The notes beneath the pieces are model-generated. The model worked only from the letters and a program-made list of their open reading frames with translations, had not been told where the DNA came from and did no database searches. Shown here in pieces: positions 1-64,000 of a DNA stretch of 64,000 bases (its first letter is position 1; the number at the start of each line of letters is the position of its first letter). The stretch is from Beijerinckiaceae bacterium (GTDB lineage Bacteria; Pseudomonadota; Alphaproteobacteria; Rhizobiales; Beijerinckiaceae): NCBI GenBank assembly GCA_947454485.1, contig CANGJJ010000001.1, positions 62,001 to 126,000 on the forward strand, in the 5' to 3' direction. The position numbers and the translations under genes are program-made.

Positions 1-181
1 GCAGGTCGCCAATACTGGTTTGAACGTCGCATCGCTTGGTGCGGCTTCGGGCATGATTACGCAGGCTACAACTGGTCCTGTGAATCTGGGTTCGACCAAC
101 CAGCTTGTCAGCCTGTCTGGCTTCAATGCTTCGACGAGCGGCTTCCAGTCGTCGAGCACCTCGATCAACGTGATCAAGTAA
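1..181 (+). CDS. C-terminal end of an unidentified surface/secreted protein (5' end outside window)
   Basis: Only the last 59 codons are visible, in the frame starting at base 2 and ending with TAA at 179-181. The peptide is rich in Ser, Thr, Asn and Gly, has no charged clusters, and ends in a run of short polar beta-prone stretches (ending STSINVIK). This composition suits a secreted fibre or beta-helix protein. The next genes encode an exported low-complexity protein and a CsgG/HfaB-like lipoprotein, so it may be a substrate of that machinery, perhaps comparable in role to HfaD. That is inference from context. The tail has no recognisable curlin repeat. Confidence 0.6.
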   Translation, partial: QVANTGLNVASLGAASGMITQATTGPVNLGSTNQLVSLSGFNASTSGFQSSSTSINVIK

Positions 182-259
182 CGACTTTGGCGGCGGGCTT
201 CAATGTCCGCCGCCTTCTCTCTTTGCATGGTTGCGTTTGGCTCGGGCGAGGAAGGTCCA

Positions 260-679
260 ATGATCTCAATTCTCAATTGCCGTCACTTCATCGCCATCGC
301 AGGACTGTTGATGATGGCGCAAGGCGCGGACGCACAAGGCTGGGGTGAGCAAGCCCCGATGCAATTCAAATATTCCAATCAGGGCATGACGAATGAAGTC
401 TATCGCCTGCAACTGGGTGCATCTGCTGTTGCAGCGGCCGCTGCTGCGAGCGCAGCCGGTGGTGGGGGTGGTGCAGGCGGGCTTGGTCAAGCCTCCAGCA
501 ATCTCAACAATGCGGTCCAGATCAACAATAACGCCACTTACAATGTGACCGTTTCTGGCGACAGCAATTATCTAAATTTCGGCGACACGGTGAATGCGCA
601 GCAGTCCTCATCGGGCACGACGCAATCAAGTTCCAATCAAAGCACGTCTTCTGGCTCGTCCAGCATCCTGAACAAGTGA
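260..679 (+). CDS. Small exported Ala/Gly- then Asn/Ser-rich protein, possible HfaA-like fibre or anchor subunit
   Basis: This 139-residue protein starts at ATG 260, preceded by GAGGAAGG; an upstream in-frame ATG at 203 would bury the signal peptide. A signal peptide covers about residues 1-26 (ending ADAQ). Next come a short Gln/Tyr-containing segment, an Ala/Gly run (AAAAAASAAGGGGGAGG), an Asn-rich beta-prone stretch (INNNATYNVTVSGDSNYLNF) and a Ser/Gln/Thr tail. Its position just before a CsgG/HfaB-like gene and its amyloid-like composition suggest a secreted substrate similar in kind to Caulobacter HfaA. The homology is not proven. The stop overlaps the possible GTG start of the next gene. 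Confidence 0.72.
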   Translation: MISILNCRHFIAIAGLLMMAQGADAQGWGEQAPMQFKYSNQGMTNEVYRLQLGASAVAAAAAASAAGGGGGAGGLGQASSNLNNAVQINNNATYNVTVSGDSNYLNFGDTVNAQQSSSGTTQSSSNQSTSSGSSSILNK

Positions 680-693
680 ATGAGGTTGCGACG

Positions 694-2085
694 ATGGCAG
701 TTGCGTTGAAGAAGCTCGTTCTTGGTCTGGCCCTTTTGGTGGGTGGCTGCTCGAGCATTGTGCCGGTAAGCGAAGATGTTGCGCCCCTCACAGGGCCAGC
801 GCCACGGCTCAACACGACACCCATGGCAGAGGCGCTAGCCTGCATTGCCAGCAAAGGCCGTAGCGATCTTCGCCTTGGCGTTGCAGATTTTGTCGACGGC
901 ACGGGCGTGATGGAAGGTGGCACGCAAAATTCGCGAGCACTCAGTCAGCGCCCCGACATGATGATGACGGTCGCTTTGGCGACGGCTGGTGCGCATCTTG
1001 TCAATCGCTCATCCGTGAATGTCGCGGAATGGGAAATGAATAAAGCAATGGAGAAGAAGCTCGGTGACGGGCGCTCCTCTTTGATCCAAAGCCAGAAGGT
1101 GGATTTCCGCCCGATCAAGGCCGGCATTTTGTTGGGATCAACCCACTATGTCACCGGCGCCATCACGGAGCTGAACTGGAACCTCAGTTCTAATGTCGCG
1201 GAGGCTGGTGCTTATAGCGCGGCTCTGGGACGTCGCACTTATCGCATCAGCATTGCGGTTGATGTTGTCGTCACCAATACGCAGACAACCGAGATCGTCC
1301 ACGCACGCTCCTACAAGAAGCAATTGGTCGGCTTTGAGATGAATGCGAACTATTTCCGCTTCGTCAATCAAGACACTGCCACGCGCATTCTGGCGTCAAG
1401 CAATGCCGCAGCTTCAGCTGTGACGTCGGCGCTCGAACTCTTCAACGCCAATCTTGGCGAAAAACAGAATGAGCCGACCCAAACAGCGCTGCGCTGGGTC
1501 ATCGAGCTGGCTGCCTATGACATTATGCGCAATCTCAAAAATATGGGCTCGTCTTGCGACCAGCTTTTGCTGCCAGCCTCAGAGGCAGCTCCCGCTGTGG
1601 TGGAGCGCGATGTTGTGAGCGAGCCGCCACTGCGCCGCAAGGCAGAAGTCGAAACCACACCTGCAGCTGTGCAAGTTGCAAGCGTTGACCCCGCCGAAAA
1701 TGTCACCAATGGCGAGGTGCCATCGCCGCCGCAATCAGCTCCGGTGAGTGAAGCAGCACAAAAGGCAAATGAGCCAGCGCCAAAGAAGCGTGACGTGAAG
1801 AGCAAGGTTGCAAGTGATGCGTCGCGCACGGTCAAACCTGCCCACAAGCAGGCTGCACACGGCCAGTCCAAGCGCCGTATCGCCCGGCTCGAAAATGCAG
1901 AGATCGAAGCTTTGATCGCCGCAGATCGCAAGCGCGCTGAGGTCACGCAGCAATCAGCCTCTGTAACGCCCGCTCCCGCACCCAAGCCTGCGATCGCCTC
2001 CACCCAGCAAGGCTGGATGAGTGGCAGCGTGCCTGCGCGTGGTCTGGGCCTTTCACCTGACATCTGGCCGGGAGACAAACAGTGA
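694..2085 (+). CDS. hfaB-like: CsgG/HfaB-family outer-membrane secretion lipoprotein with long C-terminal extension
   Basis: CsgG-family proteins form outer-membrane pores that export curli subunits; HfaB does so for holdfast anchor proteins. The chosen ATG at 694 has GAGG eight bases upstream and gives an 18-residue signal peptide ending in lipobox VGGC (Cys19); a GTG at 676 is also in frame. Residues about 35-290 carry the CsgG-like core (LGVADFVDGTG, later LVNRSSVNVAEWEM and YVTGAITELNW). After residue 300 comes an extension of about 160 residues rich in Pro, Ala, Lys and Arg, absent from classical CsgG. The stop overlaps the next start by 4 nt, so the genes are probably co-translated. Confidence 0.82.
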   Translation: MAVALKKLVLGLALLVGGCSSIVPVSEDVAPLTGPAPRLNTTPMAEALACIASKGRSDLRLGVADFVDGTGVMEGGTQNSRALSQRPDMMMTVALATAGAHLVNRSSVNVAEWEMNKAMEKKLGDGRSSLIQSQKVDFRPIKAGILLGSTHYVTGAITELNWNLSSNVAEAGAYSAALGRRTYRISIAVDVVVTNTQTTEIVHARSYKKQLVGFEMNANYFRFVNQDTATRILASSNAAASAVTSALELFNANLGEKQNEPTQTALRWVIELAAYDIMRNLKNMGSSCDQLLLPASEAAPAVVERDVVSEPPLRRKAEVETTPAAVQVASVDPAENVTNGEVPSPPQSAPVSEAAQKANEPAPKKRDVKSKVASDASRTVKPAHKQAAHGQSKRRIARLENAEIEALIAADRKRAEVTQQSASVTPAPAPKPAIASTQQGWMSGSVPARGLGLSPDIWPGDKQ

Positions 2086-2717
2086 GACATCTGCTGTCGA
2101 CGATCGCGCTTTCAACCGCGCTTGGTCTTAGTGTGAGTGCTGGGGCGCAGGAGTTTTTGTCCCCCAAGCCGCTTGTGCCCAACAAGCCAGTGACTGCAAC
2201 CAAGCCCGCACCAAAACCTGCGCAAAAGCCCCAAGCTGGAGCGCCCGTGCAACAGGCCGCTGTCGCTCCCACGACAAAGCCCGACATTTCTGAATCGGTC
2301 GGCGATTGGTTGCTGCAATGTATGCCCGGACCAGCGCGCAGCTGCCAAATCTCTCAACGCAGGGTCAATCCCGCAAATCAGTCTTTGCTGATCTGGATGG
2401 AGTTGGCGCGACTGACAGCACCGCGTGAGGTGACGCAAGTGACCCTCATGTTGCCGCTTGGGTTGCGCATCAATTCAACGCTCGGACTGAAGGCTGATGA
2501 CCAGGCTTTCAAATCCGCGCCCATCGTCACCTGCGTTGCAGCAGGCTGTGTGCATGCCGTGGAGCTGGCAGCGAGCGATGTCGATGCTTTGTTGAAAGCG
2601 CAAGCGCTCACAACCGAGGTCATGGATCTTCGCGGCCAACGCTACGCACTGACAATTTCAATGCGCGGGTTTCATGACGCTTATCTGAAGACTGCTCTCT
2701 ATCTGCGACAGAAATAA
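2082..2717 (+). CDS. Exported invasion-associated locus B (IalB) family protein
   Basis: The 211-residue product begins at GTG 2082 (GGGAG upstream) and overlaps the preceding stop by 4 nt. A signal peptide spans residues 1-22, followed by a Pro/Lys/Ala linker to about residue 65. The IalB-type domain starts at GDW (74-76) and has paired cysteines at 80/88 and 151/156 that could form disulphides. IalB proteins are periplasmic or outer-membrane-associated in Hyphomicrobiales; in Bartonella one affects erythrocyte entry, but most have no known biochemical role. Its translational coupling to the CsgG-like gene suggests a part in assembling or anchoring the exported material. Confidence 0.8.
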   Translation: MRHLLSTIALSTALGLSVSAGAQEFLSPKPLVPNKPVTATKPAPKPAQKPQAGAPVQQAAVAPTTKPDISESVGDWLLQCMPGPARSCQISQRRVNPANQSLLIWMELARLTAPREVTQVTLMLPLGLRINSTLGLKADDQAFKSAPIVTCVAAGCVHAVELAASDVDALLKAQALTTEVMDLRGQRYALTISMRGFHDAYLKTALYLRQK

Positions 2718-2746
2718 TTGGCGCGAGCCCAAGGAGGACACTGACG

Positions 2747-3601
2747 ATGAATAAACTGCTTCTGACTTTGGCTGCGAGCGTTCTGGCTGGTGCAGCCTCT
2801 CATGCCGCTGACCTGCCAGTGCGCAAAGGGCCGCCCGTTGTGCCAGTCGTTGTTGTGCCCGCTCCGATCTGGACAGGGGCTTTCATTGGTGGGTCGATTG
2901 GTGGCGCCTTTGGCGGCAATCCTGGTAATGAGATTTCGGGAAAGAATCTCTATTGCATCGACACATTCTGTACCTCTCCCACCACACCTGTCTCAGTTGT
3001 GTCGGGAGCATCGTCGCAGAGCAATTCCTTCGTGGGTGGTCCGCAGATTGGTTATAATTACCAAATGAGCCCCGACTTTGTGATGGGCGGTGTGCTCGAC
3101 TTTATGTGGCTCAATCGTTCTGGCTCATCGTCTTATAGCGACAGCTCAACGGGGCGCAGCTGGACTGAGACCCGCAGCTTCACCGATTCTTTCAAGCAGA
3201 GCTGGCTCGCTACAGCGCGCCTGCGCGTGGGTCCGACCTTTGATCAGTTTTGGCTCTATGCCACGGGCGGTGTCGCTTTGGGCGATCTGAAGTCTTCGTC
3301 GTCCTCAACAACAATCTGGACGTCGAACGGTGGCCCGCTCGTGGCAGCCTCAGGTTTTGGCTCAACCTCTGGGGCTGCTTGGGGTTGGACGATTGGCGCG
3401 GGCGGTGAATATAAATTCTCCCCCAATCTCTCGCTCTTTGCCGAATATCTCTATTACAGCCTCGACAAATCCTATGACGTGACGGTCGCAACAAATCCGG
3501 CGGTAACTGGCACGACGACTTCGGCAACCTATCGCGTCAAAGCGCAGGGCGATGGCCATCTCATCAAGCTTGGTCTGAACTATGCGTTCTGGACTTATTG
3601 A
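2747..3601 (+). CDS. Outer-membrane beta-barrel protein (Omp25/Omp31 type)
   Basis: The 284-residue protein starts at ATG 2747 with a strong AAGGAGG site. A signal peptide ends near residue 20, followed by a Pro/Val-rich stretch and the typical first-strand pattern WTGAFIGGSIGGAFGGN. Repeated alternating strands and Gly/aromatic girdles follow, including a late motif WGWTIGAGGEYKF, and the chain ends with an aromatic residue (FWTY). This is the architecture of the 8-stranded surface-antigen barrels common in Rhizobiales. It closes the CsgG-like cluster and may anchor fibres or serve as a general envelope barrel. Confidence 0.85.
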   Translation: MNKLLLTLAASVLAGAASHAADLPVRKGPPVVPVVVVPAPIWTGAFIGGSIGGAFGGNPGNEISGKNLYCIDTFCTSPTTPVSVVSGASSQSNSFVGGPQIGYNYQMSPDFVMGGVLDFMWLNRSGSSSYSDSSTGRSWTETRSFTDSFKQSWLATARLRVGPTFDQFWLYATGGVALGDLKSSSSSTTIWTSNGGPLVAASGFGSTSGAAWGWTIGAGGEYKFSPNLSLFAEYLYYSLDKSYDVTVATNPAVTGTTTSATYRVKAQGDGHLIKLGLNYAFWTY

Positions 3602-3623
3602 GAATGCACTGCACGCTTGATCT

Positions 3624-3658
3624 GTTTGGATGTGCTGTCTCAGGCAGCGCATCCAAAC
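3624..3658 (+). terminator. Hairpin after the barrel gene, terminator-like without U-tract
   Basis: GTTTGGATGTGCTG at 3624-3637 and CAGCGCATCCAAAC at 3645-3658 form a 14-bp stem with one mismatch and a 7-nt loop. It lies just after the stop of the barrel gene. No T-run follows, so intrinsic termination is uncertain; it may protect the 3' end or act with Rho. Confidence 0.45.
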
Positions 3659-3706
3659 GACGCTTGAAGCGTTGGTATGGCTGATTCTGGCTGTGGAGAA
3701 ACAACT

Positions 3707-4213
3707 GTGTTCCTGCGCGCGCAGCACTGGCGCAACTCCATTCTGACCATGGCTGTGATGGGTCTTGCCGCTATGTCTGTGCCTGCAGCAGGTGATGAGC
3801 TAATCTTGCGCAAGGGGGGCGAGCGCTCTGCACCTTTAGGGCCGCAGATGCCGGGTGCAGACATGACGCAACCGCGTGCACTTACCATTCGGCGGCCAGT
3901 GGGGACTTATCTGTGTCCCGATCCGCGCGATATCACGAAGCACTGTGCGCAACTGCGCCCGTCTTACAACACGGTGCGATTGGGGCCGGGGGCGCCTGTG
4001 GCCCCACTTGGTAGCGGTTGGCTCAGCCCCGTGCGTGTGCCCGATATTGATTATAATCAGCCACCCTCACCGGGTCTTTACTATATTCCCTCTGCGCTGA
4101 ATCGCTCACAATTGCCGCTTCCGCCATTGCATGATGTGCCGGTGATCTTGATGCATGCGCACTCTGCCAGCGCGCCTTTGCCCTTCCAGATACTGCCTTC
4201 GCTGCATCGCTGA
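3707..4213 (+). CDS. Small exported Pro-rich protein of unknown function
   Basis: The 168-residue form starts at GTG 3707, preceded by GGAGAA at 7 nt; ATG 3677 is an in-frame alternative with a weak site. A signal peptide ends near PAAG. The mature part is Pro/Leu-rich, contains two cysteines (TYLCPDPRDITKHC) and a tail rich in His, Pro and Leu. I recognise no family. It follows the barrel gene on the same strand and its stop abuts, with no spacer, the stop of the pilus adhesin gene on the other strand, so it belongs physically to the surface island. Confidence 0.6.
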   Translation: MFLRAQHWRNSILTMAVMGLAAMSVPAAGDELILRKGGERSAPLGPQMPGADMTQPRALTIRRPVGTYLCPDPRDITKHCAQLRPSYNTVRLGPGAPVAPLGSGWLSPVRVPDIDYNQPPSPGLYYIPSALNRSQLPLPPLHDVPVILMHAHSASAPLPFQILPSLHR

Positions 4214-5200
4214 TCAATAAGTGACAGTGGCCGAGACCGTGTCTGAAAATGTTCCCGGCAGGACGGACTGACCGGAATAAACGCGCCCATAGACATTGAG
4301 CGTTTGCGCATTTGCTGTGCCTATACCCGCAACAGTGTTGATCGATGTAGTATTGCCCCAAGGCTGTGTGCGCGCAGCATCGCGAAACAATCCATAAGTC
4401 AGGAGATCATTGCTGCTTGATTTCATCTTGCGTTGTGTCGGGTCGGTGGCATTGGTCAAACCGCCCGACAGGCTGACCGTATAGGGAAGGGTCGCGCTGC
4501 AGGTGATGTTCACCGCACTGCTCGCATCCACATTCGTCAGAAAGGAGTTGATGGTCCCAAAATTCAAATTACTCGCGCTGATGCTGCAATTTTGATCGAC
4601 TGTCGCCGAAGCAGTGAAGGATAGTGTCTTTGACTTCACTGCCCCCGTCGTCGTGTCACATGTCGGGATCGTCTGCTGATTGATGTTTTGGAAATAATCG
4701 AGGCTCGACGACGTATCGGCAAAGACATTTGTATAAGTGCCAGCCGGCACGCTTTGCTGGGCGGATAAAATAACGCCATAAAGGGTGAAGCTCGTCCCGC
4801 CCGAACCATTGCTGAGAGGGATCTGCAATGTGAGGCCCGTTGTGCCAGCAGTATAGGGGGTCACTTGCGCTGGCCATGCTCCCATAATGGTTGTCAGGGC
4901 TGCATCTTTGTAAATCTCAAAACGCAGTTTGTTGGTGCCGTTGATCATTTCGCGTGGAGGCCATTGCGTCGATTGCCCAGACCCCAAACTCACACAGACC
5001 GTAGCAGAGGTCGCATTTGGGCTGGCGCCAGAGCAAGACACGCTGATACTTGCAGGTTGAACAGATGATGCTGTTCCAGTCAGAACATTGAAAATACCAA
5101 ATTGCATCGTGCCGCTCGCTGAGCAGGCAATCCCGGCATTGGCTTTGGTTGCAAATAAGATGGAGACTGCCAACAGGGCGCAGAGGCTGATCAACCGCAT
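4214..5200 (-). CDS. Two-domain spore coat U (SCPU) protein, probable pilus tip adhesin
   Basis: The 328-residue product has a signal peptide (about residues 1-22, ending KANA) and two spore-coat-U domains, about 23-150 and 190-328. Each shows Ig-like alternating strands with paired cysteines, and the second ends SDTVSATVTY, the C-terminal donor-strand pattern of this family. Two-domain SCPU proteins at the end of archaic chaperone-usher operons, such as CsuE of Acinetobacter, act as tip adhesins. It is the last gene of this operon and its start overlaps the usher stop by 10 nt. Confidence 0.82.
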   Translation of the reverse strand: MRLISLCALLAVSILFATKANAGIACSASGTMQFGIFNVLTGTASSVQPASISVSCSGASPNATSATVCVSLGSGQSTQWPPREMINGTNKLRFEIYKDAALTTIMGAWPAQVTPYTAGTTGLTLQIPLSNGSGGTSFTLYGVILSAQQSVPAGTYTNVFADTSSSLDYFQNINQQTIPTCDTTTGAVKSKTLSFTASATVDQNCSISASNLNFGTINSFLTNVDASSAVNITCSATLPYTVSLSGGLTNATDPTQRKMKSSSNDLLTYGLFRDAARTQPWGNTTSINTVAGIGTANAQTLNVYGRVYSGQSVLPGTFSDTVSATVTY

Positions 5201-7647
5201 GTGAGTGACACCTCCTGATTGAGTTTGAAGCTGGTCTGTATCTCCGCTTTGGTTCGGCAGGTCGCGCCACCCAAATCAATTTCAATATGTGCCGCCCCAT
5301 CAATGACGACATATGCGCGGCCATCATGGCCCACGAGGAATGTTTCGCCGCTCTCCAGCACACGGCCCTTACTGCCCGGCTCAATCTCGCGGCCCTCTGG
5401 GCCTTTGATAACAAGCACAACAGGTGCCGCACCTCCGGGCCGAGCAAAGTCGAGCGCAACACCACTGCGAAAAGCTGGTGCAATGATCTCCTGCGTGCGG
5501 CTTGTCACCACATCGGGTGGAAGGCTCATCGGATCGATGTCGATTTTGTTCGCTTCATAGGCGCGCAAAGTCGGAAGCAAGAGGGTGCCAAATCGATTGG
5601 TGCGACCCACCACGGTGTTTTCGTGACGCACAATGACATCGGGGGCGCCCGCATTCACAATGGCAAAAGCGTCTTGCACGCGCGGACCCATGCCGAACTG
5701 TCCGCCCACCAGGGCAATGGCTCCTTCAAATTGCGCCGTACCACTTGCATAATTGCCTTGTTGGAAGCCGGTGACACGAGCCGTGCCAACAGAACTGCGA
5801 TAAGAGGCCGATCCGCTTGCAATCTGCGTCTCGCTGCGTGTGAGATTTGCGCTCCAGCCAAAACTGCCAATCTCTGATGTCACGGGTTTGTTGGCATAAA
5901 GATTGGCCCCGGCACTGCTCGTATGAGAGACAGGGTCCGTCAGCCCTTGCACGCCGCCCCCGACTTGGATGTCATAGCCAATGGGGAAAGAGACGCCCGC
6001 AAAAAATCCACGATCACGCCGTCCGGCAATATTGCCAAAGCCGGATGCAAAAAAAGTCCCGCCATAAGGAATATTGCGAGAATAAGAGGCGCTGATCGTG
6101 CGCGCGATGCTCTGCGTGCCGGGTGAATAGGTAAAATCGCGCGGGTCAGTTGTAATCTGCGCAAAAGCGAGTGAGGCATGACCCTCAAGATAAGGAACCT
6201 TGCTGCCGATCGTCACGCGATGAATTGCTTTGGGGGGATGCGTATAGACAAGATTGCTCGGTATGAGCCCGTTAGGATTGGCCTGTATCTCCAAACGCCG
6301 CGCCTCTTGTGCCCAACGCACGGCTGTTGCTGAGGCAAGATCATTGTAATTTGACATTGTGCGCTGCGTACTCGCGGCAAAGTTCACGCCGATAGAGGTC
6401 ATGAGCATATAAGATAGATAGGCTTGTCCACCTGTCGCACCGCCGAAACGCGATCCTGAGACAGCAGCATTCAGCGTACCAAACCGGCCCGCCTGTGTGA
6501 TGACACCTATCCCGAGATTGCCACCGCCCGCGCCCGCCTCGACATGTCCTTGCAGCGTCGCATAATCATTGAAGCCATAGCGTGCGCTCCCAAAGGCGAG
6601 GGGCGTGTCGTCATAATCATTCGAGCGCAGGGCATAAAATTTGCGCGCAAAGCCCGTTTCCAATGTGTAATCGAAGACGCCAGGCGCAAGCATGCGTTCG
6701 CTTGAAAAAAGATTAAGAGTGCTGCGCGTCTCGCGGCCTGTCGCATCGCGCACCACCATTTGCACATCGCCATTGACTGATGAGACAGGCAGATTTGTTA
6801 GACGGAACGGGCCTTCTGGAACTTGCTGCGTCATGACCCTGACACCGTTGACGAGCACATCAACTGAAGATGGCACGGCCGCGCTACCGCTGGCTGAGGG
6901 CAGGGCCGCGGTGACAAGATCAGGTCGAAGACCAAAGTTGCGCTGGACTTGCGCGCCGCCCATGCGGATTGGTCGCGTCCATTCAAGCGAACCGGTGATG
7001 AAGTCGCCCGCTCGATAAATGCGCTGTGTGTCTGGATCAGCGAATGTATAGGTGCTCTCCAGACGCAGCGCGCCAACCTGTCCTTCGCGCCACAAATCAT
7101 AAGTTGGCATATTACCGATAATACCCGTTTGCGTCACAAGCCCATAAGGACTGAACAAGCGCAGATCAGACGCCAGATTGGCGACAGCGGGTGCCAGTTG
7201 CCAGTCTTTCAGCGATGTCGAAGAGCTGGCGAAGGCGACATAGTTGAATAAAGCGCCCCAATCATTCGTTGCTTGCATGGCAGCGCGCGCGCCTCGTGCG
7301 TCGATATTTTTGGGCAGGCGTTGCTGATCTTGCAGCATAAAGGTGATCTGTTGGCGCGCTTCGTCATAACGATAAGCGATGCCATTTTGGTCGAGATTGA
7401 TGAGATCACTTGGTCGGCCTTGGATTGGCGTGGTGATCCCGATCTCATTGAGCTCACCGCGCGCAATACTGATGCTACCTTGCTGGTCGCGAAAGGCGGG
7501 GATCAAAAGACCAGAGGGCGTTCCATTCACGATCGCTTCGAGATGAAGCGGAATGAGATTTGGTTGTTCAGCCAAAGCGCGCACATGGCTATGGCAGAGC
7601 CAGATAACCGACAGGATCAAGGCCATACTGAGTGGCTTGGCGCGCAT
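5191..7647 (-). CDS. Archaic-type fimbrial outer-membrane usher
   Basis: The 818-residue protein has a signal peptide followed by an N-terminal periplasmic domain, a long beta-barrel region with many Gly/Tyr strands, a plug-like insert near VDVLVNGVRV, and a C-terminal part ending in a two-Cys segment (GGATCRTK to SLTCG). FimD/CsuD ushers secrete and assemble pilins across the outer membrane. Its TAATG junction with the chaperone gene and SCPU neighbours on both sides place it in the archaic (sigma) chaperone-usher class rather than the FimD/PapC class. Length is normal for the family. Confidence 0.9.
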   Translation of the reverse strand: MRAKPLSMALILSVIWLCHSHVRALAEQPNLIPLHLEAIVNGTPSGLLIPAFRDQQGSISIARGELNEIGITTPIQGRPSDLINLDQNGIAYRYDEARQQITFMLQDQQRLPKNIDARGARAAMQATNDWGALFNYVAFASSSTSLKDWQLAPAVANLASDLRLFSPYGLVTQTGIIGNMPTYDLWREGQVGALRLESTYTFADPDTQRIYRAGDFITGSLEWTRPIRMGGAQVQRNFGLRPDLVTAALPSASGSAAVPSSVDVLVNGVRVMTQQVPEGPFRLTNLPVSSVNGDVQMVVRDATGRETRSTLNLFSSERMLAPGVFDYTLETGFARKFYALRSNDYDDTPLAFGSARYGFNDYATLQGHVEAGAGGGNLGIGVITQAGRFGTLNAAVSGSRFGGATGGQAYLSYMLMTSIGVNFAASTQRTMSNYNDLASATAVRWAQEARRLEIQANPNGLIPSNLVYTHPPKAIHRVTIGSKVPYLEGHASLAFAQITTDPRDFTYSPGTQSIARTISASYSRNIPYGGTFFASGFGNIAGRRDRGFFAGVSFPIGYDIQVGGGVQGLTDPVSHTSSAGANLYANKPVTSEIGSFGWSANLTRSETQIASGSASYRSSVGTARVTGFQQGNYASGTAQFEGAIALVGGQFGMGPRVQDAFAIVNAGAPDVIVRHENTVVGRTNRFGTLLLPTLRAYEANKIDIDPMSLPPDVVTSRTQEIIAPAFRSGVALDFARPGGAAPVVLVIKGPEGREIEPGSKGRVLESGETFLVGHDGRAYVVIDGAAHIEIDLGGATCRTKAEIQTSFKLNQEVSLTCG

Positions 7648-8351
7648 TATTTTTCACGCACGGTCGCGGTATCATTGATGGCGCCGAGGTCTGATTGTGC
7701 GCTCACACGTCGCGCGCTGGGGTCGATCTTGGAATCGATCTTCCATCTGCGCTGCGAATGGCCCAGGACATAGCCTGCCAGGCCGCCAGCCACTATTTTG
7801 TTGCCCAGCATCAGTTCTGCGATACGGGCGCGGCGGTCTCCGTCATTTTGGGCAACGAGATAGCGTGTGCCATTTTCCCGCATGATGAACCAGCTGATGC
7901 GGGGTTGTGCGCGCGCGGGCTCAAAGAAGAATGCTGGAATGACATAGCGCAGGGCAACGGCAACAACGCCATTGCGGCGCTCATCTGCATCAGGCAATTC
8001 GTCAATGACGACGCGGTAGCTTTCTTCGCCCACAACAGGTGTCTGAGAAAGCCGAATGACCCTGATCGCGTGATCGGTGCCGGGGCGAATGGAGACGATG
8101 GGTGGCGAGGCCACGACTTGCGTGGCCGGCTCCAACACATCTTCGCCGCCGCTCTGTCGCCATGCAAAAATTCTCACCTGTCCGTTGATCGGCTTGCTGC
8201 CCCTGTTCTGCAGAGTGACGATTGTCCCTTGTTGGGGTGCGGCCGCCTCCAGCAGAACAGGGGTGATCATCAAAGATGCGGCAGACGCCAAGCCGCAAGT
8301 CATCACGACGCCGACGCAGAGCGCGGCGAAGCCATATGAAAAACGGGACAT
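7647..8351 (-). CDS. Periplasmic pilus chaperone (PapD/CsuC-like)
   Basis: The 234-residue protein has a signal peptide of about 24 residues and two Ig-like domains. The first contains the family pattern ITPVLLEAAAPQQGTIVTLQ; the second has SWFIMRENGTRYLVAQNDG. Such chaperones hold pilin subunits by donor-strand complementation and pass them to the usher. Its stop and the usher start share one base, indicating translational coupling. It follows the major subunit gene after about 50 bp, matching subunit-chaperone-usher-adhesin order in a minimal archaic operon. Confidence 0.9.
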   Translation of the reverse strand: MSRFSYGFAALCVGVVMTCGLASAASLMITPVLLEAAAPQQGTIVTLQNRGSKPINGQVRIFAWRQSGGEDVLEPATQVVASPPIVSIRPGTDHAIRVIRLSQTPVVGEESYRVVIDELPDADERRNGVVAVALRYVIPAFFFEPARAQPRISWFIMRENGTRYLVAQNDGDRRARIAELMLGNKIVAGGLAGYVLGHSQRRWKIDSKIDPSARRVSAQSDLGAINDTATVREK

Positions 8352-8399
8352 GGTGGGAAATCCTTCCCGACGCTATGCGAGCTGCACAGTTTGCGGCGA

Positions 8400-8918
8400 T
8401 CAGAAATAAACTGTCGCCGTGACCGTGTCGGAATAGGTGGCAGGATCGACAAAGCGGATGTCTTCGGTCGGCACTGTGTCGAGCACAGCCGATGCTGTCA
8501 GTGTGACAGATTGTGCGCCACCACCACCCGTGCCCCCAATGCGATTGCTGGATTGGCTACCAACTTGCGTGGGCTTGTCGGAGACATTGCTGTCGGCGGA
8601 TGTCGCGGCCACAGTGTAGCGAACATATTTGTTGCCGGTCGATTTCATACGGAAGGCCTGATCGGCGGCGTTGTTCACGCCTGCCAAGCCCACGGTCCAG
8701 GGCGTGCCATTGGTGCAAGAGACGCTCAGGGTTGTTGTGGCGCTCTGTGTCGCAGCATTAAGGCCGGTGATGTTCGTGGGCACATTCACGGTGCAATGTG
8801 CAGCAACCACGGCGGTCACTGTAAATGTGGTTGTGTTGCTCCCTGCGCCTGCCTCTTGTGCGAAACCCGCGGTGAGTGCCAAGGCCGCCACTGCGACCTT
8901 CCCCGAAATCAGCTTCAT
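8400..8918 (-). CDS. Spore coat U (SCPU) domain major pilin subunit
   Basis: The start is set at 8918 because a GGGGA site lies 7 nt upstream and a signal peptide (ending EAGA) begins there; an upstream extension of 33 codons has no signal. The mature protein of about 147 residues is one SCPU domain with cysteines in AAHCTVNV and SVSCTNG, and ends YSDTVTATVYF, the typical C-terminal strand. It is the first gene of the pilus operon and should be the most abundant subunit. Confidence 0.83.
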   Translation of the reverse strand: MKLISGKVAVAALALTAGFAQEAGAGSNTTTFTVTAVVAAHCTVNVPTNITGLNAATQSATTTLSVSCTNGTPWTVGLAGVNNAADQAFRMKSTGNKYVRYTVAATSADSNVSDKPTQVGSQSSNRIGGTGGGGAQSVTLTASAVLDTVPTEDIRFVDPATYSDTVTATVYF

Positions 8919-9262
8919 TTTTACGTCCCCATCATTGTCGTGCTCGAGCCAGCCTTGACTGTCAGTGGGGCTGAATGTGCGAGCACTGTTGTTCTGAACC
9001 GAACGTATGCTTGGCAAAGGTATTTGTCAATTGATTTATTACATTTGTTAGCTAAAAAGAAAGTATAGTCAAGTCGTAGCAAGTTTAAATTGCCACGTCT
9101 CAGGGTTAGCGATGGGTCGCCTCGCGCAGATCTGTCAGGGGATGTGAGAGCTGAGGCAGCGGATCGCTTGTCACGCTGGAGAGCGTGTTGATGGCCTCAC
9201 CGCGCTGCGCAATGGGCCAATCCGTCGGACCTGTGGTCCTGCACTTGCTGACCGCATGTAGG
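8919..9262. other. Intergenic region upstream of pilus operon, with AT-rich promoter-like patch
   Basis: No convincing gene is present. Bases about 9015-9090 are strikingly AT-rich for this genome and lie directly upstream of the pilus operon, which reads leftwards. On the minus strand, TTGACT occurs in the stretch before TAACAA and TTGACA lies at 9030-9025, so this patch probably holds the operon promoter, but the exact boxes are not clear. The remaining half has a short minus-strand open frame without a start codon. Confidence 0.4.
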
Positions 9263-9287
9263 ATCTGGCTGCCTGAGGCAGCCAGAT
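9263..9287 (-). terminator. Perfect 11-bp hairpin downstream of the binding-protein gene
   Basis: ATCTGGCTGCC (9263-9273) and GGCAGCCAGAT (9277-9287) pair perfectly around a TGA loop, 15 bp after the stop of the minus-strand binding-protein gene. No T-run follows on that strand. It is a probable transcription end or mRNA-stabilising structure. Confidence 0.5.
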
Positions 9288-9302
9288 GCCAACGAGGTCG
9301 CT

Positions 9303-10271
9303 TTAGCCTTTGATCAAGCCGGTGAGGCGCAGCAATTCGCGCATCTTCGCGCTTTCTGCATCAAGAGCCTTTTGATGCGTGGCGGCATCTGACCCCACAG
9401 ATTCAACGCCGATTACTTCGAGCCTTTTGATTGTGTCGGGCTCTTTGGCAATCTCGGCCAAAACATCATTCAGCACTTTGATGACTTGGGGCGGCGTATC
9501 GGCGCGGCCATACAGGCCCTGACGCGGCGCATAGTCATAGCCGGGGATCAATTCAGCCAGTGAAGGCAGTTGCGGCGCAAAGCCAGAACGTGTGCCGCTA
9601 TTGGCCGCAATGAGCTTGATCTGCTTGGCTTCGGCAGCGCCGCTCAATGCAGGATAGGCCGAGAACAATGCATCAATATGGCCGCCCAGCAATGCGGGGA
9701 CCGCTTCACCCGTGCCTTTGAAGGGCACATGGGTCATGTCGAGTTTCAAACCAGCGGCGAGCGCAACAGCCGACAGATGATGCATGCTGCCAACGCCCGC
9801 TGACCCATAGTTGAGCACGCCGGGCTTGGCGCGCACATAGTCGAGAAATTCTTGCAGATTATTCGCCGGCACTTTGGGATGCAGCGCGAGGAACATGGGC
9901 GCTGTGGCCAGAATCGAAATCGGCTTCAGATCTTTCTGTTGATAGGGATTGTCTGGATACAAAAGCGGATTGACCGAATAGATCGCGCCATCTGTCACAA
10001 CAAAAGCATAGCCATTGGCGGGCGAGTTCAGCATCGCCGTCACGGCAATCGCGCCATTCGCGCCAGCGCGATTTTCAATGATGACAGGCTGACCGAGCTT
10101 TTCCTCGATGCGACGGCCAAAGATGCGCGCCACCGTGTCAGGCAAACCACCAGCAGGATTGGTGATGATGAGGCGGATGGGCTGGCTGGGATAGGTCTGG
10201 GCGCCAGCGGGCGCTTGCAGGAGAAGGCCAAGGCCAAAAGCGGCACTCAGCAGGTTTCGCAAGATGCGCAT
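9303..10271 (-). CDS. Bug/TctC-family tripartite tricarboxylate transporter substrate-binding protein
   Basis: The 322-residue protein has a signal peptide (ending PAGAQ) and the Bug-family opening YPSQPIRLIITNPAGG. Further hallmarks are VIIENRAGANG, GSAGVGSMHHLSAV and ALLGGHIDALFSAYPAL. Such proteins bind carboxylates in the periplasm and pass them to TctAB. No tctA or tctB lies nearby, so it is an orphan receptor, a common state in this family. Ligand is unknown. The start is well defined by the signal peptide. Confidence 0.9.
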   Translation of the reverse strand: MRILRNLLSAAFGLGLLLQAPAGAQTYPSQPIRLIITNPAGGLPDTVARIFGRRIEEKLGQPVIIENRAGANGAIAVTAMLNSPANGYAFVVTDGAIYSVNPLLYPDNPYQQKDLKPISILATAPMFLALHPKVPANNLQEFLDYVRAKPGVLNYGSAGVGSMHHLSAVALAAGLKLDMTHVPFKGTGEAVPALLGGHIDALFSAYPALSGAAEAKQIKLIAANSGTRSGFAPQLPSLAELIPGYDYAPRQGLYGRADTPPQVIKVLNDVLAEIAKEPDTIKRLEVIGVESVGSDAATHQKALDAESAKMRELLRLTGLIKG

Positions 10272-10431
10272 CGAAAACTCCCTATGATTCCAAGAGCGCG
10301 AACCTAACTATTTGCTAGGGCATCGCAAGCCGAAATCGCCCCGGTCCCTATCGCATTGACCTGATGCCTTCGCTGGTTAAGATCACGACGCTCTCAAGAT
10401 CAGAAAATGCTTCAAGGGGCAGGAGGGTGAG

Positions 10432-11334
10432 TTGGGAACGGGCGCGAGACAGGCCTCGAAGGCGACACGTCTCATTGGTCGCAATGATGCAAGCTCCGAT
10501 TCCATGGCTGGCATTGAATGGTCCGAACTGCTGAAGGACGCAACACCCGTCCATGAGGCTGTTTTGGCCGAGATCATTACGCAGACAGTTTTGCCTGCGT
10601 TATTTTTGCAAAATAGCGAGCTCATCACCTCCGAAGATGGCAGCGTCCATCCCGCTGAGGTCAATATTCACAAATTGGGCGGGCTCATTCTGGGGCCCGA
10701 CAATGCCGATGCGGTGGACTATATCAACTCACTGCGTGATCGCGGCGTCTCGCTCGACAATATCCATCTCGAACTGATCGAACCCACGGCGCGACATCTT
10801 GGCGAATTGTGGGATCGCGATCAGATCGACTTCATCGCCGTGACTTTGGGCGTCAGCCGTCTGCAGCGCATCGTCCACCACTTTGCTGACCTCGACAGTA
10901 TCGAGGCCTATGATGAAAAGCGCCGGGCCTTGGTCATGGTCGCGCCGGGCGACGACCATAGTTTTGGCAATCAGATCGTGCAGAAATTCATGCGCGCGGC
11001 TGGTTGGACTGTCTTGACCGTGACGGGTTTTGAAACCGAGCAGGCAATAGAGCTTGTCTCACGCGATTGGGTGGCTGTTGTTGGTGTCTCGATCAATGGC
11101 CATGGCCAGATTGAGACTTTGAGGCGATTGATAGGGTCCATCCGTGCGCATTCCTTGAATCCGCATATCGGTGTGATGATTGGTGGCCCTATGCTCGTCA
11201 CGCGTCCTGAACTTGTCGAAGAACTGGGCGCCGATGGCACAGCAGTCAATGCGGCGAGTGCTGTGGTTCTAGCCAAAAAGATTTTGGCGCAGGGGCTGAT
11301 CGCGCAGAATAAGGCGATCAGTCGTCAGGCGTGA
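10432..11334 (+). CDS. Cobalamin-binding-domain protein (MetH-like cap and B12 fold), possible AerR/PpaA-type regulator
   Basis: The 300-residue product probably starts at TTG 10432, 5 nt after AGGAGG; an ATG at 10504 is a fallback. Residues about 75-150 resemble the helical cap of B12-binding modules (EPTARHLGELWDRD). The Rossmann part has the full DxHxxG motif (D174, H176, G179) for base-off, His-on cobalamin and the later VIGGP-like loop (MIGGP). There is no methyltransferase or mutase domain, so a sensory role is likely. Proteins of this shape include the AerR/PpaA antirepressors, which can bind cobalamin or heme. No photosynthesis genes lie nearby. Confidence 0.8.
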   Translation: MGTGARQASKATRLIGRNDASSDSMAGIEWSELLKDATPVHEAVLAEIITQTVLPALFLQNSELITSEDGSVHPAEVNIHKLGGLILGPDNADAVDYINSLRDRGVSLDNIHLELIEPTARHLGELWDRDQIDFIAVTLGVSRLQRIVHHFADLDSIEAYDEKRRALVMVAPGDDHSFGNQIVQKFMRAAGWTVLTVTGFETEQAIELVSRDWVAVVGVSINGHGQIETLRRLIGSIRAHSLNPHIGVMIGGPMLVTRPELVEELGADGTAVNAASAVVLAKKILAQGLIAQNKAISRQA

Positions 11335-11336
11335 GG

Positions 11337-11369
11337 CAAGGTTGCGCATCCGCCATGGCGGATGCCTTG
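11337..11369. terminator. Palindromic hairpin between convergent genes
   Basis: GCATCCGCC (11346-11354) and GGCGGATGC (11357-11365) form a perfect 9-bp stem, with outer CAAGG/CCTTG (11337-11341 / 11365-11369) able to extend it around a bulge. It starts 3 bp after the B12-protein stop and faces the convergent membrane-protein gene. It is symmetric and could end transcription from both sides, though no T-run follows. Confidence 0.5.
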
Positions 11370-11393
11370 GGCCTGCGGGTGATCAGCGATGGA

Positions 11394-11723
11394 TCAGCGG
11401 TTCGCGAAAGCTGCGAGAATATAAAGGCAGGTCCACAGGCTTGCATAAGCGCCGAGCAGCAGGCCTTTGCCTGAACGGATGACCTCAGCCAGATTGCCGC
11501 GCGTCAGCCACCGCAGGGCGAGCACAAGGACGGCCAGAGGCCAAAAGCCGCTCAGCAAGAAGACGATGTTGAGCGATGCGGTGAGATCAAAGCTCGGATA
11601 GCCGATCAAGCTGAAGGCGGGCAGAGCCGACAAGAAGGGCCATACCGCCAAAAAGGGCAGCACCACCAACCAAGCAGTGACGCGGATCATATTGGATTTG
11701 AGATTCGGCTCGGCAATCGACAT
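11394..11723 (-). CDS. Small integral membrane protein of unknown function
   Basis: Starting at ATG 11723 (GAGGAAG upstream) gives 109 residues; the frame stays open to 11771 but without a better site. A polar N-terminus is followed by three or four hydrophobic segments (about residues 16-38, 45-68 and 90-106) and a charged loop WLTRGNLAEVIRSGKG. I do not recognise the family. It lies downstream of tRNA-Arg on the same strand and converges on the B12-binding protein gene. Confidence 0.65.
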   Translation of the reverse strand: MSIAEPNLKSNMIRVTAWLVVLPFLAVWPFLSALPAFSLIGYPSFDLTASLNIVFLLSGFWPLAVLVLALRWLTRGNLAEVIRSGKGLLLGAYASLWTCLYILAAFANR

Positions 11724-11880
11724 GTTTCTTCCTCGCTGGTCCACATGAGCAGCGAAAGAAGTTCGACGCATCTGTTGGAGATTATGGAGAGATCTTAGTT
11801 GGCTAAGGGCTGCAAGCCAAGTCGCGCGAGATCTGAGCCCAAGACGGGCGCACAGACAACGGCGAATAATCAGGAAGTAA

Positions 11881-11957
11881 TGGCGCGCCCGAAAGGATTC
11901 GAACCTCTGACCCCCAGATTCGTAGTCTGGTGCTCTATCCAGCTGAGCTACGGGCGC
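11881..11957 (-). tRNA. tRNA-Arg (anticodon ACG)
   Basis: Read on the minus strand, the 77-nt sequence folds as a full cloverleaf: acceptor GCGCCCG/CGGGCGC, D-arm GCTC...GAGC, anticodon stem CCAGA/TCTGG with loop CTACGAA (anticodon ACG), T-arm with GGTTCGAATCC, discriminator G and encoded CCA. ACG is the usual wobble-modified arginine tRNA for CGN codons. No integrase or attachment repeat is seen next to it. Confidence 0.96.
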
Positions 11958-12051
11958 CGAACCGGAGGGACAAGCCTCACCGGCGGGGCTTCGTGTAGCG
12001 GCTTATGGGGGTCTTTGCAATAGGGCTTTGCGATTTGATTGTGCAGCTCTC

Positions 12052-13554
12052 TCAAGCTGCCTCTTCAGGCAGATCCAGAACCTGTGTTTTCGCGCGGCGG
12101 CGGGGCAGGGTGATACGGAAGGTCGCGCCCCCAAGGCCGCGCTCGCCCTCCCCTGTCACCAGTTTGATCGTGCCGCCATGGCCATGCACGATATCAGCGA
12201 CAATCGACAGGCCAAGGCCCGTGCTGCCGGGGCGTGAGGAGCCGCTGAAGGGCTGGAACAGATTGGCGCGCGCGGGCGGTGGCACGCCGGGGCCATTGTC
12301 ACAGACTTCGATCACGCTGTTGGTGCCATCCTTGCGGGCGCGCAAACGCACCAGCGGCTGTGTGCCGGGCTGCGGGCCTGCATTGGTCAAAGCATCCACT
12401 GCATTGCGCATCAGATTGAGCAAGACGCGAAAGAGCTGCTCTTGGTCGGCATAGATAAAAAAGTCGTGTGCCACTGCATTGTCGATCACAACACCGGGTG
12501 TGAAAGGCGACAGAGTTTCGGCGACATCATCGACCAGAGAATGGAGCGACAATTTCTGCCGCTTGGGCTGGCGCTCCACCGCGCGTCCATAGACGAGAGT
12601 TGATTGGCAAAAGGAGATAGCGCGATCAAGCGTGGCAACGAGTTTGGGCGCGATGCGCTGACCGATGGGATCGGAGGTCTCCACCAAACGGTCAGAGAGC
12701 AATTGCGCAGAAGACAGCATGTTACGCATGTCATGATTGATTTTGGCGACCGCAAGACCCAGGGCGGCCAAGCGTTTCTTGCGGTTGAGCTCGCGCAACA
12801 AATCGCGCTGCATCACGGCCAGCGCATCTTCTGCCACGCCGATTTCATGGCTGCGACCTGAGGGCTCGATCACCCATTCAGAGGCTTCAGGATTGCGACC
12901 AAACTGCGTGATGCTGGTGGTGAGATGGCGCACGGGACGCAGCACCATGATGTTGATGGCAACCACCGCCAGAAAGGCCACGATGCAGGAGATGGTCAGC
13001 GACAGCAAAAGCACGTTCAGTGAATAGCTCCACATCGCATCGCGCATCGGCGCCTCGTCGATCAGGATCTCAAGATATTCGCCGCCCAAAGGCGCATGGC
13101 CGACGACGGCGATACTGCGCGCCTGCCGAGCCATCAAAGTGTCGAAGGCCGCTGCGATCTGTTCGAAGAGGGTGGGGTTGCGCGTGTCGTAATGCACATC
13201 CGGCGGTTGGGGCGAGCCTGCGGCCGCCAGAACCAGACGGGCGTCGTGATTCTTGATGGCGATGCTGCGGGCTCCGACACTGTCCAGAATCGCGCTGTTG
13301 AGCTCGGCGGGGACGGCGCTGGGGGTGGCCTCAAAGACGAGGGCTGCGGTGAAGGCCGCACTGAGCCGGTCCTGAAGCCAGTTATTCCGGAAATTGGCGA
13401 TGGAGGGAATATAGACCGCAATTTCGGTCAGCATGACGAAAAGGACCACCAAAGCCAGCAGACGGCTGGCAAGGCCGAAACGAACCTTGCGGCCGGGGGC
13501 TTGCCCCAACCGTGACAAAGGCCCGGAAAGTTCGGCTGCCTCTTCTTTGTTCAT
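12052..13554 (-). CDS. Membrane sensor histidine kinase
   Basis: The 500-residue protein has a transmembrane segment near residues 30-50, a periplasmic domain to about 175, a second transmembrane segment (180-205), then a HAMP-like linker. The dimerisation helix carries phospho-acceptor His274 in KINHDMRN, and the ATPase part has N box (LLNLMRNAVDAL), G1 (DNGPGV, 419-424) and G2 (GSTGLGLSIV, 443-452). No response regulator gene adjoins it, so the partner is elsewhere or unknown. The sensed signal cannot be told. It is divergent from the rpmH operon. Confidence 0.9.
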   Translation of the reverse strand: MNKEEAAELSGPLSRLGQAPGRKVRFGLASRLLALVVLFVMLTEIAVYIPSIANFRNNWLQDRLSAAFTAALVFEATPSAVPAELNSAILDSVGARSIAIKNHDARLVLAAAGSPQPPDVHYDTRNPTLFEQIAAAFDTLMARQARSIAVVGHAPLGGEYLEILIDEAPMRDAMWSYSLNVLLLSLTISCIVAFLAVVAINIMVLRPVRHLTTSITQFGRNPEASEWVIEPSGRSHEIGVAEDALAVMQRDLLRELNRKKRLAALGLAVAKINHDMRNMLSSAQLLSDRLVETSDPIGQRIAPKLVATLDRAISFCQSTLVYGRAVERQPKRQKLSLHSLVDDVAETLSPFTPGVVIDNAVAHDFFIYADQEQLFRVLLNLMRNAVDALTNAGPQPGTQPLVRLRARKDGTNSVIEVCDNGPGVPPPARANLFQPFSGSSRPGSTGLGLSIVADIVHGHGGTIKLVTGEGERGLGGATFRITLPRRRAKTQVLDLPEEAA

Positions 13555-13673
13555 GGCGCTCTTGGTTCCCGTCGTCTGCTCCCGGCTCTCTACGCGGCAG
13601 ACAGGCTCACGGACCTTTTATATGGCTTTGCGCTCAAAATCACGCGGCTGATAGAGACGGGGCCGCTGGCTCA

Positions 13674-13703
13674 TTGACTCCGGGCTTGGCTTCCTCCTAT
13701 AAG
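13674..13703 (+). promoter_or_regulatory. Putative housekeeping promoter of the rpmH-rnpA-yidC operon
   Basis: TTGACT at 13674-13679 and TATAAG at 13698-13703 are separated by 18 nt, a close fit to sigma-70 consensus. Transcription would start near 13710, leaving a leader of about 155 nt before rpmH. The 310-bp gap between the kinase and rpmH (13555-13864) holds this promoter and otherwise no gene that I can support. Confidence 0.6.
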
Positions 13704-13864
13704 GCCGCACTCGATTTCGGCCTTGCTGAAGTCGCCCGTTCGCATAGCCGCTCCCTTGGGAGCCCGGCACTTTGCGGGCGGTTTAGCGCCATTCCAGATA
13801 ACTGGGACAGAATGCGGTTCGCTGAACAGCGCTCGCCTGTCCCTTGAAGAACCGGAGCACGCCC

Positions 13865-13999
13865 GTGAAAAGGACCTATCAGCCCAGCAAGCTCGTGCGC
13901 AAGCGTCGCCATGGCTTCCGCTCGCGCATGGCAACGGTCGGCGGCCGCAGGGTCATTGCCGCCCGTCGCGCGCGCGGCCGCAAGAAGCTGTCGGCCTGA
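13865..13999 (+). CDS. rpmH: 50S ribosomal protein L34
   Basis: This 44-codon gene starts at GTG 13865 with GGAG 7 nt upstream. The product begins [18 protein letters not shown] and ends [11 protein letters not shown], the near-universal L34 sequence, highly basic and of standard length. L34 is an early-assembling protein of the large subunit. It heads the conserved rpmH-rnpA-yidC block, so it is co-transcribed with RNase P protein and the membrane insertase. Confidence 0.97.
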
Positions 14000-14037
14000 G
14001 CCATCTGTCCAAGCTGTCCAGCGGGGGGCCAGTGGCC

Positions 14038-14442
14038 ATGACCGGTCCCAATCTGACGGGAGCCGATCGGCCCCTGAAAGGCCCCCGTCGTCTGGCCAAG
14101 CGGGCAGATTTTCTAAGAGCGGCCAAAGGCGCGCGCGTGTTTGCGCGCGCTTTCGCGTTGCAGGGCTGCCCGCGCGAGGGTGATGAGCAGGAGCCGCGTG
14201 TCGGCTTCACCGTCACCAAAAAGACCGGCGGTTCTGTGGAGCGCAATCGTATTCGCCGCCGTCTGCGCGAAGTCCTGCGCGTGACCCCGGATCTGCCCCT
14301 GCGCCAAGGCCATGATTATGTTTTGGTCGCCCGCCGGGACGCTTTGAGTGAACCCTTTAGCGCCTTGCAGCGCGATGTGGCAGGAGCCCTTCTCCGGCTG
14401 CATGACCCCAAAAGGGGCTCTCGCCCCGCCCGTCCTTCCTGA
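14038..14442 (+). CDS. rnpA: Ribonuclease P protein component
   Basis: RnpA binds the catalytic RNA of RNase P, which matures tRNA 5' ends. The product of about 134 residues contains the signature RVGFTVTKKTGGSVERNRIR and the RNR helix followed by RRLREVLR. I chose ATG 14038; GTG 14032 two codons earlier lies after a G-rich site (14023-14028). The same frame stays open leftwards through the whole of rpmH to a TTG at 13723, which is most likely chance but noted separately. The C-terminus is a basic Pro/Arg tail. Confidence 0.93.
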   Translation: MTGPNLTGADRPLKGPRRLAKRADFLRAAKGARVFARAFALQGCPREGDEQEPRVGFTVTKKTGGSVERNRIRRRLREVLRVTPDLPLRQGHDYVLVARRDALSEPFSALQRDVAGALLRLHDPKRGSRPARPS

Positions 14443-14488
14443 GAACCCCGTTCGGCACCCCCGACCCAACCACCACGGCTGATCGACC

Positions 14489-16297
14489 ATGCGTCAAGAC
14501 CAGAAGAACCTCTTCATCGCGATGGGCCTGTCCCTGCTGGTCATCCTTGGGTGGCAACATTTCTATGCCGGGCCGAAGATGGAGCAGGCCAAGCAGCAAG
14601 CGGCCCTGAGCGCCCCTGTGGCGGCCCCCAGCGCCCCGAATGCCGCAGCCCCCGCCTCGCCGACTGCAGGGGCTCAGAGCCCTGCCACAGGCCCGGCCGT
14701 GGCCGCTCCGCTTGAGACCGCCGCCACCCGCGCTGCTGCTCTGGCCGCTGGCCCGCGCGTGCGTATCGAAACCCCCTCGCTGCTCGGCTCTGTTGCCCTG
14801 CGCGGTGGTTTTGTCGACGACATCCAGCTGAAGACCTATCGCGAGACGGTCGATCCCAAGAGCCCGCTCATCACTCTGCTCTCGCCCGCCAATGCGCCGG
14901 TGCCTTTCTATGCTGAGACCGGCTTTGTGGGTCAGGGCATCGTCGCTCCCAAGGCCGATACAGTGTGGACCGCCAAGGGCGATGTGCTCTCGACCGACAA
15001 GCCGCTTGTTCTGACCTGGGACAATGGTCAGGGCCTGCTCTTCACCCGCACGATCTCGGTCGATGACAAATATATGTTCACGATCCGCGATGCGGTTGAG
15101 AACAAGGGCGCCTCGGCAGCCTCGCTCGTGCCTTATGGTTTTGTCACCCGTCGCGGCAAGCCGCATACGGATGGGTATGCCGTTCTGCATGAAGGCTTTG
15201 TCGGCATCATCGGTGACTCGCGCGTCAAGGAATATACCTATGACGCGATCGAGAAAGAGGCGAAGGCCACTTACTCGGCCGAAGGCACAGGTGGCTGGCT
15301 CGGCTTCACCGATAAATATTGGGCGACGGTGGTCATTCCCGACCAGTCGAAAAAATTCACCGGCAGTTTTCTGTCGCGCGGCGATGGCACCAAGACCTAT
15401 CGCAGCGAATTTGTTCTCGACGCTGTCAGCCTTGCGCCCGGTGCCAAGCTTGATGTGGAGACACGCGTCTTCACCGGTGCGAAAGAAACCCGCATCATTG
15501 ACGATTATCAGAACAAGCTGACGATCAAGAACTTCGACCTGATCATTGATTGGGGCTGGTTCTATTTCATCACCAAGCCGCTGTTCTGGCTCATCGACTT
15601 CATCTTCCACTTCGTCGGCAATTTCGGTGTTGCGATCCTCATCGTCACCGTCATCCTGAAGCTCGTCTTCTTCCCCCTCGCCAACAAGAGCTATCTCTCC
15701 ATGGCGAAGATGAAGGCGGCACAGCCGCAGATGGAAGAGATCAAGAAGCGCTATGCTGACGACAAGGCCAAGCAGCAGCAAGAGTTCATGGAGCTCTATA
15801 AGCGCGAAGGCATCAATCCTGTCGCAGGCTGTTTGCCCATCGCCATCCAGATTCCGGTGTTCTTTGCGCTCTATAAGGTGATCTTCATCACCATCGAAAT
15901 GCGCCAGGCTCCCTTCTTTGGCTGGATTCGCGATCTGTCGGCACCCGATCCGACCAATCTGTTCAATCTGTTTGGGCTCATTCCTTTTGATCCCACGCAG
16001 CTCCCGCTGATCGGTCAGTTCCTCGCGCTTGGCATTTGGCCGATTGCCATGGGCATCTCGATGTTCATCCAGATGAAGATGAATCCCGAGCCGACCGATC
16101 CCGTGCAAAAGCAGATGTTTGCCTGGATGCCGGTGATCTTCACCTTCATGCTCGGTGCCTTCCCCGCAGGCCTTGTCATCTACTGGACCTGGAACAACCT
16201 GCTCTCCGTCTCGCAGCAATATTTCATCATGCGCAAGGCGGGCGTGAAGGTGGAGCTGTGGGACAATCTCAGCAAGCTCGTGAACAAGTCGAAGTAA
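14489..16297 (+). CDS. yidC: Membrane protein insertase YidC (Oxa1 family)
   Basis: The 602-residue protein inserts inner-membrane proteins with or without SecYEG. It has an N-terminal membrane anchor, an Ala/Pro-rich linker (residues about 30-85), the large periplasmic domain of Gram-negative YidC, and a C-terminal bundle of five membrane helices including [20 protein letters not shown] and the [19 protein letters not shown] hallmark. It lies 46 bp after rnpA. The small yidD gene often found between them in other bacteria is absent here. Confidence 0.97.
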
Positions 16298-16301
16298 GGC
16301 G

Positions 16302-16970
16302 ATGAGCGACGAGGCTTTCCCGGGGCGTGATTTTGTCGAAGAAGGGCGCAAGCTTTTCGCCGGCTATTGCGACTTCATGTGGGCCGCCTCCAAGATCGAC
16401 GGGCTGCCCCCGATGGGGCCGCCCGAGATCGCCTTTGCGGGCCGCTCGAATGTCGGCAAATCCTCGCTGCTGAATGCTCTGACCAATCGCAAGGCGCTGG
16501 CGCGCACATCCCATACGCCGGGCCGTACGCAAGAGCTGAATTTCTTCGCCCTTGCCCAAGAGCCGCCGCATGAGCGCATGCGCATGATCGACATGCCGGG
16601 CTATGGTTATGCGGCAGCCTCCAAGACAAAGATCGAGGCGTGGAACACGCTGATGCGCGGCTATCTGCGCGGGCGTGCCTCGTTGAAGCGCGTCTTTGTG
16701 CTGGTCGATGGCCGCCACGGCGTGAAAGACGTGGATCGGGAGATGTTCAAGACGCTCGATTCCTGCGCGGTCTCCTATCAGATCATTCTCACCAAGCTTG
16801 ACGAGGTGAAGAAGGGCGAGCGCGAGGCGCGTGTGCAGCAGGTGCTGGCTGATCTGGCCAAACATCCCGCCGCCTTCCCCGAAGTGATCTTTACCTCCTC
16901 TGAGACCGGCGAGGGCATTGCCGAGCTGCGCGAAGGGATCGCGCGGATGCTGGCCCAAATGGGTCTGTGA
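16302..16970 (+). CDS. engB: Ribosome biogenesis GTPase YihA/YsxC/EngB
   Basis: The 222-residue GTPase assists late assembly of the 50S subunit. It shows the P-loop GRSNVGKSSLLNAL, the switch region with TPGRTQELNFF, G3 DMPGYG, G4 TKLDE and G5 TSSETGEG. The start is only 4 bp after the yidC stop, so the genes are coupled. The order yidC-engB-argB is conserved in Hyphomicrobiales and supports the assignment. Confidence 0.96.
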   Translation: MSDEAFPGRDFVEEGRKLFAGYCDFMWAASKIDGLPPMGPPEIAFAGRSNVGKSSLLNALTNRKALARTSHTPGRTQELNFFALAQEPPHERMRMIDMPGYGYAAASKTKIEAWNTLMRGYLRGRASLKRVFVLVDGRHGVKDVDREMFKTLDSCAVSYQIILTKLDEVKKGEREARVQQVLADLAKHPAAFPEVIFTSSETGEGIAELREGIARMLAQMGL

Positions 16971-17048
16971 GGGCCCCTGTCGCCCCTCCCGACCCCGTCA
17001 TTGAGCTTTCACGGCGGACCCGTTAGAACCGCTTGAGTTTCTGCCGGG

Positions 17049-17951
17049 ATGGTGACGATGACCGATACATCCAAGAGCAGCCCGCAACATCAGGCTGAGA
17101 TCCTGATGCAGGCGCTGCCCCATATGCTGCGCTATGACGAGACCATCGTTGTGGTGAAATACGGCGGCCATGCGATGGGCGACGAAGAGGTCGCCCGCAG
17201 CTTCGCCCGCGATATGGTTTTGCTGGAACAGTCTGGCGTCAATCCAGTGGTCGTCCATGGTGGCGGGCCGCAGATCGGCGCCATGCTGAAAAAGCTCGGC
17301 ATCAAATCTGAATTTGCGGCAGGCTTGCGCATCACCGACAAGGCGACCGTCGAGATCGTCGAAATGGTGCTGGCAGGTTCGATCAACAAGCAGATCGTCG
17401 GCTTCATCAATTCAGCTGGTGGTCGTGCCATTGGCCTGTGCGGCAAAGACGGCAATATGGTCACTGCGGCCAAGGTGACGCGCGTTCATGATCCGGCCCT
17501 CAACCAAGATGTCGATCTTGATCTTGGGTTTGTGGGCGAGCCTGCACATGTCGACATGACAGTGCTGCAGCAGGTGCTCGGGCGCGAGCTGATCCCTGTT
17601 CTGGCACCAGTGTGCCAAGGCAGTGATGGCGAAACCTATAATGTGAATGCCGACACATTCGCTGGCGCGATTGCGGGTTCGCTGAAAGCCAAGCGCCTGT
17701 TGTTCTTGACCGATGTGCCTGGCGTTCTCGACAAGAACAAGCAGCTCATCAAGGAGCTGTCGGTGGCGCAGATTCGCGCGCTGATCGCCGATGGTACGAT
17801 CACGGGCGGCATGATCCCCAAAGTCGAAACCTGCATCTATGCGATTGAGCAGGGCGTCGAGGGTGTCGTGATTCTCGATGGCAAGACACCTCATGCGGTT
17901 TTGGTCGAGCTTCTCACCGATGGTGGTGCGGGCACATTGATCACCCGCTGA
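17049..17951 (+). CDS. argB: Acetylglutamate kinase
   Basis: ArgB phosphorylates N-acetyl-L-glutamate, the second step of arginine synthesis. The 300-residue protein has the amino-acid-kinase opening [12 protein letters not shown], the substrate loop [13 protein letters not shown], and the C-terminal [10 protein letters not shown] and [11 protein letters not shown]. The ATG at 17058 is an in-frame alternative start and would remove only three residues. The long N-terminal helix suggests the arginine-inhibited hexameric form, but I infer this from family only. Confidence 0.96.
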
Positions 17952-17975
17952 TTTTTTCGGCCGGGGGTGGACAGT

Positions 17976-17993
17976 CTGGGTCTTAAGACCCAG
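17976..17993 (+). terminator. Perfect palindrome/hairpin downstream of argB
   Basis: CTGGGTCTTAAGACCCAG is an 18-bp perfect palindrome, with a further outer pairing of GGAC (17968) and GTCC near 18000. It lies between argB and the nucleotidase gene. A T-run (17952-17957) precedes rather than follows the stem, so simple intrinsic termination is doubtful. Confidence 0.45.
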
Positions 17994-18023
17994 CAATGTC
18001 CTCCCGGCTGAGCAGGAGTTCAT

Positions 18024-18821
18024 TTGACGCGTCCTTTGCCCACCGACACAGACGACAAAATCGCAGCGCTCGCCCCCGATGAGCGCACAGCAGCCAAGCT
18101 GCGCGATGCTGTGCCGGATATTCATCTGAGCGAGCGCTTCGCCCATGTCGACACTTGGGTGTTTGATCTCGACAATACGCTCTATCCTGCCGACAGCGAT
18201 CTGTGGCCCAAGATTGATATGCGCATCACGCTATTTTTGTGTGAGCTCTTTGGCCTTGATGCCATATCTGCCCGCGCCTTGCAGAAATATTACTATCGCC
18301 AACACGGCACGACGCTGAATGGCTTGATGGAAGAATATAATATTGCCCCTGAGCGCTTCTTGAACTTCGTGCATGATATCGACCGTTCAAGCTTGTTGCC
18401 CAATCCCGGATTGGCGCGCGCCATTACGGCTCTGCCGGGGCGCAAGCTCATCCTGACCAATGGGTCGCGCGAACATGCCCTGCGCACAGCCGAGCAGCTC
18501 GGTCTTGGCGGGATCTTTGAAGATATTTTCGACATCATGGCGGCTGACCTTCTGCCCAAGCCTGCGCAGGAGACCTATGAGCGCTTCTTCGACAAACATG
18601 AGGTTGAGCCCGCGCGCGCTGCCATGTTCGAAGATATTGTCCATAATCTGCTGGTACCTCATGCGCGCGGCATGGTCACATCTTTGATCGTGCCGAAACA
18701 GGGCCAGCATGATCACCGCGAGACTTGGGAGCAGCCCAGTATCATTCCCGACCATGTCGATTTCGTCACAGATGATCTGGAAGATTTTCTGCTGCGGATC
18801 ACGCGATCGAAACTTGCTTGA
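18024..18821 (+). CDS. HAD-family pyrimidine 5'-nucleotidase
   Basis: The 265-residue protein starts at TTG 18024, 5 nt after AGGAG. It carries HAD motif I (VFDLDNTLYPAD), motif II (LILTNGSREHA), a lysine region (LLPKPAQE) and motif IV (MFEDIVHNLL). This is the SDT1/PHM8-like group that dephosphorylates pyrimidine nucleotides. In many Hyphomicrobiales this gene follows argB and precedes dapD; here dapD is missing and a binding-protein gene follows instead. Exact substrate is not proven. Confidence 0.85.
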   Translation: MTRPLPTDTDDKIAALAPDERTAAKLRDAVPDIHLSERFAHVDTWVFDLDNTLYPADSDLWPKIDMRITLFLCELFGLDAISARALQKYYYRQHGTTLNGLMEEYNIAPERFLNFVHDIDRSSLLPNPGLARAITALPGRKLILTNGSREHALRTAEQLGLGGIFEDIFDIMAADLLPKPAQETYERFFDKHEVEPARAAMFEDIVHNLLVPHARGMVTSLIVPKQGQHDHRETWEQPSIIPDHVDFVTDDLEDFLLRITRSKLA

Positions 18822-18870
18822 GAGCTTGTCTGTCCCTATAGGCCCCTCACACGCGACCTCAGGAGGAACG

Positions 18871-19890
18871 ATGTTCGGACGCAAACTGGCGCTTGTGGGC
18901 GCGGTCCTGACGGCATGGGCAATCCCGGCACAGGCTCAAGATTACTATGCTGGCAAGAAGGTCGATTTCATCATCGGCAGCGATGCGGGTGGTGGCTATG
19001 ACATTTATGCGCGCACCATCTCCAAACATCTGCCGCGCTTCCTGCCCGGCGCGCCCGTTATCATTCCGCGCAATATGCCTGGTGCTGGCAGTGGTACGGC
19101 AGCGGCCAATCTATTTCGTCTTGCGCCCAAAGACGGCACCGCGATTGGGGCTATTTTCCCCGGCGTGATCATGGCGCCTTTGTTTGAAGATCGTGCCACC
19201 AATCTCTTCGAGCCGACCAAGTTCAATTATCTCGCCACCGCTGATAGTGGCACGCGAGTGTGCATCACCGGCCCGCGCTCCAAGGTGAAAACCATGGAAG
19301 ATGCGCGGTCGCAAAAAGTGCTGATGGGCGCCAGTGCCGCGGGCGGCTCAACGCGCGACTATGCGGCCTTCAACAAGAATGCGCTCGGCGCGCAGTTTGA
19401 AATCATCAATGGCTATAAAGGTACGACCGATATCATGCTCGCGATGGAGCGCGGTGAGGTGGATGGCCTGTGTGGTCTGGATTGGACCAGTTTGAAATCG
19501 CAAAAGCCGCAATGGCTGCGCGACAAGACGGTCAATATCCTTGTGCAAAATGGCCTTGAGCCTGAACATGAACTCGACGCGCTGGGCGTGCCGATGATGT
19601 GGAAATATCTGCTGCGCGAGAGCGATCGCAAGCCGCTCGAACTCATTGTCAGCCAGCAAGTCTTTGGCCGTCCCTATGTGGCCCCGCCCGGTCTGCCGGA
19701 GGCGCAGTTGAAATTGCTGCGCGCGGCTTTCATGGGTGTACTCACCGACAAGGCTTTCTTGGACGACGCCAAACTCGTCAGCCTTGATATTGCCCCGCTT
19801 CCCGGTGAAAAGGTGCAAGAGACGGTCGCTGCCATTTATGCGGCCCCCAAAGAGGTGGCGCAGCGTGCACGGGAATTGATTGTTCCGTAA
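18871..19890 (+). CDS. Tripartite tricarboxylate-type (TctC/Bug-like) substrate-binding protein
   Basis: The start is ATG 18871, directly after a strong AGGAGG; the frame extends further upstream but only into the end of the preceding gene. The 339-residue product has a signal peptide (ending PAQAQ), then YYAGKKVDFIIGSDAGGGYD and IIPRNMPGAGSGTAA, typical of TctC-like receptors. A later ERGEVDGLCGLDW segment lines the ligand cleft in the family. No membrane subunits lie nearby. It is more divergent than the receptor at 9.3-10.3 kb, so a different ligand is likely. Confidence 0.87.
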   Translation: MFGRKLALVGAVLTAWAIPAQAQDYYAGKKVDFIIGSDAGGGYDIYARTISKHLPRFLPGAPVIIPRNMPGAGSGTAAANLFRLAPKDGTAIGAIFPGVIMAPLFEDRATNLFEPTKFNYLATADSGTRVCITGPRSKVKTMEDARSQKVLMGASAAGGSTRDYAAFNKNALGAQFEIINGYKGTTDIMLAMERGEVDGLCGLDWTSLKSQKPQWLRDKTVNILVQNGLEPEHELDALGVPMMWKYLLRESDRKPLELIVSQQVFGRPYVAPPGLPEAQLKLLRAAFMGVLTDKAFLDDAKLVSLDIAPLPGEKVQETVAAIYAAPKEVAQRARELIVP

Positions 19891-19917
19891 GGCACTGCGT
19901 TTGAAGGAGTTTTCTCG

Positions 19918-20427
19918 ATGGATTCTGCAGCTCTGCGCGCCATGCAGGCGCCCTATAAAGACAAATACAAGTCCGACCCCAATGCCGCTGTGATCACCCT
20001 CAAAGCGCATGGCACGCTGGATGAGTCGAAAATTGCCTGCAAGGTCGAGACGGGCCGCGCTTTGGCGGTGGCGGGTCTTCATCCGGCCACGGGTGGTTCG
20101 GGGGCTGAATTGTGCTCGGGCGATATGTTGCTTGAGGCGCTGGTCGCTTGCGCGGGTGTCACGCTGAAAGCCGTTGCGACGGCGCTGGAGATCCCGTTGA
20201 AGGCTGGCACGGTGCGCGCTGAAGGCGACCTCGACTTCCGGGGAACTTTGGGCGTCGACAAGGAGGCCCCCGTGGGCTTCCGCGAGATCCGCCTGACTTT
20301 CGATCTGGAGACCGATGCACCGCAGGACAAGATCGACTCGCTGATCAAGCTGACCGAGCGCTATTGCGTCATCTTCCAGACGCTCAACAAGCCGCCCAAG
20401 CTTGGCCTGACCGTCAATAAGGTCTGA
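19918..20427 (+). CDS. OsmC/Ohr-family protein
   Basis: The 169-residue protein has the OsmC fold signatures: a first cysteine in LVACAGVTLKAVA and a second in ERYCVIFQTL. OsmC and Ohr reduce organic hydroperoxides with such a cysteine pair. The gene follows the binding protein by 27 bp and is probably co-transcribed with it; an intrinsic terminator ends this unit. Subtype and substrate cannot be decided by eye. Confidence 0.85.
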   Translation: MDSAALRAMQAPYKDKYKSDPNAAVITLKAHGTLDESKIACKVETGRALAVAGLHPATGGSGAELCSGDMLLEALVACAGVTLKAVATALEIPLKAGTVRAEGDLDFRGTLGVDKEAPVGFREIRLTFDLETDAPQDKIDSLIKLTERYCVIFQTLNKPPKLGLTVNKV

Positions 20428-20454
20428 GGCTTTCGCCGGCTCCGCCTTTTAAGG

Positions 20455-20480
20455 CCCGCCCTCTCGGGGGCGGGTTTTTT
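20455..20480 (+). terminator. Intrinsic terminator after the OsmC gene
   Basis: CCCGCCC (20455-20461) pairs with GGGCGGG (20468-20474) around a TCTCGG loop and is followed by six T residues. It is the best classical Rho-independent terminator in the window. Confidence 0.88.
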
Positions 20481-20493
20481 ATTTGCCGGACGA

Positions 20494-20511
20494 GTGTGTA
20501 TAAATACACAC
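20494..20511. promoter_or_regulatory. Perfect 18-bp palindrome, probable HicB operator
   Basis: GTGTGTATAAATACACAC is a perfect palindrome located 17 bp before the HicB start. The HicB protein carries a ribbon-helix-helix DNA-binding domain, and HicB proteins often repress their own promoters by binding palindromes there. The central TATAAA could also form part of the -10 element, so binding would block transcription. Confidence 0.65.
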
Positions 20512-20528
20512 CAGCTTTGAGGTAAGCC

Positions 20529-20930
20529 GTGAAGTCCTATGTTGCCCTTGTTCATTGGGAGCCCGGTTCTGATTTCGGTGTCTCCTTTCCCGACTTTCCC
20601 GGCTGCGTCACCGCTGGGGCGAGCCTCGATGAGGCTGTTGAGATGGGGCAGGAGGCTCTGGGCCTGCATATCAGAGGCATGATGGAGGATGGGGAGCCAG
20701 TGTCCCCTCCCTCCTCTCTGGAGGCCGTTATGGCCCATAAAGAGCATCGTGACGCCCTCGCGGTGGTGATGCTTGCCCCCGTGATGCCTGCCAAAGTGGT
20801 GCGGGTGAATATTTCCCTGCCGGAGGATGTCTTGGGCGAGATTGATCGCTATGCTGAGCAGCAGGGCCTCACCCGGTCCGCTTTTCTGGCGCGCGCGGCG
20901 CGTCAGGCCATCGCGCAAGAGCGAAGCTGA
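20529..20930 (+). CDS. hicB: HicB-family antitoxin/regulator with RHH domain, no adjacent HicA
   Basis: The 133-residue protein starts at GTG 20529 with GAGGT upstream. Residues 1-75 form the HicB partial RNase-H-like domain ([17 protein letters not shown]). Residues about 92-130 form a ribbon-helix-helix motif ([20 protein letters not shown], then [15 protein letters not shown]). HicB normally neutralises the mRNA interferase HicA, but neither the 100 bp upstream nor the 196 bp downstream can encode a HicA of 60-80 residues. It therefore looks like a solitary regulator. The next gene is dnaK. Confidence 0.88.
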
Positions 20931-20943
20931 GGCCGGGGATTCG

Positions 20944-20972
20944 GTTGCGCCAAAAAAATGCCGCTCCTATAT
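20944..20972 (+). promoter_or_regulatory. Possible heat-shock (RpoH-type) promoter for dnaK
   Basis: GTTGCG (20944-20949) and CCTATAT (20966-20972) are 16 nt apart. The pair loosely fits the alphaproteobacterial RpoH pattern (CTTG then C[CT]TATAT) and sits upstream of dnaK with a leader of about 150 nt. The -35 match is weak. Confidence 0.4.
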
Positions 20973-21048
20973 AGCCCTCACAGGTCGTGGAACCCTTGCA
21001 GTCAGCGCCGCGAATACCAATCTCAGCGGCATCGGGGACCGGAGAGTG

Positions 21049-21064
21049 GACGGTTCGAACCGTC
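21049..21064 (+). promoter_or_regulatory. Perfect 16-bp palindrome in the dnaK leader
   Basis: GACGGTTCGAACCGTC is a perfect palindrome 62 bp before the dnaK start. In RNA it forms a 6-bp stem with a 4-nt loop, extendable by G-U pairs. It may be a protein operator or a leader hairpin. Its role is unknown. Confidence 0.4.
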
Positions 21065-21126
21065 TGCTTGACCAAGACCGGATCGCTTCGGGGTCCGGGG
21101 TTCTGCGAATGAAAGGGATGAGTATC

Positions 21127-23034
21127 ATGGCTAAAGTAATCGGTATCGACCTCGGCACGACAAACTCCTGCGTGGCCGTTATGGAAGGGTCGTCGCCCAA
21201 GGTGATCGAAAATGCCGAAGGCGCCCGCACCACCCCCTCGATTGTGGCCTTCACCGACGATGGCGAGCGCCTCGTGGGCCAGCCGGCCAAGCGCCAGGCT
21301 GTTACCAATCCAGAGCGCACCTTCTTCGCCATCAAGCGCCTGATCGGCCGCACCTTCGCCGACCCCATGACCCAGAAGGACATGGAGCTGGTGCCCTATC
21401 AGATCGTCAAGGGTGGCAATGGCGACGCTTGGGTCAATGCTGACGGCAAGCAATATTCCCCCTCCCAGATCTCCGCCTTCACATTGCAGAAGATGAAGGA
21501 GACCGCAGAGGCCTATCTGGGCCAGCAGGTGACGCAGGCCGTCATTACTGTGCCCGCTTACTTCAACGACGCACAGCGTCAGGCCACCAAGGACGCGGGC
21601 AAGATCGCGGGCCTTGAAGTGTTGCGCATCATCAACGAGCCGACCGCTGCAGCGCTGGCCTATGGCCTCGACAAGCAGGGTTCGGGCACGATCGCGGTCT
21701 ATGACCTTGGTGGCGGCACCTTCGACGTGTCGATCCTCGAGATCGGCGATGGCGTGTTTGAAGTGAAATCCACCAATGGTGATACCTTCCTTGGTGGTGA
21801 AGATTTCGACATGCGCCTCGTCGAATATTTGGCCGACGAGTTCAAGAAAGAGCAGGGCATTGACCTGAAGAAGGACAAGCTCGCTCTGCAGCGTCTCAAG
21901 GAGGCCGCTGAAAAGGCGAAGATCGAACTCTCTTCTGCAACCCAGACCGAGATCAATCTGCCTTACATCACCGCTGATGCGAGTGGCCCCAAGCATCTGG
22001 CCATGAAGCTCACCCGCGCGAAATTCGAAGCGCTGGTCGATGACCTCATCCAGAAGACGATTGAGCCCTGCCGCAAGGCTTTGAAGGATGCTGGCCTCAC
22101 CGCTGGCGAGATCAATGAAGTGGTGCTCGTCGGCGGCATGACCCGCATGCCGAAGGTGCAGGAGATCGTAAAGCAGTTCTTCGGCAAGGAGCCCCATAAG
22201 GGCGTCAATCCTGACGAAGTGGTTGCTATCGGCGCGGCAGTTCAGGCTGGCGTGTTGCAGGGCGATGTGAAGGATGTGTTGCTGCTCGACGTGACCCCGC
22301 TGTCACTGGGCATCGAGACTTTGGGCGGCGTCTTCACCCGCTTGATTGATCGCAACACGACGATCCCCACCAAGAAGAGCCAGTCCTTCTCAACGGCTGA
22401 AGACAATCAGACGGCTGTGACCATCCGCGTGTTCCAGGGCGAGCGCGAAATGGCAGCAGACAACAAGCTGCTCGGCCAGTTCGATCTTGTGGGCATTCCC
22501 CCCGCACCGCGCGGCGTGCCGCAGGTGGAAGTGACCTTTGATATCGACGCTAATGGCATTGTGAATGTCACGGCGAAGGACAAGGCCACCAACAAGGAAC
22601 AGCAGATCCGCATTCAGGCCTCGGGCGGCCTCAGCGATGCGGATATCGACAAGATGGTCAAGGACGCGGAGATCCACGCGGCTGAAGACAAGGCTCGCCG
22701 CGAACTCGTCGATGCCAAGAACCATGGCGAAGCCTCGATCCATTCGGCCGAGAAGTCGCTCAAGGATTTTGGTGACAAGGTCTCGGACGCTGACAAGAGC
22801 GCTATCGAAGCGGCGATCACCGCCCTGCGTACAGCCCTTGAGGGTGAAGATGCAGAGGCGATCAAGACCCGCACCGATGAGCTGTTGCAGGCCAGCATGA
22901 AGTTGGGCGAAGCCATGTATAAGGCGCAGCAGGACGGCGCTGCGCCCGGTACTGAGGGCGAACATCATGCCCATGACGATGTGATCGACGCCGACTTCAA
23001 GGAAGTGGGCGACGACAAGAAAAAGGGCGCGTAA
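21127..23034 (+). CDS. dnaK: Molecular chaperone DnaK (Hsp70)
   Basis: The 635-residue ATPase chaperone folds and protects proteins with DnaJ and GrpE. It begins [21 protein letters not shown] and shows the phosphate loops ([38 protein letters not shown]) and the hinge [14 protein letters not shown]; the substrate domain follows [17 protein letters not shown]. The C-terminal tail [13 protein letters not shown] matches the conserved family end. An upstream ATG at 21118 is possible. dnaJ follows after a terminator-like hairpin, giving the usual dnaK-dnaJ order. Confidence 0.98.
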
Positions 23035-23045
23035 GTCGCGCCAGC

Positions 23046-23076
23046 AGCGAGCGGGGCAACCCGCTCGCTTTTGTTT
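23046..23076 (+). terminator. Terminator between dnaK and dnaJ
   Basis: GCGAGCGGG (23047-23055) and CCCGCTCGC (23060-23068) form a perfect 9-bp stem with loop GCAA, followed by TTTTGTTT. It probably lowers read-through so that dnaK is expressed above dnaJ. Confidence 0.78.
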
Positions 23077-23160
23077 GGCGCAGTGCGCCCTGGCGGCTCA
23101 GGGGCTTGCGCCATGTTTTTGCGTGATCGGCACAATTGCTGAAGCGATAGCGGGCACCAC

Positions 23161-24300
23161 ATGGCCAAAACGGATTATTATGAGCTTCTGGGCGTCAGTC
23201 GCGAATGCTCAGATGCAGATCTGAAGTCAGCCTTCCGCAAGGCGGCAATGCAGCATCATCCCGATCGCAATCCGGGCAATACGGAAGCCGAAATCAAGTT
23301 CAAAGAGATCAACGAGGCCTATCAATGCCTGTCCGACAAGGACAAGCGCGCCGCCTATGATCGCTTTGGCCATGCAGCCTTTGACCAAGGCGGTGGTGGC
23401 GGCGGTGGCTTTGGCGGCGATGGTTTTGCCTCCTCCATGGCCGATATTTTCGACGATCTCTTCGGCGGTTTTTCAGGCGGTGGTGGCCGTTCGCGTGGCA
23501 ATGGCCGCGAGCGTGGATCGGACCTGCGCTACAATATGGAGATCACGCTCGAAGAGTCCTTCCGGGGCAAGACAGCGAGCATCAAAGTTCCAACCTCGAT
23601 CACTTGCGAAGCCTGTACGGGGAGCGGCGCCAAGTCCGGCTCCAAGCCCAAGACTTGCGCGACCTGTCAGGGCTATGGCCGCGTGCGTGCGCAACAGGGC
23701 TTCTTTGCCATTGAGCGCACCTGCCCCACTTGCGCGGGGCGCGGCGAGGTCATCGACAATCCTTGCGCCTCTTGCGCGGGCGCTGGCCGTGTGACGCGCG
23801 AGCGCACGCTCTCTGTGAATATTCCTGCAGGCGTTGAAGATGGCACGCGCATTCGTCTGGCCGGTGAAGGCGAGGCCGGTGTGCGCGGCGGCCCCTCGGG
23901 CGATCTTTATATTTTCCTGTCGCTGAAGCCTCATGCGATCTTCCAGCGCGATGGCGCAGATCTGTTCTGCGAAGTGCCTGTCTCCATGGTGCAGGCGACT
24001 TTGGGCAGTGAGATTCAAGTCCCCACACTCGATGGATCTGAAGCCCATGTGAAGATCCCCGAAGGCACGCAATCGGGCCGCCAGTTCAAGCTGCGTGGCA
24101 AGGGCATGCCGGTATTGCGCTCGCGCGAAGTGGGTGATCTGCATATTCAGGTGCGCGTTGAAACGCCCCAAAGCCTGACCAAGCGCCAGCGCGAATTGCT
24201 GGCTGAATTTGAGGCCGAAAGCTCGACAAAGACCCATCCTGAATCGGCGGGTTTCTTTGCGAAGATGAAAGATTTTTTTGACAATATTGCGGGTACCTGA
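23161..24300 (+). CDS. dnaJ: Chaperone protein DnaJ (type I Hsp40)
   Basis: The 379-residue co-chaperone stimulates the DnaK ATPase. The J domain has HPD at residues 33-35. A Gly/Phe-rich region covers about 75-115, and four CxxCxGxG zinc motifs follow ([32 protein letters not shown]). The C-terminal substrate domains end near residue 350. The full domain set makes this the canonical housekeeping DnaJ. It is 126 bp after dnaK. Confidence 0.98.
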
Positions 24301-24400
24301 CGCATACGGTGCCTGTAACGCTGCCGATGGCATTTCTTGACGCCGCCGGAAATTGAGGCAACTTACTTTCCGTCGCGCGGCTCGCTGAGAGGACCTGTTT

Positions 24401-25270
24401 TTGCACCAGCAGATGAAGCGTCCGGCGAGCCGAGACGGCAAGGCCTCTTTCGAGGAGCGCTTTGCTGATGAGGCACGCTTCTTCAAGGCTTGGGTTGAAA
24501 ATCCCAAAGCCACGGGGGCGGTGTCGCCCTCGGGACGCTTTCTGGCGCGCATGATGGCCCGCTATGTCGATCTGCACTCCCATGGCCCCATCATTGAATT
24601 GGGACCGGGCACTGGCCCTGTCACCGTTGCCCTGCTGCAAAAGGGCATTGCGCCCGAGCGCCTGATCCTTGTCGAATTTGATCCTGATTTTTGTCAGCTT
24701 CTGGCGCGCCGCTTCCCGCGCTGCCGCATTGTGCAGGGCGATGCCTATAATCTGCAGAAGACGCTTGCGGATGTGCTGCAGGAGCCTGCCTCTGCGGTGG
24801 TCTCCAGCCTGCCGCTCCTGACCCGTCCAGACCAGGAGCGCATTGAGCTTTTGCGCCAATGTTTTGAGCTGATGCAGCCGCAGGGCCGCTTCGTGCAATT
24901 CACTTATGGCATGGTCTCGCCCATTCCCCGGCGGCTGCATCCTGAAAAGGGCTTTGCCTTTGATGCGGAGGCGTCCCCGCCCGTTTTGCTCAATCTGCCG
25001 CCCGCGCGTGTGTGGATCTATCGCCAGCCGGGCTCGCCCATGGTGGTGCGCGGGCCGCAGCCGCTGATCATGAAACTGAAGCAGCGCACCGGCAAAGTCC
25101 GCAAAGACATTCTGGAGACGGCGGACCGGTTCGAGGATCGTATTCGCCGCAGCACATTGCAGGCGCGCCAGACGATTGAGGTCCAGCGCCTGCGCATGAC
25201 CAATGAGCCCGCCTTCCGCCCCGCGCTCAATCTGTTGCGCAAATTCGGCGAGAAGAAGCCGCGCGGCTGA
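24401..25270 (+). CDS. pmtA: PmtA-type phospholipid N-methyltransferase
   Basis: The 289-residue protein resembles rhizobial PmtA, which methylates phosphatidylethanolamine stepwise to phosphatidylcholine using S-adenosylmethionine. It shows [15 protein letters not shown], the SAM motif [24 protein letters not shown], and IVQGDAYNL followed by SSLPLL. The assumed start is TTG 24401 (AGAGGA upstream); ATG 24413 is possible. A C-terminal extension of about 80 residues is rich in Arg and Lys and may bind membranes. It could also be annotated as an rRNA-adenine-methylase-like protein, but the FDPD and SPSG motifs favour PmtA. Confidence 0.82.
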
Positions 25271-25356
25271 ACGGCCCTTCACTGTGTGAAATCATGGATT
25301 TTGGCTTGCCTCGCGGGCGGGATTCGTCATCTTCAGCGCCAACCAGGATGGCTGCT

Positions 25357-26058
25357 ATGACCGTGACCCCTCGCGACCGCCTTATCGTCGCGCTCGATCT
25401 TCCCAATACTGCTGCCGCAGAGGCTATGGTCGCCAAGCTCGGCGATGAGGTGAGCTTCTACAAAATCGGCATGGAACTGACTTATGGCGGTGGTCTGGGC
25501 CTCGCGCGTGAGCTGGTTCAGGCCGGCAAGAAGGTCTTCCTCGACCTCAAGCTGCATGACATTCCCAATACGGTTGCCAGAGCCACAGCGCAGGTCGCTG
25601 ACATGGGGGCGACCTTCCTGACCATCCATGCCTACCCCCAGACGATGAGGGCGGCTGTGGGGGCTCTGGGCGGCTCGCCCATGCAGCTCCTCGCGGTCAC
25701 GGTCATGACCTCTTATGACGACAGCGACCTCAAGGAAGCTGGCTATGGCTATGGCGTGAAGGATCTCGTCAAGCGCCGCGCCTTGCAGGCCAAAGAGGCC
25801 AAGGTCCATGGCCTCATTCTGTCGGCAGAAGAAGCGGCAGAGCTGCGTCAGGTCGTTGGACCGCAGATGCTGCTCGTGACGCCCGGCATCCGTCCTGCTG
25901 ATGCAGAGATCGGCGACCAGAAGCGTGTGATGACGCCCGCACGCGCGATTGCGGCGGGCGCTGATCATTTGGTTGTCGGGCGGCCGGTGACGCAGGCCCC
26001 CGATCCTGCAGCCGCTGCCAAAGCCATTGTGGCTGAGATTGCAGCTGCGGTTCGCTGA
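25357..26058 (+). CDS. pyrF: Orotidine 5'-phosphate decarboxylase
   Basis: PyrF makes UMP from OMP, the last step of pyrimidine synthesis. The 233-residue product starts at ATG 25357 ([16 protein letters not shown]); ATG 25348 is also possible, and an upstream extension in frame has no domain content. Catalytic residues lie in [12 protein letters not shown] (Asp63, Lys65, Asp68). C-terminal VTPGIRP and [12 protein letters not shown] bind phosphate. Size and motifs match the bacterial family. Confidence 0.96.
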
Positions 26059-26067
26059 GCGCGCCGA

Positions 26068-26592
26068 TTAGCGATGGCTGTGGTGATGGCGCTCGCGATC
26101 GCCATGACCATGTTGGCCACGTCCCATATGTATCAAACGCGGCAGGCGTTGCTTTTGCTCATCGCTGAGTGAGGCATAGAGCGGCTGGGCTGCATCTGCG
26201 AGCTTGCGCATGCTGTCAGCCTGCGTCGTCATGATTTGTGCGCGCCGCCGCAATTGCTCAATCGGATCGCTGGAGGCTTGCGGGCCTCGCTCGGCCTGTC
26301 GCGCGGGGTGCTGCGCCAGAGCCTCACGCAGGGCGCTTTCAACGGCGGGCCAGAGCTTGTCTTGATCGGCAGTCAGTTTCAGTCCGGCTTTGACGCCCGC
26401 CAAGCGCGCATCCAGAAAAGCCGCGCGATCAGCCTCCGAGATTTTCGCCATCTGCCGCATCATGCGCTCGCCTTGGCCAGCCATATCGCCGCGTCGATGA
26501 TGCTCGCCCGGATTCCAAGGCTGCGCATGTGTGATCGCAACACCGCCAGCCAGAAGCGCGACAGCCGAGAGTGTGAGAAGCGTCTTTTTCAT
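26068..26592 (-). CDS. Periplasmic Spy/CpxP-family protein with LTxxQ motifs
   Basis: The start is ATG 26592 with GGAGG 5 nt upstream. The 174-residue product has a signal peptide (ending THAQP), then a His/Gly/Arg-rich stretch and a helical core with two LTxxQ-like repeats (LKLTADQDKLW and LSDEQKQRL). The C-terminus is a His/Arg/Gly tail that could bind metal. Spy and CpxP act as periplasmic chaperones and stress sensors. It converges on pyrF with 9 bp between stops. Confidence 0.8.
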   Translation of the reverse strand: MKKTLLTLSAVALLAGGVAITHAQPWNPGEHHRRGDMAGQGERMMRQMAKISEADRAAFLDARLAGVKAGLKLTADQDKLWPAVESALREALAQHPARQAERGPQASSDPIEQLRRRAQIMTTQADSMRKLADAAQPLYASLSDEQKQRLPRLIHMGRGQHGHGDRERHHHSHR

Positions 26593-26675
26593 GAGAACCT
26601 CCAAAAGGAACCAGATGAGAAAATGGGAGGCAATTGTGGCGCGCTAAAGAGCCAGCTGGCCACAATGTCTCTGGC

Positions 26676-28490
26676 TTATGGGGGAGAGTTCACAAACTCG
26701 AAGAGAAGGCTTGCGTCATCAGATGGCAAGGGTTTGAGCCAGATGGGGTTTTGCCCGTGCACCAGCTGAGCTGCAAAGCCTTCTGGCGCGGCCTCGATCA
26801 AGCGCTTGGTGGACAGGTCTTTGTGGCAGACAAACAAATAGCGAATATTAGCAGCCATGAGGGGCCCTTGCGCATCCTCGCTTGAGCCTAAAAACACATC
26901 ATACATCAGGCGATTGCCTTGATTGTTGCGATGATAGGGCGCGGCAACAACGCTATGCGGCGTGAGGGCCAGAAGATGCGCGCCCAGATCAATTGGCGCC
27001 AGAATAAGACCGCGCGGTAAAGCGCCGAGCTGTTGCAGGCTCTCATTGCGGCATTGCGCACCGGCTTGTCGGTAGAGCGCATCAGGATTGGGCTGGGTCT
27101 CAGGTCCGATGAGAATCCACATCAAGGCCATGAAGGGCAGTGTCGCGCAGATACCTGCACAGAGCCGCGTCAAATCGGTTTGATCGCGTAAGATCCGGCA
27201 CAAGCGATAGGCGGCCCATACACCGCCGAGCAACGCGAGCGGCATGAGATTGTTGAGCGAGCGGATCATATACAACAGGCTGAAGCAGCCCGCGATGCAC
27301 AGCGCCAAGACAATCATCAAACGAAAACGCGCCAGCCCCTCTTCGCGCGTAACACCGAAGCAAAGCGCCATCATGCCCAAAGCCCAGGGCATGACAGCAA
27401 AGCCCCATGCGCCGCTCTCTGTGGTGAGATAGGACAGAAGCGGGCGCGCCTCCGTCACATTGTTGAGCCATTGCGAGCGCACCACAGGGTCAAGCCCGTT
27501 GAACGGATCAATGAGGCAAGGCGCGTGCATCACCAAGGGCGAAAGCGCGATCAGGCCCGCGATACTGACGGCAATCAGCCGGTGGTGATATGTGGGCGCG
27601 CGCCATTGTGCGAAGATCTGCAGATCAAACAGATAAAGAGCAAGCACTGCGAGTGCACTCGAACAGGCAGCCTCAATATGTATCCGCGAGAGCGCATCGC
27701 AAGCCAGAACGCCCCAGCGCTCTTGCGGCTGAAAGAGAAGAAAGCTGATGATGAGCGAAGTGCTGAAGCTCAGCGCAAAGCCAATCATCGCGGCGCGTAT
27801 CTGCGAGCCCAGCACAATATAAGCGCATGGAAAGATCGCGCAGGCGATAAGAATGAAGGGCAGATTCTCCATCGCAATGGTGAGGCTGAGCGCTGCGCAT
27901 AGACCCGCGCACCAAGACAAAGTGGGGCGCTGTGGATCGCAGGAGATCAGCAATCCCCATGTCATGAAGACCAGGCAGACGATCTGCGGTGCGTGATGGT
28001 CAATATTGCCGGGCGAGAATTGCCCATACATGAAGCCTGACCCAAGCCCCAGCAGCAGTGCAGCGCCTGCGCCAAAATACCCCGCAATGGCTTGCCCGCA
28101 GAGGGCAAGGCCGGTGAGCAGCAAAAATTGCATCAAGAGCGGATAGGCGATCCGCATCAAGCGCTCGGCGCTCTCTACATCAAAGGCGAGGGAGAAGAGT
28201 TTGAAGAAGCCAGCGAGCGGCAGATCGATCAAGCGCGACCAATGCATCCACACATCTTGTGAGGGGCCAAGCCGATGCGCGCGCAGATCATACCAGCTCT
28301 GACCCGCCAGCCAGTCGCGCAGCTCCACCATGCGCATGGCATGATCGGTGTCGACATAGATGCCGCTCGACCAGACACTGAAAGCACCCGGCCAGCTCAT
28401 CGCAAACGAGATGAGAATGGCGACCCCGATCAACGGGGCCAGCCGCTGCGCCGACGCCGGCGCTAAAAAGGACTTCGAAAAAGAATTCAT
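26676..28490 (-). CDS. Large polytopic membrane protein, possible GT-C-type glycosyltransferase
   Basis: Starting at ATG 28490 (GGAG upstream), the product has 604 residues with about 11-13 hydrophobic helices. The first periplasmic loop has a DxD-like motif, YVDTDHAMRM (Asp47, Asp49), followed by a WSRLIDLPL segment, a pattern seen in GT-C lipid-linked sugar transferases. The C-terminal 130 residues form a soluble domain. No donor or acceptor genes lie nearby, so the substrate is unknown and the GT-C call is an inference from topology and the acidic motif. Confidence 0.6.
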   Translation of the reverse strand: MNSFSKSFLAPASAQRLAPLIGVAILISFAMSWPGAFSVWSSGIYVDTDHAMRMVELRDWLAGQSWYDLRAHRLGPSQDVWMHWSRLIDLPLAGFFKLFSLAFDVESAERLMRIAYPLLMQFLLLTGLALCGQAIAGYFGAGAALLLGLGSGFMYGQFSPGNIDHHAPQIVCLVFMTWGLLISCDPQRPTLSWCAGLCAALSLTIAMENLPFILIACAIFPCAYIVLGSQIRAAMIGFALSFSTSLIISFLLFQPQERWGVLACDALSRIHIEAACSSALAVLALYLFDLQIFAQWRAPTYHHRLIAVSIAGLIALSPLVMHAPCLIDPFNGLDPVVRSQWLNNVTEARPLLSYLTTESGAWGFAVMPWALGMMALCFGVTREEGLARFRLMIVLALCIAGCFSLLYMIRSLNNLMPLALLGGVWAAYRLCRILRDQTDLTRLCAGICATLPFMALMWILIGPETQPNPDALYRQAGAQCRNESLQQLGALPRGLILAPIDLGAHLLALTPHSVVAAPYHRNNQGNRLMYDVFLGSSEDAQGPLMAANIRYLFVCHKDLSTKRLIEAAPEGFAAQLVHGQNPIWLKPLPSDDASLLFEFVNSPP

Positions 28491-28546
28491 GAAAATCTCC
28501 AAGCGGAGATTAGCACGAAACTTTCATCAGGATAGTGCGTGAGGGC

Positions 28547-29341
28547 TTAGCCCTCGACGCTCTTCAAATCCTCAGGGCGGGGCATGGAGATGATATTATA
28601 GCCCGCATCCACAAAATGCACTTCCCCAGTCACGCCCGACGACAGGTCGGAGAGGAAATAGAGCGCAGAGCCGCCCACATCCTCAATTGTCACCGCGCGG
28701 CGGAGCGGCGCATGTTCACGCTGGAAGGCGAACATCGCGCGCGCATCACCGATGCCAGCACCCGCAAGTGTGCGGATCGGGCCAGCGGAGATCGCATTGA
28801 CGCGGATATTCTGGGGGCCCAGATCGCTGGCGATATAGCGCACGCTGGCCTCAAGAGCCGCCTTGGCAACGCCCATGACATTGTAGTTGGGCATGACGCG
28901 CGTGGCGCCACCAAAGGTCAGCGTCAACAAGGAGCCACCCTTGGTCATCAATTTAGCGGCGCGCTGCGCCACTTCAGTGAAGGAGTAGCAAGAGATGACC
29001 ATGGTGCGCGAAAAATTCTCGCGTGTGGTCTGCTCGATATAACGGCCCTTCAGCTCGTTCTTGTCCGAGAAGCCGACAGCATGAACGACGAAGTCGAGGC
29101 TGCCCCAGCGCGCTTCCAAATCATTGAAGACCGCATCCACGCTGGCAATGTCTTCCACATCGCAAGGCAGGACGATATCCGATCCGATGGATTCTGCGAG
29201 CGGCTTGACGCGCTTGCCCAAGGCCTCACCCTGATAGGTGAAGGCCAGTTGCGCGCCCTGATCGGCAGCGGCTTTCGCGATACCCCAAGCAATGGAGTGG
29301 TCATTCGCCACGCCCATGATGAGGCCGCGTTTTCCCTTCAT
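28547..29341 (-). CDS. fabI: Enoyl-[acyl-carrier-protein] reductase (NADH)
   Basis: FabI reduces enoyl-ACP in each round of fatty acid elongation. Starting at ATG 29341 gives 264 residues; GTG 29347 is also possible. It has the nucleotide motif GLIMGVANDHSIAWGIAKA, the catalytic Tyr and Lys spaced by six residues in YNVMGVAK, and the family loop PIRTLAGAGIGD. It ends the fabA-fabB-fabI unit, an order shared by many Hyphomicrobiales, though a 130-bp gap separates it from fabB. Confidence 0.96.
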   Translation of the reverse strand: MKGKRGLIMGVANDHSIAWGIAKAAADQGAQLAFTYQGEALGKRVKPLAESIGSDIVLPCDVEDIASVDAVFNDLEARWGSLDFVVHAVGFSDKNELKGRYIEQTTRENFSRTMVISCYSFTEVAQRAAKLMTKGGSLLTLTFGGATRVMPNYNVMGVAKAALEASVRYIASDLGPQNIRVNAISAGPIRTLAGAGIGDARAMFAFQREHAPLRRAVTIEDVGGSALYFLSDLSSGVTGEVHFVDAGYNIISMPRPEDLKSVEG

Positions 29342-29474
29342 CAACACGATGATTATCCCCTCGCGCAAAGTAACCGTGGCAGCAAAATCGTCGACATTGC
29401 GCCACGGATAAAGTCACAAATCATTTCAGATCGTGACAGTCTCAGGCTGCTGTACGCGGCAGCAGCCTGCCAGA

Positions 29475-30692
29475 TCAAAGGTCGATATGCTTCATGACCA
29501 GTGTGGCATTGGTGCCGCCAAAGCCGAATGAATTCGACAAAACGGTGCCAAGTTTCACATTGTCCTGACGCTTGCGAATGATGGGCATATCCGCGAAAGC
29601 AGGGTCAAGTTCCTGAATATTCGCGCTTTCGCAAATGAATCCGCCCTGCAACATGATCAGCGAATAGATCGCCTCCTGCACGCCAGCCGCGCCGAGCGAA
29701 TGGCCCGTCAGCGATTTGGTGGCAGAAATGGGGGGCACCTTGTCGCCGAACACCGCACGGATAGCCTCGATTTCCTTGAGGTCACCAATGGGCGTCGAGG
29801 TTGCATGCGGATTGATATAATCAATCGGCGTCTTCACCGTGGAGAGGGCCTGACGCATGCAGCGCATTGCGCCCTCGCCCGAGGGCGCAACCATGTCATA
29901 GCCGTCAGACGTCGCGCCATAGCCGGTGATTTCGGCATAGATCTTCGCGCCGCGCGCTTTGGCATGTTCATATTCTTCGAGAACCAGAACACCCGCGCCG
30001 CCTGCGATCACGAAACCATCGCGGGTCTTGTCATAAGCGCGCGAGGCCGTGCCGGGCGTGTCGTTATAGCTCGATGACATGGCACCCATCGCATCGAAGA
30101 GCACCGACAAAGTCCAGTCGAGTTCTTCGCAGCCGCCAGCAAACATCACATCCTGCTTGCCCCACTGGATCATCTCTGCCGCATTGCCGATGCAATGGGC
30201 TGAGGTCGAGCAGGCTGAAGAGATCGAATAATTCACGCCGCGAATCTTGAACCAGGTCGCCAGCGTCGCAGACGCCGTTGAGGACATGGCTTTGGGGACC
30301 GCGAAGGGACCGACGCGCTTGGGGCCTTTGGTGCGGGTGATGTCAGCCGCCTCAACGAGCGTGCGCGCGGAAGGACCACCAGAGCCCATGATGATGCCGG
30401 TGCGGTCATTGGAGATGTCTTTCTCCTCAAGACCGGAATCGGCAATCGCCTGTTCCATGGCAACGTGATTCCACGCTGTGCCACCGCCATGAAAGCGCAT
30501 GGCTCTGCGGTCCACGACCTCTTCGGCATTGAGCGTTGGCTCGCCATGCACCTGACAGCGGAATCCCAGTTCCGCATATTTGTCGGCGCGCACGATGCCG
30601 GGCTTGGCGGCACGCAGCGAGGCTTCCACTTCCTGAACATTGTTACCGATGGAGGATACGATCCCCATGCCGGTGACGACGACGCGCCTCAT
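29475..30692 (-). CDS. fabB: 3-oxoacyl-[acyl-carrier-protein] synthase I
   Basis: The 405-residue condensing enzyme extends unsaturated acyl-ACPs. It has the nucleophile Cys161 in [10 protein letters not shown], first histidine in [12 protein letters not shown], and Lys/His in [13 protein letters not shown]. It lies 53 bp after fabA on the same strand and works with FabA in the anaerobic unsaturated fatty acid route. Size and start ([10 protein letters not shown]) are standard. Confidence 0.97.
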
Positions 30693-30745
30693 TCTACTCT
30701 CCCGCTTGCCCTGCTGTGCAGACTGTTATGCGTTCGGCTTTCGCC

Positions 30746-31267
30746 TCAGCCCGGTGTTGAGCCGGGCTGAAACAAACCAACGCGCAGATCCTTGGCTTCA
30801 TAAATGCGCGTGCCATCGGCCTCAACGAAGCCATCAGCAATGCCCAGCACCAGCTTGGTGCGGAACACGCGCTTGAAGTCGATTCCGTAAACGACTTTCT
30901 TGACCTCAGGCAGCACCTGACCGGTGAACTTCACTTCACCAACGCCCAAGGCGCGACCGCGACCGGGCGAGCCCAGCCAGCCAAGATAAAAGCCACAGAG
31001 CTGCCACAGCGCATCAAGGCCAAGGCAGCCCGGCATGACGGGGTCGCCCTGAAAATGGCAGCCGAAAAACCAGAGGTCCGGCTTGATGTCGAATTCCGCG
31101 CGAATGATGCCTTTGTTATTGGCACCGCCCGTCTCCGAAATTTCGGTGATGCGATCGAACATCAACATTGGAGGCAAGGGCAACTGTGCGTTGCCAGGTC
31201 CAAAGAGTTCGCCGCGACCGCAGGCGAGCAAATCTTCATATCCAAAGCTCGAGCGCCGTTCGCTCAT
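30746..31267 (-). CDS. fabA: 3-hydroxydecanoyl-[ACP] dehydratase/isomerase
   Basis: FabA dehydrates 3-hydroxydecanoyl-ACP and isomerises trans-2 to cis-3 decenoyl-ACP, starting unsaturated fatty acid synthesis. The 173-residue product starts at ATG 31267 (AAGGA upstream); an open frame runs 57 codons further but lacks homology. Active-site His71 lies in [14 protein letters not shown], with Asp85 in CLGLDALWQ. It leads the fab operon. No irr/fur gene is next to it, unlike in many rhizobia. Confidence 0.97.
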
Positions 31268-31407
31268 CACGATCCTTCGCTTTCCAAGTGTGCGCCCCAA
31301 TTGGGCCGCCTGCCATTCCTCGCGCCTTCTAACATAGGCGCGGGGGCACTCAAAGCGCCTGTAAGGCCTGTTTTGAGGGATGCGCCGAAAGGCGAAGATG
31401 CCCCGCC

Positions 31408-31977
31408 CTAGAGGGGCTCTTCGGGATAAACGCCCCACATGTCGCCTTGGGGCAGAAAACCATCAAAACCATCGCCATGAACCCGGCACCAGCCAGCAGC
31501 GCAGCTCTTGATATTGACCAGAACGCCCGCCTGCAGCTTGGCCACGATCTCCGTTGAGCCAGCCTTGGCAAAGAGGGGCAGAACCTCATTGCGCCGCCAG
31601 GGGGCGATGAGGGCGGTGCGGCGGCCCGAAAGCAACGAGGCCAGCACCCAGCCTTCGCCGCCTTCGGAGTCGCGAATGCGGCGCCAAGTATCTGATTCTG
31701 CAACGATTTCTACGGGAAGGCCGGCCCGTTGGAAGATCCAGGCCGTCTCATGGAGCTTGGTCGGCCCCATGCGGACATTGGTCTTGTCATAACGCAAGCT
31801 GGCAAAACGGGGCAGTTTCAGCCCTGTGACGGGGCCGATTTGCTCCCCGGCGGCGCGGGCGGGCGCCACTAGCGGAAAGGCCAAAAGCCACAGGACGAGC
31901 GCCACAAGGCCACTGATGAGCACTCGCTGGCGCGCGCGCTGTTCCGAGACGATTCGTTGCCCTCGGCCCATACGCAT
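31408..31977 (-). CDS. Exported protein with two bacterial SH3-like domains
   Basis: Starting at ATG 31977 gives 189 residues; the frame is open to 32634 but that part is antisense to another gene and lacks signal. An N-terminal membrane/signal segment (about residues 20-42) is followed by SH3-like domain one ([18 protein letters not shown] to [11 protein letters not shown]) and domain two ([20 protein letters not shown] to [12 protein letters not shown]). Such domains often bind peptidoglycan peptides. It is divergent from the hydroxyacid dehydrogenase gene. Function is unknown beyond a likely envelope role. Confidence 0.82.
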
Positions 31978-32152
31978 CAACAGGAAACTCCAACTGGCAT
32001 CACGCCGACCATCGTCGCCTTTCTGCGGAAGAGGCCTTCTGTTAGGAAGGGGGACGAGCGGCGCGGCTGCGTCTTCTTGTGGCCCGATGCGGGTTAACGA
32101 GGGGTGAACAGATGCGCTGATCGCGACGCGGTCTCTTACACAAGGTTTTGAG

Positions 32153-33148
32153 ATGGTGAGGAAAAGGCCTCTGGTGGTCGTGACGCGCAAACTCCCCGAG
32201 GTCGTTGAGACCCGGATGTGCGAACTATTCGACACGCGTCTCAATGAGACGGATGCACCCATGAGCGGTGTCGATTTGGCTGAAGCCATGTCGAGCGCGG
32301 ATGTTCTGGTGCCAACCGTCACCGACCGCATTGATCGCAAATTGATCGAAGGCGCGGGCGAGCGGCTGAAGCTGATCGCCAATTTCGGCAATGGCGTCGA
32401 CAATATTGATGTGGCCGCTGCCATTGAGCGCGGCATCACCGTCACCAATACGCCCGGCGTTCTGACCGAAGACACAGCTGACATGACCATGGCGCTGATT
32501 CTCTCGGTTGCGCGCCGTATCGTTGAGGGCGCCTCAGTGATTCCCTCGGGCGAATGGGGTGGCTGGTCGCCCACCTGGATGCTGGGCAGTCGCATCACGG
32601 GCAAGCGCCTTGGCATTATCGGCATGGGCCGCATTGGTCAGGCTGTGGCGCGCCGTGCCAAAGCCTTCGGCCTGTCGATCCATTATCACAATCGCCGCCG
32701 CGTGGCCGCCTCCATCGAAGAGCAATTGGAGGCCACTTATTGGGAGAGCCTCGATCAGATGCTCGCGCGGATGGATATTGTGTCGGTCAATTGCCCGCAT
32801 ACGCCGGGCACCTATCACCTCTTGTCAGCGCGCCGCCTGAAGCTGATGCGCCCGACCACAATCCTTGTGAATACGGCGCGTGGTGAAATTATCGACACGG
32901 CTGCTTTGGTTCAGATGCTGGAGCGCAACGAGCTCGCAGGCGCAGGTCTTGATGTGTTCGAACATGAACCGGCTGTGCCGACCAAGCTCGTGCGATTGGC
33001 CAAGGCTGGCAAAGTGACTTTGCTGCCGCATATGGGCTCTGCCACACAGGAAGGGCGCATCGACATGGGCGAGAAAGTCATCGTCAATGTGAAGGCCTTC
33101 CTCGACGGGCATCGTCCGCCCGATCGTGTTCTGCCCAGCATGCTCTAA
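32153..33148 (+). CDS. D-2-hydroxyacid dehydrogenase (glyoxylate/hydroxypyruvate reductase type)
   Basis: The 331-residue NAD(P)-dependent enzyme has the substrate loop NFGNGVDNIDV, Rossmann motif GIIGMGRIGQAVARRAKAFG, catalytic Arg in NTARGEIID, Glu in DVFEHEP and His in LLPHMGSAT. The sequence is close to GyaR-like enzymes that reduce glyoxylate or hydroxypyruvate. Its stop overlaps that of mepA on the opposite strand by two bases. The precise substrate is not decided by the sequence. Confidence 0.93.
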   Translation: MVRKRPLVVVTRKLPEVVETRMCELFDTRLNETDAPMSGVDLAEAMSSADVLVPTVTDRIDRKLIEGAGERLKLIANFGNGVDNIDVAAAIERGITVTNTPGVLTEDTADMTMALILSVARRIVEGASVIPSGEWGGWSPTWMLGSRITGKRLGIIGMGRIGQAVARRAKAFGLSIHYHNRRRVAASIEEQLEATYWESLDQMLARMDIVSVNCPHTPGTYHLLSARRLKLMRPTTILVNTARGEIIDTAALVQMLERNELAGAGLDVFEHEPAVPTKLVRLAKAGKVTLLPHMGSATQEGRIDMGEKVIVNVKAFLDGHRPPDRVLPSML

Positions 33149-34068
33149 GGCGCGTTCAGCACCGCGCGACATTCCTTCGGCAGAGCCGCCAGCGTCATGG
33201 GCGCAGGCGGCTTTGTCACAGGCTTCGGCTTGGGGTGCAAAACTTCGTCGCTAAACCACCACGCCAAGCTCGCATCACATCCATCGCCCTGAGGCACCGC
33301 ATCTTGCCGTGTGCAGCTTGCTTCGCCCGCCGGACAATTCAGGCGGATGTGGAAATGATAATCATGCCCATACATGGGGCGAATTTTTGAGAGCCAGTCA
33401 CGATCCCCGCGCGCATCGCGGCAGATGGCTTTTTTGATCGCAGGATTGACGAAGATGCGCTGCACCTGCGGTTTTTCAGCCACCGCCTGCAGCATGGTCA
33501 AATGACGCGGCGTCCAGCTTGTCTCATCAATATCGAGCCTGTCCTGACGCACGACCAAGAGCGAGGGCATTTCCTCGCGCTCTTGCAAGGAGAGGCGGCG
33601 CTCGGGCATGGGGCGCAGCCAAATATCTGCATCAAGTCCGCTTTGATGCGAGGCATGGCCCGTGCGCATTGGTCCACCGCGCGGCTGCGCCATATCGCCT
33701 ACCAAAAGCCCCGGCCAGATATTCTGCGCCCGCAATTCGCGCGCTGTGGACGCGAGGAAATCAACCAGAACGGGATGGCCCCAATTGCGATTGCGCGATA
33801 GGCGCATCACCTGCCAGGCATTGCCATCAATGGGCAGTTGCTGCGCGCCAGACACGCAGCCCTTGGCATAAAAGCCGATGACTTGCGCAGGCCCTTGTGA
33901 GGGGGCCCTTTTGCGGCCGAACAATTCTTTGGCAGGCGTTGCAGGATCATCAGGATTGGCCAGCGGCGGCAAAGTCGCAGGCGTTACTGTGCCGCGATCT
34001 TGCGCCTGCGCCGCCAAAGCGAGCCAGGGGAGCAGTGCCAGTGACAAAAAAGCGCGAGATCGGCTCAT
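33145..34068 (-). CDS. mepA: Penicillin-insensitive murein endopeptidase
   Basis: The 307-residue protein has a signal peptide (ending LAAQAQ) and the LAS-peptidase metal site in MRTGHASHQSGLDADIWL, with a second metal histidine in MYGHDYHFHIRLNCP. MepA cleaves D-Ala-meso-DAP cross-links in peptidoglycan. Cysteines flanking the core (VSGAQ region and the C-terminal CP and CT) could form disulphides, as in E. coli MepA. A Pro/Lys-rich linker near the C-terminus is family-typical. Confidence 0.93.
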   Translation of the reverse strand: MSRSRAFLSLALLPWLALAAQAQDRGTVTPATLPPLANPDDPATPAKELFGRKRAPSQGPAQVIGFYAKGCVSGAQQLPIDGNAWQVMRLSRNRNWGHPVLVDFLASTARELRAQNIWPGLLVGDMAQPRGGPMRTGHASHQSGLDADIWLRPMPERRLSLQEREEMPSLLVVRQDRLDIDETSWTPRHLTMLQAVAEKPQVQRIFVNPAIKKAICRDARGDRDWLSKIRPMYGHDYHFHIRLNCPAGEASCTRQDAVPQGDGCDASLAWWFSDEVLHPKPKPVTKPPAPMTLAALPKECRAVLNAP

Positions 34069-34098
34069 AGGTCCAGCAGTGCGATGGGGGTTTCGTCT

Positions 34099-34962
34099 CT
34101 AGTCAGCAAAGACGATGGTGCGCTTGCCGTTGAGCATCACGCGATCATCAAGATGATGGCGCAGCGCGCGCGCCAAAACGCGGCGCTCAATGTCGCGACC
34201 CTTGCGCACCAGATCGTCAGGCGTATCGCGATGGGTGATGCGCTCGACATCCTGCTCGATGATCGGGCCTTCATCGAGATCGGCCGTCACATAATGCGCG
34301 GTTGCGCCAATCAGCTTCACACCGCGACGATGTGCCTGCGTATAGGGATTGGCACCTTTGAAGCCGGGCAGGAAGGAGTGATGGATATTGATGCAGCGTC
34401 CCGCAAGTTTGGCGCTCAACCCATCTGACAGGATTTGCATATAGCGCGCCAGCACCACGACATCTGTCTTGGTTGAGCGAATGAGATCCCACAGCTGGTT
34501 CTCTTGCTCGAATTTGGTGTCTTTGGTGACGGGCAGATAATGGAAAGGCGCACCATCAAAGTCGTGATGCGCATAGGTCTCACGCGCATGATTGCCGACG
34601 ATGGCCGCAATATCCATATTCAATTCGCCTGTGCGCCAGCGGTAGAGCAAATCGGCGAGGCAATGGTCAAAGCGCGAGACAAGGATCATGACGCGCTTCT
34701 TGTCTGCGCGCGCCCGCATGCTCCAGGTCATCGAGAAGCGCTTGGCCAGCGGCTCATAGCCTGCGAGCACCTTGTCATAGTCAGGCACGCGGTCAAAGAC
34801 GATGCGGCAGAAAAAGGTGGTCGTGTCGGTGTCGTCATATTGCTGCGCATCAAGAATGTTGCAGCCATGCTCGAACAGATAGGTCGAGACAGCCGCGACA
34901 ATGCCCGGTTGGTTCGGGCAGGAGAAGGCAAGCACATATTGAGCAGGCACGCCGGACATCAC
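34099..34962 (-). CDS. purU: Formyltetrahydrofolate deformylase
   Basis: The 287-residue PurU hydrolyses 10-formyl-THF to formate and THF, balancing one-carbon units. An N-terminal ACT domain ([20 protein letters not shown] to [10 protein letters not shown]) covers about residues 1-85. The catalytic formyl hydrolase core carries [20 protein letters not shown] and [20 protein letters not shown] with the essential His and Asp. Size matches the family. It is transcribed towards mepA and is not in an obvious folate operon. Confidence 0.95.
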
Positions 34963-35072
34963 ATTTTCCTTAAATCAACCCGCGCGGTTTTGGCACGCAG
35001 GGGCAAGATCGGCAAGGGTCGCGTCAATCCTAACAGGCTGAACGCTTGCCCACTGAAGGCCTGCAAATATGG

Positions 35073-35735
35073 TTAAAAGCCGCATGAATGGGCGAGCGCC
35101 CCAAAGTCAGTCTCATGGCGGCGCAGGGCAATGACCGGAATGGGCTGACAAAAGGCGGCGGTCTCGCGCTGCGCATCACCCAGTGCCACGCTTGAGCCCT
35201 CTGTCTCATTCATCGCAATGGCGGCGACGCGAATGCCCTTGGCGCGCAGTGCTTCCAGCGCTGTCAGAGTATGGCTGATGGACCCCAGATAGGAGCCCGC
35301 TACCAGCAGAACATCAGCCTTGAGGGCCGCCACAAGATCAAGACAGGTCGCGCCCTCTGCGATGGGCGACATGATGCCGCCTGCGCCTTCAATCAGCACA
35401 AGCCCCTCTTGCGCCTGCTGTGCTTGGCAGGCGGCAATCAGATCTGCGAGTTCGAGGCGGCGGCCCTCAAGCCGCGCAGCCATGCTGGGTGCGAGCGGCG
35501 CGCGGAACTGAAAAGGCGACATGTTATCCAGCCGCGCGCGCGTCACCTCTTCGCCCATGGCCTCGATGAGAAGGGCAGGGTCGCTCCCCGCCGGCGCATC
35601 AGGATCAAAACCGCTGACAACGGGTTTGAAGCCGCGCGCTTTGAGATGATGCGCGCGCCAATGACGCAGCAGGCCTGCACTGATGAAGGTCTTGCCCGCA
35701 TCAGTGCCGGTGGCCGTGACGAAGATCACGCTCAT
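35073..35735 (-). CDS. bioD: Dethiobiotin synthetase
   Basis: BioD closes the ureido ring of dethiobiotin from DAPA with ATP and CO2. The 220-residue protein has the P-loop TGTDAGKT (about residues 9-16), KPVVSGFDPDA, and EGAGGIMSPIAEGATCLDL. Its start overlaps the bioF stop by 4 nt, so it is translationally coupled to bioF and transcribed leftwards from the biotin divergon. Confidence 0.95.
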   Translation of the reverse strand: MSVIFVTATGTDAGKTFISAGLLRHWRAHHLKARGFKPVVSGFDPDAPAGSDPALLIEAMGEEVTRARLDNMSPFQFRAPLAPSMAARLEGRRLELADLIAACQAQQAQEGLVLIEGAGGIMSPIAEGATCLDLVAALKADVLLVAGSYLGSISHTLTALEALRAKGIRVAAIAMNETEGSSVALGDAQRETAAFCQPIPVIALRRHETDFGALAHSCGF

Positions 35736-36877
35736 GCCTGCGCCTCCAAAGCGCGGCGCAGTGCGCTCGCCAAGCTGCGAATATCCTCATCCTCATGTGC
35801 AGCAGAAAAAGTGATGCGCAGACGCGATGTGCCAAGCGGGACGGTCGGGGGGCGAATGGCCCCCACCAGAAAACCCTCATCCGCAAGCGCGCGTGACAAA
35901 GCAACAGCACGCGTCGCATCGCCCACAATCACCGGCACAATCGAGCTTGTGGCCTGAGGTAAATCCATCAGCTGCGTGAAGAGCTGGGCCTTGCGCAAAG
36001 GCTCTGCGACGCGCTGAGGTTCATGTTCGACAATCTCAAGCGCTGCAAGGGCAGCGGCAACACTCGCAGGCGGCAGGCCTGTTGAATAGACAAGCGTGCG
36101 CGCACGGGTTTTGAGATAATCAACCACAGGCTTGCTGGCGCAGACATAGCCGCCATAACTGCCGAGCGCTTTGGAGAGTGTGCCCATCTGCAAAGGCACA
36201 TCATGGCCATGGGCCGCACCGCGCCCCTCATTGATGACGCCGATGCCATGGGCATCATCGACCAAGAGCCATGAGTCATGCGCGCTGCAGGTGGCGAGCA
36301 AATCACCGACGGGGGCAAGATCACCATCCATCGAGAAGACACCATCGGTCGCCACGATACAGTGGGGATGTTCATGCCGATGCGCTTGCAGCAAAGCGCG
36401 CAGATGGTCGACATCATTATGCGCAAAGGTGAGCACGCGCGCGCCCGACAGTTTCGCACCGCTCCACAGGCTCGAATGAACAAGCTCATCGAGCAGCACA
36501 AGATCATTGGCCCCTGCGAAAGTCGCCAGAATGCCCATATTGGCAAGATAGCCCGAGCCGAAGATGCAGCAGGCCTGCGCGCCTTTGAAGGCCGCGAGCC
36601 GCGCCTCCAATTCGCCCAGCAAAGGATGATCGCCCGTGACGAGCCTTGAGGCTGCGGCCCCCGCGCCATGGGCCCTCAGCGCCTCTTGCGCGGCCTGAAC
36701 CAGGCGGGGGTCATGGGCGAGGCCCAGATAGTCGTTGCAGGAGAAGCTGACGAGGCGGCGGCCCTCGCGCCACAGATGCACGCCATCCTCGCGCCGCGTC
36801 GGCACGAGGACGCGCCGCAGGTTGCGCCCCTCGAGGGCGGCGAGCTTGCGCTCTGCATAGGCGTCGAGGCTGTCCAT
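35732..36877 (-). CDS. bioF: 8-amino-7-oxononanoate synthase
   Basis: BioF condenses pimeloyl-ACP with alanine in a PLP-dependent step. The start is ATG 36877 (381 residues); the frame extends through bioB on the other strand only as an antisense open frame. Landmarks are SFSCNDYLGLAHDPRL, GSGYLANMGILA, LLVDDAHGIGV and the PLP lysine in GTLSKALGSYGG. It is the first gene of the leftward biotin unit, followed by bioD. Confidence 0.96.
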   Translation of the reverse strand: MDSLDAYAERKLAALEGRNLRRVLVPTRREDGVHLWREGRRLVSFSCNDYLGLAHDPRLVQAAQEALRAHGAGAAASRLVTGDHPLLGELEARLAAFKGAQACCIFGSGYLANMGILATFAGANDLVLLDELVHSSLWSGAKLSGARVLTFAHNDVDHLRALLQAHRHEHPHCIVATDGVFSMDGDLAPVGDLLATCSAHDSWLLVDDAHGIGVINEGRGAAHGHDVPLQMGTLSKALGSYGGYVCASKPVVDYLKTRARTLVYSTGLPPASVAAALAALEIVEHEPQRVAEPLRKAQLFTQLMDLPQATSSIVPVIVGDATRAVALSRALADEGFLVGAIRPPTVPLGTSRLRITFSAAHEDEDIRSLASALRRALEAQA

Positions 36878-36904
36878 CTCTCGTCCAAAGGTCGGAGGCA
36901 GGGG

Positions 36905-36942
36905 CTTTAGGGCCGCCTGCGCTTGCCCGGGGGACCCTAAAG
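36905..36942. promoter_or_regulatory. 8-bp inverted repeat in the bioF-bioB divergent promoter region
   Basis: CTTTAGGG (36905-36912) and CCCTAAAG (36935-36942) are a perfect inverted repeat 22 nt apart, in the 99-bp gap between the bioF and bioB starts. It could bind a dimeric regulator spanning two turns. It is not the BioR box (TTATCTATAA-like) known in many alphaproteobacteria. Confidence 0.4.
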
Positions 36943-36951
36943 AGGCATATA
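36923..36951 (+). promoter_or_regulatory. Putative bioB promoter
   Basis: TTGCCC (36923-36928) and CATATA (36946-36951) are 17 nt apart, with the start codon 25 bp downstream. The right half of the inverted repeat falls between the boxes, so a bound regulator could occlude polymerase. Confidence 0.4.
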
Positions 36952-36976
36952 GGGCCGCGCAACCCGAGGAGTGATC

Positions 36977-37978
36977 ATGAACGCCGTGGACGCATCCCTG
37001 CATCGCAATTCGACTGCAGCCGACATCCGCCACGACTGGACGCGCGAGGAGATTCGCGCCCTCTTCGATCTGCCCTTTCCTGAGTTGATCTTCCGCGCCC
37101 AGAGCGTGCATCGCCTGCGCTTTGATCCTTCCAAAGTGCAGCTTTCGACGCTCATGTCGATCAAGACCGGTGGTTGCCCGGAGGATTGCGCCTATTGCCC
37201 GCAGAGCGCGCATAACGACACAGGGCTCAAAGCCTCCAAGCTGGTGGATGTCAGCGAAGTCATGACCGCCGCGCAGGCTGCCAAAGATCAAGGCTCGACA
37301 CGTTTTTGCATGGGCGCTGCCTGGCGCTCGCCCAAAGATCGCGACATGGATGATCTGTGCGAGATCGTTGAAGGCGTGAAGGCCATGGGTATGGAAACCT
37401 GCATGACCCTTGGCATGCTCACGCGCGATCAAGCGGGCCGCCTGAAAGAGGCGGGGCTCGATTATTACAATCACAATCTTGACACATCGCCTGAATTCTA
37501 TCCGCAGATCATTTCGACCCGCACCTGGCAGGATCGCCTCGATACGCTGGAAGCTGTGCGCGATGTTGGCATGAGCGTGTGCTGCGGCGGCATCGTTGGC
37601 ATGGGTGAGGCGGTGGATGATCGCGTGGGCATGGTCCATGCGCTCGCAACCCTGCCAAGCCATCCTGAAAGTGTGCCGATCAATCTGCTCGTTCAGGTCG
37701 AAGGCACACCGCTGACCGGCACGGGCCGCGTTCATCCGCTCGATTTCGTGCGCACGATTGCTGTGGCGCGCATCACCATGCCCACCTCCATGGTGCGCCT
37801 GTCGGCGGGCCGTGAAGATATGAGCGATGAATTGCAGGCTCTGTGCTTTGTCGCAGGTGCCAATTCGATCTTCTCGGGAGAACGTCTGCTCACGACACCC
37901 AATCCGGGTGAAGATCGTGACGGGGCGCTCTTCGCGCGTCTGGGCATGAGCACCGATGGCGCAGCCGGACAGCGCTGA
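36977..37978 (+). CDS. bioB: Biotin synthase (radical SAM)
   Basis: BioB inserts sulphur into dethiobiotin. The start is ATG 36977 with GAGGAG 5 nt upstream (333 residues); GTG 36971 would overlap that site. The radical-SAM cysteines are Cys67, Cys71 and Cys74 in [14 protein letters not shown]. Further conserved cysteines lie in [18 protein letters not shown] and [11 protein letters not shown], which bind the sulphur-donor cluster. It overlaps bioA by 23 nt and is the first gene of the rightward unit. Confidence 0.97.
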
Positions 37979-39230
37979 ACCACACTGGCTCTCTGACGGC
38001 TTCGAGCATATCTGGCTGCCCTATGCGCAGATGAAAACCGCGCAGCGCCCGCTGCCGGTTGTCGCCAGCTCTGGCTCGCGCCTGACCTTGGCGGATGGCC
38101 GCGTCCTGATTGATGGCATTGCGAGCTGGTGGACGGCCTGCCACGGCTATAACCATCCCCATATTGCGGAGGCTGTGCGCGCGCAGTTGGCGCAGATGCC
38201 GCATGTCATGTTCGGTGGTCTGGCTCATGAGCAGGCCTATCGTCTGGCCGCGCGTTTGAGCGCTTTGTTGCCCGGTGATCTGGAGCGCGTCTTCTTCACT
38301 GAGTCAGGTTCAGTCGCGGTGGAAGTCGCGATGAAAATGGCGCTACAATATTGGATGAACCAAGGTGTCTGTGGCCGCACCAAAATGCTGAGCTTTCGCG
38401 GCGGCTATCACGGCGACACGCTCGCCACTATGGCCGTCTGCGATCCTGAAGAAGGCATGCATACGAAATTTGCCGGTATTCTCGCGCAGCATGTGATCGC
38501 CGATCTGCCCATCGACGATGCCTCGCTTGCGGCTTTGCGCGCAGTGCTTGAGCAACATCACAGATCGCTTGCGGCCATTCTGGTTGAGCCGCGTGTGCAA
38601 GGCGCAGGCGGCATGGTCTTTCATCATGATGCGGTGCTGCGCCAGCTACGCGCGCTTGCCGATGAATTTGGCCTGCTGCTGATCTTCGACGAAATCTTCA
38701 CCGGCTTTGGCCGTACGGGCGATTTGTTCGCCTGTACGGGTGCAGGTGTCCTGCCTGATATTGTGACCCTGTCGAAAGCGCTGACGGGTGGCACTTTGCC
38801 GCTGGCGGCCACCATCGCGCGCCGCCATGTCTTCGAGGCCTTCTGGTCTGATGATGGTGATGCGGCTTTGATGCATGGCCCGACCTTTATGGGCAATGCG
38901 CTCGCCTGCGCAGCCGCCAATGCCTCGCTCGATCTGTTTGAGCGTGAGCCACGCCTCGCCCAAGTTGCCGCGATTGAAACAGCGCTGATGCAAGGCCTCG
39001 CGCCCTGCCGCCATCTGCCGCATGTGCGCGATCTGCGCGTCAAAGGGGCAATTGGTGTTGTCGAGCTGGATGAGGGGGCGGATCTGCGCGCTATACAGCA
39101 GGCTTTGCTGGCGCGCGGCGTCTGGGTGCGGCCCTTCCGCACTATTGTCTATCTGACGCCTGCCTTCACCATTGCGCAGGACGAGCTCGCCACGCTCACC
39201 GCTGCGGTTGTAGGCGCGCTGAAAGCCTGA
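37956..39230 (+). CDS. bioA: Adenosylmethionine-8-amino-7-oxononanoate aminotransferase
   Basis: BioA converts KAPA to DAPA using SAM as amino donor and PLP. The 424-residue class III aminotransferase has [10 protein letters not shown] (N-terminal substrate motif), [47 protein letters not shown] and the PLP lysine in [14 protein letters not shown]. It starts inside the end of bioB, ensuring coupled translation. Together with bioF and bioD it completes the late biotin pathway in this locus; bioC/bioH or equivalents for pimeloyl synthesis are not here. Confidence 0.96.
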
Positions 39231-39302
39231 GCCTGCTTGACGCTGGGCGCTGGGCGCGCCTAATCAGGTCCATCCAATCAAGACCCATGCTGGGAGAGAG
39301 CC

Positions 39303-40508
39303 ATGACCGAAGTGTTTCTGTGTGCAGGCGTCCGCACGCCCGTCGGCCGCTATGGTGGTGCGCTCTCCTCGGTGCGTCCCGATGATCTCTTGGCGATTGC
39401 TTTGCGCGAATTGACCGCGCGCGTGCCCTCGCTTCCCGTCTCTGCCATTGATGAAGTCTATGCGGGCTGCGCCAATCAGGCGGGCGAAGACAATCGCAAT
39501 GTCGCGCGCATGGGTCTCTTGCTCGCAGGCTTCCCGATTGAAATTCCCGGCACGACGATCAACCGTCTCTGCGGCTCGGGCCTTGATGCTTTGGGCCAAG
39601 CCGCGCGCGCCATTCGCGCCGGTGAGATCGACATCGCCATTGCAGGCGGTGTTGAGAGCATGTCGCGCGCGCCTTTCGTCATGGGCAAGACGACAGAAGC
39701 TTTTGCACGCAGCGCGCAGCTGGAAGACACAACGATCGGTTGGCGCTTCGTCAATCCGAAGATGAAAACACAATTCGGCGTCGATGCGATGGGCGAGACG
39801 GCGGAGAATGTCGCGCAAGAGCGCGGCATTTCGCGTGAGGATCAGGATGCTTTCGCCTTCCGCAGCCAGAGCCGCGCAGCGCGCGCGATTTCCAGCGGCC
39901 GCTTGGCGCGTGAGATCGTTGCGGTCGAGATTGCTGATCGCAAGGGCAATATCACCCGCGTTGATCGCGACGAACATCCGCGTGAAACGACATTGGAGAA
40001 GCTCTCTGCGCTCAAGCCGATTTTCCGCAAGGATGGATCTGTAACGGCGGGCAACGCATCGGGCGTCAATGATGGTGCGGTGGCTTTGCTGGTCGCCTCA
40101 CGCGCTGCAGCCGAGCGCTATGGTCTCACCCCCATTGCGCGTATTGCAGGCATGGCGACAGCCGGTGTGGCCCCGCGCGTCATGGGGATTGGCCCCATTC
40201 CCGCGACGCAGAAATTGATGGAGCGCCGTGGCCTCAAGATCTCTGACTTTGATGTGGTGGAGTTGAACGAGGCCTTTGCCTCGCAAGCGCTCGCCTGTTT
40301 GCGCGGCTTGGGCCTGCCCGATGATGCAGACCATGTGAATCCCAATGGCGGCGCGATTGCCATTGGCCATCCGCTGGGCATGTCAGGTGCGCGCCTTGCG
40401 CTCACCGCCGCCATCGAGATGAATGACCGCAAAGCCAAGCGCGCTTTGGCGACGATGTGTATTGGTGTGGGCCAAGGCATTGCGCTCAGCCTTGAGGCGG
40501 TGAACTGA
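39303..40508 (+). CDS. pcaF-like: Acyl-CoA thiolase, most like 3-oxoadipyl-CoA thiolase
   Basis: The 401-residue thiolase has the acyl-carrying Cys in [18 protein letters not shown], the [17 protein letters not shown] histidine motif and the second Cys in [29 protein letters not shown] is also typical. The opening [17 protein letters not shown] resembles PcaF/PaaJ enzymes that cleave 3-oxoadipyl-CoA in aromatic catabolism. No other pca or paa genes adjoin it, so beta-ketothiolase of another pathway is possible. Confidence 0.88.
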
Positions 40509-40568
40509 CTGGCGCATCAGCGCCATTCATGCTTTGCTGGGTTAACTGAAGTAAGACGGATCACCCTC

Positions 40569-41402
40569 ATGAAATTCGCTCTCATCCAGATGAATTCCGG
40601 CATGGACAAGGCCGCCAACATCGCCTCTGCCAAGGAGCTGATGGAGAAGGCCATTGCTGAGGAGAAGCCGGACTGGATCTGCCTGCCAGAAGTCTTCGAC
40701 TTCATGGGTGGTTCATTCGAAGAAAAGCGCGCGGCCTCCGAGATCCTTCCGGGTGGTCCCGCTTATTCGATGATGCAAGAGATCGCCCGCAAGCATGGCG
40801 TCTATGTGCATGGTGGCTCAATCCTTGAGCGTCTGTCTGATGAGCCGCGCGTTGGCAACACGACTGTTGTGTTCAATCGCAAGGGCGAAGAGATCGCGCG
40901 TTACAGCAAGATCCATATGTTCGACATCACGGCTCCTGATGGCAAACAATATAATGAGAGCGCCGCCATGCGTCCCGGCGATGCTGTCGTGACTTATGAT
41001 TGCGATGGCGTGACGGTGGGCTGCGCGATTTGTTATGACATCCGCTTCCCCGCTTTGTTTCAGGCGCTCGCAGACAAGGGTGCGCAGGTCATCGCTTTGC
41101 CCGCAGCTTTCACGCTGCAAACGGGTAAGGACCACTGGGAAGTTCTGTGCCGCGCCCGCGCGATTGAGACCGAGACTTATTTCGTCGCCACCGGCCAGAC
41201 CGGTTCGCATATACAGGGCAATGAGACGCGCTTCACCTGGGGCCACTCACTTGTCGTTGACCCATGGGGCCATGTGATTTCGCGCGCCTCAGATGGTGTT
41301 GGCTATACGGTCGCGCGCATCGAGCCTGATCGCGTTCAGCGCGTGCGCACCATGATCCCCGTCGCTCAGCACAAGATTGATATGAGCAAGCTCGCCAAGT
41401 AG
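40569..41402 (+). CDS. Carbon-nitrogen hydrolase (nitrilase superfamily amidase)
   Basis: The 277-residue enzyme has the catalytic triad Glu41 (LPEVFDF), Lys114 (YSKIHMFD) and Cys155 (AICYDIRFP). The sequence context is close to the Nit1/Nit2 group, which hydrolyses deaminated glutathione or omega-amides in metabolite repair. It follows the thiolase gene by 60 bp, but a shared pathway is not evident. The stop codon lies inside a hairpin. Confidence 0.9.
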   Translation: MKFALIQMNSGMDKAANIASAKELMEKAIAEEKPDWICLPEVFDFMGGSFEEKRAASEILPGGPAYSMMQEIARKHGVYVHGGSILERLSDEPRVGNTTVVFNRKGEEIARYSKIHMFDITAPDGKQYNESAAMRPGDAVVTYDCDGVTVGCAICYDIRFPALFQALADKGAQVIALPAAFTLQTGKDHWEVLCRARAIETETYFVATGQTGSHIQGNETRFTWGHSLVVDPWGHVISRASDGVGYTVARIEPDRVQRVRTMIPVAQHKIDMSKLAK

Positions 41403-41411
41403 CGAGCTTGC
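41386..41411. terminator. Hairpin spanning the nitrilase stop, between convergent genes
   Basis: GCAAGCTCGC (41386-41395) and GCGAGCTTGC (41402-41411) form a perfect 10-bp stem with a 6-nt loop. The stem includes the stop codon TAG (41400-41402). The DUF1150 gene converges 5 bp further, so it may serve both. No T-run is present. Confidence 0.5.
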
Positions 41412-41415
41412 GACC

Positions 41416-41676
41416 TTAGTGCAGGCTCACCGTTTGCAGCTGGTTTTCCCATGCATTGGCGACAGCCGCATCGCGCGAGTCTGTCAGGATGATGGGTGTG
41501 CCATCCGCATTCAGCAAAGCAAAGAGCTGCAGGCCTGAGGGAATGCCCTCAACGTCGGGGAAGAGCTTGCGGGCCTCTTCGGAGGCCATCGGCTTCACAT
41601 AGGCAATGTGACCGCCGCCCAGATGGGCGAGTTGCTCGACGGTCACTGGGGCAGGGCCCTTCATCGCATCGATCAT
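41416..41676 (-). CDS. DUF1150-family small protein
   Basis: The start is ATG 41676, because AGGAG lies 6 nt upstream; an ATG two codons earlier abuts that site. The 86-residue product has the DUF1150 pattern HLGGGHIAYVKPMASEE and FALLNADGTPIILTDSRD. Genes of this family sit beside small heat-shock proteins across alphaproteobacteria, as here, but their function is unknown. It follows hsp20 by 48 bp in the same direction. Confidence 0.85.
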   Translation of the reverse strand: MIDAMKGPAPVTVEQLAHLGGGHIAYVKPMASEEARKLFPDVEGIPSGLQLFALLNADGTPIILTDSRDAAVANAWENQLQTVSLH

Positions 41677-41724
41677 TGTCATCTCCTGTGCGGTCTCTTA
41701 TGAGCCCCGCTGTTGGCGCGTATC

Positions 41725-42153
41725 TTAATCCCGCGCTGTGATGTCGATCTTGCGGATGACCCGTTCAGGTTCGGGCCGTGCGAGATCGACAGAAAGCAGT
41801 CCATTCTTCAAGTCAGCGCCCAGAACCTGCATGCCTTCGGCGAGCAGGAATGTGCGCTGGAACTGACGGGCTGCAATGCCACGATGCAAATACTGCCGGT
41901 CTTTGTCCTCAACCTGTCGGCCACGGATGAGCAGCTGATTTTCTTCCACCGTGATGTCGAGTTGGTCGCGGGTGAAGCCTGCTACGGCGAGCGTGATGCG
42001 TAACCGTTCAGGGTCTGCCTCGCTGCGTTGCAAGCGCTCGATATTATAGGGCGGATAGCCATCGGATGTTGTACGGCTGACCCGGTCCAAGGCGCGCTCG
42101 ATATCGTCGAAGCCCAACAGAAAGGGGGAGTTCAGATTTGGCAGTCGTGTCAT
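41725..42153 (-). CDS. Small heat-shock protein Hsp20 (alpha-crystallin family)
   Basis: The 142-residue chaperone has an N-terminal hydrophobic part and an alpha-crystallin domain (ITLAVAGFTRDQLDITVEENQL and FQRTFLLAEGMQVLGADLKNG). A C-terminal IxI-like motif (IRKIDI) anchors oligomers. It belongs to the IbpA-like class of rhizobial small Hsps. Upstream it has a good RpoH-type promoter and a hairpin covering its ribosome site, so heat induction at two levels is probable. Confidence 0.95.
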   Translation of the reverse strand: MTRLPNLNSPFLLGFDDIERALDRVSRTTSDGYPPYNIERLQRSEADPERLRITLAVAGFTRDQLDITVEENQLLIRGRQVEDKDRQYLHRGIAARQFQRTFLLAEGMQVLGADLKNGLLSVDLARPEPERVIRKIDITARD

Positions 42154-42156
42154 GTC

Positions 42157-42175
42157 GAAGCCCTTCAGGCACTTC
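42157..42175 (-). promoter_or_regulatory. Hairpin sequestering the hsp20 ribosome site, ROSE-like RNA thermometer candidate
   Basis: On the minus strand, GAAGTGCCTGAAGGGCTTC folds with pairs GAAGT/GCTTC and CC/GG, leaving one bulged G, and a TGAA loop. It places the AAGG ribosome site in the stem and loop 8 nt before the start. ROSE thermometers ahead of rhizobial small Hsp genes have the same layout, including a bulged G opposite the ribosome site. The homology to ROSE is not tested. Confidence 0.5.
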
Positions 42176-42222
42176 GTTCAAACGCGGGCCCGTGAGGCAC
42201 CCGGCGGATCTCTCCGCCCCCC

Positions 42223-42253
42223 AAATATGGTTGGGCAAAAGGTTACGTTCAAG
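42223..42253 (-). promoter_or_regulatory. RpoH-type promoter of hsp20
   Basis: On the minus strand CTTGAA (42253-42248) is followed after 17 nt by CCATATTT (42230-42223). This fits the alphaproteobacterial heat-shock sigma pattern well. Transcription would start near 42215, giving a leader of about 60 nt that includes the hairpin. Confidence 0.6.
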
Positions 42254-42351
42254 ACCCCCGGCACGACGCCCGGAGTTCGAGAAAAATTTGGATTTGAATG
42301 GTCATGGTCAAGCTTGGGTGGACTGCAACGGCGCCAAGCCAGAGCCTTTCA

Positions 42352-42990
42352 TCAGGCCAGACACGCCTTGGCGAGCAGCTGAAACGCGCGCGCGCGATGC
42401 GAGAGTGCGAGCGACCCGTCGGCCGGCAGGCCGTGCTTTTCCTCAGATGTCATTTCGCCGAATGTGCGCTCATGGCCTTCAGGCAAGAAGATAGGATCAT
42501 AGCCAAAGCCAGCTGTGCCGCGTGGCGGATTGACGAGAGTGCCATCAATGCGGCCTTCGAAACATTCTTCATGTCCATCAGGCCACACAATGGCGAGGGC
42601 CGAGATGAACCAGCCCTTGCGTTGATGCGGCTCAGTGCAGCCTTTCGCAGAGATTTCAGATTCAATCCGCGCCATGGCAGCGGTGAAATCTTTGCTCTCA
42701 CCTGCCCAGCGCGCCGAATAGATTCCCGGCGCGCCATCGAGTGCGTCCACGCAAAGGCCAGAATCATCCGCCAATGCGGGCAAATGGGCGCGTGAGGCAG
42801 CCGAATGCGCTTTGATGAGCGCATTGGCCATAAAGGTCGTACCCGTCTCTTCGGGCTCGGGCAGGCCAAGCTCACCTGCAGAGATGCAGGTGATGCCATA
42901 AGGCGCCATGAGTTCATTCATCTCGCGCAATTTACCAGCATTATGCGTGGCAATGACGAGCTTTCCCGTGAGACGGCGCGGCGCACTCAT
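42352..42990 (-). CDS. rdgB: XTP/dITP diphosphatase (Ham1/RdgB)
   Basis: RdgB hydrolyses non-canonical purine nucleotides to keep them out of DNA. The 212-residue protein has [18 protein letters not shown], the metal-binding [21 protein letters not shown] and [12 protein letters not shown]. It overlaps the rph stop by 4 nt; rph-rdgB pairs are common in bacteria. hemW, often third in such units, lies 15 kb away here. Confidence 0.96.
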
Positions 42991-43703
42991 CCTGCAATCG
43001 CTGCCTTCTGCAAAGCAACCAGATCAGCAACGCCCTTGCGCGCCAGACCCAGCATGGAGTCGAGCTGCTCTTGCGTGAAGATCGCGCCTTCCGCCGTTGC
43101 CTGCACTTCAACAAGACCGCCTGTGCCGGTCATGACGAAATTGGCATCGGTCTCGGCAACCGAGTCCTCATCATAATCAAGATCAAGCACAGGCACGCCC
43201 TTGCTCACGCCGCAGGAGATAGCGGCCACATGATCCTTGATCGGGATCTCTTTGATGATGGAGCGCTGGCGCATCCAGCGCAGGCAATCATAAAGCGCAA
43301 CCCAGCCGCCCGTGATGGAGGCGGTGCGTGTGCCACCATCGGCCTGCAATACATCGCAGTCGATGACGATCTGGCGCTCGCCCAGAGCCTGCAGATCCAC
43401 CACAGCGCGCAAGCTGCGGCCGACCAGACGCTGGATCTCTTGCGTGCGGCCCGACTGCTTGCCGGAGGTTGATTCGCGGCGCGTGCGCGTATGGGTCGCG
43501 CGCGGCAGCATGGAATATTCAGCTGTCACCCAGCCGCGACCCTGTCCACGCAGCCATTGCGGCGGCTTGTCTTCGAGCGAGGCGGTGCACAGCACATGGG
43601 TCTGGCCGAATTTGACGAGGCACGAGCCTTCCGCATAGCGGGCGACATTGCGTTCGAAGGTGACGGCGCGCAATTCGTCGGGGGCGCGTTTGGAAGGCCG
43701 CAT
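42987..43703 (-). CDS. rph: Ribonuclease PH
   Basis: RNase PH trims tRNA 3' ends phosphorolytically. The 238-residue protein has [19 protein letters not shown], the RNA-binding [24 protein letters not shown] segment, and [19 protein letters not shown] with the catalytic acid residues. Length and start are standard. It is divergent from the FAD hydroxylase gene, with 173 bp between starts. Confidence 0.96.
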
Positions 43704-43795
43704 GGGAAACCCTTGTGTGATCTCAGACGGGGCTTCCTAGGCTCTTCCCTTGAGCGAGGCAACATTCCGGGCCGCCTCCGTCGTGCTTAAACAAT

Positions 43796-43824
43796 TTTCC
43801 CATTTTTTGGGAAATCTGTTGACA
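43796..43824 (+). promoter_or_regulatory. Inverted repeat next to a consensus -35 box before the hydroxylase
   Basis: TTTCCCA (43796-43802) and TGGGAAA (43808-43814) are perfect 7-bp arms separated by five T. A consensus TTGACA (43819-43824) follows after 4 bp. The position suits an operator for a regulator of the hydroxylase-VOC pair, though no regulator gene adjoins and a -10 box is not clear. Confidence 0.45.
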
Positions 43825-43876
43825 CTCCTCAGGCCGCATGGTCTGGTCTGCCATCCGAAATGGTGGAGGCGCTGGC

Positions 43877-45484
43877 GTGGACTTCGACGTTGCAGTTTTG
43901 GGCGCGGGCCCCACGGGTCTGTCTCTCGCCAATTTGCTCGGCACGATGGGCATTCGCACCATTCTGATCGAGCGTAATGCTTCGACGGTGGATGCGCCGC
44001 GCGCGGTTTCCATTGATGATGAATGTCTGCGCACGATGCAGGCCGCGGGTGTCATTGACGCAGTCGTCAAAGACATCGCGCTTGATTATGGCGCGCATTA
44101 TTTCACGCCAACGGGTGAATGTTTCGCCAAGGTCGAGCCCAAAGATCGCGAATATGGCTATCCGCGCCGCAGCGCCTTCAGTCAGGTGAAATTTGAAGCG
44201 ACGTTGCGCGAGGAGCTTAAGCGCTTCCCCCATGTCACGACTTTGTTCAGCACCAATTGTTCGGGCTTTGTCGAAGATGAGGACGGTGTCACGCTGAGTC
44301 TTGGAGACGAGGATGGCCCGCAGCGGCAGATCCGCGTGCGGTATCTCGCCGCCTGCGATGGTGGTCGCAGTGCAGCGCGCCGTGCCATTGGTGCAGAGCT
44401 GAAAGGCTCCACCTATCGCGAGCGTTGGCTCATTGTGGATATGGCCGACACCAAAGAGCGCATGCGACAGACGCGCGTGGGCTGCGACCCTGATCTGCCC
44501 TTCATCTGCTTGCCCGGACCCAATGGCACACGCCGCTATGAATTCATGCTCACCGAAGGTGAAGATGAAAAGATGGCGGAGGATCCCGACCATGTGCGTG
44601 ATCTTCTTTCGCGTTCAGGCCCTGATGAAGATGCCACGATCATTCGCCGTCAGGTCTATACATTCCATGCGCGCATGGTCGACAAATGGAATACGCGCCG
44701 CGTCTTTCTCGCAGGCGATGCAGCCCATCTCACCCCGCCTTTCGCAGGCCAAGGCATGAACAGCGGCGTGCGCGATGCACATAATCTGTCATGGAAGCTG
44801 GCGGCTGTGATCCGTAACGAGCTTGGCCCCGCCTTGCTCGACACCTATCAAAAAGAGCGCGCACCCCATGCCTGGTCGCTGATTGAATTGGCGATCAATA
44901 TCGGTCGCGTGATGATGCCGACCTCGCGCCTGCAAGCCAAGATCGTGCATACGCTCTTTCGCTTAGCGCGTTTCATCCCGCCGGTGCATAGCTATTTCGC
45001 GATGATGAAATATAAGCCAAAGCCCTTCTATCGCGATGGCTTCCTGCTGCCCGACAATGGGCTCAATGTCACGGGTCGCATGTTGCCGCAGCCCAATGTC
45101 GAAGATCTCAATCGCAAGACCTGCAAGCTCGATGACTGTCTGGGCAGTGATTTTGCGCTGGTGGCCTATGGCGAAAATGCGCAGAAGGTTCTGGCGCTCA
45201 CACAGGGCGAAGACTTCGGCCTTGCCTCGCTGCGCCGTCTGGCCGTCATTCCCATGCGCATCAATATCGACCGCAGTGCTGATCTGACGATCCCGGCCGT
45301 GCGCGATATTGACGACACAATGGCCAAGCTTGGTGTGCAGGGGCGCGATCTATTGATGCTCGTGCGCCCCGATCGTTATGTCGCGGCCGCTGTGGATGCG
45401 ACACAGGCGCAGGCCCATGGGGCCAATCTTGCATATTTTTCTGCCAGCTTGCGCGAACTTGTCGCGCGCACGCGCCCCCTGTGA
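43877..45484 (+). CDS. FAD-dependent aromatic hydroxylase (MhpA/PheA-type monooxygenase)
   Basis: GTG 43877 is preferred because GGAGG lies 7 nt upstream and it gives the family start MDFDVAVLGAGPTGLSLANL (535 residues); ATG 43838 is possible. The FAD motif GAGPTG is followed by the DG loop LAACDGGRSAARRAIG and the second FAD motif VFLAGDAAHLTPPFAGQGMN. Such enzymes hydroxylate phenolic acids with NAD(P)H and oxygen; MhpA acts on 3-(3-hydroxyphenyl)propionate. The next gene encodes a ring-cleavage-like VOC protein, so a two-step aromatic route is likely. Substrate is unknown. Confidence 0.9.
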   Translation: MDFDVAVLGAGPTGLSLANLLGTMGIRTILIERNASTVDAPRAVSIDDECLRTMQAAGVIDAVVKDIALDYGAHYFTPTGECFAKVEPKDREYGYPRRSAFSQVKFEATLREELKRFPHVTTLFSTNCSGFVEDEDGVTLSLGDEDGPQRQIRVRYLAACDGGRSAARRAIGAELKGSTYRERWLIVDMADTKERMRQTRVGCDPDLPFICLPGPNGTRRYEFMLTEGEDEKMAEDPDHVRDLLSRSGPDEDATIIRRQVYTFHARMVDKWNTRRVFLAGDAAHLTPPFAGQGMNSGVRDAHNLSWKLAAVIRNELGPALLDTYQKERAPHAWSLIELAINIGRVMMPTSRLQAKIVHTLFRLARFIPPVHSYFAMMKYKPKPFYRDGFLLPDNGLNVTGRMLPQPNVEDLNRKTCKLDDCLGSDFALVAYGENAQKVLALTQGEDFGLASLRRLAVIPMRINIDRSADLTIPAVRDIDDTMAKLGVQGRDLLMLVRPDRYVAAAVDATQAQAHGANLAYFSASLRELVARTRPL

Positions 45485-45498
45485 GGTCGGAGACCGTC

Positions 45499-46329
45499 AT
45501 GAGCCATGTGCCCCTTCGCGCCCATCTCTATTATATCGAGCTTGGGTCGCCCGATCCGGATAAATTGGCGCAATTCTATCGCGACGCTTTTTCAGCAGAG
45601 GTCGAGGACTATGGCGCCTCGCGCATTTGCTGGGGCCCCGAGCGCTGCGTGATCATCTCGCCCGGCGAGGCCAAGACGCTGCAATCAGCAGGTTATGAAG
45701 TTTATGACGCTGCCTGCCTTGATGGTTTGGCTGAGCGTTTGGCCAAAGCTGGCGCAACCCATAAGCGCGGGGCAACGCCCGTCTTTGCTGATGCGGTTGG
45801 CTTCATTGATCCCAGTGGCAATCATATTTTCTACGGCGTGCCGCGCGATCATCTGAAGAACAACAAGGGCCTGTCGGGCCGTATTCAGCATGTGGTTGTC
45901 GCCAGCCGCAATTGCGAAGCCATGATCAATTTCTACAGCGATGTGGTGGGCCTGACCGAATCAGATCGCGTGCTGGATGAAGAGGGAGGTATCCGCACCT
46001 CCTTCTTGCGCTCCGATCATGAGCATCATTGTTTTGCTGTATTCCAAGCCTCTGAAGATCGCTTCGATCATCATTGTTATGAAGCCGCCGACTGGAATGC
46101 GATCCGCGATTGGGGTGATCATTTTGCTGATCTGCGCGTGCCGGTGAAATGGGGTCCGGGCCGTCATGGTCCCGGCAACAATCTCTTCCTCTTCGTGCAT
46201 GACCCCGATGGCAATTGGGTTGAACTCTCAGCCGAGATCGAAGTGGTGACGCCTGATCGTGTGCGTGGCACCTGGCCGCATGAAGAGCGCACGCTCAATT
46301 CATGGGGAACGGCCTATCTGCGCAGCTAA
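45499..46329 (+). CDS. VOC-family extradiol dioxygenase-like protein
   Basis: The start is ATG 45499 (GGAGA upstream). The 276-residue protein has two glyoxalase/VOC modules: residues about 8-125 and 135-270. The second has candidate metal ligands in RIQHVVVASRN, DHEHHCFAVFQ and VELSAEIEVV (His, His, Glu), matching type I extradiol dioxygenases. It is 14 bp after the hydroxylase and should open the catecholic ring that the hydroxylase makes. Its stop overlaps that of the penicillin-binding protein gene on the other strand. Confidence 0.85.
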   Translation: MSHVPLRAHLYYIELGSPDPDKLAQFYRDAFSAEVEDYGASRICWGPERCVIISPGEAKTLQSAGYEVYDAACLDGLAERLAKAGATHKRGATPVFADAVGFIDPSGNHIFYGVPRDHLKNNKGLSGRIQHVVVASRNCEAMINFYSDVVGLTESDRVLDEEGGIRTSFLRSDHEHHCFAVFQASEDRFDHHCYEAADWNAIRDWGDHFADLRVPVKWGPGRHGPGNNLFLFVHDPDGNWVELSAEIEVVTPDRVRGTWPHEERTLNSWGTAYLRS

Positions 46330-48638
46330 CCGCCGAACAAGCGGTCCATCATGGTTTTTTGCGACGCGGGTGCCTGAGGCGCCCGCGTTTGCGTTTGGGG
46401 AATGCCAGCAGGCGGCAAGAGATCATTGGGCGTCGTTCGCTCACTCGAGCGCGCAGAAGATGACGGCGCCGTTGTCACTGCGGGGGCAGAAGGAATGCGC
46501 CCCGGTGGCATAGGCGCTGCACTTGAGTCCATTGAAGCTGCCGGCTGTGCAACAGCGCTTTGTCCATCGCGCCACAGACCTGCTGGCAGAGGCACGGGCG
46601 TGACGCCCGTCAGCGCCTCTCGCATAAACCGGCTCCAGATATCGACGGGCAGATTGGCACCCGATGCGCGGCGCGTGGGGGAATTGTCATCATTGCCAAG
46701 CCACACACCCGCAACAAGCGTGCCGGTGTAACCCACAAACCATGCGTCGCGATAATCCTGGCTGGTGCCGGTCTTGCCCGCTGCTTGCCAGCCCGGCAGT
46801 TCAGCGCGTTTGGCTGTGCCGGTGGTCAATGTTTCTTGCATCATCGTATTCATCATCGCGATGGCTTGCTGATCAACGATACGCCCGAAGCTTGCGCCCT
46901 TGCGTTGATAGAGCAATTTTCCATTCGCGGTTTTCACGCGCAAAATAATATGCGGCTGCACGCCAATGCCACCATTGGCAAAGGGCGTATAGGCGCTCAC
47001 CAATTCCAAAGGCGTGACTTCTGATGTGCCAAGGGCAATCGACGCATCGGGCCGCAATTCAGAGCCAATGCCCATGCGATGGGCTGTCTCGATCACGCGT
47101 TTGGGGCCAACCTCCAGCGCCAGTCGCACCGAGACCGTATTGAGCGACAAAGAGAGCGCGCGCGTCAAAGTGACGGGGCCTTGATATTCGCGTGTGGAAT
47201 TTTCCGGCGTCCAGCCACGAATATTGATCGGTCCGTCTTCGCGGATTGTGTTGGGTGTCAGACCTTTTTCAATCGCGCTCAGATAGACGAAAGGTTTGAA
47301 CGAGGAGCCGGGCTGGCGCTTGGCCGCGACCGCGCGATTGAACTGGCTCTCAGCATAGCTGCGCCCGCCCACCAGTGCCTTGATCTGCCCATTGGGGTCG
47401 AGTGCAACCAGCGCGCCTTGCGAGACACCAAAGCGCGGGCCTTTGACATTCAATTCATCGCTCAAGGCAAATTCAGCGCTGCGCTGCATATTACTATTGA
47501 GGCTCGTCGTCACGACGAGGTCTTCGTCAATCGCGCCAATCGTGTCGTCGAGAACATCCATCACATAATCGGCAGCATAATTCAGCGCACCATTGCGATC
47601 CTGCGATGCGCGCGCGGGCGCTTCTTGTGCAAGCCTTGCCATTTCGGTCGTGATGAAGCCTTCGCGCGCCATGGCGGCGATCACTTGTGCCGCGCGCTCG
47701 CTGGCGCCTGTGGGGTTGCGATTGGGGGCCAGTTTGGTTGGCGCTTTCATCAAGCCTGCCAGCATGGCGGCTTCTTGCAAGCTCACTTCGCGCGCGCCAT
47801 GTCCAAAATAGCGCCGTGCAGCTGCTTCAATCCCATAAGCGCCAGAGCCGAAATAAACGCGGTTGAGATAAAGTTCGAGGATCTGGTCTTTGGTGAAACG
47901 ATTTTCCAACCAGATCGCGAGAATGGCCTCCTGAATTTTACGCGAGATCGTGCGCTCTTGCGTCAGGAAGAGATTTTTCGCCAATTGCTGGGTGAGTGTT
48001 GAGCCACCTTCCATGCCTCCGCGTCGCATCACATTGCGCATGACAGCGCGGCCAATGCCGAAAGGATCAATGCCGTAATGGGCGTAAAAACGCCGATCCT
48101 CAATCGCGATGAAGGCATTGGGCACATAAGCGGGCAGATCGCGCAGATTGATAGCAGGCCCACCTGTGTCACCGCGATTGGTCAGCAAAGTGCCATCATC
48201 CGCATGAATGGCGATATTGGGCGGGCGCTTGGGCACAGCCAATTTGTCGATGGGCGGCAGTTGCACCGCATGCCAGACAATCAGCGCACTCAGGCCGATG
48301 AAGGCCCAGACAGCTGCGACAGCGCCATAATAAAACAGAAAGCCAAAGAAAGAGCGCCGCCGCCGCTTTTTGCGTTGCGGTTTTTCTTTTTGCGTCTTTT
48401 TGTTGCGGCGCGGACGATGGGCGGCAGCCTCCTCCTCATCAAGACGCAGGCGCTCGTTCTCGTGACGCTCGTCAAAGAATGGCTCGACGCGCTCGCCCTT
48501 TCGGCGCTTGGCAGGGCCGGGGCGATCGCGCGGATCGGCGCGCAACTCATCGTCACGCGCGCGGCGTGGCGCGTCGAGTTTCGGCTCGCGTCGATTGAAC
48601 CAGCCCTCGCCCATTGGCGCGTCTTCGTCCTTGTTCAC
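46326..48638 (-). CDS. Class A penicillin-binding protein (PBP1-type, bifunctional)
   Basis: The 770-residue protein has a basic cytoplasmic N-terminus of about 95 residues, one membrane helix, a GT51 glycosyltransferase domain (IAIEDRRFYAHYGIDPFGIG, GGSTLTQQLAKNLFL) and a transpeptidase domain. The latter shows SxxK in QPGSSFKPFVYL, SxN in LSLSLN and KTG in AAGKTGTSQDYRDAWF. It polymerises and cross-links peptidoglycan. A Pro/Ala/Ser tail ends the chain. The lipoprotein at 56.9 kb resembles the LpoA activators of such enzymes. It is close to PbpC/MrcA types but I give no symbol. Confidence 0.95.
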   Translation of the reverse strand: MNKDEDAPMGEGWFNRREPKLDAPRRARDDELRADPRDRPGPAKRRKGERVEPFFDERHENERLRLDEEEAAAHRPRRNKKTQKEKPQRKKRRRRSFFGFLFYYGAVAAVWAFIGLSALIVWHAVQLPPIDKLAVPKRPPNIAIHADDGTLLTNRGDTGGPAINLRDLPAYVPNAFIAIEDRRFYAHYGIDPFGIGRAVMRNVMRRGGMEGGSTLTQQLAKNLFLTQERTISRKIQEAILAIWLENRFTKDQILELYLNRVYFGSGAYGIEAAARRYFGHGAREVSLQEAAMLAGLMKAPTKLAPNRNPTGASERAAQVIAAMAREGFITTEMARLAQEAPARASQDRNGALNYAADYVMDVLDDTIGAIDEDLVVTTSLNSNMQRSAEFALSDELNVKGPRFGVSQGALVALDPNGQIKALVGGRSYAESQFNRAVAAKRQPGSSFKPFVYLSAIEKGLTPNTIREDGPINIRGWTPENSTREYQGPVTLTRALSLSLNTVSVRLALEVGPKRVIETAHRMGIGSELRPDASIALGTSEVTPLELVSAYTPFANGGIGVQPHIILRVKTANGKLLYQRKGASFGRIVDQQAIAMMNTMMQETLTTGTAKRAELPGWQAAGKTGTSQDYRDAWFVGYTGTLVAGVWLGNDDNSPTRRASGANLPVDIWSRFMREALTGVTPVPLPAGLWRDGQSAVAQPAASMDSSAAPMPPGRIPSAPAVTTAPSSSARSSERTTPNDLLPPAGIPQTQTRAPQAPASQKTMMDRLFGG

Positions 48639-48694
48639 TCAAGCGTGAGGCCACAAGCTAAAGACGGCGAATTAAGGGCCGGTTAAGAATTGCC

Positions 48695-49393
48695 TCATTC
48701 TGCGGCGGCGGCGCGCCCGGTCAAGCTGTCGAGATGCTGCACCACCTCATTCACATGCATCACATCGGCATATTTGTGATGCAGGTCGAACAAATTGACC
48801 TTGTGGCTCAGCATCGAGCGATCATAGGTGCATTCTTCGACCACGACATTGTGGAAGCCGTAAGAATAAGCATCCACCGTTGTCGCGCGCACGCAGCCAG
48901 ACGTGCTCTCCCCGCAGATGATCAGGCTCTCGACGCCCAAGCGGCGCAGATGGGCAATCAGCGGTGTGCCAAAAAAGACCGAGGCGCGTTCTTTGTAGAT
49001 GACCAGATCGCCGGGCTCTGGCGCCAGCTCATCCTGAATCGCATAAAGATCTTCGCTCTCGCGGCCCATGCGGCGATTGGTGGAATGAACCCCGGCCGTA
49101 TCGGCATGGCGGGTGGAATAGATGACGGGGATCTGGGCGCGGCGCGCGGCAGCAAACAGGCGCTGGGTTGGCTCAATGGCGGCCCAGGCATTCTCCCCGC
49201 AACTGCCCGAGAAGCTGCGATTGACCTCGACCACGGGGCGATTGCCGCCCTGATAGGCCTTTTTATAAAGGTCGATGGCGATGATGGCCGGGCGGGGGCC
49301 GACGTAAATGTCGCGGCGATAGGCGCCATAGATTTCGAGAACCTCGTCGCTGACGATGTCCTTCCAGCAATAATCCTCGAATTTATCCACCAT
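48695..49393 (-). CDS. Isochorismatase-family cysteine hydrolase
   Basis: The 232-residue enzyme has the triad Asp41 (PAIIAIDLYKKAY), Lys134 (VIYKERASVFFGT) and Cys167 (GESTSGCVRATTVDAY). The GESTSGCVRAT segment is close to N-carbamoylsarcosine amidase and related amidohydrolases rather than to true isochorismatases. It stands alone upstream of the penicillin-binding protein gene, so the substrate is unknown. It contrasts with the second family member at 62.4 kb, which lacks the cysteine. Confidence 0.88.
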   Translation of the reverse strand: MVDKFEDYCWKDIVSDEVLEIYGAYRRDIYVGPRPAIIAIDLYKKAYQGGNRPVVEVNRSFSGSCGENAWAAIEPTQRLFAAARRAQIPVIYSTRHADTAGVHSTNRRMGRESEDLYAIQDELAPEPGDLVIYKERASVFFGTPLIAHLRRLGVESLIICGESTSGCVRATTVDAYSYGFHNVVVEECTYDRSMLSHKVNLFDLHHKYADVMHVNEVVQHLDSLTGRAAAAE

Positions 49394-49547
49394 GGCCTCA
49401 CTCCCCTGTTGGCGCCATTAAAGAGTACGGCTCGCCCAGCGTCAAAGAAGGGCCAAAATTGCCAAGAACAAGTGAAGAATACGGCCCGCCCGTTGCCGAA
49501 AGCTACGCCGCTCTATAGAGGCAAGGCAGGAGCCAGAGGAGATTGTC

Positions 49548-50360
49548 ATGAGCCAGATGCGCATTGTTGTGGCCGGAGCCGCAGGCCGCATGGGGCGGAT
49601 GCTCATCCAGACCATTCACCAGACAGAGGGCGCAAGCCTTTCGGGCGCGATTGAGCGTGTGGGCTCGCCCGCGCTTGGGCAAGATGCCGGCCTGCTCGCA
49701 GGGGTTGGTGCCAATGGCGTCCTCATCACCGACAAACCACTCGAAGCCATCGTCCATGCCGATGCGGTGATTGATTTCACAACGCCCGCCACAACGGTTG
49801 AGCTGGCAGCGCTCGCAGCCCAAGCGCGCATCACTCATGTGATTGGCACAACCGGCCTTGCGGCGAGCGATCTTGAAAAGATCGATGCAGCCGCCCGTCA
49901 TGCCGTCGTGGTGCGCTCTGGCAATATGAGCCTTGGCGTCAATCTGCTCGCCGGTCTTGTGAAGCGCGTGGCGGCAACTTTGGGCGAAGATTTCGATATT
50001 GAAGTGCTCGAAATGCATCATCGCATGAAAGTGGATGCACCTTCAGGTACGGCGTTGTTGCTCGGCGAAGCAGCGGCACAGGGTCGCAAGATCAATCTTG
50101 ATGATCGCTCTCAGCGCGTGCGCGATGGCCATACAGGCGCGCGCACGCCCGGTGATATCGGTTTTGCAACTTTGCGCGGTGGCACAGTGGTCGGCGATCA
50201 TACTGTGATCTTTGCAGGCCCCAGTGAGCGTCTGGAATTGTCGCATAAGGCTGAGGATCGCGGCATTTTCGCGCGTGGTGCTGTGCGTGCAGCGCTCTGG
50301 GGCAAGGGACGCAAGCCGGGCCATTATGCAATGGCCGATGTGCTGGGGCTCAACGATTGA
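49548..50360 (+). CDS. dapB: 4-hydroxy-tetrahydrodipicolinate reductase
   Basis: DapB makes tetrahydrodipicolinate in lysine and meso-DAP synthesis. The 270-residue protein has the nucleotide motif [25 protein letters not shown], and the catalytic [25 protein letters not shown] precedes the ATG. Its stop overlaps the next start by one base (TGATG), coupling it to alkB. Confidence 0.97.
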
Positions 50361-50986
50361 TGGAGCTGGCACCGGGTCTCATCTGGCATCCGGCCTATTT
50401 CTCGCGCGACGAGCAAGAAGCGCTTGTCGCGCAATTGCGCGACTGTGTGCGCCAAGCGCCTCTCTTTACGCCGCGCATGCCGCGCACGGGCAAAGCCTTC
50501 TCCGTGCAGATGACCAATTGCGGACCGCTGGGCTGGGTCAGTGATCAAGCGCGCGGCTATCGCTATCAAGCGGATCATCCCGAGACGGGCGCGCCTTGGC
50601 CGAAGATTCCTGATCTGGCCCTGCGCGCTTGGGAGCTTGCAGGCTATCAAGCGCCACCAGAAGCCTGTCTCGTGAATTTTTATAATGCGCAGGCAAAGAT
50701 GGGCCTGCATCAAGACCGCGATGAAGCCGCGCTTGATGCGCCTGTTGTGTCGATCTCGCTCGGCGACACATGCCTCTTTCGCTTTGGCGGCGAAGAGCGC
50801 AACAGCCCGACGAAATCCATCAAACTGGCATCGGGCGATGTTGTGTTGATTGGGGGTGCCTCGCGCCTGTGCTTCCACGGCGTGGATCGGCTCTATGCAG
50901 GCACATCCACTTTGCTGAGCGACGCAGGGCGGATCAATCTCACCCTGCGCCGTGTCACTCAGCCTTCAGTCTTGGGCGCATCCTGA
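50360..50986 (+). CDS. alkB: Alkylated DNA repair dioxygenase AlkB
   Basis: AlkB demethylates 1-methyladenine and 3-methylcytosine using Fe(II) and 2-oxoglutarate. The 208-residue protein has the ligands His117 and Asp119 (GLHQDRDE) and His173 (LCFHGVDR), with Arg191 and Arg197 (RINLTLRR) holding 2-oxoglutarate. It starts on the dapB stop (TGATG). Its end overlaps the end of grpE on the other strand by 28 bp. Confidence 0.95.
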
Positions 50987-51585
50987 ACCGGCTTGGGGCC
51001 GCCGCGCGCAACACCGACTTTGGCAGGGCGCAAGCAGCGCTCGCCGATGGAATAGCCCGTCTCGACAACCTGCACGACCGTGCCATTGGGCACAGAGGGG
51101 TCAGGCACTTCGAACAAAGCCTCATGCATATTGGGATCAAAGCGCTGGCCCTGCGGCTCCAGCTGCTTCACGCCCTGACGGCTGAGGCTGGCGAGGAAGG
51201 CGCGCTCGGTCAGCTCCATGCCTTCCACAAAGCTCTTGAGGGCAGGGTCGACAGATTCGATTTGTTCGGGCTTCAAAGTTTCCAGCGCGCGGCGCAGATT
51301 GTCGGCCAGCGTCAGCATCTCTCGCGCAAAAGAGGTCACGCCATAGATCTTGGCATCGGCCACTTCGCGCTCGGTGCGGCGGCGCAGATTTTCCATCTCC
51401 GCCAAAGTGCGTAGCACCTTTTCCTTGAGGCTCGTATTCTCCGCATGGAGATTTTCGAGCTCGGTAAAAGGCTCCGGCTCGGTGATGTCCGATTGCGGCG
51501 CGTCGCTGGCAAAAGCGCTCTCTTGCGCAGCCTCAGCGGCGGGCTTGTCGGAGGGAGTAGCAGAAGCGTCCTTGGGATCTTGCAT
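50959..51585 (-). CDS. grpE: Nucleotide exchange factor GrpE
   Basis: GrpE releases ADP from DnaK. The 208-residue protein has an acidic N-terminus, a long coiled-coil (about 40-110, [20 protein letters not shown]) and a C-terminal beta domain with [20 protein letters not shown] and [17 protein letters not shown]. hrcA is usually next to grpE, but here it lies 8 kb further. The gene follows glnD by 79 bp on the same strand. Confidence 0.97.
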
Positions 51586-51664
51586 GGGTCGTTCAGTTCC
51601 AATGGCCTTGCCGGGATATCAGGTGCCCGGCGGGAAAAATCAAGCGTCCAACCGAAGCCAAAGC

Positions 51665-54514
51665 TCAGCTGGCGCCAGTTTCTGTCTTGCGCTTGGGCGC
51701 GGGCTTGGTCTCGCCATTCGTGAAAACATCGAGCAAACGGCGGCGCACAGCGCTTTGGCGCGAAGGATTGGTGATCTTCGCACCGGTGAGATCGGTGACA
51801 TAGAAAACGTCCACGGCCTTTTCGCCGAAGGTCGCAATATGGGCCGAGCCGATATTGAGATTGAGATCTGAGATCGCAGCGGTCAGCTCATAGAGCAGGC
51901 CCGGGCGGTCAAGGCCCGAGACCTCCACCACCGTGTAGCGATTGGACAGATTATTATCCATCATCATGTCGGGCGCGACGGTGAAGGCTTTGCTCGGCCC
52001 CTTGGATTGCTCACCGCGCGCGGCCACAGCATCGCGCAGGCGCAGCTCACCTCGCAGCGCCTTTTCGATGGATTGCGCGACGCGGCCAGCGCGGCGCAGC
52101 TCATCTTCATCTTGATCAAAGGCGCGGCTGACACAGATCGTGTCGAGCGCCAAACCATCGGTGGTGGTGAAGATCTGCGCATCGACAATATTGGCGCCAG
52201 CAGCCGCGCAAGCGCCCGCGATGATCGACAACAAGCGGGGATGGTCAGGCGCAACGACAGTCAGTTCCGTGACGCCGTGGAAAGCGTCAGTGGAATATTC
52301 CGTCATCAGCGACTTCATTTCCACATCCACAAGGCGCAGCAATTTGGCATGGGCGATCTTGTGTTGCAGATCTGCCTTCAACCAATAGGCTTGATAGTGG
52401 CGCGCGGCATAGGCATCAAAATCAGAGTCCGGCCAAGTGGAGAGCGCTTTGCGCAACTCAGCCTGTGCCATGGCCACACGCTGCGCGCGATCAATGGCTG
52501 AATGGCCACCCGCGAGCACAACTTCGGTCTCCCAATAGAGTGTGCGCAGCAGCTGGCCCTTCCAACCATTCCACACGCCCGGGCCAACCGCGCGAATGTC
52601 GCAGACAGTGAGCACCAACAACATGCGCAAACGCTCAAGCGTCTGCACGGTCGAGGCGAAGGTCTCAATCGTCAGGCGGTCGGACAGATCGCGGCTCTGG
52701 GCGGTGTTGGACATCGCCAGATGTTCTTCAATCAACCACGCGACCGTCTCGGTTTCAGCCTCAGACAGACCGAAGCGCGGGCATAATTCACGAGCCACAC
52801 GCGCGCCCGCAATCGAGTGATCCTCTTTGCGGCCCTTGGCAATGTCATGCAGGAACAAAGCGACATAGAGCGCGGTGCGATTGCTGATCGATGGCAGGAT
52901 CGCATGGCAGACGGGATGGTCTTCGGTCAGGCGCCCCGTTTCGATATTGCTCAAAATACCGATGCTGCGCAGCAAATGCTCATCGACCGTATAGTGATGA
53001 TACATATTGAACTGCATCATCGCGACGATGCGGCCAAAGTCGGGAATGAAAGCGCCCAGCACGCCCGCTTCATTCATCTGACGCAGAATGGTTTCGGGTG
53101 CATCACGCGATGTCAAAATCTCAAGGAAGAGGCGATTGGCCTCTTTGTCTTCGCGGATTGTCTTGTCGAGCCGCTTCAGCGACAAAGTGACAAGACGCGT
53201 CGCATCAGGATGGATCGGCAAGCGGTGCTTGTTGGCAATCCAATAGAGGCGAATGAGATTGACCGGATCGCTCTCAAACACATCGGGGCGCGCAACCGTC
53301 ACGCGGTCAACCTCGATGGCAAAGTCACTGCCGGGCAATTCTTGATTCTTGCGGCGCAGGCGATTGACAAAGCGGTCGAGCACGGGACGCGACTTGGCCT
53401 GTTTTTCTTCGAGCGCCGCGCAGACGATGGCGGTCAGATCGCCGACATCTTTCGCAACGAGGAAGTAGTGCTTCATGAAGCGCTCGACATCCGAAAGGCC
53501 CGCATGGGTCGTATAGCCCAAACGCCCCGCGATGGTGCGCTGATAGTCGAAGGACAAGCGGTCTTCGGGTCTGTTGGTGACAAAATGCAAATGGCAACGC
53601 ACGCGCCACAGAAATTCTTCGCAGCGATTGAAGAGCTGCAATTCGCGTTCGCTGAACAGGCCCGCGCGCACCAGCTCTTGGACCTCGCGCACGCGATAGA
53701 CATATTTTGAAATCCAGAAGAGCGTGTTGATATCGCGCAACCCGCCCTTGCTCTCTTTGACATTGGGCTCGACGAGATAACGTGAATTACCCGCCTTGTT
53801 GAGGCGCGCATCGCGCTCTGCAAGTTTGGCTGACACAAATTCACGCGCGGTGTCGCGCACGATCTCTGTATCAAAGCGGCTGCGCATATTCTCAAACAGT
53901 GCCTCATCACCCAGAATGAAGCGGGCTTCCAAAAGTGCGGTGCGCACGGTCATGTCTTCGCGCGCCTGGCGCAGGCATTCATCAACTGAGCGTGTGGAAT
54001 GGCCGACCTTCTGGCGCAGATCCCACAGAATATAAAGGATGGCCTCAACGACACTCTCGCCCCAAGCGGTTTGCTTGTAGGGCAGCAAAAAGAGCAGATC
54101 TATGTCAGAGCCAGGCGCCAAAGTGCCACGGCCATAGCCACCCACAGCTGCGATGGCGAGCCGCTCACCTGCTGAGCGATTTTCGGCGGGATAGAGATGT
54201 TCGATCACAAATTTATGGATGGAGCGGATCAGCTCATCTTCCAGATGCGAGATCGCACGGGCGCAGGCCATGCCGCTGCCATTGCCGCCTTCTTCGAGCA
54301 AGGCGCGCGCGCGCGCATGGCCCGTATCAAGCGCTTTGCGATAAAGCTCGACTGCAGTTTTGCGCAGTTCGGAGGCGGGGCCTTTGTGATTGCGCGCAAG
54401 CTCGCCCAGCTCAGTCTCGAGCGCGGCGCGGTCGATGACATCATCTGGCTTGGTGGTGACGCGCGCGCGGCGGCGGCTGCGCGGGGCGTCGTCAGCAGGC
54501 GCGCTCATGCTCAT
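51665..54514 (-). CDS. glnD: Bifunctional uridylyltransferase/uridylyl-removing enzyme (PII)
   Basis: GlnD senses glutamine and modifies PII proteins. The 949-residue protein has the nucleotidyltransferase core GGYGRGTLAPGSDIDLLFLL, the HD hydrolase motif VALFLHDIAKGRKEDHS (about 570-590) and two C-terminal ACT domains (first near ELTVVAPDHPRLLSIIAGA, second near VVEVSGLDRPGLLYELTAA). The start is ATG 54514. It lies 3 bp after gshB and ends the rsmI-yraN-gshB-glnD unit. Confidence 0.97.
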   Translation of the reverse strand: MSMSAPADDAPRSRRRARVTTKPDDVIDRAALETELGELARNHKGPASELRKTAVELYRKALDTGHARARALLEEGGNGSGMACARAISHLEDELIRSIHKFVIEHLYPAENRSAGERLAIAAVGGYGRGTLAPGSDIDLLFLLPYKQTAWGESVVEAILYILWDLRQKVGHSTRSVDECLRQAREDMTVRTALLEARFILGDEALFENMRSRFDTEIVRDTAREFVSAKLAERDARLNKAGNSRYLVEPNVKESKGGLRDINTLFWISKYVYRVREVQELVRAGLFSERELQLFNRCEEFLWRVRCHLHFVTNRPEDRLSFDYQRTIAGRLGYTTHAGLSDVERFMKHYFLVAKDVGDLTAIVCAALEEKQAKSRPVLDRFVNRLRRKNQELPGSDFAIEVDRVTVARPDVFESDPVNLIRLYWIANKHRLPIHPDATRLVTLSLKRLDKTIREDKEANRLFLEILTSRDAPETILRQMNEAGVLGAFIPDFGRIVAMMQFNMYHHYTVDEHLLRSIGILSNIETGRLTEDHPVCHAILPSISNRTALYVALFLHDIAKGRKEDHSIAGARVARELCPRFGLSEAETETVAWLIEEHLAMSNTAQSRDLSDRLTIETFASTVQTLERLRMLLVLTVCDIRAVGPGVWNGWKGQLLRTLYWETEVVLAGGHSAIDRAQRVAMAQAELRKALSTWPDSDFDAYAARHYQAYWLKADLQHKIAHAKLLRLVDVEMKSLMTEYSTDAFHGVTELTVVAPDHPRLLSIIAGACAAAGANIVDAQIFTTTDGLALDTICVSRAFDQDEDELRRAGRVAQSIEKALRGELRLRDAVAARGEQSKGPSKAFTVAPDMMMDNNLSNRYTVVEVSGLDRPGLLYELTAAISDLNLNIGSAHIATFGEKAVDVFYVTDLTGAKITNPSRQSAVRRRLLDVFTNGETKPAPKRKTETGAS

Positions 54515-54517
54515 GGC

Positions 54518-55468
54518 TCACACCTTTGCTTCAATGGCATTCCAGATGGTCGCAGCAATATCAGGTCCACCCAGACGCTTGATCGCGCGAAGCCCCGTTG
54601 GGGATGTGACATTGATCTCGGTGAGATTGCCGTCGATGACATCAATACCCACGAACAAAAGCCCCATGCGCTTCAGCTCCGGCCCGATGGTCTCGCAAAT
54701 CTCCATCTCGCGCTCGCTGAGATCTGTGGGGGCTGCCGCGCCGCCGCGCACCATATTGGAGCGAATGTCATTGGCAGCTGGCACCCGATTGACCGCACCA
54801 GCGGCGACGCCATCAACCAGAATGATGCGCTTGTCGCCTTGCGTCACTTTGGGCAGGAAGCGCTGGATGACCCAAGGCTCGCGGAAGGTGACGCTGAACA
54901 AATCAAACAGCGAACCGAAATTGGGATCTTCGCGCGAGACTTTGAAGACAGCTGCGCCGCCATTGCCATAGAGCGGCTTCATGACAACATCGCCATGTTC
55001 CGCACGGAAGGCTTCGATCTCTTGCTTGTCGCGCGAGATGAGCGTTGCGGTCATGAGATGGGGATAGTTCATGACGAAGAGTTTTTCAGGCGCATTGCGC
55101 ACACTGGCGGGATTGTTCACCACCAGAGTTTCAGGATGGATGCGCTCGAGAAGATGGGTTGTGGTGATATAGCCAAGATCGAAGGGCGGATCTTGCCGCA
55201 GCAACACAACATCGACATTGGCAAGATCAACGACCTCGCTGGCGCCAAAGCTGACATGGTTGCCGGGCTCGTCGCGCACTGTGACTTGCTGCACCTGTGC
55301 CACAACGCGTGTGCCGCGCAGCGTCAGGCGCTCGGGCGTGTAATAGAGCAGCTCGTGGCCGCGCCGTTGCGCCTCCAGCATCAGCGCAAAAGTCGAGTCG
55401 CCTGCGATATTGATGCGCTCGATAGGGTCCATCTGGACCGCGACTTTCAGGCTCATGCTCGTCCTCAC
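54518..55468 (-). CDS. gshB: Glutathione synthetase
   Basis: GshB adds glycine to gamma-glutamylcysteine with ATP. The 316-residue ATP-grasp enzyme has [73 protein letters not shown] and [20 protein letters not shown]. It overlaps yraN by 4 nt and precedes glnD by 3 bp, so the four genes form one compact operon. Confidence 0.97.
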
Positions 55469-55857
55469 CAGTTACTGGGCGCGTCCATCAGCTCCAGCTC
55501 GAAGGCTCCGGTTAGATGCCGGGGCCAGCGGCGTGGCGCGATGAAGATCGCATCACCGCGCAGAGTATAGCCTGTCGACCAGCGGTTGCGAGTGATCCAT
55601 ACACGCACGGCCCTGATGATGCGAAGACGTTTCTGCGATGTGATGGCGATGCGGGCTTCATCCAGGCTGGCGCGCGCCTTCACCTCAACGAAACAAATGG
55701 TGCTGCCGCGCACCGCGATCAGGTCAATTTCACCGCCCGGCGCCAGAAAATTGCGCCCAATGACACGGTATCCGCGCAAAACCAGCCAAAAAAGCGCGAT
55801 TGTCTCTGCCCGAAGGCCAAATCGGCGCGCTTTTTTGCGGTCGCGCTGGGGCCTCAC
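55465..55857 (-). CDS. yraN: YraN family (UPF0102) endonuclease-like protein
   Basis: The 130-residue protein has the restriction-nuclease-like core [15 protein letters not shown] and [11 protein letters not shown], with the Asp and Glu/Lys residues of the fold. YraN proteins are common next to rsmI, as here, but their biological role is not settled. Both ends overlap neighbours by 4 nt, showing tight coupling with rsmI and gshB. Confidence 0.93.
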
Positions 55858-56771
55858 CGATCCTTGCCCGCCGAGAGTTCGATGGCGCGGGCATAGACTT
55901 GGCGGCGGGGCTGGCCACTTTCGCCCGCCACAATGGCCGCAGCGTCTTTAACCGAGTGGCTCTCCAGCGCTTTGAGCAACCGCGCGTCGAGGTCTTCGGC
56001 GCTCAGGGCCTGCGCCCCCTGTTGGGGCGGACCTACGAGCAGAACGATCTCGCCCTTGGGCGGGTCTTCGCTCGCAAGCTGAGCGGCCAGCGTCCCCAAA
56101 GTGCCGCGCCGCACGGTCTCATAATGTTTGGTGAGTTCGCGGGCCATGGCCCCTTCGCGCTCGCCCAGAACCGCATGGAGATCGGCCAAAGTCTCGGCGA
56201 CCCGGCGGGGCGATTCGAAAAAGACCAAAGTGCCGGGAATGGCGGCCAGTTCAGCGATGCGCTGGCGGCGGGCAGCACTGCGAGGCGGCAAAAAGCCTTC
56301 AAAGAAGAAGCGGTCGGTTGGCAGGCCCGCGACCACAAGCCCCGCCAGAACGGCAGAGGGGCCGGGCACGGCCACCACATTGGCGCCTGCGGCAGCCGCA
56401 TCGGCGACCAGTTTGAAGCCGGGGTCCGAGACCAGCGGCGTGCCAGCATCCGAGACCAGTGCCAGAGCGGCGCCAGCCTCCAGACGGGCCAGAATATGGG
56501 GGCGCATGACGGCCGCATTGTGCTCGTGATAGGCGACGAGCGGCGTCGAAATGCCGTAATGGGCCAGCAAGACCTTGGTCACGCGGGTGTCCTCGGCCAG
56601 AACGGCATCAGCCGCCGCCAGAGTCCCCAGCGCGCGCAGGGAAATATCCTTCAGATTGCCGATGGGTGTGGCCACCACATGCAGCCCCGGCCGAATGGGA
56701 TCAGCCTCCATGTTCAGGCCGAAGACGGCGAAACTGGGCAGCTTGCCCGTATCTGGCTTGTCCTGTTCCAT
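55854..56771 (-). CDS. rsmI: 16S rRNA (cytidine-1402-2'-O)-methyltransferase
   Basis: RsmI methylates C1402 in the 30S decoding centre. The 305-residue protein has VVATPIGNLKDISLRALGTL, LAEDTRVTKVLLAHYGI, LVSDAGTPLVSDPGFKLV and VPGPSAVLAGLVVAGLPTDR, all hallmarks of this tetrapyrrole-methylase-fold family. It is the first gene of the operon and is divergent from the LpoA-like gene. Confidence 0.97.
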   Translation of the reverse strand: MEQDKPDTGKLPSFAVFGLNMEADPIRPGLHVVATPIGNLKDISLRALGTLAAADAVLAEDTRVTKVLLAHYGISTPLVAYHEHNAAVMRPHILARLEAGAALALVSDAGTPLVSDPGFKLVADAAAAGANVVAVPGPSAVLAGLVVAGLPTDRFFFEGFLPPRSAARRQRIAELAAIPGTLVFFESPRRVAETLADLHAVLGEREGAMARELTKHYETVRRGTLGTLAAQLASEDPPKGEIVLLVGPPQQGAQALSAEDLDARLLKALESHSVKDAAAIVAGESGQPRRQVYARAIELSAGKDR

Positions 56772-56812
56772 GATCTGTTCTTTATAAAGTTCAGAGGTTC
56801 TTTTTATAGAAC
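56758..56812. promoter_or_regulatory. GTTC-repeat array and promoter region between rsmI and the lpoA-like gene
   Basis: GTTC occurs at 56765, 56777, 56789 and 56797; the first three are spaced by 12 bp. The last pairs with AGAAC (56808-56812) in a GTTCT...AGAAC hairpin. A TTGTCC (56758-56763) and TTTATA (56781-56786), 17 nt apart, could drive the rightward gene. The patch is unusually AT-rich. Confidence 0.4.
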
Positions 56813-56908
56813 GTTACAAACTTGGGCGCAACCGCCGCAATTTGCGCGCAATGAGCCCTGAGTTTAGGTAGCTTGCACGCCCGCCCGGAGCGGGGTGGAG
56901 GGGTTTTC

Positions 56909-58147
56909 GTGCTCACCAGTCTTTTCATCCGATCCTTTGTTCCGCGCCGCGCCCATCTGTTGGCGGCGGCGATGACCTTGTCGCTGGCCGGTTGCGGCCC
57001 GACCGGCATGCCCGGCTTTGGCCGCAGCGATGCTGAGGCACCTTTGTTGCCTCCGCCTGCGGCCAATTCGGCCATCGAGACCTCCGATCTGTCTTCCACG
57101 CCCAATGAGATTGGCGGCGGGGGCATCAAAGTCGCGCTCATTGTGCCGCTCAGCTCCGCCAGCGGTCCCAGCAGTGTGGGGCAATCGCTGCGCAATGCAG
57201 CTGAGCTGGCCTTGAGCGAATTTGGCAGCAAGGATGTCTCCATCATCGTGAAGGATGATCAGTCGACGCAGGCTGGTGCGCGCGCGGCAGCTCAAGCCGC
57301 GATCAGTGAAGGTGCAGATATTATCCTAGGCCCGCTCTTTGCTGGCAATGTGCGCGAAGTGGGCGCTGTGGCGCGCGCCGCTGGCAAGCCGGTGATTGCT
57401 TTCTCCACCGATGCCAATGTCGCCGCGCGCGGCACTTATCTTTTGTCCTTCTTGCCTGAGACCTATATCGAGCGCGTTCTTGATTATGCCGCCCAGCGCG
57501 GCAAGCGCAGTATGGCAGCACTCATACCCAGCAGTGAGTTTGGCCGCGTTGCCGAAGCGCAATTCATGGCGATTGCCGCGCGCAAAAATATCAATGTCAT
57601 GGCTGTTGAAACCTATGCGCCGGGCGGGGCCGCTGCAGCGGCGCAAAAGATTGCAGCTTTGGGTCAGCGCATCGACGCACTCTTCATTCCCGAACAGGCT
57701 GATGTGATGCCCAGCGTTGCGCAGGCCATCACCACAGCGGGTATTGATGTGAAGCGCGTGCAAATTCTGGGCACGGGCCTGTGGAATGATGCGCGCGTGT
57801 TGCAGAGCCCAGCTTTGCAAGGCGCTTGGTTCTCAACGCCCGACAATGCTGGCTTCACCAGTTTCGTCACGCGCTATAGCCGCAAATATGGCAATGAGCC
57901 GAGCCGCGTTGCGACCCTCGCTTATGATGGGGCCTCGCTGGTGGCCGCATTGTCGCGTCAGCAGGGCGCAGACCGTTTCAGCGAAACTGTGCTGCAAAAT
58001 GCCTCAGGCTTTAGCGGTGTTGATGGTGTTTTCCGCTTCCGCGCAGATGGCACCAATGAGCGCGGTCTGGCTGTCGTGATGATCAGCAATAATGCAACGC
58101 AGGTCGTCAGCCCCGCGCCCAAGAGCTTCAGCGCTTCGGCCATGTGA
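56909..58147 (+). CDS. LpoA-like lipoprotein, penicillin-binding protein activator
   Basis: The start is GTG 56909 with GGAGGGG 5 nt upstream, giving 412 residues with a lipobox LAGC (Cys29). The rest is a leucine-binding-protein (Peripl_BP_6) fold starting VALIVPLSSASGPSS, with IILGPLFAGNVREVGAVA and FSTDANVAARGTYLLSF. The C-terminal half resembles E. coli LpoA, which activates PBP1a from the outer membrane. A separate TPR domain is absent, as in many alphaproteobacterial versions. A class A PBP is encoded 8 kb upstream. Confidence 0.85.
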   Translation: MLTSLFIRSFVPRRAHLLAAAMTLSLAGCGPTGMPGFGRSDAEAPLLPPPAANSAIETSDLSSTPNEIGGGGIKVALIVPLSSASGPSSVGQSLRNAAELALSEFGSKDVSIIVKDDQSTQAGARAAAQAAISEGADIILGPLFAGNVREVGAVARAAGKPVIAFSTDANVAARGTYLLSFLPETYIERVLDYAAQRGKRSMAALIPSSEFGRVAEAQFMAIAARKNINVMAVETYAPGGAAAAAQKIAALGQRIDALFIPEQADVMPSVAQAITTAGIDVKRVQILGTGLWNDARVLQSPALQGAWFSTPDNAGFTSFVTRYSRKYGNEPSRVATLAYDGASLVAALSRQQGADRFSETVLQNASGFSGVDGVFRFRADGTNERGLAVVMISNNATQVVSPAPKSFSASAM

Positions 58148-59311
58148 TCACGCCAATTCGGCGATGATCGCATCGAGCAAGGGGAAGCCTTTGGCGGTGA
58201 CGCTGAGGCGACCATCGGGCCTTGTGGTGATGAGCGCTTCGTCGCGCAACATGTCGAGACGTGCGGGATTGAGCTTTTTGCCGCTGAGGTGTTCATAGCG
58301 TGCAGGGTCGATCCCTTCGCGCAGGCGCAGACCCATCAGCAAAAATTCATCGCCTTGCGCTTCAGCGCTCAAGACTTCTTCTTCGCTCAAACCATGGCTC
58401 TTGGTCTCGACCTGCGTCAGCCAGGTTTCAGGATGTTTGACCGTTGAATGGCCAAGGCGGCCTTGTGTGCCAATCAAGCGGCCATGTGCACCCGGACCAA
58501 TGCCCGCATATTCGCCATAGCGCCAATAGACGAGATTGTGTCGGCTCTCGCCGCCGGGGCGCGCGTGATTGGAGATCTCATAGGCCGGCATGCCAGCCTC
58601 TTCCATCATCTCCTGCGTCACATCCCACAAGGCACGGCCGACCTCTTCATCAGGCGGCGTGATCTTGCCCGCCGCAACGAGGCGCTCGAAGATCGTGTCA
58701 GGTTCGATGGTGAGTTGATAGAGCGAGAGATGTTCGGGCGCGCGTGACAAAGCCTCGCGCAATTCAGCCCGCCATTGCTGCGGTGTTTGATGCGGGCGCG
58801 CATAGATGAGATCGAATGAGGCGCGCTCGAATGTGCTGGTGGCAATCTCCACCGCGCTCATAGCTTCTTGCGCACTGTGCAAACGGCCGAGCATTTTCAA
58901 ATCTGCATCATTCATGGCTTGCACGCCCAGCGAGACGCGATTGACGCCCGCTGCGCGATAGCCACGAAAACGCTCTGCCTCAACGCTGGTGGGATTGGCC
59001 TCGAGCGTGACTTCGGCGTTAGCGCGCACCGACCAATGGCTCGCAATCGCCTCCATGATCGCGCCGACCGTTTGCGGCTGCATCAAAGAGGGTGTGCCAC
59101 CACCAAAGAAGATGGAGGTCACTTCGCGGCCCGGTGCGATGGCTGCGCGATGCGCCAGTTCCGCGCGAAAGGCCGCCACATAGCGCGCTTCATCTATGCC
59201 TTGCGAACGCACATGGCTGTTGAAGTCGCAATAGGGGCATTTCGACAGGCAGAAAGGCCAGTGCACATAAACGCCGAAGCCCGGCTCGGCTGTGGGGGGA
59301 GACAATGCCAT
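58148..59311 (-). CDS. hemW: Radical SAM heme chaperone HemW
   Basis: The 387-residue protein has CxxxCxxC in WPFCLSKCPYCDFNSH (Cys21, 25, 28) followed by Phe30, which marks HemW rather than HemN. FFGGGTPSLM, EANPTSVEAERF and RVSLGVQAMNDADLKMLGR follow. HemW delivers heme to proteins and is no longer thought to oxidise coproporphyrinogen. Its stop meets the LpoA-like stop tail to tail without spacer. Confidence 0.95.
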   Translation of the reverse strand: MALSPPTAEPGFGVYVHWPFCLSKCPYCDFNSHVRSQGIDEARYVAAFRAELAHRAAIAPGREVTSIFFGGGTPSLMQPQTVGAIMEAIASHWSVRANAEVTLEANPTSVEAERFRGYRAAGVNRVSLGVQAMNDADLKMLGRLHSAQEAMSAVEIATSTFERASFDLIYARPHQTPQQWRAELREALSRAPEHLSLYQLTIEPDTIFERLVAAGKITPPDEEVGRALWDVTQEMMEEAGMPAYEISNHARPGGESRHNLVYWRYGEYAGIGPGAHGRLIGTQGRLGHSTVKHPETWLTQVETKSHGLSEEEVLSAEAQGDEFLLMGLRLREGIDPARYEHLSGKKLNPARLDMLRDEALITTRPDGRLSVTAKGFPLLDAIIAELA

Positions 59312-59332
59312 GCGCCCTTATGGCACGGCGAG

Positions 59333-59358
59333 GCCCCAAATCTCAATGATGTTGGGGC
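59333..59358 (-). terminator. Hairpin between hemW and the YqhA-family gene
   Basis: GCCCCAA (59333-59339) and TTGGGGC (59352-59358) form a 7-bp stem with a 12-nt loop, directly after the YqhA-family stop and before hemW. No T-run follows. Confidence 0.3.
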
Positions 59359-59874
59359 TCAATGATCCTTGGAGGGCTCACTGCCATGGCCAGTGATTTT
59401 GTCGGACCAAGCCAGCACAAGGCCGGAGACCACAAAGACCACATGAATGACGACAAGCCACATCAGGTCGCGATCACTCGTCTTGCCGACATCCATAAAG
59501 GCGCGCAGCAGCTGGATCGCAGAAATGGCGACGATGGAGGAGAGCAGCTTGAGCTTCAGCCCGGTGAAATCAATCTTGGCCATCCATTCGGGCCAATCGG
59601 GGTGATCGCTGGAATCGATGCGCGAGACGAAGTTCTCATAGCCAGAGAAGATCACGATAATGATGAGGCTTGCGGTCAGACTGAGATCAATGAGGCTGAG
59701 AATATCCAGAACAAGATCAGATTCGCTCGCGCTCAAAATGGTCGGCACAATATGCACGACATGCTGGATCGACTTCACCACCATGGCGATCAGCCCGACC
59801 ACAAGGCCAAGATAGATCGGGGCCAGCAGCCAGCGGCTGTTGAACAGAGTCTTTTCCAGCAAACGTTCCAGCAT
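59359..59874 (-). CDS. YqhA-family (UPF0114) inner-membrane protein
   Basis: The 171-residue protein has three or four membrane helices, with the family opening LEKTLFNSRWLLAPIYLGLV, a second block LSLTASLIIIVIFSGYENFV and KIDFTGLKLKLLSSIVAISA. Function of this widespread family is unknown. It lies 32 bp after hrcA on the same strand and could be co-transcribed with it. Confidence 0.88.
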   Translation of the reverse strand: MLERLLEKTLFNSRWLLAPIYLGLVVGLIAMVVKSIQHVVHIVPTILSASESDLVLDILSLIDLSLTASLIIIVIFSGYENFVSRIDSSDHPDWPEWMAKIDFTGLKLKLLSSIVAISAIQLLRAFMDVGKTSDRDLMWLVVIHVVFVVSGLVLAWSDKITGHGSEPSKDH

Positions 59875-59906
59875 GGTCGCCCCCGTAGTCGCAGACGCTG
59901 CGACCT

Positions 59907-61010
59907 TTACTTACCTTGCATGATACGGGCGATCACCTTGGCTGTGTAGTCCACCATCGGCACAATTCGCGCATAATTGAGGCGCGTCGGCCCAATCACG
60001 CCCAGAACGCCGACGATGCGCTGCGCAGGATCGCAGAAAGGCGCGGCAATCATGGACGAGCCTGAGAGTGAGAAGAGCTTGTTCTCCGAGCCGATGAAGA
60101 TGCGCACACCCTCGCCTTGTTCAGCGCGCGAGAGCAGATCCATCACATCTTTCTTGGTCTCAAGATCTGCAAAGAGCAGGCGGATGCGTTCCAGATCTTC
60201 CACCGCGCGCAGATCTTCCAGCAGATTGGCCTGACCGCGCACGATGAGCTGCGAGCTGTCGCCCATGCCAGCCCAGCTCGCAAGCCCCGCGTCAACAAGG
60301 CGCGCAGTGAGTTCATCAAGCTCAGCTTGTGCGCTGTTGCGCGCATGTTCAATCTCGCCGCGCACTTCGCTCAAAGTGCGGCCTCTGATACGCGCATTGA
60401 GATAATTGCCAGCCTCGACCAAGGCCGAAGAGGGCAGGCCGCGCGGAATAGCGACGATGCGGTTCTCGACTGAGCCGTCTTCAGAGACGAGGACGGCCAA
60501 AGCGCGCTCAGGCTCGAGCTGCACAAATTCAACATGTTTCAGCCGCGCATTGTCTTTGGTGGTGACGACAACGCCTGCGCCCCTCGATAGGCCCGACAAC
60601 ATGGTCGAGGCCTCCGTCAGCACGCCTTCGAGTGTTTGATGGCGAGAGGCGGCTTTGACTTGCGCCTCGATCCGCGTGCGCTCGGCCAGCGGCAGATCGC
60701 CGATCTCCAGCATGGCATCGACGAAAAAGCGCAGGCCCAGTTCCGTGGGCATACGGCCCGCGCTGGTATGGGGCGCATAGATGAGGCCCAGCTCTTCAAG
60801 ATCCTGCATGACATTGCGCACGGAGGCCGGCGACAGGGTCATGGGCAGGACGCGCGACAAATGGCGGGAACCCACGGGGTCGCCGGTCGTCAAATAGCTG
60901 TCGACCACATGGCGAAAGATCTCGCGCGAGCGCTCGTTCAGTCTGGCAAGAGCGCTATGGTCCAGCGACAGCCGTTCCGGGAAGGTGGGGTCATGTGCGG
61001 GCATCACCAT
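59907..61010 (-). CDS. hrcA: Heat-inducible transcription repressor HrcA
   Basis: HrcA represses groESL-type genes by binding CIRCE and is activated by GroEL. The 367-residue protein has the winged-helix domain [20 protein letters not shown] to [20 protein letters not shown] and [16 protein letters not shown], then the GAF-like middle and a C-terminal IIGSSM-type loop. No CIRCE inverted repeat was found in this window. Partner grpE lies 8 kb away. Confidence 0.96.
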
Positions 61011-61128
61011 AAGATGACGGTGTCGCCCCTCCCATGCAAGCCCCCAAAGCGCTCAGCTGCGGCGTCCGGGCGCTTGAACCGGCGCACCAGCGGGGCCATA
61101 AGGGACCAGCAGAATTTCGGAGACCCTC

Positions 61129-62322
<1,194 letters not shown>

Positions 62323-62339
62323 GCGGATTTTGTGGCTCA

Positions 62340-62368
62340 ATCAAACAGGCACTCACTGCCTGTTTGAT
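62340..62368 (+). terminator. 12-bp perfect hairpin between gcdH and the isochorismatase-like gene
   Basis: ATCAAACAGGCA (62340-62351) pairs perfectly with TGCCTGTTTGAT (62357-62368) around CTCAC. The GGGGAG ribosome site of the next gene begins immediately after the stem. No T-run follows. It may end gcdH transcription or affect translation of the next gene. Confidence 0.5.
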
Positions 62369-62379
62369 GGGGAGATGAC

Positions 62380-63000
62380 ATGATCCGTTCTGTTCTGAGC
62401 GCTGCCTTTGCGCTGTGCTGCCTTTTGCCCGCGCAGGCGCAGACCATCGTCGATGATTGGGCCAGCGTTAAAGCCCCGCCTGCTGTCGAGCTGAAGAAGG
62501 TGACGGTTGATCCTGCCACCACGGCCTTTCTCGTACTCGATCTCGTCAAGGCCACCTGCAACGCCGAGCGTCGCCCGCGCTGTCTCGACTCTTTGCCGAA
62601 GGTCGCAGCTTTCTTGACGGAGGCGCGCAATCGCAAAATGACCGTGGTGCATAGCATCACAGGTGCAACAACGGTCAATGACATTGATCCGCGCGCAGCC
62701 CCCTTGGCGGGTGAGCCTGTCGTGCAGGCGGTCGCGAATAAATTCATCCGCAGCGATCTCGACAAGATTTTGAAGGAGCGCGGCATCAAGACGGTGATCG
62801 TTGTGGGGACGGCGGCACAAGGCGCGGTTCTGTTCACCGCTGCTGAAGCTGCCTTCCTTGGTTATAAGGTGATCGTGCCGGTTGAGGGCTCAACATCTGA
62901 ATCGCTCTATGCCGAGCAGGCGGTGAGTTGGTTGCTCGCCAATGCGCCGGGTGTCGGTGCCAATACGACACTGACGCGCTTTGATATGATCGGTTTCTAA
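62380..63000 (+). CDS. Exported isochorismatase-fold protein lacking the catalytic cysteine
   Basis: The 206-residue protein has a signal peptide (about 1-20, ending AQA) and an isochorismatase-like fold. Asp54 (FLVLDLVKA) and Lys121 (ANKFIRSD) of the triad are kept, but the nucleophile position is Ala149 in VVGTAAQGAVLFTA, where active members have Cys. Two other cysteines (Cys60, Cys68) lie near the entry of the fold. It is therefore probably not a standard hydrolase and may bind a ligand in the periplasm. Its stop overlaps that of the MFS gene. Confidence 0.82.
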   Translation: MIRSVLSAAFALCCLLPAQAQTIVDDWASVKAPPAVELKKVTVDPATTAFLVLDLVKATCNAERRPRCLDSLPKVAAFLTEARNRKMTVVHSITGATTVNDIDPRAAPLAGEPVVQAVANKFIRSDLDKILKERGIKTVIVVGTAAQGAVLFTAAEAAFLGYKVIVPVEGSTSESLYAEQAVSWLLANAPGVGANTTLTRFDMIGF

Positions 63001-64000
63001 GCCGTGTGATCTGTGCGTGCGGAGGCGCGCACGCACAGATACATCAGCACGATGCCGGCTGCGGCGGGCAGGGTGACAAGCGAGACATGCTCGGTGAGCA
63101 GCGCAACACCAGCCCCCGCCAGACAGCCCAAAGCCGCGCCCGCATCCCAGCCACCTTCCGCTGCAAAATGAAACCGAAAGGCTGCGCCTGAATTTTTCGC
63201 GCGGTCGTAAATCATCGTCATCAGTACGGTCGTATAGACCGCCATGACGGCTGCGCCGCTGGCATGAGCCAGAAAAGCCGCCAGAGGCGACCAGCTCGCA
63301 CTTGCGCGAAAGGCAAAGCTCGCCGCAAGACAGAGCGAGACGACAATCAATGCGCGTTCGCGATTGCCCCGGTCGATCACATGGCCAACGACGAGGCTCG
63401 CCAAAGCGCCCGCCAAACCAGCTGCGGCATTGGCGATGCCAAAACTCTCATAGCCCGAGCCCAGAATGATGAAGAGCGCCATAGGCCATGCGAAGGCGAG
63501 CCCCGCGCACATGAAGCCATCAGCGGCAAAAGCCAGAACACCGCGCCGGTCAATCTCGCGAAAAGACAGGCGCGGTGTCGAAATCTCTCCCGCATCAATC
63601 TTGGGCATAAAGAAGAGCGGCGCTGCCGAGAGCAGGGTGGTGACAGCGGCCAGCGCAAAATTGACCTGCGCCCCAAATCGCTCGAGCAAGACGCCGCCAA
63701 TCAAGGGCCCCACCACATAGACAAAGGCCGCGACCGCATGTCGCCAGCCCAGTTCGCGGCCGCGTGAAGCCCCGCCACCCGTCATCGCCGCCATGGCGTG
63801 ATAGGAGGGCCAATAGAGCGATTCGCCCAGGGCAAAGGTCGCAAGCCAGATGAGGAGCCACAGCGGCTCGCTGGCGCGGGCGAGGGGGAAGAATTGCGCG
63901 GCCACAACGAGCGCGCCCAAAATGGTCGCCCCTTTGATGCCCACAAGCCGCACCAAAGGCACCGACAGGCTGCGCGCCACAAAGCGCACGGCGAGCAGGC
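62997..64000 (-). CDS. Major facilitator superfamily transporter (5' end outside window)
   Basis: The frame is open to the edge of the window, so the N-terminus is cut. The visible part has ten or so hydrophobic helices, with a mid-protein charged loop (RLSFREIDRRG) and a motif VGHVIDRGNRERALIV like MFS loop motifs between helices. GTG 63989 is in frame but is likely internal, as the sequence before it continues a membrane protein. The substrate is unknown. It converges on the isochorismatase-like gene. Confidence 0.82.
   Translation of the reverse strand, partial: LLAVRFVARSLSVPLVRLVGIKGATILGALVVAAQFFPLARASEPLWLLIWLATFALGESLYWPSYHAMAAMTGGGASRGRELGWRHAVAAFVYVVGPLIGGVLLERFGAQVNFALAAVTTLLSAAPLFFMPKIDAGEISTPRLSFREIDRRGVLAFAADGFMCAGLAFAWPMALFIILGSGYESFGIANAAAGLAGALASLVVGHVIDRGNRERALIVVSLCLAASFAFRASASWSPLAAFLAHASGAAVMAVYTTVLMTMIYDRAKNSGAAFRFHFAAEGGWDAGAALGCLAGAGVALLTEHVSLVTLPAAAGIVLMYLCVRASARTDHTA

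Follow-up and report, generated by a model that had tools for sequence, protein, structure and literature searches.

An orphan HicB antitoxin gene between osmC and dnaK, likely left by the loss of hicA from a hicAB operon

HicB antitoxin genes and their hicA toxin partners make up HicAB operons. We examined a hicB gene that stands alone, behind an inverted repeat and directly upstream of the heat-shock gene dnaK, in a 64,000-nucleotide stretch (the window) of a Beijerinckiaceae assembly (GCA_947454485.1). The original prediction, made from the sequence, took it for a toxin-free, autoregulated repressor gene that might act on dnaK. In our analysis, the locus is best explained as a hicAB operon that inserted between osmC and dnaK and has since lost its toxin gene, leaving an orphan antitoxin, a reading that we consider likely. 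The features discussed are collected in the table; the names osmC and dnaK were taken from reading of the translations.

Features of the hicB locus and its neighbours, in window coordinates
Feature	Position	Strand	Description	Basis
osmC	19918-20427		upstream neighbour of the hicB locus	
osmC terminator	20451..20478	+	directly before the hicB locus	
hicAB-type operator (predicted)	20494..20511	+	GTGTGTAT-AA-ATACACAC, 8-bp arms and 2-nt centre	exact in the window, recurs before hicA in relatives
TATAAA	20499..20504	+	likely -10 element within the operator	sequence; comparison of -35 with intact relatives
Probable hicA 3' remnant	20514..20525	+	GCT TTG AGG TAA (A-L-R-stop)	MAFFT placement on hicA 3' ends
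hicB	20529..20930	+	133 aa, GTG start; HicB antitoxin domain and C-terminal ribbon-helix-helix	Pfam, structure match
dnaK promoter region	20942..20974	+	TTGCGC-N17-TATATA, 3' border of the insertion	conserved in hicB-free relatives
dnaK	21127-23034		downstream neighbour of hicB	

A HicB gene, its operator and the absent toxin

The hicB reading frame is intact and full length. Its product matches PF15919 (HicB_lk_antitox) over residues 4-124 (E 3.7e-33; 114.7 bits, cut-off 27) and RHH_5/RHH_1 over residues 91-131 (RHH_5 38.3 bits, cut-off 26), which places it among the HicB proteins with a ribbon-helix-helix (RHH) domain, and the solved HicB 6g1n/6g26 was matched over residues 4-130 (E 1.2e-18). 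The protein most likely still folds, and it has no second relative in the assembly at E values up to 1. That there is no space for hicA on either side was confirmed: 17 nt separate the gene from the operator, and the dnaK promoter begins 14 nt past the hicB stop codon. The proposed genome scan for hicA gave no HicA above the Pfam cut-off, the best profile match in the whole assembly scoring 14 bits (cut-off 27) and the best match to a close HicA used as query having an E value of 0.72; because the assembly (3.29 Mb, not closed) is 98.57% complete, the absence of hicA is strong but not absolute. An inverted-repeat operator stands at the operon promoter with no hicA adjoining hicB; the protein is a HicB by family, but without a toxin the locus does not make up a HicAB system.

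The repeat upstream of hicB had been described as a perfect 18-bp palindrome overlapping a TATA-like element. Its two 8-bp arms are indeed perfect and TATAAA lies inside the 18-mer, but the central AA is non-symmetric and not self-complementary, so the whole is not a perfect palindrome. As a bare shape it is unremarkable, the window containing 5 repeats with 8-bp arms and a 2-nt centre, where 20 mononucleotide shuffles average 1.1; it stands above chance by position and conservation. The identical 18-mer lies directly before the hicA start codon, with hicB following, at three loci of the same genus (L007, L010, L011; loci are cited by their L numbers), and it recurs unchanged in Bradyrhizobium (L122). 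Another same-genus locus (L013) has the same arms around a different centre, GTGTGTATTCATACACAC, before hicA, and an Aminobacter locus (L026) has ATGTGTATAGATACACAT at the equivalent place before hicA. Across 51 genomes of the genus, the 16 specified bases are exact in 5 (the window's own counted), all 5 at hicB loci; allowing up to 2 mismatches added a sixth genome, whose site has 2 mismatches and is not at hicAB. Among 397 genomes of the family, a scan with at most 1 mismatch returned 12 sites, spread over 11 genomes; hicB loci account for 11 of the sites, and one falls within an unrelated ORF. The reversed pattern, used as a control, gave 2 sites. Because it recurs exactly before hicA in complete operons of relatives, the 18-mer is, on this comparative reading, a hicAB operator, and the same recurrence rules out a chance palindrome even though the bare shape is ordinary. 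For a group of alphaproteobacterial HicB proteins, we thereby obtain GTGTGTAT-N2-ATACACAC, covering the -10 element, as a candidate operator; for the HicB of S. meliloti, the specific binding site is unknown according to a 2024 review (PMC11594946).

Two further features of the relatives' operators were observed. On the Sinorhizobium plasmids (L121, L123), the half-sites before hicA are reversed in order, ATACACAT..CGTGTGTAT, and HicB may bind alternating half-sites. At four complete loci (L007, L010, L011, L077), the operator ends at the hicA start codon or one base before it; with the -10 element inside an operator that abuts the start codon, the hicA transcript of complete loci may be leaderless.

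The insertion site and the trace of hicA

We retrieved 30 dnaK loci of the genus, and a HicB match was found at one, the window's own, and at 0 of the 29 others; 10 genus members carry a full osmC 258-459 nt before dnaK with no hicB between, so that hicB occupies a gap that is empty in these relatives. The dnaK promoter and leader align with those of five hicB-free relatives, and hicB would therefore have come in upstream of an unchanged promoter. Judged from these alignments, the hicB locus was inserted between osmC and dnaK. The same comparison speaks against dnaK as a target of HicB, a role that the original prediction had suggested as possible. The genome scan for the palindrome found the operator once in the assembly, with up to 3 mismatches allowed; neither the dnaK promoter nor any other part of the genome has a second copy. 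Lacking a second operator, and with dnaK promoter and leader the same where hicB is missing, we reject regulation of dnaK by HicB.

The dnaK 5' leader (21014-21126) is itself strongly conserved in the genus, with and without hicB. It consists of CATCGGGGACCGG, a variable hairpin and CCGGATCGCTTCGGGGTCCGG.GGTTCTGCG, followed by the Shine-Dalgarno sequence; a consensus fold of 15 sequences has 17 pairs, 2 of them changed on both sides, at -15.2 kcal/mol, and a search of Rfam with 20400-21200 returned nothing near a gathering score. It is possibly an undescribed structured leader.

Complete loci run in the order operator, hicA (about 190 bp), hicB. In the window, the 17-bp spacer between operator and hicB is likely, but not certainly, what remains of the hicA 3' end. 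Many relatives' hicA genes end in K-L-R-stop, and the spacer reads A-L-R-stop; TTGAGGTAAG likewise ends hicA in S. meliloti Ak57, and plasmid homologues, Ak57 among them, have the similar hicA end AAATTGAGGTAAG. The doubt arises because the remnant is 12 nt long with a moderate match score of 10. Of the window's 42,644 17-mers, 64 reach this score, as do 7 (1.4%) of the 493 centred on GAGG. The hicB Shine-Dalgarno sequence GAGG (20519-20522) lies within the putative hicA codons, and selection would keep this overlapping stretch anyway.

On the favoured reading, a hicAB operon would have entered the osmC-dnaK gap and then suffered a break that begins at the hicA start, just past the operator, and ends some three codons short of the hicA stop, which would have left the operator, the hicB ribosome-binding site and hicB. 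We infer this deletion from homologous loci elsewhere, because no close relative with hicAB at the osmC-dnaK site was found; the nearest HicB is 62% identical. Close relatives were also sought in viral contigs, which yielded 7 pattern stretches, none of them a relative, and 8 phage records carry a distant HicB at 35-37% identity. As far as one genome allows a judgement, the locus is most likely a decay intermediate, and it would display the leftovers of toxin-antitoxin decay: the toxin gone, and the antitoxin kept along with the final codons of hicA, since these contain the ribosome-binding site of hicB.

Relatives at homologous operons have the toxin that the window lacks, and the window is not alone in lacking it. 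We tabulated 70 loci, from which repeat entries for a single place (L025, L092-L096, L098, L099) had been removed beforehand. HicB is at least 118 aa long in 53 of them, of which 43 have a complete hicA and 10 have none complete by the script's rule; the 17 loci with a shorter HicB were left out of the tree. Removing the overly distant L024 and L119, at no more than 33-35% likeness, and L080, in which the 5' end of hicB is damaged and out of frame, left 50, 7 of which are without a complete hicA: the window, L016, L070, L076, L082, L088 and L111. In L111 a stop codon lies inside hicA; the other five relatives combine a full-length HicB with a hicA tail (only tails in L076 and L082) or with no hicA, and L070, from a genome of the family, shares its upstream sequence with L025 (Methylocella silvestris). 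On the tree of 50 HicBs, the toxin-less state of the 7 rows takes 7 changes to explain, no fewer than 5 of which are forced by well-supported branches, and it appears at tips only. Since the toxin-less HicBs never form a clade, this pattern speaks for repeated and recent toxin loss rather than an old domesticated repressor, with the proviso that sampling was one genome per species and that single sequencing errors may occur, in L111 above all. In one of these relatives, L088 (G191), we noted an arrangement like the window's: hicA is missing, and 11 nt separate an operator-like GTGTGTAATAATGTGCGC from hicB, which starts with TTG.

We also asked whether HicB evolves faster once the toxin is lost. 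For the toxin-less group the signal is suggestive (Mann-Whitney one-sided p 0.028, 4 against 19 end branches of the HicB tree). By pair, L088 changed faster than its sister L101, by 17:3 (p 0.0026), or 12:4 (p 0.077) with another outgroup; the effect is absent or contrary in L016 (9:9 or 11:3, p 0.057, against L014, depending on outgroup) and in L070, which evolved more slowly than L075 (13:27). For the window HicB, none of 12 relative-rate comparisons was significant, and we therefore do not claim relaxed constraint for it. It departs from conserved residues at 9 positions in all, which is high but within the range of intact relatives (0 to 12).

Regulation and alternative explanations

Whether the gene still regulates itself depends on both protein and promoter. 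The HicB of S. meliloti binds the hicAB promoter without HicA, its RHH domain alone doing so equally well (PMC6327479), and repression by HicB3 of Y. pestis relies mainly on a site that overlaps the -10 box (PMC11594946). By analogy, the window HicB probably still binds its operator; its RHH domain would then occlude the -10 element and hold its own expression low, and with HicA absent nothing would titrate HicB off the operator. The promoter is another matter. In all 12 intact relatives examined, a TTGACA-like hexamer (4-6 of 6 positions) precedes the TAT element by 14-17 nt, whereas the window has at best 3 of 6 at a matching distance, in a place now taken up by the osmC terminator's T-run. 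A consensus scan found no sigma-70 promoter at the operator, under a rule that rejects TATAAA too. Autoregulated expression is thus doubtful, because the -35 element of the intact relatives is not recognisable in the window, and present autoregulation may be nil; hicB would be weakly expressed and of no present benefit. What stands of the predicted autoregulated repressor is a toxin-free HicB behind its own operator. Rather than a purpose-built repressor gene, it would be a hicAB operon without hicA.

Might HicB have been kept to regulate host genes, dnaK among them? Its intact frame and the perfect operator arms would suit a domesticated repressor, as would the preservation of the RHH domain (12 of 14 conserved positions kept, against 28 of 33 in the N-terminal domain), and antitoxins have been proposed as regulators (PMC12654330, PMC7192599). 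Yet the single operator in the genome leaves HicB with no other target that the operator sequence would reveal; neither the unaltered dnaK promoter and leader, nor the dnaK loci of the genus that do without HicB, nor the scatter of toxin-less HicBs over the tips of the tree fits such a role, and we regard it as improbable. A toxin that is present but not recognisable as HicA, or that lies elsewhere, is more improbable still: the small unassembled fraction leaves some space for one, but the profile and protein searches were negative and the locus itself has no room for a gene.

Selection for an antitoxin without a toxin could instead have acted through anti-addiction, which has been published as a proposal for orphan antitoxins (PMC7192599). 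A resident HicB would neutralise HicA and repress the operators of arriving hicAB operons, so that loss of hicA with retention of hicB would be selected. That a resident orphan HicB could act on new hicAB elements is suggested because the operator is shared letter for letter with hicAB loci whose HicBs are only about 52-56% identical to it, differing by nearly half; moreover, 21 plasmid records carry relatives of this HicB. Against this, the N-terminal, toxin-binding domain departs at 5 of its 33 conserved positions, more than in most intact relatives; one departure is K10W, at a position where almost every relative has lysine. The -35 element is poor as well. A protective role of this kind for the window HicB is therefore unlikely, and we give only a slim chance to the wider idea that disarmed hicAB operons are immunity loci against arriving hicAB elements, with toxin loss and antitoxin retention selected repeatedly. 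Loss of hicA from an inserted operon, with hicB left behind, remains our preferred account.

Comparison with known systems

The window HicB shares with S. meliloti HicAB (PMC6327479) the architecture of an N-terminal COG1598 domain and a C-terminal RHH, but hicA is present there and missing here. The pSymB homologue of S. meliloti Ak57 (L121) resembles the window in having the hicA 3' end AAATTGAGGTAAG beside the hicB start, and differs in the reversed order of its half-sites (ATACACA..TGTGTAT). Y. pestis HicAB3 (PMC11594946; structures 4p78/4p7d) likewise has an RHH HicB and an inverted repeat overlapping the -10 box, for which repression is known; unlike the window, it has hicA and two 15-bp operators.

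In having an antitoxin gene without a toxin gene, the locus is like the orphan type II antitoxins surveyed in K. pneumoniae (PMC7192599). Orphan antitoxins are abundant (PMC12654330, PMC7192599), degraded pairs are one proposed source of them (PMC7192599), and a solitary hicB is reported from Methanosarcina barkeri (PMC10865869). Among open-licence papers, we found no lone HicB described at this level, and the available text of PMC7192599 and PMC10865869 describes no locus that retains both an operator and a remnant of the toxin gene's 3' end. Orphan antitoxins are thus already known and fairly common; the novelty of the window locus is small, and what it adds to them is a clear view of how one may have originated.
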